From the IMG/VR virus record IMGVR_UViG_3300018045_000004, positions 1 through 36,242 of that record: a stretch of DNA of 36,242 nucleotides; one strand, 5' to 3'. Numbering within the stretch: the stretch's first letter is position 1; every line of letters starts with the position of its first letter. This DNA comes from a virus. The position numbers and the translations under genes were made by a program. This document shows positions 1-36,242 of this stretch, piece by piece. The notes beneath the pieces were generated by a model that saw only the letters and a program-made list of their open reading frames with translations, was not told where the DNA came from and ran no database searches.

Positions 1-540
1 AACTATTGAATTAGTTTCAGAAATTAAATCATTATTGTCACCAATTACTGTATTAGCTGAGCCTTGATAAGCACCTGCTAAGATAGTGATTACTTCACCG
101 TTAGCTAGTGTAATAGTTGCGTCATCTAATAACTGTTTAGGAATGGTTGCTGTATAGGTGATTGTCCCACCAGTTTCAGGAATAGAAGTGGTAGCAGATA
201 ACGTGGTCGCTACTGTTTGTCCTGCATAACTAGCTTCAATAGTCCCTAAGTTATCTATAAAATTCCAACCGAAAGTGTTTGCGTTAAGCGTGGTTAGATC
301 ATCACCTCTCGCCGAAAACGTGAGTTGAGGTTGTAAATACGTGCCTGTGATTTTAACGTCACTACCAGTACCAGTGTTGACAAGGAACGTATCTGCACCG
401 ACTGTCGTTGTCACACTGTTCAACTTATACACAAACAGTCGAAGTGTGAACGGCATAAATGCGGTGTTGAACGGGTATAACCCACCTGCTGTCGGTACAT
501 TAGACGCACCGATGTTATCGCCTTTAAATAGTACCGACAT
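1..540 (-). CDS. Tail protein with adhesin-type Ig-like domain (partial, runs off left edge)
   Basis: An open frame of 180 codons begins with ATG at 540 and is still open at position 1, so the C-terminus is missing. Its first ~100 residues (starting MSVLFKGDNIGAS) match nothing I know. Residues ~115-175 read SIPETGGTITYTATI, then ATITLANGEVITI, then LAGAYQGSA. This is the pattern of the bacterial Ig-like repeats in large RTX/LapA-type adhesins. The gene is last in the visible late block, six bases after the 78-residue gene and downstream of the tail fibre, so a role in the tail tip or host attachment is inferred from fold and position. Further Ig repeats may lie outside the window. Confidence 0.7.
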   Translation of the reverse strand, partial: MSVLFKGDNIGASNVPTAGGLYPFNTAFMPFTLRLFVYKLNSVTTTVGADTFLVNTGTGSDVKITGTYLQPQLTFSARGDDLTTLNANTFGWNFIDNLGTIEASYAGQTVATTLSATTSIPETGGTITYTATIPKQLLDDATITLANGEVITILAGAYQGSANTVIGDNNDLISETNSIV

Positions 541-546
541 AGTTGA

Positions 547-783
547 TTACTCGTTATCTTTGTTTACATAAGTGTCTGATGTCGCGTAAGCATATAACGC
601 TTCACCGTCACCAACGAAGTGCATCTTCTCGCCACCGCCTACGGTGATACCTTTTGCACCACCAGTAGGTGGTGTCACAGGGTTCGCCATAGTCACTTTG
701 ATAGCGACGGCGGGTTGGAACGTACCTGACTCTATGTCAGTGTACAACTGTGTCCACGTGTTAGCTGTAATTGGAGTAGCCAT
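547..783 (-). CDS. Small tail-associated protein, unknown function
   Basis: A 78-residue protein beginning MATPITANTWTQLYTDIE. GAGGA lies about nine bases before the ATG. The middle is Gly/Pro rich (TPPTGGAKGITVGGGEK) and looks like a small beta-rich virion accessory protein. There is no signal peptide or membrane segment. It sits between the fibre-proximal 126-residue gene and the Ig-domain tail gene, with tight spacing downstream. Function is not recognised; a virion decoration or fibre-associated role is inference from position only. Confidence 0.65.
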   Translation of the reverse strand: MATPITANTWTQLYTDIESGTFQPAVAIKVTMANPVTPPTGGAKGITVGGGEKMHFVGDGEALYAYATSDTYVNKDNE

Positions 784-823
784 TTATTTCATCCTCTTGA
801 TATTTATACTAATTCTATCAAAT
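784..823 (-). promoter_or_regulatory. Weak promoter-like sequence and AT hairpin before the last tail genes
   Basis: The short gap on the minus strand contains TTTAAA, 18 bases, then TATAAA. This resembles a sigma70 promoter with a poor -35. The same stretch has an inverted repeat TTGATA...TATCAA with a 13-base spacer. It could boost the last tail genes or be incidental AT-rich sequence. Confidence 0.3.
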
Positions 824-1204
824 CTATTTAAAGAACGCATTACGTTTATTAACAAACCAGTTGGCGAAGGGTTCAAACGTTACTGGCGTTAACGCCAGTA
901 CTTGACCATTTGACAACAAAAGGTTAGTTGAAGTCTCGCCACGCGCAAACGCTCTTTCAATTTGCATGACCGCCAAAGCGTCTGCTGATTTGAACGGGAC
1001 GGTCACACCTGTATCTGCGTATTCTTCCCCCAACGCTTTTAAATCAACCGGAACTTCGACAGGCGTGTACGGCGCAATCACACCACCATTTAACTCAAAC
1101 TCTTTAATTAGTTTGTAATGTCGGTTATCAACGTCGTCTGGTACAACCATTGACCCGTTGACTAAATAACCGTTCTCTAATTCTTCTACTGTAGTAATTT
1201 CCAT
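824..1204 (-). CDS. Fibre-proximal small protein, unknown (possible fibre accessory or chaperone)
   Basis: A 126-residue acidic protein beginning MEITTVEELENGYLVNGS. I chose the ATG at 1204 because GCGGAG lies eight bases upstream; an in-frame ATG at 1219 would overlap the fibre gene more and has no good ribosome binding site. Residues ~50-60 (TPVEVPVDLKALGEEYAD) and an aromatic C-terminus (FEPFANWFVNKRNAFFK) are the only visible landmarks. It lies directly after the tail fibre gene, a position often taken by fibre assembly proteins, but no family signature is visible. The role is inference. Confidence 0.65.
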   Translation of the reverse strand: MEITTVEELENGYLVNGSMVVPDDVDNRHYKLIKEFELNGGVIAPYTPVEVPVDLKALGEEYADTGVTVPFKSADALAVMQIERAFARGETSTNLLLSNGQVLALTPVTFEPFANWFVNKRNAFFK

Positions 1205-1205
1205 C

Positions 1206-2594
1206 TTATAGCTCCGCATCTAAAGTTGCGTTAAATTTCCAGCCACAGACCCCGTTGACCGCTGGATTTAAATAAATATTAAAACGTCCGCTACCGATGT
1301 CGTACACACCTTTGTCAGTTAAGTTGTTCTGTAGTACATCCACTGTTGTTATTGTCGGAGCACTTCTCATTTCCATCTTATAGACGACAGGTATTTTTGC
1401 CCACGCGCCGGTCTCTGCGTAACCTTGGAAGTCAATAGCGTTTATAACTTGGTAGTACTGTTGACAACTAGCGACCTCGTTACCAGTGTTGACGTAGTGG
1501 TAGTCGGTAGCGATTACACCTTCCTCTACTTGCGCTTCTTCGTATTGAATGTACCCACCGCTCCAATTTAACGTGCTGCCACCTGCTAACCTCCCAGTGT
1601 TTTCTGTGATACCTGCCCCTACAACCCAAACAAACTCATAAGCAATGAAAGATGTTACATCAAATGTGAAACCGCTAAGGTCTTCAGGTTGGAACGTGAC
1701 TTGAATATCGTTATTCCCTGCGTCAAGTATTACTTGTTGATGAACACCTAGCGAATCAACACCTGTCACATGTGACACATATCGACCTATGTTAACTGTC
1801 CTAGATATACTTGAGTAAATCTTAACACTTAGCGTTATTGATTTACCACTATGTTGAATTGGATTTTCGATCTTTTGTAAATCAGTTTGCACTACGTCCT
1901 CATTCACGTACGAGGTAGCGTCTCCGACTTTTTTAAGCCCGTATTTCTGGTTACTCATAACCGCAGGTTCACGAGATACTAAGAGATTAGGAAGAGCGAT
2001 ACTCCCAGAAACCGCCCAACGGTCGGCTGTGAACCCGTTCGAAGTAAAAGAGGTACCGCGTTGCCATACGTTGAACGCTCCGTTGATTAACATGTTACGG
2101 CCTGACAAGAACTGATTGACAGTTTGGTTCTCAACGTTTGTCACTTCAACTTCGCTGACTTCAATACCATCACCGTTCTGGTTGATACGTAGGAATTTTA
2201 AAGCGTCCCCGTTATCCACGTCAGGCAAACTTAACGTCTGCGAACCTACTGGGGTTTTCGCCGCACGACCCACTTCTGTTGAAATTTCTTGTACCATTCG
2301 AACCGTCTTGTCCAACGTTGCTTCGTGCGTCTCAGCTGGGAACGCATCGAAAGGAACAAAATCAGTAGTTTGTTCAAACGGTGATTCACGGCGAATAGTT
2401 AAAATTGCGCCTGTCGTTGGTGCTGAATCAAGTGTTAACGTCTGTCCTGCGACACTGTATCCGCTCGACCATTTAACACCATCGACGTAAAGTTTTACGT
2501 CACCTACCGCGTCATATGTAAATGTGAATGGGTAATCTAATACCACGGAGTTAGCCACATGACTTACTTGTGGGGTTTCTACTGCCTGAGTCAT
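1206..2594 (-). CDS. Tail fibre protein with T7-fibre-like N-terminal domain
   Basis: A 462-residue protein. Residues ~20-105 contain FTFTYDAVGDVKLYVDG, then LTIRRESPFEQTTDF and ATLDKTVRMVQEIS, the pattern of the T7 gp17-like tail-fibre N-terminal domain that attaches fibres to the tail. Residues ~165-195 carry GRNMLINGAFNVWQRGTS and ADRW, a motif common at the start of phage fibre carbohydrate-binding modules. The rest is beta-rich and probably forms the receptor-binding trimer. AGGAGG lies about ten bases before the ATG. The gene sits after the three ejection proteins, as in T7-like virions. The N-terminal assignment is strong; host receptor specificity cannot be read. Confidence 0.9.
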   Translation of the reverse strand: MTQAVETPQVSHVANSVVLDYPFTFTYDAVGDVKLYVDGVKWSSGYSVAGQTLTLDSAPTTGAILTIRRESPFEQTTDFVPFDAFPAETHEATLDKTVRMVQEISTEVGRAAKTPVGSQTLSLPDVDNGDALKFLRINQNGDGIEVSEVEVTNVENQTVNQFLSGRNMLINGAFNVWQRGTSFTSNGFTADRWAVSGSIALPNLLVSREPAVMSNQKYGLKKVGDATSYVNEDVVQTDLQKIENPIQHSGKSITLSVKIYSSISRTVNIGRYVSHVTGVDSLGVHQQVILDAGNNDIQVTFQPEDLSGFTFDVTSFIAYEFVWVVGAGITENTGRLAGGSTLNWSGGYIQYEEAQVEEGVIATDYHYVNTGNEVASCQQYYQVINAIDFQGYAETGAWAKIPVVYKMEMRSAPTITTVDVLQNNLTDKGVYDIGSGRFNIYLNPAVNGVCGWKFNATLDAEL

Positions 2595-2611
2595 GTCAAT
2601 GACCTCCTCTA

Positions 2612-5600
2612 TTATTTAACTGCATCTGCGATAACACCTTCACCACGTAACTCATTGTACCAATTAAGCCCATACAAGTTCTGTAAAGGTACGAACCTCA
2701 TAGCTGCTTCAGTGTTCGCTTGTGTGAAATTACCTTCACTAGCCGCATACGCCAATCGCCCCATGTCGTTCACACGTGCTGGGGTGACACCCAAAATAGA
2801 TGTCGCTAAGTTTTGTGCTGAGTATCGAGAACTGTCTGTCGGTAAACCTAAAGGTTTATACACCGACACCTCGCCACCTGTTGCCTTCTCAGCTAAAAGG
2901 TTTAAGTTAGATACAATCGCTAACGCACCGCTTCGGTCGATACCTTCTCGTATCAATTTATCGGTATCATCGAAATCAACTTCATTACCTTTCGCCAACT
3001 CTTTAAGAATGTACGATGTTGTACCCATCGCAACCATTCCCATCAACCCAACGTAGGTGTTGATGTTGTCCGCACGTTGCACGCCGGAAATCATCAATGA
3101 TTGGGTTGCCGCCATAGACCATGATAAGAACTGCCCTACCACTGAGCCGGTGGTTGTTCGCATAAACAATGGTAACTGGCCTGCGCCCGGAGAAATGACT
3201 GTGTTCAATGCTACCTTGTTTACCGCAGATAGGTACGCACTTCGAGCGTCAGCGTCCCATTTTTCTAACGCAGGTAGATGTGCGTACTCGCCGCCCTGAT
3301 CGCCGTGCTTAATCATCTGCGCTTTGAACCCTTCGAACATTTCTTTACTGATACCGGACTGCGCTAAAGTCTCTAAGTCAAGACGACTTAATTCCCCTTT
3401 GCGCGCCATAGCCAACATGGTTGTGTGGAATTGCCCAACAATCATGGTCTTGGCTGAAGCGTTGAATAAGTTCATACCATTGAGCGTGTAGAACCCGTCA
3501 ACCGCAACAGTAGTGTGCCGATTGTATTTCGTCCATGTTGCGTTCGCTGTATCTGAACGGGCTAATGCCGTCGCCGCACTGGATAAAGATAAATCTAAAT
3601 TAGCCGCCGCAACTCGGCCTTGCTCCTTCATCGCTTTTCTGAAAGCAGGGTCGATCGCAAGTTTCGCTATGTTTTTAAGATATGAACCGATACCCATTCG
3701 TACAATTGGAATCATAACATCAGGTAAGGCTGATAACACTACGCCACCCATCAGAGACAACGTGTTCACAGCTTTAATACTGTGTGCCGCGTTTACCCAT
3801 GCTGAATTAGGGTCTGAAGGCACACCATACGTCCCGTATAACACGTCACGTACTGCAACTAAATCTCTAGGTACGGACTCTCGTTCACGTACCAATCGTT
3901 TACGTTCTCTTGGTTTCAAGTCAGTACGTGCCAACTGTTGGGCGTATTCATCATCAATTTCTTTCAACGCACCTTGCATGTGAATATCGCCGAACATTTC
4001 AGCAACCACAATTTTAGGGTACATGTCGTTGTAGTAACGGGACTGAACTTCCAATACATCTTTAACCATAAAGTCGTTGAAGTATTTAGAAGGTAAGTCG
4101 AACCCTCGCGCTTGACTTGCTGTCGCTTGGCTCGCGATTGATTCTGGTGCGGCTCCGTTGAACTGACGAGTGGTTAAGTTGCTCCACCAATCGTTAGCGT
4201 GAGTACGCACATCAACTTCGTCCGCATCAAAGAATTTGGTTTGATAATCGTTGAACGAAATATCAGGTTCGTATCTGTCGATTTTGACCGAACGGCGTTC
4301 GAGTGTTTTAATTTCTTTATCGATACCTGCGATTTCTTTTTCAGCCGCACGAACGTCTTCAGCAGATTTGGCAACACGCGATTCGTCTAAAATCTTCACG
4401 AACGCGCTACGGTCATCATACAAGCGTTTCAAATCGCTGTTCAGAATATCAACATCATCCTGCCACTCTTTATGACTACCGTACTCTTTATTAGACTTCG
4501 CCATGTCAATGTCGTATTGTTTCTGAGCGCGGATAGCATTTTCTGTGTTCCATGCTTTAATGTACGTTTCAATAAACTGACCATGTTTCAGTTCCAATTC
4601 ACCGAAATCCCACGCGTGGTGAGAATACGACTCGTCCGCTCTCATATCCGTTGCGACACGCTCTTCAGGTATCAAACCTTTCTGACGTAAGAAGTCGTTC
4701 ATCTCACCGTCTTCAATCAACTTACGGGTTTCTGGCGATAACTCAGAATAACGATTCACTGATGCAATATCTTTTTGCAACCACGGTTTAGGTGAGTCAG
4801 AGAAGTCGATACCGCGCAACCATTTTAATCTGTCCGTCACACGCTTCTTACCGGCCTGTTCTGGCATGTCTAATGATAATCTGAAGGGTGACGTGACCTC
4901 GTTGACCATACCTACGTTAAATGCTCTCTCAAGCATTTCCTGATCAATCTCACGAATCTGTTTAGCTAGTTCAGCGACTTGGGGGATTTCATGTTTGTCA
5001 CCTTCGTTACGTGCTTTGAAAACTTCCTCTCTGAACTCTTTCGAACTCAGCGTCGCGTTTTCATTTTCAGCTTTGTACACCGCATACAGTTCGTCACTGG
5101 CGATACGCACCTTGTCTGTGTTACCTAATTTGGCTTGTCGGATAATCGTCTCAGCACTCGCGCCCGGTGTCAGACCTTGCGAATACATATTACGCATCAC
5201 CATATCGTCCATCAACTTCATGCCGTACAATCTGGCTTTGGTGTTCTGTGCTGTGGCGACGCGCAGAGATGGGGACATTTGTTTGAACACACCAACGAAG
5301 TTCGGAAGTTTGACTTCCAGTCCTTTCATCTGCGCTTCACGTAATCCAAATTCCCATTCGTCTCTAGTGATGGTACCGCTGTTCAAGTCTTCGTCCAGTT
5401 TGGTACGGACTTCCTGTGGGATGATCGTACCTAAGAAGTCGTCACCTTGACGACCTGTCACTTCAGCTGCACCCGCTGATGTTTCACCATACAATGCCTT
5501 GATGTCGATCTGTAACGCTTCTTCAGCTTCACCTAACATCTTCTTGGTCTTCGCGTCTTTGAACTTACCTAACGCCCCTACAATCCCTGCTGTCATCGCT

Positions 5601-6178
5601 GTTGATGCAGTCACAGCAAACAACGACTCTTCGAGTGTTCGGGTCTCTTGGGTAGCATGTAATGCCAATTCCCCTGCGGCGACGGGCGCGGCTACGTTTA
5701 TACCTAACTTCAATGCTTGATGCACTCTAGCCCCTGCACCAATTACAGGTAAGAAGTTTTCAGGACTAACCATTCCTGCCGCAAACATTGCCGGATAAGA
5801 AACCCATCCGGACGCTTCGTCTAGTATTTTCTGGTCTTCTAATTCTTTATCGTATGATTTGATTTTGAAATCTAGTTCGCGCTTTGAACGAGCGTCAGCG
5901 AAACGTACATTATTCTTCGCGTAACCTTCGTACTCTGGTTTCTGCAACTCAGTTAACGGATTGAATACACCGCTCAAATAGTCATCACGCTCAGAGTCGG
6001 TCAATGTTGGCGCACCTTTCTGATACGCACGATACGAGAACAACAAGTTCTCACGATTCATTGCTGAACCAATTGTGTCATACGCTGAAGGTATTTCTTT
6101 TTCCGGCACGTAAGGTTCGATGTACTGAACACCAGACATTTTAGCCATATCTTCTACTGGCGTTAAATATGTCTTCAT
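2612..6178 (-). CDS. Large internal virion (ejection) protein, gp16-like position
   Basis: A 1188-residue protein, the largest in the window, with long charged helices (residues ~380-640) and hydrophobic or amphipathic segments near ~135-205 and ~800-1010. In T7-like phages the third and largest ejection protein (gp16) sits here and helps move DNA across the cell envelope; size, order and composition agree. I do not see an N-terminal lytic transglycosylase catalytic motif, unlike T7 gp16. The ATG overlaps the stop of the 852-residue gene (ATGA), so translation is probably coupled. The assignment rests on synteny and length rather than clear sequence motifs. Confidence 0.75.
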   Translation of the reverse strand: MKTYLTPVEDMAKMSGVQYIEPYVPEKEIPSAYDTIGSAMNRENLLFSYRAYQKGAPTLTDSERDDYLSGVFNPLTELQKPEYEGYAKNNVRFADARSKRELDFKIKSYDKELEDQKILDEASGWVSYPAMFAAGMVSPENFLPVIGAGARVHQALKLGINVAAPVAAGELALHATQETRTLEESLFAVTASTAMTAGIVGALGKFKDAKTKKMLGEAEEALQIDIKALYGETSAGAAEVTGRQGDDFLGTIIPQEVRTKLDEDLNSGTITRDEWEFGLREAQMKGLEVKLPNFVGVFKQMSPSLRVATAQNTKARLYGMKLMDDMVMRNMYSQGLTPGASAETIIRQAKLGNTDKVRIASDELYAVYKAENENATLSSKEFREEVFKARNEGDKHEIPQVAELAKQIREIDQEMLERAFNVGMVNEVTSPFRLSLDMPEQAGKKRVTDRLKWLRGIDFSDSPKPWLQKDIASVNRYSELSPETRKLIEDGEMNDFLRQKGLIPEERVATDMRADESYSHHAWDFGELELKHGQFIETYIKAWNTENAIRAQKQYDIDMAKSNKEYGSHKEWQDDVDILNSDLKRLYDDRSAFVKILDESRVAKSAEDVRAAEKEIAGIDKEIKTLERRSVKIDRYEPDISFNDYQTKFFDADEVDVRTHANDWWSNLTTRQFNGAAPESIASQATASQARGFDLPSKYFNDFMVKDVLEVQSRYYNDMYPKIVVAEMFGDIHMQGALKEIDDEYAQQLARTDLKPRERKRLVRERESVPRDLVAVRDVLYGTYGVPSDPNSAWVNAAHSIKAVNTLSLMGGVVLSALPDVMIPIVRMGIGSYLKNIAKLAIDPAFRKAMKEQGRVAAANLDLSLSSAATALARSDTANATWTKYNRHTTVAVDGFYTLNGMNLFNASAKTMIVGQFHTTMLAMARKGELSRLDLETLAQSGISKEMFEGFKAQMIKHGDQGGEYAHLPALEKWDADARSAYLSAVNKVALNTVISPGAGQLPLFMRTTTGSVVGQFLSWSMAATQSLMISGVQRADNINTYVGLMGMVAMGTTSYILKELAKGNEVDFDDTDKLIREGIDRSGALAIVSNLNLLAEKATGGEVSVYKPLGLPTDSSRYSAQNLATSILGVTPARVNDMGRLAYAASEGNFTQANTEAAMRFVPLQNLYGLNWYNELRGEGVIADAVK

Positions 6179-8733
6179 TCGTCATACTCCCCGAACACTT
6201 TCCGCTCCATCGCGCCGACCACTGCTCCGTCTAATACAAAGTCCAACACGCCTGTCGCAACACCTGTTACAGAATCTTTGATTCTAAGAATGTCACCAAT
6301 TTCGTTAGAGAACGCTTCGCCAGAACGGAAACCTTCATTGGTCATAGTTGTTTCTCTTTCACGATATGCAGTCGCCGCTTGTTGGCGTTGCTTAACACTG
6401 TATTGTTTCCACGCCTGCGTTTCATCGAAACGTGGTTGCCACTCGATTAGCTGACCACTTTCTTTATCCATCACGTATTCGCCGGTGTCTCTATCGACAA
6501 TGTTATAACGCACCACACCGCTCAGTGCAGAGTAATTAGGTGACGATACTTCTAGTAGTTCAATATCGTCTGGGTCTAAGTCCAATCCTTGCGACTCGTT
6601 CACTGCTTTGACGAAACCTTTATATGATTCACCAATCCACATATCTGGTGTGAAGTTTGGGTCACGTGCATCGGCGTAAGTGTTCTGCACTCTCACACCA
6701 GGAGCGAACTTCATCGCATCACCAGTTGAAGGGTGTTTACCATATAAACCTAACACGTGTTCTGATGCCACGCGCTTGGCTATAAAGTCGTTATTGATGC
6801 TCGAATATACTTCGATATATTTATCTCTGAAATCGTCGCCCGCTTGTTTGTGAATCGCAGTTTCACCGAAGATGCTAGAATCAAAATCCATCTCCAATTC
6901 ACTAGTCAGGTAATCCATCGCACCTTCGTTCGTCATATTGATTTTTGCGTGTTCAATACGTTGGGGTTTCTGCGCCGCCAACTTAGGGTCGGTGTTGAAT
7001 TTAATAGCGTCAGTCAACGTGTTACGTAACGACGTGTCATCTGGGAAACCTGCTGACAAATGGGCGTTTACAATATCGACCAACTTCTGTTCATCTTCGC
7101 CTAAACCTAATTGGCGTGGCGTAACCACGTAACCTTTGTCGGTCGCCATTAGACCGTTGATGGTTTTTACAGTGTCAATGATTTGATCAGGATTGACACT
7201 AGTCAGTCCTGACTTTAAAAACTGTTGCCCGACTTTAGGCATATAACGGCTGTTGTGTGCGGCTTCGCCCATGACAACCCAGAACTGATCTTTCGTTTCT
7301 GGGTTGGTTGGTGTTAAACCGTTTTCAATTAACAACTTATCCACCGTAAAGTCAATCGCTTCGCGGTCTTCTGCTGTCGCCGCGACAGGTAATGCGCCGT
7401 TTACAAACAATTTACCGCGCTCATTTTTGTATGCTAGTTCAATTTGCTGTTTAGCTTCAACCATATAAGACGATAAGTAATCACCTAACTTGTTCACCAA
7501 CTGACGCTTATCGTCATGTGACGATAAACCTAACGATTCTGGTGACGCGCCGTCCAACGTTGATAACATTTTAGTAACAACGTTCGCTTTGGTTGTGGCG
7601 GTCTGCTCACCGTCATTGCGCACCATGTCGATGATTTGCGCCTGTTTCTCAAACACTGCGTCAACTTCTTTACCGCTACCCGCTTTCGACATCGCTTTTA
7701 GGTCACGGTTGGCGGCATTAAATAACGAGTTGAATTTACCCATCAACTCTGTCGCTTGTTTCTCAGTCGCTAATCCGATGTCACCGATAGGTAACATCAA
7801 CTCTTTCATGGTAGTCGAAGCTAACTGTTTAACCTTATTAGGATTGCCTTGTTGTAACTCGAACGTTGCTTGTTTGACTGTGTTCAGATACCCATCGATT
7901 GAATACTGAACAGTCTCTCGCTTCAACTGGCTACGTGCTTGGTCGCTCATAAACGGAGTTTTACTAGGGTCATCAAAATCTTTAATGAGTTGACCGCGTT
8001 GTTCCGCGCTTAGAGTTGGAATCGCTTCTTTAATACCCGTGTACTGCGCTTCTTGCGCAATACCCTGTGTCAATTTGTTTGCTTGTTCTTGTGTGATTAC
8101 GCCAGTCTTTTGACCACGCGCCACTGAGTTCATCGCACCGTCGAAGTCGCCTGAACGCATCTGAGTATCGATTGCTTTGAGAGACTGTTCACTGTTGAAA
8201 TCGTGCAACATCGTAGCAGTCGCTTGACTTGCTTTTTGCAATGCGCCGGTTTTAACCTTGCCGATCTCAAGTTTGATTTTGTCTTGTAATAACGAACTCT
8301 TACCCTCAACCAGTCGGTCTTCGACTTGTTGAAGGTATTGATTGTATTCTTGGTTAGACAATGGGGCACGAGATTCCATTGTTGTCACACCTGTAACTGG
8401 GTCTACAACTTCTGTGACCGTAGCGGCGTCGGTGCCGAACTTATTGGTCAACCCCATGTTGGCGGCATCAGTGTACGTGTTAACCGCTGACGCTACTTCA
8501 GCGTTAGCCCAACTACTGTACGCATCCAGTCCAATATTAGCGGCTGTGGTGAACATTTTAAAGTTGGTCGCACGATTAGCCGCGTCGATACGAATATCCG
8601 ACGCTTCAGCACTCACCTTTGCAGACTCTACACCCAACGCACCACTTTGTTGGCTACGCGCAAGCGATGTCGAGACTCGCCCCATTGAAGGAGAACCTGC
8701 GGCGTTAGGTATTTCTGGTAGTTTAATTGCCAT
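6175..8733 (-). CDS. Internal virion (ejection) protein, gp15-like position
   Basis: An 852-residue protein, largely helical and Ala/Gln/Lys rich, with many repeated helical segments (for example ANRATNFKMFTTAANIGLDA near residue 55). No membrane span or enzyme motif is visible. It lies between the small hydrophobic ejection protein and the 1188-residue one. That is the gp14-gp15-gp16 order of T7-like ejection proteins, which form a trans-periplasmic channel. It shares an ATGA overlap with the next gene. Family membership is inferred from order, length and helical composition. Confidence 0.75.
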   Translation of the reverse strand: MAIKLPEIPNAAGSPSMGRVSTSLARSQQSGALGVESAKVSAEASDIRIDAANRATNFKMFTTAANIGLDAYSSWANAEVASAVNTYTDAANMGLTNKFGTDAATVTEVVDPVTGVTTMESRAPLSNQEYNQYLQQVEDRLVEGKSSLLQDKIKLEIGKVKTGALQKASQATATMLHDFNSEQSLKAIDTQMRSGDFDGAMNSVARGQKTGVITQEQANKLTQGIAQEAQYTGIKEAIPTLSAEQRGQLIKDFDDPSKTPFMSDQARSQLKRETVQYSIDGYLNTVKQATFELQQGNPNKVKQLASTTMKELMLPIGDIGLATEKQATELMGKFNSLFNAANRDLKAMSKAGSGKEVDAVFEKQAQIIDMVRNDGEQTATTKANVVTKMLSTLDGASPESLGLSSHDDKRQLVNKLGDYLSSYMVEAKQQIELAYKNERGKLFVNGALPVAATAEDREAIDFTVDKLLIENGLTPTNPETKDQFWVVMGEAAHNSRYMPKVGQQFLKSGLTSVNPDQIIDTVKTINGLMATDKGYVVTPRQLGLGEDEQKLVDIVNAHLSAGFPDDTSLRNTLTDAIKFNTDPKLAAQKPQRIEHAKINMTNEGAMDYLTSELEMDFDSSIFGETAIHKQAGDDFRDKYIEVYSSINNDFIAKRVASEHVLGLYGKHPSTGDAMKFAPGVRVQNTYADARDPNFTPDMWIGESYKGFVKAVNESQGLDLDPDDIELLEVSSPNYSALSGVVRYNIVDRDTGEYVMDKESGQLIEWQPRFDETQAWKQYSVKQRQQAATAYRERETTMTNEGFRSGEAFSNEIGDILRIKDSVTGVATGVLDFVLDGAVVGAMERKVFGEYDE

Positions 8734-8742
8734 TTGTCATCC

Positions 8743-9363
8743 TTATCCGAAAAGTCCGCCGAAAACAGCACCGACTGCACCACCGACTAAAGTACCTACA
8801 CCGGGTACTATTGAACCTATCGCCGCGCCTGTCGCCATACCAGACATTACGCTACTCTTCTTAGATTGGTCTGCCGCCGCTTCAGCTTGTTCGATAGTCA
8901 TGTTGTTGGTGATTGCAAAACGCTCTGCATCGGTGTCGATTTGTTCTTGTGTGATTACTGATTCTAACGCGGCGATTTCACTTTGAGAATTAGCCGCCAT
9001 TGTTACAAAGTCCATCTCTTTCTGATAAGACGCAGTAAGACTCTGGATATGTTGATTGATGTTAGATGATGACACTTGAATACCAGAACCCGCCGCGATA
9101 CCTTTACTCTTGGCAATGTTCTGTTCAGCAGTGAGTTGCAAAGAGTCTAACGTCTTCTGCGCTTCAGTCTGAATATTCTTGATGTTCATCTCACCCAGTT
9201 GGGTGGACGACAACCCTTCCTCTGCTGTTCTTTCCGCTTCTCTAATGTACCCACTTGGAGTATGAGAAAACGGTGTATCAACTTTCGTGTAAGGATTACC
9301 AGAAATAGACGGTATTGTTTGGGCAATGTTTTGCACCGCCTGACCTATTAGCGAACCTACCAT
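8743..9363 (-). CDS. Small internal virion (ejection) protein, gp14-like
   Basis: A 206-residue protein. The middle is helical and Gln/Glu/Ser rich. The last ~30 residues form a Gly/Ala-rich hydrophobic glycine-zipper segment (GMATGAAIGSIVPGVGT, then LVGGAVGAVFGGLFG) that could insert into a membrane. T7 gp14 has similar size and forms the outer-membrane part of the ejection channel, and the gene order matches. It starts six bases after the nozzle gene and ends nine bases before the next ejection protein, so all three are co-transcribed. Function is inferred from synteny plus the membrane-active C-terminus. Confidence 0.75.
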   Translation of the reverse strand: MVGSLIGQAVQNIAQTIPSISGNPYTKVDTPFSHTPSGYIREAERTAEEGLSSTQLGEMNIKNIQTEAQKTLDSLQLTAEQNIAKSKGIAAGSGIQVSSSNINQHIQSLTASYQKEMDFVTMAANSQSEIAALESVITQEQIDTDAERFAITNNMTIEQAEAAADQSKKSSVMSGMATGAAIGSIVPGVGTLVGGAVGAVFGGLFG

Positions 9364-9368
9364 TTTGT

Positions 9369-11234
9369 CTAACTCCCTGTCGTAACTTTGCCGAATATGC
9401 CAGAAATCTCTAACTGGTACGGCTTGTCTTGTGTGATAACAACTGTCGCGTCAGAGTCCCACCCGTAATTATAAACCTTATAAGTAGTTTCTGCTACTGG
9501 TGTTGATTCACCTTCACCCATTGGTGTTGAAGGGTTACGTTCAGCAACGCGTTTACCGTTAATCAACGGTGACAACGAGTCGATGGTGACAACATTAATA
9601 TCACTACGACGCTTCAACAATCCTTCAGCCGTCCCACCTCGTACGATACCGTCTAAAGGTAATGTCTCCATCAAAGGATTGATTGGGACACCAACACGAT
9701 ACGTCGCTGTCGCTGTTGGCGAACGCTCTAAATCTAACTGTGACGAGGACACGTTGTACGTGACTGGTACAATGGCGTTACCATTTGTAATGTCTACTAC
9801 CACTAAGTCTTCAGCATAAGGTAAAAGCGAACTAATACTCAACGACGTAGTGGACGTGTTGACAACAATATCGTTAGCAAAATCCATCTGTAATGTTTCA
9901 CGCATATCGAATCGTAAAGGTGCGATCATAACCTTATCAGTGTAAACGTCAGCGACCGCTACGATATAAACTTGATTACGAACAACTATTACGTCCTTGA
10001 TGACCGATGGGAAATCCCATTTGAACCAACCGATCTGTCCTGTTGACGGGTCGTATAAACACCCTATCACTTCGTTTGAATCGGTTTCAGACAACAGTAA
10101 GTTACCGTTGAATCTATCATAGTTCAAGCTTTTGATCTCAGCCGATAAGTGCTCTGCTGAAAGTGAAATCTCTGACGCAGACCATCCTCGCCCAATACCT
10201 TTGTCTTCTAATGCCATGACCTTCTCACCGTTCTTAAATACGATGGTGTCTCCGTACTTGACTGGCGGTGTACCGTCAGACCCGTATGACGATTCTAGCG
10301 ATACGCTAATATTTGTTGGGGTAATTGGTGTGCCGTCTTTATTCAAGACGTATTCACCTTTGTCTGTACCGACGAAACGGTTCTTACCATCGCTCACCCA
10401 TCGCACTTCTTCTGCGGCACTGATGTTGAAGTTGAACGCATCTGAGTCAAGACTACCGGACGTGAATCCGATACTACTTGTAAGGTCTGACAGGTATACA
10501 CGGTTTTGGTTTCTTGCACTCGCCCCACCAACAACCAATCTGTTGTCAATAAAGTCGAACGCTTTACCGTCGCCCGGCATATTGCCGAAATGCCCGCTAG
10601 TACCACTACCTACGAAATCAAATAACAACTCGTCAGCGGCGATCTTATTACCCGCCGCATTGGTTTTCGTTACGTACTCAACTCGAAACATGTGAGGGTC
10701 GTCAGACAAACCGGTATACACCGTCATCTCACCGTCAGAGTTATGACCTAACCCCAGTACCAACGTCTCTGTCGTCTTAATGTAGTCAGTCGCATCTAAC
10801 ACGTCTGTCGAATATGTTGACGAAGCGTGTACCCAATCGTACAGGTTCTTCACATCACCTTTAACAGACTGGGTGTATGTCGCAGTTTTAGATACGCTGA
10901 AGTCAATGTACCCATCTACGTCACTCTCGAAGTAAATCGTTGCAATAACTTGATACTGATCAATTGTGATCTTTACCAGCTTGTCTCCCAACGGAAAGAA
11001 TCGAATACGGTTACGGTCTGTATCAGCAGGGTCATACACCGTTGGAGCGGAATGTAAATTGCTCGCATCGAAAACAACACCCGGACGACTCTTCACCGTA
11101 CCTTGAGGTGTCGGGTACATATTGCGTAATCGCTTGACCGCACTGGTGTACCCGTCTAAGTCCTGACGAGTCTGCATCGCCGGTGATAATTCACCCGCCG
11201 CGAACGAGGTTTGAATAGGTCTATACGTAGCCAT
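9369..11234 (-). CDS. Tail tubular protein B / nozzle
   Basis: A 621-residue protein. The N-terminus (RPIQTSFAAGELSPAM, then RLRNMYPTPQGTVKSRPG near residues 35-52) is the characteristic opening of podovirus nozzle proteins (T7 gp12 family). The remainder is beta-rich, as expected for a propeller-like hexamer that closes the tail tube and carries fibres. The ATG shares one base with the stop of the tail tubular A gene (TAATG), so the two tail-tube proteins are probably made by coupled translation. Family assignment is confident. Confidence 0.9.
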   Translation of the reverse strand: MATYRPIQTSFAAGELSPAMQTRQDLDGYTSAVKRLRNMYPTPQGTVKSRPGVVFDASNLHSAPTVYDPADTDRNRIRFFPLGDKLVKITIDQYQVIATIYFESDVDGYIDFSVSKTATYTQSVKGDVKNLYDWVHASSTYSTDVLDATDYIKTTETLVLGLGHNSDGEMTVYTGLSDDPHMFRVEYVTKTNAAGNKIAADELLFDFVGSGTSGHFGNMPGDGKAFDFIDNRLVVGGASARNQNRVYLSDLTSSIGFTSGSLDSDAFNFNISAAEEVRWVSDGKNRFVGTDKGEYVLNKDGTPITPTNISVSLESSYGSDGTPPVKYGDTIVFKNGEKVMALEDKGIGRGWSASEISLSAEHLSAEIKSLNYDRFNGNLLLSETDSNEVIGCLYDPSTGQIGWFKWDFPSVIKDVIVVRNQVYIVAVADVYTDKVMIAPLRFDMRETLQMDFANDIVVNTSTTSLSISSLLPYAEDLVVVDITNGNAIVPVTYNVSSSQLDLERSPTATATYRVGVPINPLMETLPLDGIVRGGTAEGLLKRRSDINVVTIDSLSPLINGKRVAERNPSTPMGEGESTPVAETTYKVYNYGWDSDATVVITQDKPYQLEISGIFGKVTTGS

Positions 11235-11809
11235 TATCTACGTACACCTGTTAGATTGTTGGCTTGCACTTTCTTGTGCGTACCTTGCATCGAATCCGAG
11301 TTAATCGCCATACGTAAGTTGGTCGCGTATCGATTCAGTTCAACGTTGTATCGATTCTCATTTTCAGTCAGTCCCATTGCAATGTCTGAACTGATTAACG
11401 CCGCCAATGCTTTAGCGAATGCCGCGGAGAAATACGACTCACTAACTTCACGTAAGTAACGTACAGTAACTAATGTGGATTTAGCGAGAATCTTATCCCC
11501 TTCGATTTGCCACTCTAAAGGTGACGAACCGTTGCTCACGTTTAATACACGTAAACAATCAGCGGGAATAAGAAAAGAATTTGGAGACGAGAGTTGTGAA
11601 GCTTGCACTTCAACAACCTCGTCAGTAGTTTGCGTCAGCGTTGTTCTATGTGTAGCGAACGACCATTCCCGTTCACCTAGCAACGCTTTTTTAGCGAAAG
11701 GGTAAGCAACCTTACACGCCTTCGCTTGAGTAAGGTCGTCGTCCAATGACGTGATAGAATCCACACCCAACCATGATAACGCTAAGTTGCAAATCTCTAT
11801 CTGTGTCAT
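11234..11809 (-). CDS. Tail tubular protein A / head-tail adaptor
   Basis: A 191-residue protein starting MTQIEICNLALSWLGVDSI, followed by CKVAYPFAKKALLGEREWSFA near residues 32-52. These are hallmarks of the podovirus gatekeeper or adaptor (T7 gp11-like), which binds the portal and connects to the nozzle. Length is typical. It lies just downstream of a 66-residue gene and overlaps the nozzle gene by one base. Family assignment is confident. Confidence 0.88.
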   Translation of the reverse strand: MTQIEICNLALSWLGVDSITSLDDDLTQAKACKVAYPFAKKALLGEREWSFATHRTTLTQTTDEVVEVQASQLSSPNSFLIPADCLRVLNVSNGSSPLEWQIEGDKILAKSTLVTVRYLREVSESYFSAAFAKALAALISSDIAMGLTENENRYNVELNRYATNLRMAINSDSMQGTHKKVQANNLTGVRR

Positions 11810-11820
11810 TGTAAAACTCC

Positions 11821-12021
11821 TTATTCAGTCAATGGGTCAGCTTTCGCTTTCGCTTTCGCCGGTGCGCGTGTCGCTTTTTTAGCAGGTTTTAAATGCGCTT
11901 CAATAACTTCAGGTGTAATACCTAATGCGCGAGAAATTTGATCAACTGGTACTTTAGCCGCACCTAGTTTTTTAATTTTAGCAATCTCAGAAGAGTTTGC
12001 ACCTTTCTTCATAGTAGCCAT
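11821..12021 (-). CDS. Small basic protein between capsid and tail genes
   Basis: A 66-residue protein. AAGGAG lies five bases before the ATG at 12021, which supports this start over the internal Met4. Residues ~10-43 (SEIAKIKKLGAAKVPVDQIS and LGITPEVIEAHL) look like a compact HTH: two helices with a turn, of the kind that reads 'this position, then recognise'. The tail after residue 45 is a Lys/Ala/Pro-rich low-complexity stretch (KPAKKATRAPAKAKAKADP). It may bind DNA or nucleic acid inside the head or at the head-tail joint, but no family is recognised. Confidence 0.7.
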   Translation of the reverse strand: MATMKKGANSSEIAKIKKLGAAKVPVDQISRALGITPEVIEAHLKPAKKATRAPAKAKAKADPLTE

Positions 12022-12069
12022 GGTGACTCCTTAAAATGATAAGGGGCTGTCACCAACCCCGAAAAGTAA

Positions 12070-12933
12070 TTAAGCGTTGTTGAACTTAACTCGAACGATT
12101 TGTTCGTCTTCTACACGAACCGCACCCATGTGCATTTCAGTATAGAAACGCATCGCGAATGATTTACTTGGGTCTTCACCGGCTTTCGCTGTGATGTCAC
12201 CATTAACTTGTAGACCTAACGCCGCACGTGTGAACGCGAATGAATCTAACTGGTTAGCACCCGGAGATAATAGACGGTTAGATAAGATGAAGTTGAATCC
12301 TAAGAATCCGCTTACCATTCCGTTACCCGCAAGTGCTTGCACTGCTTGGTAATCAGAAGAGGTTAACTTCTCTTGGTTCAACATCTGACGAACCATCTTC
12401 GGAGAAACTACCCAGAACTTCTCTTCATCAGGGTCGATGTCGTTAGTTTGGAACTTCTCACCAACTTCTTGAATCAAGTCAGTAGTGAAAGCCGCTGTAT
12501 ATAACCCGCCGACTTCTTGTGACGCAGGGAAAGCGTTACTCACACCGTCACCGTCTAACGCGTCAGCCGTAGCCGCACCGATAATGATATCATCCACGCG
12601 ACGGTTCATACCTGCCGCAAGGTTACGTGTGATTGCAGAGTTCGGATCAACTAACATTTGTAGGTAATCTTCAGACTCAGTTGATTCTGCTGCATGGTAA
12701 GAACCCATTACAGATACGCGTCTTGACCACGGAATGTCAGCAACAGGTGTGTCCACTAGACGACCTGATTTAACTAACGCTTCGGTTGGTGAGATACGTT
12801 CCCAATTGTGGTTCTGACCGTTGGTCATTACAGTAGTAACTGCACTACGTAGGCGTGAACCTTCCTGTTGTGCTAAGTGACGGACGTTTGATTCAAACGT
12901 GTCGATATATGCTTGGTCAATTGTATTAGCCAT
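12070..12933 (-). CDS. Major capsid protein
   Basis: A 287-residue protein beginning MANTIDQAYIDTFESNVRHL. The pattern AIDTP-like 'SGRLVDTPVADIPWSRR' (near residues 58-73), the helix with DYLQMLVDPNSAITRNLA and the late KFWVVSPKMVRQML motif are typical of a family of podovirus major capsid proteins of about 280-330 residues. It lies directly after the scaffold gene and has its own strong promoter at 13031-13059, in keeping with a need for many copies. AAAGGA is about nine bases before the ATG. There is no cleaved delta domain visible, which fits the separate scaffold protein. Confidence 0.88.
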   Translation of the reverse strand: MANTIDQAYIDTFESNVRHLAQQEGSRLRSAVTTVMTNGQNHNWERISPTEALVKSGRLVDTPVADIPWSRRVSVMGSYHAAESTESEDYLQMLVDPNSAITRNLAAGMNRRVDDIIIGAATADALDGDGVSNAFPASQEVGGLYTAAFTTDLIQEVGEKFQTNDIDPDEEKFWVVSPKMVRQMLNQEKLTSSDYQAVQALAGNGMVSGFLGFNFILSNRLLSPGANQLDSFAFTRAALGLQVNGDITAKAGEDPSKSFAMRFYTEMHMGAVRVEDEQIVRVKFNNA

Positions 12934-13030
12934 TTTTCTAATCCTTTCAGAACAATAAAATTAAGTGGTAGCACTCTGTCGTTTCAGTGGACGGAGACCG
13001 CACTCCACCTAATATCACAGCTCTATTCGT
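12934..13030 (-). other. Structured 5' leader of the capsid transcript
   Basis: The leader between the capsid promoter and the capsid ATG can fold. An outer pairing of AGGTGG with CCACTT (one G-U pair) encloses an inner GGAG/CTCC or GTGGA/TCCAC hairpin. The element GAGTGC appears twice, about 35 bases apart. It may stabilise or process the capsid mRNA. There is no U-run, so it is not a terminator. Confidence 0.4.
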
Positions 13031-13059
13031 AAAATATCAAATAGTTACGTTAATGTCAA
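13031..13059 (-). promoter_or_regulatory. Sigma70-like promoter for the capsid gene
   Basis: On the minus strand TTGACA (13059-13054) is followed by exactly 17 bases and TATTTT (13036-13031). The -35 is a perfect consensus and its first bases overlap the scaffold stop codon. Predicted transcription start is near 13024, about 90 bases before the capsid ATG. It would add capsid mRNA on top of read-through from the terminase end. Confidence 0.65.
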
Positions 13060-13892
13060 CCACCTAATCGTGACAGTTTTTCATACTTGATTAACTTATC
13101 AAGTGAATCTTTATACGTAGGGTCGGTCTGACGCATATCTTTCAACTTGATACGCAACGACTTTGCTGACTCACGCGCTTCAGCAGGGGTCATCGCACCT
13201 TGTCCACTATTATCGCCGCCGACGTTCTCGCCTTCAACACCGATACGTTCAGCAATAGTCAACATCGCTTTGATAGTTGGCGCGTCTAAAGTTTTAATAT
13301 CAACATCAGCTAAGTGCGGGAAGAACTCTGCTTTAGCCGCATCAGCTTGAGATAGTTTCTGATCATACGCCGCACCGAACTCAGTGAGAAGTCCTTTATG
13401 ATCTTCGTCTAATTTCGATTTAGCAGAGTTCTGCATCTCAAGTTGTGTCTGAGTTTGCTTACCGACCCATGCTTGGAATTGTTTCTGTGTTAGCCCCATC
13501 TCAAACGCCGCTTCGCGCACCGATTCAAGATTAGCTTTGACAGTAGGGTCATTGTAATCAACACCCTCAATCTCTGGTGGTTGATACCCTGTCGCATCTT
13601 CTGGGCGACCTAGTGAACGCAATAGGGCGTTAGTCCCCTCCACGTCGTCTTCACTGGGTTTTAATACTAACTCAGGAACTTTGTCCTGCAACTTGGCAAT
13701 GAACGCGCTACGTTCTTCTGGTGTCGCTTCTTGATTAGGTAGAGTTAACGAACGTCCTACGCGAGAACGAATGTCACCTAACTGTTTATAGAAACCGTCC
13801 GCATCTTTCGCAGACTTAGCTTCACCCCAATCGCGCACACCTTCTGGTAACGACTCACGCCAATCCGTTTGCTGTTGGCCTTCATTATCCAT
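13056..13892 (-). CDS. Capsid scaffolding protein
   Basis: A 278-residue, highly charged, mostly helical protein starting MDNEGQQQTDWRESLPEGVR. The motifs WRESLPEGVRDW, the GRPEDATGYQ segment near residues ~93-102 and the helical C-terminus (residues ~190-278) are typical of podovirus scaffold or assembly proteins encoded immediately before the capsid gene. It starts within the end of the Bbp19-like gene (eight-base overlap), with GAGAGGTG as ribosome binding site. The scaffold fills the procapsid and leaves before DNA packaging. Assignment is from family pattern plus position. Confidence 0.85.
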   Translation of the reverse strand: MDNEGQQQTDWRESLPEGVRDWGEAKSAKDADGFYKQLGDIRSRVGRSLTLPNQEATPEERSAFIAKLQDKVPELVLKPSEDDVEGTNALLRSLGRPEDATGYQPPEIEGVDYNDPTVKANLESVREAAFEMGLTQKQFQAWVGKQTQTQLEMQNSAKSKLDEDHKGLLTEFGAAYDQKLSQADAAKAEFFPHLADVDIKTLDAPTIKAMLTIAERIGVEGENVGGDNSGQGAMTPAEARESAKSLRIKLKDMRQTDPTYKDSLDKLIKYEKLSRLGG

Positions 13893-14127
13893 TGTTCACC
13901 TCTCTTTCAATTAATTGTTGAATGTATTCCACGGCACCTTTGTTACCCAACATGAAGGCGGTACGGTGAGTGTGTTCACCGTTCGCTGTCATGTGCATAG
14001 TCATGTCGTGGTCTAACTCTTCACGTAACGCTTTCAATACCTCTTTCCCGTCCGGCGTGTTGAACACACGCTTGAACAGGTCAGCCTTACGATTTAAGTT
14101 CTTTAAATGTTGGTTTAAATCAGCCAC
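13885..14127 (-). CDS. Bbp19-like small structural-region protein
   Basis: An 80-residue protein. Residues ~19-36 (FKRVFNTPDGKEVLKALR) and the late TAFMLGNKGAVEYIQQLI resemble the Bbp19 domain found between portal and scaffold genes in Bordetella BPP-1-like podoviruses. It overlaps both neighbours by eight bases: its start lies within the portal gene end and the scaffold ATG lies within its own end. The cellular role of the family is not established. I rate the family call as moderate because only the two short patterns support it. Confidence 0.7.
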   Translation of the reverse strand: MADLNQHLKNLNRKADLFKRVFNTPDGKEVLKALREELDHDMTMHMTANGEHTHRTAFMLGNKGAVEYIQQLIEREVNNG

Positions 14128-15778
14128 CTTGAACCTCTTGCGCTTTTGCTAATTTCAATGACGTATCGCCCATGACATTCGCTGTCTGGGCTGTTTGTTG
14201 TTGTAACGCTTGTTGTTGCATTGCTTGTTGCTGTTGCGCCCGCTCTTGACCTTTCGTTTCAGTCTCAGCGTCAGAACGAACCAGCTCAGGGTTGACGTTC
14301 ATATCACCTGCTGTGACCTTGCCGAGGTCTTCAAACTTAACGCGGTCTAGTGCTTGCGCACCTTCTGGTGTCAACTCAGCAATCGACGCTAAGAACGCGA
14401 CCCACTGTTGTGTTGCTTGCACACTGTCTTGTCGTTGCGCTCTGAACAACGCACCGGTGTAGAACATTTCAATCTCAGCACCTTGAATCACATCAGGCAT
14501 TGGCGGGAATTTCCCTTGTCGCATACCGATGTTGAAAGTTCGAGACAACATTTGATCTAAGTAATCATGCTTGATACGCGCCGCAGGTGAACCTAACAGT
14601 CTGTTCATCATCTCAGTACGAGCCATGACTTCTGTCGCGGTCATCGCCGGTGATTGTTTCAACTCTAAGTGGTTGATGAAGAACGCTCTGTTGATTGCGT
14701 CTTGTAACTGGCTACGCTGAAGCTCAGACACATCGAATCGTGCTGACGATTTCAACTCACCGATCTCATTTAAGTTACGAACAACTGTAACCCCTGAAGG
14801 GTCGACGTTCATATCGCTTAATAGGCCACGCTCAGTCACTAACATAGGTGGATCAATTGCTTTCTCAGCAGAACGCAGTATCAACTCAACTAGTTTGTTC
14901 AGTGTTTTAATGTCAGCCAACACCGTCATCGCAGGACTATAAGCGTATTTAGAACCGCCTACTTCACCCCATCGTGGTACAAACGCAGGCATCTCGTAGT
15001 ACCCGCCGCTCTTCAACTCGACAATCTCACCGTCTTCGTTCGGTGCTTTACGCAGTACGTATTTGAATTGGTAAGGACGCTTCTCAGGCGCAACCTTGTT
15101 GAACCCCGTCACTTCATTATTGCCTTCATCTCGATACACGACAAAGATTACTTCAAACTTATCAAGCGTTCCTTCGTTATGTTTATCAATAATCTTCGCA
15201 GGGATTTGCTCAATCCCGAACTTATCGATAAGTTCTGTGGTGGTGTAGCGCATACGTCTGAAGAACTTGGCTACATTACCCTTCGCATCCTGCATGAAAT
15301 ACCACTCACGCAACTGAATGTGGGTGAAGTTCAACTCGTCCGCTTCTTCGTCATACTCTTCGACCAATGCCGATAGTCCGTAAGAAGACGTGTCGTGGAA
15401 AACTTCCTTAGACTCTAGGTCAAAGTTCGAGTCCTGCAACATAGTGAACATCGTCTCGCCCACTTCCTTAGCCCATCGCTGTGCATCGACGTTATCGTTC
15501 AGATTAGAATCACGAAACTTAGGAGTGAACCACTGCACCGCAGGAGGGGTCATTGATGACTGAAGTGATGCCGCTAGGATTTGGCACGATACTACTGCGG
15601 TGTTATCGTACAATTCTGGTGTTGTGAAGTTAGTACTAATTTCATCATCTGAGGTGTCTTCAGTGAATCGACCTCTGAACGGTACTACGAATTTAGCCAC
15701 GTCAGTCCATACACCTTCAATCGAACGGCGTTCTGATTCTAACTTACTGAAATGGCGAACAATATCTTTACATTTCAT
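14120..15778 (-). CDS. Portal protein (head-tail connector)
   Basis: A 552-residue protein of the podovirus head-tail connector family. Visible patterns are LESERRSIEGVWTDVAKFVVP (residues ~12-32), AASLQSSMTPPAVQWF near 70-85 and the AYSPAMTVLADIKTLNKL segment near 280-297. The C-terminus is low complexity and Gln rich (residues ~505-535, QQQQAMQQQALQQQ), as in other portals where it faces the head interior. It forms the dodecameric DNA channel and docks terminase. AAAGG lies nine bases before the ATG, just after the terminase stop. Confidence 0.92.
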   Translation of the reverse strand: MKCKDIVRHFSKLESERRSIEGVWTDVAKFVVPFRGRFTEDTSDDEISTNFTTPELYDNTAVVSCQILAASLQSSMTPPAVQWFTPKFRDSNLNDNVDAQRWAKEVGETMFTMLQDSNFDLESKEVFHDTSSYGLSALVEEYDEEADELNFTHIQLREWYFMQDAKGNVAKFFRRMRYTTTELIDKFGIEQIPAKIIDKHNEGTLDKFEVIFVVYRDEGNNEVTGFNKVAPEKRPYQFKYVLRKAPNEDGEIVELKSGGYYEMPAFVPRWGEVGGSKYAYSPAMTVLADIKTLNKLVELILRSAEKAIDPPMLVTERGLLSDMNVDPSGVTVVRNLNEIGELKSSARFDVSELQRSQLQDAINRAFFINHLELKQSPAMTATEVMARTEMMNRLLGSPAARIKHDYLDQMLSRTFNIGMRQGKFPPMPDVIQGAEIEMFYTGALFRAQRQDSVQATQQWVAFLASIAELTPEGAQALDRVKFEDLGKVTAGDMNVNPELVRSDAETETKGQERAQQQQAMQQQALQQQTAQTANVMGDTSLKLAKAQEVQGG

Positions 15779-15780
15779 TT

Positions 15781-17196
15781 CTATAAACCTTTTTTATTAA
15801 ACGATACCGAGCGTATCACTTTAGGTGTTCGATGTCCACCAAATCGGCGTGAACCTTCTGGCGCATTTAGAGCGAAGTAACGGAACGCATCCGATGGGTG
15901 AGAAGCCCAATCGTGTACTGGTCGGTCTTTAAAGACCTGCAACTTCTCGTCCCACTCTCTATGATACGAACGTAACCCATCGATACCCTTCTCAACTTCC
16001 TTAGTTAAGTTGAAGCGACATAAAGGTAGAATAGTACGCGTCGCTTCAATCCCGTCTTGAATCAACTCACGTTTCATAACAGTGAAGTTGATACCCAACT
16101 CAGCCGCAATCTCTAGTCTACTTCGCGCTGAAGTCATCTCACGTTGCTGAATATCGTGTGGTGCGTAGTGTTCATCATATTGATAAGGCTTGTCATTAAT
16201 TAATTTTATCCAATCGACCAGTCCTAAATTCGACTCTTCCATATAGTCGATGATATGGAACGTACCGGTGTGGGTTGGTTGTACGAACCATATCGCTGTC
16301 GCATCACGTACCCCCAAATCCCAGTACGTATAAACAGGTAACATTGGGTCGTGAGCGAAGTCGCCCATGTGACCTTCCTTCTCAAGACGACCTATCACAT
16401 CAGAGTAGAACGCCCCTTCAATCGCCGCTTCGAACGAGCAATAGAATTCTTGCAACACTTTCGACTCAGACATCCCCTCATTACGCTCCGTCTGAATGTC
16501 CGCTTCAGAGATGACCGGTGTACCGTCCTCACGTTTAGTGTCCTCCACAGTTAGTAACTGGGCGAATCGACTATGGTCGCCGTCCTCGTAGGCTCGTGAT
16601 ATGTGTTTATAAAGGTGATACCCGTGGTTCTTCCCACGTGGGGTGTAGATGAATATAGCCCACCCGCCGTTCTCAGTCAGAATAGGGCGCATAAAGTCCC
16701 ACGCCGCAGGGTTACTTAGAGAATACTCAGAGAAGACCATGCCGACATAGTTAGTACCGACCACCGCATCGTAGTTATCCGACCCTGCCAACTGAAGTGT
16801 TGACCCATTGATCAGCTCGATGAACATCTCAGAGTCGTTCTTACGTTTAATGAGTTGTGGCGGGAAGTGGTCGATGAAACGCATCCCATCGGCACCAATC
16901 CCTTGCCATACAATCTTACGCGCTTGGGTTTGTAGGGGTAGGAAGTAAACATAGTTCCCGACTCGCTCCATCATTTTGGTCGCAAGTATGTTGATAATCG
17001 TTTTATCTTTACCCGCACGTCGGTGCCAGACCAACGCGATACGCGAAGCCGCAGGTTCTAATCTGGATTTAGCGTCATCACGCAACGCAGGGAACATTGC
17101 TTTCCACAACGGCTTCTGATAATGGCGAGGTTTGTATAGGTGAGGTAGCTTGACCTCGTTACTCGCTGTCTGTTTTGGTGATTGGATTACAGCCAT
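15781..17196 (-). CDS. terL: Terminase large subunit
   Basis: A 471-residue packaging ATPase-nuclease. The Walker A variant WHRRAGKDK is at residues ~57-65, Walker B VGMVFSEYS with its acidic pair at ~151-159, and the coupling motif IYTPRGKNHG at ~183-192. The RNase-H-like nuclease begins with an acidic residue in YTYWDLGVRDAT (Asp ~293) and ends with DWASHPSDAFRYFALN (Asp ~436). It cuts concatemers and pumps DNA through the portal. It starts four bases after the small-subunit stop, with AGGA as ribosome binding site. Confidence 0.94.
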   Translation of the reverse strand: MAVIQSPKQTASNEVKLPHLYKPRHYQKPLWKAMFPALRDDAKSRLEPAASRIALVWHRRAGKDKTIINILATKMMERVGNYVYFLPLQTQARKIVWQGIGADGMRFIDHFPPQLIKRKNDSEMFIELINGSTLQLAGSDNYDAVVGTNYVGMVFSEYSLSNPAAWDFMRPILTENGGWAIFIYTPRGKNHGYHLYKHISRAYEDGDHSRFAQLLTVEDTKREDGTPVISEADIQTERNEGMSESKVLQEFYCSFEAAIEGAFYSDVIGRLEKEGHMGDFAHDPMLPVYTYWDLGVRDATAIWFVQPTHTGTFHIIDYMEESNLGLVDWIKLINDKPYQYDEHYAPHDIQQREMTSARSRLEIAAELGINFTVMKRELIQDGIEATRTILPLCRFNLTKEVEKGIDGLRSYHREWDEKLQVFKDRPVHDWASHPSDAFRYFALNAPEGSRRFGGHRTPKVIRSVSFNKKGL

Positions 17197-17199
17197 GGG

Positions 17200-17946
17200 T
17201 TATCCTAGTAACGGGTCGTTTTGGTCTGCGTCATCATCGTCGATCTCCACATCAATAATGTGCGTTGTTGGTGATGACGGACTGGCGACAGTTGATGGTC
17301 TTGTTTGTGGTGAGGTGTAGGCAGGTAACGGTGACGGTGTAGGGTCTGATGCGAACATATTCACGTCCACCGCCACTTTTGGCGCAGACGCTTCTCTTGC
17401 TTCTTTGTCCATTCCACCAATCGTCCCTAACCACTTCAACGCATCCATCTTATTATGCAGGCGATACTTCCACGTCACCACCCCTGTCTTCACATTCTCG
17501 ATACGCTCAACGTGCGCCACCGCCTTCGCCACGTTAGGTGGTAACTTATTCGGCGGTACCGGACACCCATCGTCATCGAACAGGCCACGCACATCCGCCA
17601 TCGCCACATACGCCGCTTCAGTTAATACGTTCTCCGCAGTTATGTCCAACTGCAACGATAATAACTTATGGTAGTATTCTATTCGCTCGACCACTCTAGG
17701 CGCAGTCATCAACGTCGCCGCACGTCTACGAATTTGTTGCTCTGTACGCGACTCACACCACGCCGGATGCGTTTCAGTCAGTGCATACACAGGGTCTTGT
17801 CTCGTCGCCACCAACTGTGCGAACAACGTCTCTTCAGGTGAAGGGGCATATTCGAATTGTTGCAACGGCAGTAACGCTTCTCTTTGTTGCGGAGTAAGCG
17901 TCTCTGGGTCGAAACTAATTGTAGTGTTTTTAACTGGTGTCGTCAT
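17200..17946 (-). CDS. terS: Terminase small subunit
   Basis: A 248-residue protein. The N-terminal half (residues ~45-100, ETHPAWCESRTEQQIRRRAA and VVERIEYYHKLL) and the AAYVAMADVRGLFDDDG segment near 117-133 match Terminase_2-type small subunits, which recognise the packaging site and activate the large subunit. The tail after residue 195 is disordered, Pro/Ser/Thr rich, and ends in a strongly acidic stretch DVEIDDDDADQNDPLLG. Its ATG overlaps the stop of the winged-helix gene (ATGA). The DPLL ending recurs in that upstream gene. Identification is good; DNA target site is unknown. Confidence 0.85.
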   Translation of the reverse strand: MTTPVKNTTISFDPETLTPQQREALLPLQQFEYAPSPEETLFAQLVATRQDPVYALTETHPAWCESRTEQQIRRRAATLMTAPRVVERIEYYHKLLSLQLDITAENVLTEAAYVAMADVRGLFDDDGCPVPPNKLPPNVAKAVAHVERIENVKTGVVTWKYRLHNKMDALKWLGTIGGMDKEAREASAPKVAVDVNMFASDPTPSPLPAYTSPQTRPSTVASPSSPTTHIIDVEIDDDDADQNDPLLG

Positions 17947-18203
17947 AACAGTAACGGGTCGCCTTCGTCGGTGGGTAGACTGTACAAATGTTTGGTGCTA
18001 GATCGCACCTTCACAGTGTCCAGAACCAACACATTGTTGTCAACCATTCGTTCCAATTGTTTTCTAATCCAATCACTCTTCCCATCACCCTGATAGCGTC
18101 GGGTGATATAGGTTAACGGTACAGGTGTTGGTGTCTTCTTCTCGGATAAGTGTTCCAACAACTTCGCTTTAAATTCCAATTCATGTGGTGTTAATGATTC
18201 CAT
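17943..18203 (-). CDS. Winged-helix protein, first gene of the late block
   Basis: An 86-residue protein beginning MESLTPHELEFKAKLLEHLS. Helices at ~6-20 and ~45-65 (SDWIRKQLERMVDNNVLVLD) followed by a short beta-hairpin (KVRSSTKHLYSL, ~65-77) give a winged-helix layout, so DNA binding is likely. It ends EGDPLLL, like the small terminase. No Shine-Dalgarno sequence precedes the ATG, and the predicted promoter at 18212-18240 would start the mRNA only about two bases upstream, so it may be translated from a leaderless message. It could regulate its own promoter or assist terminase; both are inference. Confidence 0.75.
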   Translation of the reverse strand: MESLTPHELEFKAKLLEHLSEKKTPTPVPLTYITRRYQGDGKSDWIRKQLERMVDNNVLVLDTVKVRSSTKHLYSLPTDEGDPLLL

Positions 18204-18211
18204 GTGTATGG

Positions 18212-18240
18212 ATTGTACTTGAGTTCAAGTGTTTTGGCAA
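18212..18240 (-). promoter_or_regulatory. Late-block promoter with embedded dyad operator
   Basis: On the minus strand TTGCCA (18240-18235), 17 bases, then TACAAT (18217-18212): each box is one base from sigma70 consensus. The dyad ACTTGA-GT-TCAAGT (18217-18230, read on plus) fills the spacer. Predicted start is near 18205, two bases before the winged-helix ATG. This architecture is the classical one for repression by steric exclusion. Confidence 0.7.
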
Positions 18241-18348
18241 TAGGGGGCGTGGTGATATTAGGTGGTGTCGTTGTTAGGTTTACTTGAGTTCAAGTGTTTT
18301 GGGTTTCATTTATGATGTGAAGGGTATCAGGTTTAGTTGAGTTCAAGT
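18217..18348. repeat. Three ACTTGAGTTCAAGT dyad repeats
   Basis: Copies lie at 18217-18230, 18282-18295 and 18335-18348 (the last has AGTTGA as left arm). The second and third are inside a 45-base direct repeat (18277-18321 and 18330-18374) that differs at one base and has a 53-base period; the first keeps about 22 bases of it. Centre spacing of 65 and 53 bases is close to whole helical turns. Each copy ends with TTTTGG. They look like binding sites for one dimeric regulator of the late promoter. Confidence 0.8.
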
Positions 18349-18380
18349 GTTTTGGGTTTCATTTATGATGTGAAACTGGT

Positions 18381-18440
18381 GTGTCCCCTCGCCGCCCCGA
18401 CCGCCAACGCGATTCCGCGCCCCACCCCCTCCGATTTGCA
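18381..18440. other. C-rich tract, candidate packaging site
   Basis: About 50 bases of strongly C-rich plus strand sit between the dyad repeats and the AT-rich stretch. On the minus strand there are four G-tracts of four or five. It contains TCGCCGCCC (18389-18397), the complement of GGGCGGCGA, which are the first nine bases of the lambda cohesive end. It lies next to the small terminase gene. A cos or pac site is possible but the match may be chance in GC-rich sequence. Confidence 0.3.
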
Positions 18441-19026
18441 GAAAACCTAAAATCGTTTTTATTCTGACGATTTTCGATTGGCACGATAAATGCTTACGGC
18501 AAATATCGCCCCAAACTCTCAGTTATTCGTTTTGATCATAAAAGTTGGCACGGCAGTTGCTTAACCGTTTAACTTTTTGCTAATCATTTGCTAAATCAAA
18601 ACTAAACAACTAAACTACGTAAAATTACTTACATACGTAATTTTACGCAATTGTGATTTTTTATAACTATACAAATTGTTCCATAACTTTACATTTTCGG
18701 GTCATAACTAAACAGTAACTAAACAGATTGATTTTTCAGTTTTTCCAAAGAATTGCGGTATATGGCGATTTGCGTTTCTTGTTGTACGTAATTTTACTAG
18801 TTTTTGTTTAAATGTTTAATTTTAAAACTAGTTTTAGGGTTGCGATCTGTAGCATATATATATACCTAAACCGTTTAACTCAACCGTTTAACTAAATATG
18901 CATATATAATAATATTCACTTTTTACTCTATATAACTAAACATTTAAACAAAATAAAGTAAAATTACGTATCAAGCCCAAATTAACAACCAAAACACCTA
19001 ACATAAAAATAAATTAACAAATTAAT
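18441..19026. other. AT-rich gene-free region with iteron-like repeats, candidate replication origin
   Basis: No gene is visible here. The region is very AT-rich and rich in repeats: GTAAAATTAC or its complement at 18619-18628, 18637-18646, 18788-18797 and 18958-18967; inverted repeats AAAATCGT/ACGATTTT (18449-18474) and ACTAGTTTT/AAAACTAGT (18796-18832); repeated AACTAAAC; and three CCGTTTAA operator-like sites at 18561-18572, 18867-18878 and 18881-18892. It separates the divergent early and late units. Together these resemble an origin with iterons and an unwinding element, but no initiator gene is known. Confidence 0.45.
18618..18647. repeat. 11-bp perfect inverted repeat
   Basis: CGTAAAATTAC (18618-18628) and GTAATTTTACG (18637-18647) are exact complements, separated by eight bases. 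They contain two convergent copies of the GTAAAATTAC element that recurs at 18788 and 18958. Confidence 0.85.
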
Positions 19027-19054
19027 TTGACTTAAACCGTTTAAGTGTTATACT
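19027..19054 (+). promoter_or_regulatory. Early rightward promoter with CTTAAACCGTTTAAG operator
   Basis: TTGACT (19027-19032), 16 bases, TATACT (19049-19054). The perfect palindrome CTTAAAC-C-GTTTAAG occupies 19031-19045, overlapping the -35 and filling the spacer, so a bound protein would block polymerase. Predicted start is near 19061, ~36 bases before the first early gene. This is the best candidate for the main early promoter. Confidence 0.7.
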
Positions 19055-19096
19055 AAAGGCGAATTAAAGAAAAACACAAAAATTAAAAGGTTGGAA

Positions 19097-19294
19097 ATGA
19101 TGGATTATAAATACCAAAATCAAGCAAACAATATTGTAAGTCAATATAACAACGGTTTAATAAGTAAATTGGAAATGAAAAATGCACTAACAACCATTAA
19201 AAGAAACGTTGATATAGAAAACACGGGTAGTGATACAACAACTTATATGTTGAATGATGAAATTGTACGTTTTGTTAATCGTCGTATTTTATAA
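19097..19294 (+). CDS. First early protein, unknown
   Basis: A 65-residue protein beginning MMDYKYQNQANNIVSQYNNG. I chose ATG 19097 because AAAGG ends six bases upstream; a TTG at 19091 would extend it by two residues. It is polar and probably helical with no membrane segment. It is the first gene after the operator-controlled early promoter, a place where phages often put host-takeover proteins. Function is not recognised. Confidence 0.65.
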   Translation: MMDYKYQNQANNIVSQYNNGLISKLEMKNALTTIKRNVDIENTGSDTTTYMLNDEIVRFVNRRIL

Positions 19295-19300
19295 AAGTAG

Positions 19301-19525
19301 ATGGGTAATAAAATGAAACTAAGAATTAGATTTGAAGATACAGGTCGAGATATGCAATTGATCATAAACGGTATCAATCCAGAACATGTCACCAACGTGG
19401 AATACATGCAAGCGGCTGTTTATTCAGCCTTAACAAAGCTTTTCCCCAATGATGACGTTTACGCAATCCATTGGAACGCATACGACGCCACAACGGGCGA
19501 ATTCATTACAACAAGCGAATATTAA
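19301..19525 (+). CDS. Early protein, unknown
   Basis: A 74-residue protein (70 if it starts at the second ATG, 19313, MKLRIRFEDTGRDMQ). The sequence alternates short beta-like and helical segments, with no cysteine cluster or membrane span. It follows the first early gene after six bases. The true start is unsettled because neither ATG has a strong ribosome binding site. Function is not recognised. Confidence 0.6.
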   Translation: MGNKMKLRIRFEDTGRDMQLIINGINPEHVTNVEYMQAAVYSALTKLFPNDDVYAIHWNAYDATTGEFITTSEY

Positions 19526-19549
19526 AAGAAAAATTAAAAGGATAGAACA

Positions 19550-19978
19550 ATGAGAAATTTCACTAAAGACCAAATTATTGACCTTATGGAATACCGCAAG
19601 TCATTAAAATTCGATGTTAGATACAGCAATCAAGGTGTTGCACGAATTTATATCAACGAATATGAAACCCCTATTTACGCAGGTGGGTATGGTTACGACA
19701 AAACCAGTACCGTATTGGCTTCATTATTAAACCTATTAACAAAAAAGGACGTAATTAAAAGACAGCGTAAAGCCATGAAAACTTATGCTTTAAGTTGCAC
19801 CCATAAAAACGGTTTATTTAGTGGTGGTGTTGGTACGTCGGCCATTATAGAGAGCGTTAACAGTTTGAACGGTTGCGAATTAAAAGAAGTTTACTGGAAT
19901 GATGTATTAAGTGTTTTTGAATTAACCGTTAGTGAAAAATTTCTAGCAGTATTAAAAGAAGAGGGTATAGAGAAATGA
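19550..19978 (+). CDS. Early protein, unknown, with duplicated C-terminal segment
   Basis: A 142-residue protein with AAAAGGA about eight bases before the ATG. It begins MRNFTKDQIIDLMEYRKSLK. The last 15 codons (EKFLAVLKEEGIEK and stop) are encoded by a 48-base sequence repeated exactly at 20076-20123, so the next small protein ends identically. Its stop overlaps the ATG of that gene (ATGA). No known domain is visible. Confidence 0.65.
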   Translation: MRNFTKDQIIDLMEYRKSLKFDVRYSNQGVARIYINEYETPIYAGGYGYDKTSTVLASLLNLLTKKDVIKRQRKAMKTYALSCTHKNGLFSGGVGTSAIIESVNSLNGCELKEVYWNDVLSVFELTVSEKFLAVLKEEGIEK

Positions 19979-20123
19979 TTGTTTATTTTAAAAATAGTAT
20001 GTTTAAGTATTGTGTCTATAAAGACGAATCACGAAAAGTATTAATACAAGGTTTCTTTAAAACCCGTGCAACCGCTGAAAAATTTCTAGCAGTATTAAAA
20101 GAAGAGGGTATAGAGAAATGATT
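19933..20123 (+). repeat. 48-bp exact direct repeat
   Basis: The same 48 bases occur at 19933-19980 and 20076-20123, 143 bases apart. Each copy encodes the C-terminus KFLAVLKEEGIEK, the stop codon and the ATGATT start of the following gene. It looks like a tandem duplication across a gene junction, and 143 is not a multiple of three because each copy closes one gene and opens another in a new frame. Confidence 0.95.
19975..20121 (+). CDS. Small early protein sharing its C-terminus with the gene before it
   Basis: A 48-residue protein, MIVYFKNSMFKYCVYKDESR then ~15 residues and the tail EKFLAVLKEEGIEK. The tail is identical to that of the 142-residue protein because of a 48-base direct repeat. 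The start overlaps the preceding stop (ATGA) and the stop overlaps the following start in the same way. It may be a duplicated and diverged fragment, or a separate protein with a shared interaction tail. Function is not recognised. Confidence 0.6.
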   Translation: MIVYFKNSMFKYCVYKDESRKVLIQGFFKTRATAEKFLAVLKEEGIEK

Positions 20124-20354
20124 AAAGACAGACACGGGAACAGATACGCGGAATTTGAACGCAAATGGACAGAGATAACAGGACAGTTGTTCAATCGTCT
20201 AAACATCACACCAGCGGAAAGGGTTATGACTCTTGAATTTGAAGGGGGCGAACGTGAATTTTTCAAAGTAGACGGCGTATACGTTCAAAAGTTAAGCCAG
20301 TACACCGGCGGCAATTGGATTGTTCAATATTACATTTCAGATATTAATTGGTAA
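20118..20354 (+). CDS. Small early protein, unknown
   Basis: A 78-residue protein beginning MIKDRHGNRYAEFERKWTEI. A GAAGAGGG sequence lies in the repeat copy ~12 bases upstream and ATGA coupling joins it to the preceding gene. The second half is beta-like (LEFEGGEREFFKVDGVYVQK). No domain is recognised. It precedes the lipoprotein gene by 13 bases. Confidence 0.65.
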   Translation: MIKDRHGNRYAEFERKWTEITGQLFNRLNITPAERVMTLEFEGGEREFFKVDGVYVQKLSQYTGGNWIVQYYISDINW

Positions 20355-20367
20355 GGGGTTGCATCAA

Positions 20368-20610
20368 ATGAATAAGAAACTATTAGCCGCGCTCATTGGG
20401 TGCGGTGTGTTAACTCTAACGGGGTGTGACTTGCCCCAAACTTATGGCGCAGTTAAACGCCCCGATGGTTACTCAAAACAGGCACACTGGATAACTATAA
20501 ATGAAGACGTAATAATCTCTCGCAATAGTAGTAAGCAAATACTTGAAAAATATAGGTTGGCACCTGATACCACTTGCACAATTAAAACAATGACACGCCC
20601 GCCACAATGA
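20368..20610 (+). CDS. Phage-encoded lipoprotein
   Basis: An 80-residue protein starting MNKKLLAALIGCGVLTLTGC. A short basic N-terminus and hydrophobic core lead to lipobox LTGC with Cys20 as lipidation site. Asp at +2 is the known signal for retention in the inner membrane in enterobacteria. I start at ATG 20368 (AAGGGG upstream); a longer frame from 20320 would spoil the signal peptide. The mature ~60 residues have two Cys-free beta-like segments and one Cys at ~73. Early phage lipoproteins often block superinfection; that role is inference. It ends at a 17-base tandem duplication, followed by a terminator. Confidence 0.75.
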   Translation: MNKKLLAALIGCGVLTLTGCDLPQTYGAVKRPDGYSKQAHWITINEDVIISRNSSKQILEKYRLAPDTTCTIKTMTRPPQ

Positions 20611-20624
20611 CACGCCCGCCACAA
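20591..20624 (+). repeat. 17-bp tandem duplication at the lipoprotein stop
   Basis: TGACACGCCCGCCACAA is present twice head to tail (20591-20607, 20608-20624). The first copy encodes the last residues TRPPQ and the second supplies the TGA stop. Without the second copy the frame would end at TAA after the same residues, so the duplication does not alter the protein. Confidence 0.9.
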
Positions 20625-20650
20625 TAACCCACCACACCGTCAAAACAATC

Positions 20651-20674
20651 AAGCCCACTACATGTGGGCTTTTT
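20651..20674 (+). terminator. Rho-independent terminator of the first early unit
   Basis: AAGCCCAC (20651-20658), loop TACAT, GTGGGCTT (20664-20671) and a short T run to 20674. It follows the lipoprotein gene and precedes the next promoter, so it splits the early region into two transcription units. The remaining ~120 bases up to the promoter at 20803 hold no gene. Confidence 0.85.
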
Positions 20675-20784
20675 GGGTGAAAACGTCACCACGGGCTTTA
20701 TATTAGGTCAGTGGATTTACGACAATTTTGATCAAAACCACAAAAACTCAATGTGGATTTAGCAAACTAGAAAATAAATTTCAA

Positions 20785-20831
20785 TTAAACCGTTTAAACT
20801 ATTTGACATTGTCAATTAAACCGTTTAATCT
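20785..20831 (+). promoter_or_regulatory. Second early promoter with two operators
   Basis: TTGACA (20803-20808), 17 bases, TAATCT (20826-20831). The operator TTAAACCGTTTAA is at 20785-20797, just before the -35, and again at 20816-20828, across the spacer and -10. Predicted start is near 20838, ahead of the 97-residue gene at 20874. The -10 is weak, but TTTAAT with a 15-base spacer is a fallback. Confidence 0.65.
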
Positions 20832-20873
20832 GTACGTGACTTAATTGAAATTAACTAATGGGGATTTAGCGAA

Positions 20874-21167
20874 ATGTATTTTAATCATATTTGGCAAGGG
20901 TTTGAGTTTGAAATGGAATATATCCATGAACCAGACGCAAGCACGTCACACTGGACTGACATCATCTTCGCCAGTGAACAAGGTGATGTAGTAGTGAACG
21001 GCGAAGTAGTAGCGTGGATTGAGAATGAAGCACTTACACCAAATACCCGCGTCGAAATCAGAATGGGAGCTTTCAAGACCTATCAAAAGTTGTGCGAAGA
21101 CCCACAAGACGATGAACTAGACAAAGAGTGTCACGACTATCATGTAAATAAGGAGTTAAACCAATGA
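20874..21167 (+). CDS. Early protein, unknown, acidic
   Basis: A 97-residue acidic protein beginning MYFNHIWQGFEFEMEYIHEP. It is the first gene behind the second operator-controlled promoter. Beta-like segments (DVVVNGEVVAWIENEA near 38-53) are followed by an acidic, Asp/Glu-rich C-terminus. No domain is recognised. Its stop overlaps the next ATG (ATGA). Confidence 0.7.
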   Translation: MYFNHIWQGFEFEMEYIHEPDASTSHWTDIIFASEQGDVVVNGEVVAWIENEALTPNTRVEIRMGAFKTYQKLCEDPQDDELDKECHDYHVNKELNQ

Positions 21168-21310
21168 CCACCGAAACATCAACCGGCGAACCAGACAGAA
21201 TCATTATTATCGATTCGGCAGTAAGCGAAAAAGAAGAGAAGGCGAAAATCAATCGCCTTAAACAATGGTTAGAGGGAAATTACGAGGATGGCACACCGCA
21301 TGAAGAGTAA
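21164..21310 (+). CDS. Small acidic early protein, unknown
   Basis: A 48-residue protein, MTTETSTGEPDRIIIIDSAV then a charged helix (SEKEEKAKINRLKQWLEGNY). AAGGAG lies nine bases upstream and the ATG overlaps the preceding stop. Too short for domain assignment. Its last codons overlap the following membrane protein gene. Confidence 0.6.
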   Translation: MTTETSTGEPDRIIIIDSAVSEKEEKAKINRLKQWLEGNYEDGTPHEE

Positions 21311-21395
21311 AACTAAACGCGTATTAATGGATTTAGCAGTGGTGGTTGTAGCAATCGCCACGTTTATAGTATTAACAGGGGAGTGGTTGACATGA
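21300..21395 (+). CDS. Tiny single-span membrane protein
   Basis: A 31-residue protein, MKSKTKRVLMDLAVVVVAIA, then TFIVLTGEWLT. Four basic residues precede one hydrophobic span (residues ~11-26), so it should sit in the inner membrane with the N-terminus inside. It overlaps the gene before by 11 bases and the gene after by four (ATGA). Function is unknown; tiny early membrane proteins often modulate host envelope functions. Confidence 0.6.
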   Translation: MKSKTKRVLMDLAVVVVAIATFIVLTGEWLT

Positions 21396-21688
21396 GTAAT
21401 AAACCTAATCCATACGCTAAACAGTTCACCAACCGTATGAAACAGAAGATCAAAGAAGCATTAGAAGCCGCTAACGGTGACTTCAACGCTATCGACTGGT
21501 CAAAAGTAACGTATGACTTCTACGATGTGGCTAATAGCTTTGAAATGGTTAATGAACAAGTTAAACACGCCACAAAGAAGCAATTGCAGTCAGGTGGTAG
21601 AAGTGGTGGTAAATTATTAGTAGATGACCTGAAGGAGGCTAGATGGTCGTTAGATGAAGGAATTAAGGAGTTAGAAGAAGATGAGTAA
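21392..21688 (+). CDS. Early protein, unknown, helical
   Basis: A 98-residue protein beginning MSNKPNPYAKQFTNRMKQKI. I start at ATG 21392 because it overlaps the preceding stop and has AGGGGAG eight bases upstream; a GTG at 21383 is an alternative. It is mostly helical and highly charged, ending LDEGIKELEEDE. No family is recognised. Confidence 0.65.
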   Translation: MSNKPNPYAKQFTNRMKQKIKEALEAANGDFNAIDWSKVTYDFYDVANSFEMVNEQVKHATKKQLQSGGRSGGKLLVDDLKEARWSLDEGIKELEEDE

Positions 21689-22118
21689 TTTACTTGAGAT
21701 GGATTCAAAATTATTTAATTATCATAATTTTGAAAAGGTTAATTTGGTTGGGGATGAACGAGGTAATGATGAGTATCGTTGTGAAGATTGCGGTCTTGTT
21801 GGTATCAGACGAAACGTATCACCAGTATTAGCTTTAAAAAGACCATACGCTAAAAAACTTAAAGTTTGTGATGGGGTAAAACCTAAATTCAATAAGAAGA
21901 GTATTCGAGAATCAGAAGAATCAGGTGGTTCAGTGATGATTATCGATGGTGGCGGTAACCTCGCTCAGTTCGGTTTTTCAGATGGTGAGACTCATCAAAC
22001 AGTTCCTTGCCCAAAGAATCAAAACCCAGAACTTAACGGTGTATGGGTTTATTCAGATAAAAGAGGTGAACCAGTAAGACTTTTACTTGGTGAATATAAG
22101 GTGTTAGGTGGTGAGTAA
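21681..22118 (+). CDS. Early protein with a possible zinc-binding Cys pair
   Basis: A 145-residue protein beginning MSNLLEMDSKLFNYHNFEKV. CEDC (residues ~34-37) in YRCEDCGLVGIRRN resembles one half of a zinc ribbon; a single later Cys (~63) is not spaced as a clear partner. The second half is Gly-rich and beta-like. It overlaps the gene before by eight bases. Function is not recognised. Confidence 0.65.
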   Translation: MSNLLEMDSKLFNYHNFEKVNLVGDERGNDEYRCEDCGLVGIRRNVSPVLALKRPYAKKLKVCDGVKPKFNKKSIRESEESGGSVMIIDGGGNLAQFGFSDGETHQTVPCPKNQNPELNGVWVYSDKRGEPVRLLLGEYKVLGGE

Positions 22119-22371
22119 CTTAAAAATCTCAGAAATGAGCGATGACGACATTAGATGGGCTGTCATCCAACAATGGTTCGGTCAAACTGAAACCGACTAT
22201 CTGAATGATAAAAGTGCCACTGTATTTGACGTTTTACACCGTTGGGAAGATGTGATACCTATTGCTGAGAAATATAATATCGTACTGATGCTTGATTATA
22301 GTGGTGCGAAAAACCCAAACCCGAAACGTGCGATATGTGAAGTATATTTAATGATGGAGATAGAAGAATGA
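22111..22371 (+). CDS. NinX-like (DUF2591-like) early protein
   Basis: An 86-residue protein with a GTG start inside the preceding gene end (GTG at 22111, or one codon earlier at 22108); AAGG lies ~10 bases upstream and the internal ATG at 22135 lacks a ribosome binding site. SDDDIRWAVIQQWFG, then EDVIPIAEKYNIVLML and NPKRAICEVYLMM follow the pattern of NinX / DUF2591 proteins of gammaproteobacterial phages. Their function is not established. The family call is moderate. Confidence 0.55.
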   Translation: MSNLKISEMSDDDIRWAVIQQWFGQTETDYLNDKSATVFDVLHRWEDVIPIAEKYNIVLMLDYSGAKNPNPKRAICEVYLMMEIEE

Positions 22372-22541
22372 ATATTTACACCTTAACGGGCGTTGTATCA
22401 GTGAGCTGTTCAGCAACAATCGAAGCTTATTCTGAAGAGGAAGCTATTCAAGATTTCATTAATGGTGAATTCATTACTGATTCCGATGGTGAACCAACTG
22501 ATGTCATTTGTAACTTGGAAGAAGAAGGGGTTGATGAATGA
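22368..22541 (+). CDS. Small acidic early protein, unknown
   Basis: A 57-residue protein, MNIYTLTGVVSVSCSATIEA then YSEEEAIQDFINGEF and a very acidic end (CNLEEEGVDE). ATGA overlaps at both ends join it to its neighbours. The alternation of strand and acidic helix hints at a small folded domain, possibly a decoy or inhibitor-like protein, but nothing specific is recognised. Confidence 0.6.
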   Translation: MNIYTLTGVVSVSCSATIEAYSEEEAIQDFINGEFITDSDGEPTDVICNLEEEGVDE

Positions 22542-22792
22542 GATTAACCAAAAAAGAAGAACAATGGCTTGATGAATTTCAAGAATTAATGAATCGATGT
22601 CCTTCAAAACGGTTTAGTTCCTTCACGACAGGAGACCCTGAAATCGTAATTTTTGAAGCTTCAAAAGAGCGTGAAGTGAATGATTTACTCGATTCAGGTG
22701 ATGTAAATGACTTTCACCAAGGAGTTAACTGCACAGGTTGTGAGATTGAAAGAATCACTATGCCGTTCGTAGTTAACTCAACCGCAGGATGA
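22538..22792 (+). CDS. Early protein, unknown
   Basis: An 84-residue protein starting MRLTKKEEQWLDEFQELMNR. Helical N-terminus, then a strand-like segment (DPEIVIFEASKEREVND) and CTGC near residues 69-72, a possible metal site half. Start overlaps the preceding stop. Function is not recognised. Confidence 0.65.
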   Translation: MRLTKKEEQWLDEFQELMNRCPSKRFSSFTTGDPEIVIFEASKEREVNDLLDSGDVNDFHQGVNCTGCEIERITMPFVVNSTAG

Positions 22793-22798
22793 TGAAAA

Positions 22799-23317
22799 AT
22801 GACAACTAAATACCCGATGCCAGAACCACACGTACACGCTGAGTTAATTAAAGCTTGGGCTGATGGTGCGGTAATTCAACGGTATGCATATAGTCACAAA
22901 GAGTGGATTATTAAAAACTCTCAAGACTGGAACGATAAAGCAAAATTCCGTATCGACCCAACCTGCGACTATGCCATAGCCAAAATTGCTGAGTTAGGTG
23001 GTGACCACATGGTTGACCCGTATATGTACTGGTTATACGGTGGTGAGTTGGAAACGAAAGCCGTGAACGATACTTGGAAAGATGCTGATTTTTGTAATGA
23101 ATTTGACGATGACCCGTTTAAACAATTCCAAGAACTTCATATGTATTGGGACGGCAATATCCGTAAAAAGAAACGCATGGTTAAACAGGTGTTGTGGGTA
23201 AGACTTGAAGATGAATTTCAAATTGAAACTAAGTGGTTAGAAGCGTCATTGAGTATTTCAGAGCCAACTTGTTGGCACGAAGTAACAACCTGCACTAGAG
23301 AGGTAGAAGAACAATGA
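22799..23317 (+). CDS. Conserved phage protein, unknown
   Basis: A 172-residue protein. The opening PEPHVHAELIKAWADGAVIQ with a following WIIKNSQDW and KAKFRIDP is a widely found phage module (position ~8-55) whose activity is not known. The middle is rich in aromatic residues and the end is acidic. It overlaps the next gene by four bases (ATGA). I can say it is a real, conserved phage gene but not what it does. Confidence 0.7.
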   Translation: MTTKYPMPEPHVHAELIKAWADGAVIQRYAYSHKEWIIKNSQDWNDKAKFRIDPTCDYAIAKIAELGGDHMVDPYMYWLYGGELETKAVNDTWKDADFCNEFDDDPFKQFQELHMYWDGNIRKKKRMVKQVLWVRLEDEFQIETKWLEASLSISEPTCWHEVTTCTREVEEQ

Positions 23318-23727
23318 ACAAAGTTAAAACATTCTTAGACGTAGCGGGTGTAACGGGCACACCAGAAGACATCGCGCTATACAAAAAGCTACTAGCCGAA
23401 GAGGGGAGCGAGTTCCTCCACGCGTGGGCGATTGGTGATGAAGTAGAAATGTTGGATGGGATTTGTGATGTGCAGTTTATTTATCGTTCACTGTATATTT
23501 TAGATAACAGATACCTAAGTTTATTCCTTGACATGATTAACGGATTTTACAACATATCAGGGTTCAGCAGATATCAAGTTAACATAGCTTACGACATTGT
23601 TTGCGATTCAAACCTAAGCAAGTTCGATAAAACAGAACAGGAAGCAAACGAAACATATAGACCGGTTAAGAGCGGACTTAAAATAAATGTCATACCAGTG
23701 TCGATGCCGTTCATGTGGTGCACGTAA
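23314..23727 (+). CDS. MazG-like nucleotide pyrophosphohydrolase
   Basis: A 137-residue protein. LLAEEGSEF (Glu29, Glu30, Glu33) and DEVEMLDGICDVQF (Glu45, Asp48, Asp52) are the metal-binding signatures of the all-alpha NTP pyrophosphatase superfamily (MazG and HisE-like). The later SNLSKFDKTEQEA is also typical of phage members. Such enzymes hydrolyse NTPs or dNTPs to monophosphates, and in phages may tune nucleotide pools or alarmones. The C-terminus (MPFMWCT) is short. Substrate is unknown. Confidence 0.75.
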   Translation: MNKVKTFLDVAGVTGTPEDIALYKKLLAEEGSEFLHAWAIGDEVEMLDGICDVQFIYRSLYILDNRYLSLFLDMINGFYNISGFSRYQVNIAYDIVCDSNLSKFDKTEQEANETYRPVKSGLKINVIPVSMPFMWCT

Positions 23728-23750
23728 GACCTTAAAATGAGGTACAAATT

Positions 23751-23990
23751 ATGAACAATGACAATAAACAACAAAGTATTACAAAAGTATTATGGGTTTG
23801 TAGAAAATTATATAGCGGTTACAAAAATATCCACACCCCAGTAGTAGGTACGTATCGACCAGAACTATTTATTGAGGAAGGTTGTGAAGTGACGATAACT
23901 GACCTCCAAGATGCCGGTTACTCAGAATACGAGGACATGATTAAACAAAAGTGGTATAAAGTTCCGGCGATTACTAGAGAGGATTTTTAA
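23751..23990 (+). CDS. Early protein, unknown
   Basis: A 79-residue protein beginning MNNDNKQQSITKVLWVCRKL. It has no recognised domain. It sits between the MazG-like gene and the HTH-repeat gene and abuts the latter with no gap. Ribosome binding site is weak (GAGGTAC, about 7 bases upstream). Confidence 0.65.
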   Translation: MNNDNKQQSITKVLWVCRKLYSGYKNIHTPVVGTYRPELFIEEGCEVTITDLQDAGYSEYEDMIKQKWYKVPAITREDF

Positions 23991-24521
23991 ATGGGTAGAA
24001 AAGTCACCATACGAATAGAAGGTAAAACTCTTAACCAAGTTGCTATTGAAAACAATATGACCGAGAAGGCGGTTTACGGTAAGTACTATCGCGGTGCTAA
24101 AACGATTAAGGATATTGTTAAAAGCAACCGATCTAACGTGCAAAACTCTAAAGCTTTTGAAAAAGAGTACGGTATGACGTTTGCCGAGTACGGTAGACGT
24201 AACGGCGTACCAGAATGTACGGTACGGAGTCGTTATAACAGAGGTCTAGACTTAATCAAAGGTGTTCATCCTAAGTTATACGCCGGTAAAACCATGAAGG
24301 AATGGAAAAAGCTAAGCGGTAAAACGCAAAACACAATCTATTACAGATGGTGTAAGCACGGTGACGACTTAACGCTTGAACATTTAACACCGCCTTCTCA
24401 AAAAGATAAGGATAGAGACGCGTTACAAGGCGCCCCTATACCGTTAGACCCACCGAAGGCAAACAAGACTAGACATCAACGCGTGTTAGAAGCGTTAGCA
24501 AAGGAGCGAAATCGTGCGTAA
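23991..24521 (+). CDS. DNA-binding protein with three HTH-like repeats
   Basis: A 176-residue basic protein. Three similar segments are visible at ~11-42, ~61-92 and ~99-131. Each begins G-K/M-T, has a helix, a turn (NNM / NGV / SGK), a second helix and an aromatic R/K-Y or YRW with G (GKYYRG, SRYNRG, YYRWCKHG). This repeated minimal HTH should bind DNA, perhaps as a reader of an extended or repeated site. The C-terminus is disordered (PPSQKDKDRDALQGAPIPLD). It overlaps the cytosine methyltransferase gene by eight bases, so the two are made together. A role as specificity factor or as transcription regulator is inference. Confidence 0.7.
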   Translation: MGRKVTIRIEGKTLNQVAIENNMTEKAVYGKYYRGAKTIKDIVKSNRSNVQNSKAFEKEYGMTFAEYGRRNGVPECTVRSRYNRGLDLIKGVHPKLYAGKTMKEWKKLSGKTQNTIYYRWCKHGDDLTLEHLTPPSQKDKDRDALQGAPIPLDPPKANKTRHQRVLEALAKERNRA

Positions 24522-25671
24522 TTTAAAAGTATTAAGTTTATTTGATGGTATTTCAGCGTGTCACCTCGCACTTACAAGAGCAGGGTTTGAGGTTGACACC
24601 TACTACACCGCAGAAATTGACAAGTACGCCACACAGATTAGCGAACACCACTATCCAGATGCCGTGCGTTTAGGCGACGTGACTAAATGGAAAGAGTGGG
24701 ATATTGATTGGTCGAGTATTGATCTTGTGACTGGTGGATTTCCGTGTCAGGCATGGTCTGTTGCAGGGAAGCAGTTAGGTGATAAAGACGAGCGAGGAAT
24801 GTTGTTCTGGACAATGTTAGACATTATGAAGATGGTGCTTAAGCATAATCCAAAAACCTATTTCTTGATGGAAAACGTCAAGATGAAGAAGGAGTTTGAG
24901 GAATATATCACGCACCACACAGAGCAAACGTTAGGGAAGGTTGAAAAGCATTTGATTAACTCAGCGTTAGTTTCCGCTCAAAATCGCAACCGATATTACT
25001 GGACAAATATTCAAGGTATTACACAGCCAGAAGATGAAGGTTTGGTATTGGCTGATGTGATTGAGAGTGGTTGCGCGGATAGGGAAAAGGCTCTAACAGT
25101 CACGACTAGAGTGGCTGGTGCAACGGTAAAACGTTATCTTGAAAAATCAATGCACCAAATGGTTGTTGAGCGCTCAATCCGAACAGCGGACATTGGTAAA
25201 GGCGGTCAGGGAAATAGAGTCTACTCAGTAGAAGGTAAAGCGATAACTCTATCTGCGCAATCTGGCGGGAAAGCTGGTAATGGCAATATGTTAATTGAAC
25301 GCCCTTTTAGCGAAGTAGTTCACGACCCAAGAGTAAAAGGAATTACAGAAAACGAAAGAGGTTTTCGCCCACATAAAGGCGATAAAGCAAAAAGCGGGTT
25401 AAGCGAGTACGGACGTATATTAAAACCAACGGCAGGAAAAACTGACACCTTAACGTCTAGTCACTCCCCTAAAGTTTTAAGTAGTGAATTGTACTACCGT
25501 AAACTAACACCGCTAGAATGTGAACGTTTACAAACTTTCCCAGATGATTGGACTTACGTTGAAGAAGAAAATGGCAAGCAGTTAGTCAGTAATTCGCAAA
25601 GATACAAGGCTTTGGGTAATGCGTGGACAGTTGACGTAATCGCTCACATCTTCTCTTTCATAAAACAATAA
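24514..25671 (+). CDS. DNA cytosine-C5 methyltransferase
   Basis: A 385-residue enzyme that transfers methyl from S-adenosylmethionine to C5 of cytosine. Motif I LSLFDGISACHLAL (~7-20), motif IV GGFPCQAWS with nucleophile Cys78, motif VI MENV (~119-122), motif VIII QNRNRYYW (~156-163), motif IX KLTPLECERLQTFP (~331-344) and motif X YKALGNAW are all present. The target-recognition region is ~185-325. GTG start with AAGGAG seven bases upstream, inside the HTH-repeat gene. No restriction endonuclease is adjacent, so it probably protects phage DNA from host enzymes. Confidence 0.93.
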   Translation: MRNLKVLSLFDGISACHLALTRAGFEVDTYYTAEIDKYATQISEHHYPDAVRLGDVTKWKEWDIDWSSIDLVTGGFPCQAWSVAGKQLGDKDERGMLFWTMLDIMKMVLKHNPKTYFLMENVKMKKEFEEYITHHTEQTLGKVEKHLINSALVSAQNRNRYYWTNIQGITQPEDEGLVLADVIESGCADREKALTVTTRVAGATVKRYLEKSMHQMVVERSIRTADIGKGGQGNRVYSVEGKAITLSAQSGGKAGNGNMLIERPFSEVVHDPRVKGITENERGFRPHKGDKAKSGLSEYGRILKPTAGKTDTLTSSHSPKVLSSELYYRKLTPLECERLQTFPDDWTYVEEENGKQLVSNSQRYKALGNAWTVDVIAHIFSFIKQ

Positions 25672-25684
25672 AAATTAATAAACA

Positions 25685-25732
25685 TTGTCGCCAGTAATGC
25701 GGTACACTATGTAGCTTAAACGGTTTAAGGAG
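25685..25732 (+). promoter_or_regulatory. Operator and probable promoter of the HTH regulator gene
   Basis: CTTAAAC-G-GTTTAAG lies at 25715-25729, the reverse-oriented form of the early operator. It overlaps the AAGGAG ribosome binding site (25727-25732) of the 75-residue HTH gene. TTGTCG (25685-25690) with TATGTA or TACACT downstream gives only a weak promoter. The layout suggests autoregulation. Confidence 0.6.
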
Positions 25733-25740
25733 TTAAACAA

Positions 25741-25968
25741 ATGAGTAATGTGAGAATCAATAGAGCCGAGTTCAAGAAAGAGGTCGAAGAGACTTTGAAA
25801 GAAAACGGTTGGCGTAAAGTAGACTTAGCGGCGAAGTTGGGGTGGTCTGCGGCTAAGTTAGCAATGAGTTTAAATGATAAGCGATACGAGACCGTATCGT
25901 TGGGGAATGTGGAAGAGATTCGTGATGCGATGACAGCGTTAGGTCTTAATGAAAAACGCGATCAATAG
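25741..25968 (+). CDS. Small Cro/CI-like HTH regulator
   Basis: A 75-residue protein beginning MSNVRINRAEFKKEVEETLK. Residues ~25-48 (RKVDLAAKLGWSAAKLAMSL) read as a helix-turn-helix with the LAxKLGWSxxKL pattern of Cro/CI-like repressors. It is flanked by its own operator copy, a 15-base palindrome that recurs before other early genes. It is therefore the likely binder of that site. No dimerisation or cleavage domain is present, so it is more like Cro than CI. No partner repressor is seen. Confidence 0.75.
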   Translation: MSNVRINRAEFKKEVEETLKENGWRKVDLAAKLGWSAAKLAMSLNDKRYETVSLGNVEEIRDAMTALGLNEKRDQ

Positions 25969-25992
25969 ACCGCGTTAAAAGGAATCGCACTT

Positions 25993-28413
25993 ATGAACAA
26001 TGAAACTTCAACCTGTTTCAATGAAACTATACCACAATATTTAGACAGTGGTAAACAGTTGACCACATTGAAAGGTAAAATTCCAACCCGTAAAGAATGG
26101 GTTAGCGATACGTTACCTGAACCAGAAATTTACGACCACGTTTACAATGGTGGTAATATCGGTTGGGTATTAGGTGAGTCAGATTTAGTTGTGGACATCG
26201 ACCCTCGCAATGGCGGGCTTGATAGTTGGGGGATGTTATGTGCAGACCTCGACCTATTGTCGATGGTATCTGAAGCCACGGTCAAGACACCTAGCGGTGG
26301 GGTACATATTTACATGACCAAGCCACCGGAGATGAAGACCCGTAAAACGTTGAAGGACTATCCGGGTATCGACTTCCTAAGTTATGGGGCACAATGCGTC
26401 ATCCCTTGTTCAGTATTCAAAGGTAACGCTTACGTGTGGGCTGATGAACTGATTGGTGAGTTTACCCAACAGTCGGCACCGATAGCGTTATTGGACTTGA
26501 TTAAGCGTGTTGACCCGAACAAGGTGTCACTAGAAGAGCAGGGCAAACTGTTCGGCATCATGACACCAGACCAGTTAGAAGAAGAGTTAGTATCAATACC
26601 GGTGGCGTACTATGATGATAACGAATCGTGGTTCGGGGTATTGTCTGCGGCACACCACGCAACAGGCGGTAACGAAGACGCGCTGATGGTGTTCACCGAT
26701 TGGTCAACGGCTGATGAACGATACGAAGACGACACCGAAACAATCAGAACAAGATGGGCGTCCCTGTCTGGCGCGAAAGAGTCAGCGTTCACCATCAAGA
26801 CGTTACGATTCTTAGTCGCCAAACACGGCGGGAACACTAGTGTCATTGATCAGTTGGTACACAAGGCGTTAGTATTGGACGCGTTTGAAGAAGTTGATGA
26901 ACCTGCCGCAGCGACGAAGCCAATGGAAGAAGGTAAAGGCTCTACACCATTACCGAACGTCAACACCAATAAAGAGATCAACTCATATCTGTTAGAGTTA
27001 GCCAAACAAGACGTGAAGGGATTGGAACTGGACGCTGAGTTACGTCAACTTAAAGAGCGTACCGGTCGATCACTTGCGGTGTTAGAGAAAACATACATCG
27101 CCGCCACGCAGAAAGTAGCGCAGATGGTAGCGGGTACGTACCCTGATGTACGTATCAAGAATAAAACACCTGTACCACTTGCCACTTACGAGAACTTTAA
27201 AGTATTGGTAGCGCGTAATAGTATTAAATTACGTTATAACGTCATTAATAAAGAACCTCACGTATGGTGGCCGGGACTTGAGATGTCAACAGACAATAAT
27301 GATTCCGGTGCGGCGGTGACAAGTCATGTTCAATCGTGCATGGTGAAGGACGACATCAGCACCGCAGGTATGCAAGATCATATTGCGCGTTATATGTTAG
27401 AACCGTTCAGCCAATACAACCCAGTTAAAGATTGGATTGAATCAGCGAAATGGGACGGGATTGACCGCATCAAACAGTTGTCAGAGTACATTAAGTTGGT
27501 CTACGCTGAACAACATGAAGTGTTAATACCTTACCTGACACATTGGTTGTCTGGTGCGGTACGTGCTGTGACCTCGCCTGAAGGTGTGTCCAACGCATTA
27601 TGCCTAGTGTTACAAGGTAAGCAGGGTGTCGGTAAAACTCAGTTCGGATTGTCTCTGATACCTAAAGAGTTCCGATACGAGTGGGTGAAGACCGGTGTGA
27701 TGTTGAACCCTAAAGAAAAAGATTCAGTCATCTTATCCACGAGCCAGTGGTTGACTGAGTTAGGGGAACTTGAGGTGACGTTCAGACGTGCCGATGTAGA
27801 AGCGTTGAAGGCCTTCTTAACTGAGAGTAAGGATAAGTACAGAAAACCTTATGGGCGTGGTCAGATCACCGCACCACGGCGTACTGTGTTCTGGGCTTCA
27901 GCCAATGGTACGGAGTTCTTAGTTGATAGAACTGGGTCGCGTCGATTCTTAGTCATATCAGTCAAAGAAGTTATGTGGCGTGAGATTCAAGCGATGAACT
28001 TACAACAGTTATGGGCGCAAGTTCATCACATGAATGAGAAAGAAGGGTTGTCCCATGCGTTACCACCTAAGTTACAGGCCAAGCAAGAAGAGATCAACAG
28101 CGGTACGTATCTTGGCGGTACGGAAGAAGGTGACTGGGTTGAACAAGCGTTCAAATGGGACACTCTACCAACCACGTGGCAGGATGCGTACACCGTCCGT
28201 GATCTTATGTTGATGGGGAACTTCGCTGGTAAACTTTCTCGCAACATCTTGATTGATGCGATGATAGAGAAGGCGGGTACACCGTCAGGTAAAACTAAAG
28301 CAGAGATTTGTCGCAAGACAGGTAAACGTAAGATGAACGCGTGGTTACTACCACCGACCAATGACGCGCTTGATGATTTCGATGACGAAGAACTTGAAGA
28401 TTTATTAAAATAA
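25993..28413 (+). CDS. Primase-helicase: PrimPol plus VapE-type helicase
   Basis: An 806-residue protein. The N-terminal bifunctional primase/polymerase domain (~10-190) has the acidic pair in VVDIDPRNGG (Asp68, Asp70) and SGGVHIY (~101-107). From ~480 a virulence-associated-E type SF3-like helicase follows: Walker A GKQGVGKT (~542-549), Walker B WLTELGEL (~586-593), and YGRGQITAPRRTVFWASANG (~620). It should make primers and unwind DNA at the phage fork. It lies 24 bases after the HTH gene and ends ahead of the 28417 promoter. The acidic C-terminus ends ELEDLLK. Confidence 0.9.
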   Translation: MNNETSTCFNETIPQYLDSGKQLTTLKGKIPTRKEWVSDTLPEPEIYDHVYNGGNIGWVLGESDLVVDIDPRNGGLDSWGMLCADLDLLSMVSEATVKTPSGGVHIYMTKPPEMKTRKTLKDYPGIDFLSYGAQCVIPCSVFKGNAYVWADELIGEFTQQSAPIALLDLIKRVDPNKVSLEEQGKLFGIMTPDQLEEELVSIPVAYYDDNESWFGVLSAAHHATGGNEDALMVFTDWSTADERYEDDTETIRTRWASLSGAKESAFTIKTLRFLVAKHGGNTSVIDQLVHKALVLDAFEEVDEPAAATKPMEEGKGSTPLPNVNTNKEINSYLLELAKQDVKGLELDAELRQLKERTGRSLAVLEKTYIAATQKVAQMVAGTYPDVRIKNKTPVPLATYENFKVLVARNSIKLRYNVINKEPHVWWPGLEMSTDNNDSGAAVTSHVQSCMVKDDISTAGMQDHIARYMLEPFSQYNPVKDWIESAKWDGIDRIKQLSEYIKLVYAEQHEVLIPYLTHWLSGAVRAVTSPEGVSNALCLVLQGKQGVGKTQFGLSLIPKEFRYEWVKTGVMLNPKEKDSVILSTSQWLTELGELEVTFRRADVEALKAFLTESKDKYRKPYGRGQITAPRRTVFWASANGTEFLVDRTGSRRFLVISVKEVMWREIQAMNLQQLWAQVHHMNEKEGLSHALPPKLQAKQEEINSGTYLGGTEEGDWVEQAFKWDTLPTTWQDAYTVRDLMLMGNFAGKLSRNILIDAMIEKAGTPSGKTKAEICRKTGKRKMNAWLLPPTNDALDDFDDEELEDLLK

Positions 28414-28416
28414 AAT

Positions 28417-28450
28417 TTGACAATCTATATTAAACCGTTTAATATAGATT
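28417..28450 (+). promoter_or_regulatory. Promoter with extended palindromic operator
   Basis: TTGACA (28417-28422), 17 bases, TAATAT (28440-28445). A perfect 29-base palindrome covers 28422-28450: arms of 14 bases (AATCTATATTAAAC and its complement) around one C. Its core TTAAACCGTTTAA is the early operator. It would drive the nuclease, SSB, polymerase and helicase genes. Confidence 0.7.
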
Positions 28451-28511
28451 ACGAAATGAGCCGACACCTCGAACTGTCACCAAAGTTTAAAATCAAATGA
28501 AAGGAAGTAAC

Positions 28512-28859
28512 ATGAATAATGATATGCAAAAGAAATTAGCCGAGATTCTAGTTGGAATCGGTGAGTTGGCGGCGATGATGTCTGACGTTGATGCGCCAGT
28601 GGTTGAAGAGAAACCGGTTAAGAAAACTGCAAAGAAAACTGAACCAGCTAAGGAAGCGGTCGAAGTTGAACCAGCTAAGGAAGCGGTTGAAGAAACTACA
28701 ACAGAAGTCACCAAAGAAATGTTGATGGAACGTGCAACAGCATGGGCGAAGAAAGACCGTGACCACTTGAAAGCGTGTTTAGAGCAAGTAGGTGCGGCGA
28801 GTTTATCTAAAGTCGCTGACGAAGATTACGCTAAGTTCTATCAAATGATGGGAGAGTAA
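28512..28859 (+). CDS. Replication-module protein, unknown, with in-frame repeat
   Basis: A 115-residue protein. I start at ATG 28512 because AAGGAA lies six bases upstream. A helical N-terminus (MNNDMQKKLAEILVGIGELA) is followed by a Lys/Glu/Val-rich linker (~28-60) and a compact C-terminal helical part (ending LSKVADEDYAKFYQMMGE). The linker contains two 27-base copies (28641-28694) encoding EPAKEAVEV and EPAKEAVEE. It is co-transcribed with the nuclease, SSB and polymerase. Function is not recognised; a replication accessory is inferred from position. Confidence 0.65.
   Translation: MNNDMQKKLAEILVGIGELAAMMSDVDAPVVEEKPVKKTAKKTEPAKEAVEVEPAKEAVEETTTEVTKEMLMERATAWAKKDRDHLKACLEQVGAASLSKVADEDYAKFYQMMGE
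28641..28694 (+). repeat. 27-bp tandem in-frame repeat
   Basis: GAACCAGCTAAGGAAGCGGT starts two consecutive 27-base units (28641-28667, 28668-28694) that differ at few bases and encode a repeated EPAKEAVE linker. Confidence 0.85.
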
Positions 28860-29986
28860 TGATGCCTACTGATAAAGGCCATGCTGATCGTGGTCACGCT
28901 AGACTATCTTGTTCAGCATCTGGTCGATGGATTAGTTGCCCAGGTTCTATCAAGTTGATTGAAGATGTGCGAGCATCAGGTAACTTCAAAGAGAAACCTT
29001 CCAGTGAAGCGGCTGAGATTGGAACAGCGTTACATGAAGCGGCTGAGTTTTGGATTGAACGTGGCGAGTCACCGCTTCATGCTGAGTTTAACCACTACGA
29101 GATTACAGAAGATTTGTTACCTCGTATTGAAACTTATGTTCACTATGTCGATAGTCTGTTAGGCACGACCATGTTGGAACAGCAAGTAAAATACAGTGAC
29201 GATGTGTGGGGTACAGCGGATTGTTTGAACTTCTATGAAGACACATTACTGGTCTGCGATTACAAGTCCGGTAAGGGTGTGCTGGTTGACGCTGAGAACA
29301 ACACCCAACTTCAGATATACGCACTGGCGGCATTGAATGAGTTCGGTATGGTGTTCGACCAGATTGATATTGTTAAATTAGTTATTGTCCAGAACGAAGA
29401 CATCTCTGAATGGGAAATTACGGTTGACGAGTTGCGCCAGTTCGAGAAGGAACGTCTCAAACCTGCTATCAAAGCAATCGGTAACAAAACAGAAAAATGT
29501 GTACCATCAGAAGGTGCGTGTCGATGGTGTGAAGTACAAACCATTTGCCCTGAGATGAAACGCATCACAGAAGAATTAGCTTTGCAACACCTACCTCTAA
29601 CAGAGAAGGCGTTGACTGAAGCAAACAAAATCTTACCAATGGTTAAGGCGTGGGTCAAAGCCGTTGAGTCAGATACTAAGGACATATTACTGAACGGTGG
29701 TGAGGTCTTAGGATTTAAAGTTGTCGAAGGTCGCCGTTCAAGAAAATGGACTGACGACGATAAAGCATTATCATTCTTGAGAAAGAACGGTAAGTTAAAA
29801 CTCAGTGAAGCTACCAAGTCATCGGTGATTACGGTGGCGCAAGCTGAGAAATTGTTAAAGGGTAAAACGGCCTTACCGGATTTGATGGATTTAGTTGTTG
29901 TCAAAGAAGGTAATCCAACTGTTGTACCTGATTCAGATAAACGTCAAGCGTTATCAAATACTGATGCGTTCGACGATCTAACTTAA
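28859..29986 (+). CDS. DUF2800 Cas4-like nuclease
   Basis: A 375-residue protein of the DUF2800 family. The opening GHARLSCSASGRWISCPGS (~12-30) and the segment GTADCLNFYEDTLLVCDYKS (~117-136) carry the acidic and D-Y-K residues of the PD-(D/E)XK nuclease core. A cysteine cluster at ~220-233 (CRWCEVQTICPE) recalls the Fe-S site of Cas4/AddB nucleases. Likely a recombination or end-processing exonuclease. Its ATG overlaps the preceding stop (TAATG). The second ATG at 28862 is a possible start. Family confident, activity inferred. Confidence 0.88.
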   Translation: MMPTDKGHADRGHARLSCSASGRWISCPGSIKLIEDVRASGNFKEKPSSEAAEIGTALHEAAEFWIERGESPLHAEFNHYEITEDLLPRIETYVHYVDSLLGTTMLEQQVKYSDDVWGTADCLNFYEDTLLVCDYKSGKGVLVDAENNTQLQIYALAALNEFGMVFDQIDIVKLVIVQNEDISEWEITVDELRQFEKERLKPAIKAIGNKTEKCVPSEGACRWCEVQTICPEMKRITEELALQHLPLTEKALTEANKILPMVKAWVKAVESDTKDILLNGGEVLGFKVVEGRRSRKWTDDDKALSFLRKNGKLKLSEATKSSVITVAQAEKLLKGKTALPDLMDLVVVKEGNPTVVPDSDKRQALSNTDAFDDLT

Positions 29987-30007
29987 ATTGTAAAAGGATA
30001 AAATAAA

Positions 30008-30562
30008 ATGGCTAAGTCAGCAAATAGTAAAAAAGTAATGTTAAAAAATGTACGTCTTTCTTTCCCAGCTATCTTCAAGAAAGCTGTGTTCGAAAGTAAG
30101 GAAACTAAGTTCGAAGCAACCCTGTTACTGGATAAAGATTCACAAGCAACTACCATTGAACAACTTGAGAAGTTGATTGAAGATTTTGCAGTGGAAGTAT
30201 TCGGTGAAGGTAAAGTTCCAAAGTCTTTGAAGCGTACGTGTCTTATCGATGGTGATACCAAAGATTATGATGGGTATGAAAACCACATGGCCTTCAAAGG
30301 TGCGGCAACTTCTCGCCCAACAATCATCGATCGCGACAAGTCACCGCTTGTTGAAGATGATGGGAAACCTTACGCGGGTTGTTATGTTAATGCTCAAGTA
30401 TCACTGTGGTACTCAGAGCATCCGAAAGGTGGTAAGCAGATTCTTGGTAATCTGCACGGTATCCAGTTCTACGCTGATGGTGATAGCTTCGGTGGTAACC
30501 ACGCATCTGATGTTGACGAGTTTGAAGAGTTCGAAGACGAAGATGATGGTCTACTAGGTTAA
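30008..30562 (+). CDS. Single-stranded DNA-binding protein (DUF2815)
   Basis: A 184-residue protein. KNVRLSFPAIFKKAVFESKE (~13-32), KFEATLLLDK and later GCYVNAQVSLWYSEHPKGGK (~123-142) are the DUF2815 pattern, a phage ssDNA-binding family that typically follows DUF2800. The extreme C-terminus is acidic (FEEFEDEDDGLLG), as in SSB tails that recruit partners. AAAGGA lies about ten bases before the ATG. It should coat single strands during replication and recombination. Confidence 0.88.
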   Translation: MAKSANSKKVMLKNVRLSFPAIFKKAVFESKETKFEATLLLDKDSQATTIEQLEKLIEDFAVEVFGEGKVPKSLKRTCLIDGDTKDYDGYENHMAFKGAATSRPTIIDRDKSPLVEDDGKPYAGCYVNAQVSLWYSEHPKGGKQILGNLHGIQFYADGDSFGGNHASDVDEFEEFEDEDDGLLG

Positions 30563-30570
30563 TAGCTTAG

Positions 30571-30596
30571 GGGGTATTGGGTAACACCAGTGCCCC
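30571..30596 (+). promoter_or_regulatory. Stem-loop just upstream of the DNA polymerase gene
   Basis: GGGGTATTGG (30571-30580) can pair along its whole length with CCAGTGCCCC (30587-30596), ten pairs including two G-U, around a six-base loop GTAACA. It ends about 25 bases before the polymerase ATG and 14 before its AGGGAGGG ribosome binding site. There is no T run. A translational operator or attenuator for polymerase is possible, by analogy with T4 gp43 regulation. Confidence 0.55.
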
Positions 30597-30621
30597 ATTG
30601 GATATTAGTCAGGGAGGGTGC

Positions 30622-32409
30622 ATGAAACCCCAAGCAATTTATGATGTGGAATGTTACCGAGATTACTTCTTAATAACGTTCAGAAAAGTCGGTTCAAAAG
30701 AACCAAGATTCTTCGAGATGTACGAAGGTCAACAATTAGATGTTCCAACGCTCAACGCAGTGATGGAGCAGTACGAACTGATAGGGTTCAACTCACTCAA
30801 CTACGATGTGGTCATGGTGTTGGCGGCGATGTCCGGTTACTCTAACGCACGTCTACATAAACTTAGTACCCGCATCGTCACCGGTGGCGGTAAAGGTTGG
30901 ATGGTGTTGAAGGACGAGAACCTTTATGTGCCGAAGCAGTGGTCGCAAATAGATTTGATTGAGTCGTCGCCCGGTGTGATGGTGTCGCTGAAATCTTACG
31001 CGGGGCGATTAGGGTCTAAGCGTATGCAGGACTTGCCTATTCCACCTGACGCAAGCATCAGTGCAGATCAACGAGAAGAGTTACGCACCTACTGTGTGAA
31101 TGACCTTGATGTTACTGAAGATTTGTTCAACGCGATTAAACCGAGATTGGATTTAGCAAGGGTAATGACGGCTGAGTATGGCGTTGACTTGATGTCTAAG
31201 TCTGATGCACAAATCGCTGAAGCAGTATTGGCTGATGCGTTAGGCGGTCGTACCAAACGTGATAGTGAGGTGAAACCTTTCCATTATGTTGACCCTAAGT
31301 TCATAGAGTTTGAAGCGGAACATTTACAAGAGTTCTACCAGACGGTACTGGATACACAGTTCGAGTTGAGCAGTAAGGGTAAGACGGTGTTACCGAAACA
31401 TTTATCCAAACCCATTGAGTTGAACGGACGTAAGTATAAGTTTGGTATTGGTGGTATCCACTCACAAGAAAAGAAGCAGGTGGTTATCCCGAAAGATAAC
31501 GAGTTGTTATTGGACGTTGATGTTGCAAGCTTCTACCCAAACATCATCTTAGGGCAAGAGTTGAAGCCGACCCATTTAGGTGACGCGTTCTTAACTGCGT
31601 ACCGCTCTATTGTGGAGCGAAGACTGAAAGCCAAAGCTGAAGGTAACAAGTCGGTAGCCAACTCGTTGAAGATTGTAATCAACGGGTTGTACGGTAAGTT
31701 CGGTAGCGAATACTCGTTCGTATTCAGTCCTGAGTTACTTATCCAAACCACCGTCACTGGTCAACTGTCGTTATTGATGTTGATTGAAATGGTGGAGAGC
31801 GTAGGCGCGTCGGTTACGTCAGCCAACACAGACGGTATCGTTATCCTGTGCGACAAGATGGATAAACCGATCATCGATGTGGTGATTGGTGAGTGGGAAC
31901 AACGAACTCAGTACGTATTGGAAGAGACCCCGTACCTCGCCATGTACAGCCGTGATGTGAACAACTACGTTGCGGTCAAACCATGTGGTGAGGTGAAAGG
32001 TAAGGGTGACTATGGTGACGTGTACCTTAACAGTGGCGTGGTTGAACCAGACCTGAAGAAAAACATCGCAAGGTTCATCTGCGTTGAAGCCTGTTGGAAT
32101 TATCTTGGTGACGGTACACCTATCGAACAGACCATAAACAATTGTGATGACACATGGAAATTTCTTATGATGTCTAAGGTTGCCGGCGGCGGGGTGTGGC
32201 GCGGGCAATATTTAGGTAAGTCAGTGCGTTGGTATTACGCCCATGACGGTGAAGAGATTCGTTACCAAACAAATAATAATAAGGTCGGACGAAGTGACGG
32301 GTGTAGACCATTGATGGAGATAAATATGTTACCCAAAGATATTGACTACGACCGATACATAAACGAAACAATTAAAATGCTAAACGCATTAGGAGTAACC
32401 TATGCTTGA
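30622..32409 (+). CDS. Family B-type DNA polymerase with proofreading exonuclease
   Basis: A 595-residue replicative polymerase. Exo I YDVECYRDYF (Asp8, Glu10), Exo II NSLNYD (~57-62) and Exo III YCVNDLDVTEDLF (Asp ~161) give the 3'-5' exonuclease. Motif A DVDVASFYPNI (~299-309), motif B LKIVINGLYGKFG (~349-361) and motif C SANTDGI (~400) give the polymerase site of family B enzymes. I start at ATG 30622 because AGGGAGGG precedes it; a longer frame from 30577 overlaps the hairpin. It overlaps the nuclease gene by eight bases. Confidence 0.88.
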   Translation: MKPQAIYDVECYRDYFLITFRKVGSKEPRFFEMYEGQQLDVPTLNAVMEQYELIGFNSLNYDVVMVLAAMSGYSNARLHKLSTRIVTGGGKGWMVLKDENLYVPKQWSQIDLIESSPGVMVSLKSYAGRLGSKRMQDLPIPPDASISADQREELRTYCVNDLDVTEDLFNAIKPRLDLARVMTAEYGVDLMSKSDAQIAEAVLADALGGRTKRDSEVKPFHYVDPKFIEFEAEHLQEFYQTVLDTQFELSSKGKTVLPKHLSKPIELNGRKYKFGIGGIHSQEKKQVVIPKDNELLLDVDVASFYPNIILGQELKPTHLGDAFLTAYRSIVERRLKAKAEGNKSVANSLKIVINGLYGKFGSEYSFVFSPELLIQTTVTGQLSLLMLIEMVESVGASVTSANTDGIVILCDKMDKPIIDVVIGEWEQRTQYVLEETPYLAMYSRDVNNYVAVKPCGEVKGKGDYGDVYLNSGVVEPDLKKNIARFICVEACWNYLGDGTPIEQTINNCDDTWKFLMMSKVAGGGVWRGQYLGKSVRWYYAHDGEEIRYQTNNNKVGRSDGCRPLMEINMLPKDIDYDRYINETIKMLNALGVTYA

Positions 32410-32701
32410 GAAGAATGTTGAACAACATTTAGTTAAATGTTGTAAAAAGATAGGGGCATACACCCGTAAGTTCGTCAGCCCATCGCAACGTGGTGTGCCA
32501 GATCGTATCGTGGTTTACAAAGGCGTGGTATATTTCGTTGAACTGAAAGTGACCGGCGGTAAAGCTACCAAATTACAACAGCATGAAATCGACACCTTAC
32601 GTAACCACGGTGCTACAGCAAAGGTGGTGTGCGGTAAGGAAGGGGTCGACAGGTTTATTGAAAATATCGTAAACTTTCAGGCGGCGTTAGATGCGTTATA
32701 A
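32402..32701 (+). CDS. VRR-NUC domain nuclease
   Basis: A 99-residue stand-alone VRR-NUC (PD-(D/E)XK fold) protein. RGVPDRIV (Asp34) and FVELKV (Glu47, Lys49) are the catalytic residues. Phage VRR-NUC proteins are thought to cut branched or structured DNA such as Holliday junctions. It overlaps the polymerase end by eight bases and the helicase start by eleven, so all three are translated together. Confidence 0.9.
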   Translation: MLEKNVEQHLVKCCKKIGAYTRKFVSPSQRGVPDRIVVYKGVVYFVELKVTGGKATKLQQHEIDTLRNHGATAKVVCGKEGVDRFIENIVNFQAALDAL

Positions 32702-34037
32702 ACTTCATGCGTACCAAGAGCGTGCACGTGACCACATTCTTGACAACCCACATTCTGCCATATTCTTGAACATCGGTTTCGGTAAGACGTTGGTGGGGCT
32801 CGATGCTTTAGAATGTTTAACCCTATTGGGTAAGGCCGACAAGGTATTGATTATCAGTACCAAACGTATCGCGGAACATACGTGGACGGACGAGATTGAG
32901 AAGTTCGGGTTCGATTATAGTTACCGTAAGTTAGTTGGGTTCACTCGCGCACAACAAGCGATACTTGCTCTGAAGGATAAATCACATATCCACATCATCA
33001 ATGTAGATAATATCTCGCATCTAATCCTTGCGCTGAAGAATAAGTTCCCGTACGACTGTGTGATATTCGATGAACTGTCTTTGATTAAGAACCCTGCATC
33101 AAAAAGATTCAAAGCGTTGCGCCTTGTGCGCCCCTTCTTGAAGTCTTTTATAGGTATGACTGGCACACCTTCGCCTAATGGTCTTATCGACCTGTGGGCG
33201 CAAATGTGGTGCGTTGATATGGGGGTGCGATTAGAACCAACCATTGGTAAGTACCGCACCAAATACTTCAACAACAATCCGTATACCCACGGATGGGATT
33301 TACGAAAGGGTTCTGATAAACTTATCCACGATAAGATCAGAGACATCGCGTTCACGTTGGATGCCAACGACTACATTGATTTGCCAGACATCATGTTCCA
33401 TCCGGTCAAAGTTGATATGCCGAAGAAGTCTATCGATATGTACAACGAGATGGAGAAAGAGTATATCATCCAAGTTGATGACGGTCATATCACAGCCGCC
33501 AATGGTGGGGCGAAGGCGATGAAGCTTTTACAGATTGCGTCCGGTGCTGTGTACGGTGAAGACGATACTACAAACTTTCTACATACCGCCAAGATTGATG
33601 CGATCAGAGAGTTGATTGATGACGCTCAAGGTAAACCAGTCTTGATCGGGTACACGTTCCGCTTTGAAGCTGAGATGTTGCGTAAACATTTAGGTGCGGT
33701 AGACATCAGAGATAAAGGCGTGACCCCAAAGAAGTGGAACGACGGTGAGATACCGATACTGATGGGGCACCCTGCGTCGATGGGTCACGGACTTAATTTG
33801 CAGAAAGGTAGTAATATTCTGATATGGATTTCATTACCGTGGTCACTGGAACATTTCAAACAAATGAATGGGCGATTGGCACGTCAAGGACAAGACCGAG
33901 ATTCAGTACATGTATACCATGTGCAAGCCAACAACACGTTGGATGAAGCAGTGTTTACTGCATTGAATAAAAAGGACGGGGTGCAGACCTCACTATTAGA
34001 TACGTTAGCAGAACATTGGGGAGTAACCTATGTCTAA
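32691..34037 (+). CDS. SNF2-type DNA helicase / translocase
   Basis: A 448-residue SF2 protein. The Q-like start LHAYQERA, Walker A NIGFGKT (~27-33), DEXH-box VIFDELS (~123-129), GMTGTP (~155) and the C-terminal motif VI GRLARQGQ (~394-401) are in place, with a short DNA-binding insertion. Phage SNF2-like proteins remodel protein-DNA complexes or help replication and recombination. It ends inside the next small gene by eight bases. Confidence 0.9.
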   Translation: MRYKLHAYQERARDHILDNPHSAIFLNIGFGKTLVGLDALECLTLLGKADKVLIISTKRIAEHTWTDEIEKFGFDYSYRKLVGFTRAQQAILALKDKSHIHIINVDNISHLILALKNKFPYDCVIFDELSLIKNPASKRFKALRLVRPFLKSFIGMTGTPSPNGLIDLWAQMWCVDMGVRLEPTIGKYRTKYFNNNPYTHGWDLRKGSDKLIHDKIRDIAFTLDANDYIDLPDIMFHPVKVDMPKKSIDMYNEMEKEYIIQVDDGHITAANGGAKAMKLLQIASGAVYGEDDTTNFLHTAKIDAIRELIDDAQGKPVLIGYTFRFEAEMLRKHLGAVDIRDKGVTPKKWNDGEIPILMGHPASMGHGLNLQKGSNILIWISLPWSLEHFKQMNGRLARQGQDRDSVHVYHVQANNTLDEAVFTALNKKDGVQTSLLDTLAEHWGVTYV

Positions 34038-34251
34038 ACAAATACGAGAACCCGGTACTCACGTACTGTATATCAATGACGAGAATGATAAAGAAGTGCA
34101 AACCATCGTCTGTGATGAAGGTGCGTTAGCGGCTAGACGATTAGGTGAGTCGATGATAGAAGGTAAAAAGGGTTGGTCGATGCATGTCGGCCTTACTGTA
34201 TTCAACTCCAAGTATGGGGTACATAAACCTAAACGTAGACACGATGATTAA
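34030..34251 (+). CDS. Small protein after the helicase, unknown
   Basis: A 73-residue protein beginning MSKQIREPGTHVLYINDEND. It has a strand-rich first half and a basic end (VHKPKRRHDD). It overlaps the helicase gene by eight bases. No family is recognised. Confidence 0.65.
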   Translation: MSKQIREPGTHVLYINDENDKEVQTIVCDEGALAARRLGESMIEGKKGWSMHVGLTVFNSKYGVHKPKRRHDD

Positions 34252-34261
34252 GGGGAGTTAA

Positions 34262-34489
34262 ATGAACTATAACAACTTAGACAAAAAATTAATAAACGCG
34301 TTCATCCGTTACCAATGGAATCTTGAGAACCCTATGGGGTTTCAATATATGGATAGAGTTAGTTACGAGAACACGTCAATACCGCCGTGGGAACATCAGT
34401 ACAGAACTGACCCAGTGTTTCGGGCAAAAGTTAAACAACTCACTGCTGGTGTAATGATGATTGTACAGGACGTTGAGAAGGAGAATTAA
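34262..34489 (+). CDS. Small protein, unknown
   Basis: A 75-residue protein, MNYNNLDKKLINAFIRYQWN. GGGGAG lies about seven bases before the ATG. It is aromatic and helical, with a possible hydrophobic stretch near the C-terminus (TAGVMMIVQDVEKEN). Next to last in the rightward unit. No family is recognised. Confidence 0.65.
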   Translation: MNYNNLDKKLINAFIRYQWNLENPMGFQYMDRVSYENTSIPPWEHQYRTDPVFRAKVKQLTAGVMMIVQDVEKEN

Positions 34490-34612
34490 ATGGAAGACCA
34501 ACACAGCGATTGTTATAACAAAATACCGCAATCAATTAAATCAAAAGTAAAAAAGTTGACAGATTGTATCGTACGTGAATGGAGGCACGCGAAATGGATG
34601 AAGGTGTATTAA
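34490..34612 (+). CDS. Last rightward small protein, unknown
   Basis: A 40-residue protein, MEDQHSDCYNKIPQSIKSKV then a basic helix (KKLTDCIVREWRHAKWMKVY). AAGGAG is seven bases upstream and the ATG directly follows the preceding stop. It ends within a few bases of the leftward lysis-region gene, so the two units converge here. Too short to assign. Confidence 0.5.
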   Translation: MEDQHSDCYNKIPQSIKSKVKKLTDCIVREWRHAKWMKVY

Positions 34613-34803
34613 AACTTAGGCACGTATATAGAGTTCTCTATACGCTCAAGTCTTTTATTTGTACGTGCCAAATCCTTTTCCAGATGTTCGATCTTGAATG
34701 CATGGATAGCGTTAGATACGTACACCGCAACACCAGACGAACCCGTAGATATAATCAACGCAGTACCGAGACTTAGCAAAAACCGTTTCATTGTATCTGA
34801 CAC
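34609..34803 (-). CDS. Small membrane protein with coiled coil, lysis region
   Basis: A 64-residue protein from GTG 34803 (AAAGGA seven bases upstream); ATG 34791 is an alternative. One hydrophobic segment (FLLSLGTALIISTG, then VAVYVSNAI, ~8-32) is followed by a charged coiled-coil (HLEKDLARTNKRLERIEN). The N-in topology with a periplasmic or cytoplasmic coiled coil recalls small lysis accessory or i-spanin-like proteins, but no o-spanin lipoprotein is visible. A plus-strand frame over the same bases (34579-34776) is less convincing. Function is inference from position. Confidence 0.6.
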   Translation of the reverse strand: MSDTMKRFLLSLGTALIISTGSSGVAVYVSNAIHAFKIEHLEKDLARTNKRLERIENSIYVPKF

Positions 34804-34948
34804 TACATAATCCTTTATTACATCGCAATTGAATAGTAAGTTATGAACCCAGTACTTGAGATCAAAGTTGCTATAATAGTGCTAATTATAGTACATAAGT
34901 AAGGGTGATGCCTTGTTATGCACTTTAACTTATTAAATGCGTACGTCA
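34804..34948. other. Intergenic spacer with AT inverted repeat
   Basis: No gene is visible. CTATAAT and ATTATAG (34871-34891) form an inverted repeat around seven bases, with TATAAT boxes readable on both strands. No convincing -35 partner is found. It may be a weak promoter or a short hairpin between the two leftward lysis-region genes. Confidence 0.35.
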
Positions 34949-35359
34949 TCACATTTCACCTGCAATGATATCTGACAACTCTTTAGCGCGGTTCGGGGTT
35001 TGGTTAGCCCATTTGCTATCCAACATTTCAACCGAAGCTGATTTGTAATCGCCTTGTTCAATAAGCTTCAACGTCTTCTTAAATTTCATCAACCCGTTGA
35101 TTCCTATTTGATAGGCCATTTCGATTAAAACAAAACGAACGTTTCTTGGTTGGGTATAAAAATTTAGCAACTTATCGCTCAGTTCCTTTTCGATTTTCTT
35201 CACTCTATTATAGAGAAGTACTTCAGCCTCCTTTTCGCTAATGTAAGTGAACCCGTATCCGAAAGTAGGCACCTTCCAACCATGTAGCGGGTCGGGATAA
35301 GGTCTCTCTTCAAAACCTTCATGTTGTTTAATTGATTCCATAACATCATAACTACTCAT
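34949..35359 (-). CDS. Endolysin, GH24 (T4 lysozyme-like)
   Basis: A 136-residue muramidase that cuts the glycan strand of peptidoglycan. The catalytic triad pattern is HEGFEERPYPDPLHG with Glu14 and Asp23, then PTFGYGFT with Thr32. There is no signal peptide or SAR segment, so it should wait in the cytoplasm for the holin. Its start overlaps the holin stop by one base. The C-terminal NRAKELSDIIAGEM is typical of the family end. Confidence 0.88.
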   Translation of the reverse strand: MSSYDVMESIKQHEGFEERPYPDPLHGWKVPTFGYGFTYISEKEAEVLLYNRVKKIEKELSDKLLNFYTQPRNVRFVLIEMAYQIGINGLMKFKKTLKLIEQGDYKSASVEMLDSKWANQTPNRAKELSDIIAGEM

Positions 35360-35799
35360 TACTTTCCCGCCTTGTTTACTACCGTTCTAGTTAAGTACGC
35401 CTTCAATAATCCACGCATACCATAGATAACAACAACCATACCAACAATCAACGCTACGTACCATGTCGGCATTTGTTTAATTACTTCAAACCCAGCAAGT
35501 ACATGATCAACCATATCTGGATGGAACGCCAATACCATCGGGGTTAAGAAGACAATTAAAATCAATTCATCTTTGAATGAGTTGTTCATGTTCTCAGTGG
35601 CTACACGGTCTAAGTCATAGTCCTGTTGCTGACCTTGCTTTGCCATTTCAAGTTTACCTAAAGCAATCGCTTTGTTGGTTTCAGCATCAATCTTTTCTAA
35701 CTCAGCACGTGACTCTTCTTTTAGTAACTTACGTCTTTGCCATGTCTCGAGTGGCTTAGAAACTAATGAGCCGATACCGCTTAATATTGAAGTCCACAT
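35359..35799 (-). CDS. Holin, 3-TM type (GTA-holin-like)
   Basis: A 146-residue protein. An amphipathic N-terminus (SILSGIGSLVSKPLETWQRR) and charged helix (~25-70) lead to two clear hydrophobic spans (ELILIVFLTPMVLAF, ~78-93; WYVALIVGMVVVIYGMRGLL, ~113-132). This matches the 3-TM holin family found beside GH24 endolysins. It makes the membrane lesion that releases endolysin. The first short helix could form the third span. The gene overlaps the endolysin by one base. Confidence 0.8.
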   Translation of the reverse strand: MWTSILSGIGSLVSKPLETWQRRKLLKEESRAELEKIDAETNKAIALGKLEMAKQGQQQDYDLDRVATENMNNSFKDELILIVFLTPMVLAFHPDMVDHVLAGFEVIKQMPTWYVALIVGMVVVIYGMRGLLKAYLTRTVVNKAGK

Positions 35800-36029
35800 T
35801 ATCTGTACTCCTTTGGTAGTTGTTTACGTGCGAGTTCAGATAAATAAGCTTGCTCACAGTGGTTATCTTGCCAAAAGAATAAAGCATCTATTCTTTTATA
35901 AGCGTGTGATTGACTTCTAAGTCTCCATGCTCTAGCTGATAAGGTTTCGTCAGCCATGCCCCAACCGTCACCTTTTACTGGGATAACTGTATTGAAGGTT
36001 TGGTCAATTGATATTAAGAACTGTTTCAT
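35799..36029 (-). CDS. Conserved lysis-region protein, unknown
   Basis: A 76-residue protein. The C-terminal half (KRIDALFFWQDNHCEQAYLS then ELARKQLPKEYR) is a recurrent sequence in small proteins next to phage holins and endolysins, sometimes misnamed pseudouridine synthase. I see no synthase motif. Function is not known. It overlaps the 45-residue membrane protein (ATGA) upstream and the holin by one base downstream. Confidence 0.65.
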   Translation of the reverse strand: MKQFLISIDQTFNTVIPVKGDGWGMADETLSARAWRLRSQSHAYKRIDALFFWQDNHCEQAYLSELARKQLPKEYR

Positions 36030-36163
36030 AAGAAGTTATCCTGTTTAGCTAGGCTCTCACCTAATGCGCCTAGTGTGTTTATAAGAATGGTCAACTCATA
36101 AGATATATAAGCAATTAGTACTGACACACTAATAAGTGCCGTTAAGGTGAGTAACCTGTTCAT
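36026..36163 (-). CDS. Tiny membrane protein of the lysis block
   Basis: A 45-residue protein, MNRLLTLTALISVSVLIAYI then SYELTILINTLGALGESL. One clear span at ~4-20 and a second weaker hydrophobic stretch at ~24-34. It overlaps both neighbours by ATGA. It may be an antiholin, second holin or spanin-like factor; nothing in the sequence decides between them. Confidence 0.6.
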   Translation of the reverse strand: MNRLLTLTALISVSVLIAYISYELTILINTLGALGESLAKQDNFL

Positions 36164-36242
36164 GGCTCTTGACTCGCAAAAAGTGGATTAACAGCTTGTA
36201 ACTTCTGCTGGTCTGACCAGCGTAAGAAATAAACCACATTAA
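36160..36242 (-). CDS. Partial gene at the right edge
   Basis: Only the last ~26 codons are inside the window, ending NVVYFLRWSDQQKLQAVNPL then FASQEP and stop. The stop overlaps the tiny membrane protein ATG (ATGA), which supports its reality. The start and function are outside the window. It is not in frame with the gene cut at position 1, so the two ends are not simply one split gene. Confidence 0.5.
   Translation of the reverse strand, partial: NVVYFLRWSDQQKLQAVNPLFASQEP

Follow-up and report, generated by a model that had tools for sequence, protein, structure and literature searches.

In phage lambda, the mRNA made from PRM for the cI repressor has its 5′ end at the AUG or immediately beside it, as do the mRNAs of related leaderless phage repressor genes. 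The operators of cI overlap its own promoter, and further copies are spaced upstream. Lambda also encodes Nu1, whose winged-helix (wHTH) domain recognizes the R sites of cosB. In the Bacillus phage GIL01, promoter P3 serves the late operon; it is repressed by host LexA and phage gp7 and activated by gp6 (PMC6182141). Here we describe a candidate late promoter with operator-like dyads, located before a predicted wHTH gene that overlaps a terminase gene, and compare it with these systems.

The window, by which we mean the whole 36,242-nt stretch analyzed, is a 36-kb contig of an uncultured tailed phage with two divergent gene blocks. Structural genes run leftward below 18.2 kb, and replication genes, including those for a VapE-like primase-helicase, a polymerase and a helicase, run rightward from 19.1 kb. 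The leftward block starts with the gene for an 86-residue predicted wHTH protein (17943–18203, minus strand). This gene overlaps that of the terminase small subunit, terS (Pfam Terminase_2; 17200–17946, minus strand), by 4 nt (ATGA), to give an overlapping wHTH-terminase operon; the genes for the large terminase subunit (15781–17196, minus strand) and the portal (PF12236; 14120–15778, minus strand) come next. One early gene (23991–24521) encodes a 176-residue protein with a sigma-70 region-4-like HTH (Pfam match above cut-off), whose PHROG matches are to an HNH endonuclease and a sigma factor. The minimum of the cumulative GC skew falls at ~18.5–19 kb. A 40-nt inverted repeat (18785–18824 and 18931–18970; 88% complementary, 106 nt apart) lies at this minimum in a stretch of 28% GC, and is a possible replication origin or leader structure.

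We found no close relative of this phage. By portal, the best cultured relative was Alteromonas phage ZP6 (40% identity), followed by Vibrio phages. The intergenic DNA gave only short AT-rich matches to known phages. We found no relatives of terS in phages or viral contigs, save weak matches in some portal loci, and none of the large terminase subunit in genome contigs. The viral TerL loci came from unlike phages, with no match to the gene order seen here. We recognized no integrase or lysogeny module in the phage.

The initial annotation had proposed a leftward promoter, TTGCCA-17-TACAAT, before the wHTH gene, and a weight-matrix scan upheld both its position and its quality. This sigma-70-type site (18212–18240, minus strand) consists of TTGCCA at 18240–18235, a 17-nt spacer and TACAAT at 18217–18212. 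It scored 12.5, the highest of all minus-strand sites between 18190 and 19110 (next best, 9.3), and ranked second among ~181,000 scored minus-strand combinations in the whole window. On the plus strand, two sites scored at least as high, and the best one in the intergenic region was the early promoter at 19027. The leftward site is the one strong candidate promoter for the virion genes as a whole.

Three distant relatives have sigma-70-type promoters with a 17-nt spacer in this position, immediately ahead of a small ORF and terS (TTGACG-17-TATAAT in ZP6 and in Vibrio phage 23E28.1, TTGACA-17-TATAAT in VP2). Their arrangement before a small ORF and terminase genes is like that of our phage, and their position supports a sigma-70 late promoter here. 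They differ in having stronger hexamers (TTGACR/TATAAT) and no dyad visible in the spacer, and their small ORFs are unlike the wHTH protein in sequence. The consensus hexamers of these relatives, together with spacers that show no visible dyad, count against the operator reading of the late promoter.

We next consider the start of the first late gene. From the sequence, transcription is predicted to start at 18205 ± 2 (~7 nt past the −10 element), and the ATG of the first gene is at 18203, which agrees with the very short or absent leader proposed earlier. The reported lack of a Shine-Dalgarno sequence was also confirmed: the anti-Shine-Dalgarno duplex of this gene was nearly nil (−0.2 kcal/mol), compared to roughly −6 kcal/mol for most of the phage's 45 genes. 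Three other genes of the 45 had values as weak, possibly from wrongly assigned starts. Because the dyad in the promoter contains an in-frame TGA, no common start codon is available upstream. Together, the predicted start ~2 nt before the ATG, the near absence of a Shine-Dalgarno match and this in-frame TGA make a leaderless or near-leaderless message likely if the late promoter is used. For VP2, 9 nt separate the −10 element from the first ATG as annotated. A further in-frame ATG that follows a GAGG corresponds to the 23E28.1 start, and VP2 therefore shows no clear sign of leaderlessness.

Three dyads make up the late array. Copy 1, ACTTGA-GT-TCAAGT (ACTTGAGTTCAAGT; 18217–18230, in the 22-mer 18216–18237), is an operator-like dyad that overlaps a recognizable promoter. 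It was described as lying exactly in the spacer of TTGCCA-17-TACAAT; 13 of its 14 bases do, and one is shared with the −10 element. Copy 2 is identical to copy 1 (ACTTGAGTTCAAGT; 18282–18295, in the 22-mer 18281–18302). Copy 3, AGTTGA-GT-TCAAGT (AGTTGAGTTCAAGT; 18335–18348, in the 22-mer 18334–18355), has one mismatch. The two upstream copies have the spacings claimed for them (65 and 53 nt), and the near-perfect repeat around them measures 46 nt with 45 identities (18276–18321 versus 18329–18374). Common to all three copies is the 22-mer TA(C/G)TTGAGTTCAAGTGTTTTGG, which extends beyond the dyad on one side and is thus asymmetric.

Since the conserved unit is this asymmetric 22-mer, copy 1 alone is the promoter. 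We rejected copies 2 and 3 as promoters on their weak scores on both strands, and the 17-nt spacer rules out a MerR-type mechanism with a 19-nt spacer. Helical phasing, suggested earlier for the whole array, holds between copies 2 and 3 (53/10.5 = 5.05 turns) and fails for copy 1 (65/10.5 = 6.2 and 118/10.5 = 11.2 turns). Looping through phased dyads is not supported by this geometry, in which copy 1 is off the phase of the other two.

The late array was the sole cluster in the window with at least three like dyads within 200 nt, and no three-copy dyad cluster was found in 30 simulated sequences. From three copies in 887 nt, we estimate a chance of ~2% that a dyad falls in one given 17-nt spacer. 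The 19-nt core TTGAGTTCAAGTGTTTTGG had no viral match, and we found no second clear case of the late operator. A search for paired dyads matched three viral stretches, which we rejected: two were coding repeats and one was unrelated noncoding DNA. The latter (L096, 2250–2400), from an unrelated viral contig, holds a triple repeat around CTACTTGAGTTCAAAT that resembles the late dyad. Within the window, ACTTGAGATCAAAG (34854–34867) has three mismatches to the late dyad, a chance-level match, and lies beside a TATAAT where the early gene block ends.

The promoter-like sequence, the dyads, their geometry and the missing Shine-Dalgarno sequence are real features of this DNA. Our best explanation, to which we assign a probability of about 45%, is that the dyads are operators that occlude the late promoter and are read by the wHTH protein as the candidate binder. 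It draws on the dyad cluster being unique in the window and beyond chance, on the early promoter being built alike around another dyad, and on the prediction that the first late gene encodes a wHTH protein. We infer binding, repression, a transcription start and a physiological role as follows. The three dyads would form a tandem operator array at the phage's only strong leftward promoter, which would drive the operon of wHTH, terminase and virion genes. At copy 1, a dimeric DNA-binding protein would cover the spacer between the −35 and −10 elements and exclude RNA polymerase. The other two copies would raise local occupancy and, being mutually in phase, may function together as a single auxiliary site. 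The binder would most likely be the 86-residue wHTH protein made from the same transcript, and the late operon would then be self-limiting, in the manner of a self-regulating on/off switch. With an mRNA start ~2 bases before the AUG, the regulator would be made from a leaderless or near-leaderless message and the terminase genes would be translated by coupling.

The rightward early promoter, TTGACT-16-TATACT (19027–19054, plus strand), has CTTAAACCGTTTAAG in its spacer (19031–19045). The same 15-mer with its central base changed, CTTAAACGGTTTAAG (25715–25729), precedes the start codon by 11 nt at a Cro/C1-like HTH gene (25741–25968, plus strand; dyad and gene together span 25715–25968). Dyads of this second class (CTTAAACSGTTTAAG) had nine matches at up to three mismatches, compared to 1.4 expected. 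Weaker copies are present at 18865, 20784, 20815 and 28429. Because the dyad occurs both in the early spacer and just upstream of 25741, the 25741 protein suggests itself as the binder of this class and probably owns it, judging by placement. Among relatives of the 25741 protein, we found only distant high-GC ones, without that dyad. The placement of the dyads offers circumstantial support for a scheme in which each regulator gene carries its own operator class, with the wHTH protein as the candidate for the late class.

The late operators could also be read by another protein, from the host (a repressor) or the phage, with the wHTH protein serving for example as a terminase partner. Operator geometry is independent of which protein binds, and the phage has further small candidates: the Cro/C1-like 25741 protein, the 23991 protein and several unassigned early ORFs. 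Against this, the wHTH gene is the nearest and would itself be under dyad control, and the CTTAAACSGTTTAAG class is the better match for the 25741 protein, in line with the initial annotation, which had set the late dyads apart from that class. Overall, we regard a different binder as unlikely.

We assessed the 86-residue protein by structure prediction and homology searches. An AlphaFold2 model from the single sequence had the order helix-helix-helix-strand-strand (mean pLDDT 69.7), and structure comparison gave Z scores of 8–9 to many unrelated winged helices (best, 8.9 to 1wq2) with no specific family. The helix and strand order, the pLDDT of ~70 and these Z scores agree with the winged-helix fold assigned earlier. 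The modeled matches support a wHTH fold, not a function. We found no relatives of the protein in viral contigs, genome contigs, phages, Pfam or PHROGs, and a PDB sequence search gave chance-level matches only.

Several points weigh against the operator reading. Neither a homologue of the protein nor another clear example of the operator turned up, so that covariation lends no support to pairing the wHTH protein with the dyads. The model was made from a single sequence, and the protein, with a predicted pI of 6.8, is not basic. The conserved 22-mer is asymmetric.

The location of the dyads led us to weigh a packaging function, in which the repeats would be a packaging site (pac- or cosB-like) and the wHTH protein the DNA-recognition partner of terS. 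The dyad block is 0.27–0.43 kb upstream of terS, and the wHTH and terS genes overlap. In ZP6, the end assigned by PhageTerm is ~0.3 kb upstream of the annotated terS (PMC8515928), so by analogy the dyad block is near where the physical end of ZP6 maps. Vibrio phage 23E28.1 has four tandem dyads (TGCCTAGCAGCAGGCA; L095, 1055–1204) in the gap upstream of terS, beyond its late promoter and spaced 37–40 nt apart, with the unit TGCCT-N6-AGGCA and a base change in one of the four copies. Our phage is therefore not alone in having tandem dyads in the gap ahead of terS. The placement of copy 1 in a promoter argues against packaging, as does what we read as a degenerate Terminase_2-type N-terminus within terS itself. 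Lambda Nu1 was not among the 50 structural matches listed for the wHTH protein, which excludes nothing. Considering both sides of this analogy, we judge a packaging role to be quite improbable.

We also observed sigma-54-type sites 104–171 nt past the dyad block, on the other strand; the initial annotation had mentioned neither these nor a packaging site. Only two sites in the window had at most one mismatch to TGGCAC-N5-TTGC. Both are on the plus strand, 67 nt apart: TTGGCACGATAAATGCT (18478–18494), with one mismatch to YTGGCACGRNNNTTGCW, and TTGGCACGGCAGTTGCT (18545–18561), an exact match. A degenerate inverted partner, TTGGGGCGATATTTGCC (18498–18514, minus strand), faces the 18478 site with 5 nt between the −12 elements. 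About two such sites are expected by chance in the whole window, so the count alone is unremarkable. Their placement is what stands out: none of 2000 simulated intergenic regions had two on one strand, and 2.29 million strand-bases of related loci were free of exact matches; because the search was made after the fact, both figures overstate the significance somewhat.

These sites could give the dyads another role, as activator sites of a host sigma-54 enhancer-binding protein that would turn rightward transcription on and block the leftward late promoter via copy 1. The −24/−12 consensus YTGGCACGRNNNTTGCW is found exactly at 18545 and with one mismatch at 18478, and both the same-strand pair and the exact match stand out as above. 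The dyads are ~130–260 nt upstream of the 18478 site, with the end of the repeat block 104 nt away, and tandem dyads 100–300 nt upstream are usual for sigma-54 activators. On the other hand, no activator of that class was recognized among the phage proteins scanned, and a strong sigma-70 early promoter is already present at 19027. The face-to-face partner at 18498 and the habit of forming arrays elsewhere (see below) are unlike simple promoters. We therefore consider activation by a host sigma-54 protein rather unlikely.

We scanned viral contigs for two sigma-54-type sites 35–65 nt apart. We found at least 120 such viral stretches (L108–L227), where we estimate about one by chance. These loci contained 760 sites at up to one mismatch, compared to 59 for the reversed pattern; selection alone explains ~240 of the 760, and the remainder is still far above the reversed-pattern control. 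Neighboring sites of the array pattern, TGGCACG-N4-TTGC, prefer spacings of 26–28 nt, with spacings of 50–70 nt also present, while gaps of 4 and 7 nt are favored in face-to-face pairs. The flanking preferences match the published sigma-54 consensus. Many arrays overlap called ORFs, the ORF calling being mechanical. Two array queries gave no match in cultured phages, and we found no paper on such arrays in open-access text. Tandem and face-to-face sigma-54-type arrays apparently form a widespread, undescribed class in phage genomes, and may be a decoy for the sigma-54 polymerase, a promoter cluster or a site for a phage protein. The recurrence of these regular arrays in many uncultured viruses gives them broader importance than the late dyads.

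Repeated dyads were near 13 of 80 arrays, compared to 2 control regions, and had no common motif. With enrichment this modest and no common dyad, the array loci do not tie dyads to arrays, which speaks against the sigma-54 alternative. A stronger version would make the intergenic region a sigma-54/sigma-70 switch that gates infection by host physiology, with its array belonging to the widespread, apparently undescribed class. A host enhancer-binding protein on the three dyads would then activate rightward early transcription from the 18478–18561 array, and the same bound protein would simultaneously occlude the sigma-70 late promoter. We hold this switch to be improbable.

If the self-regulated late operon is correct, an 86-residue protein and a 22-bp site would make up a compact late-gene regulator without known relatives. 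The locus resembles lambda cosB and gpNu1 in that repeats precede the terminase genes and the first gene codes for a (here predicted) wHTH protein. It differs in that copy 1 is in a promoter and the wHTH protein is separate from terS; a packaging role here would be by analogy. Similar to GIL01 P3, the late-operon promoter carries tandem boxes, which here would serve a small regulator acting in the promoter. The candidate binder here is the wHTH protein, unlike LexA, gp7 or gp6 in GIL01, and we claim no sequence relation. The likeness to lambda cI and PRM is in the predicted combination of a DNA-binding regulator, a start near the AUG and operator-like dyads in the promoter and upstream of it. 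In contrast to cI, the candidate regulator here heads a terminase and virion operon and is predicted to have a winged helix in place of the HTH of cI type.
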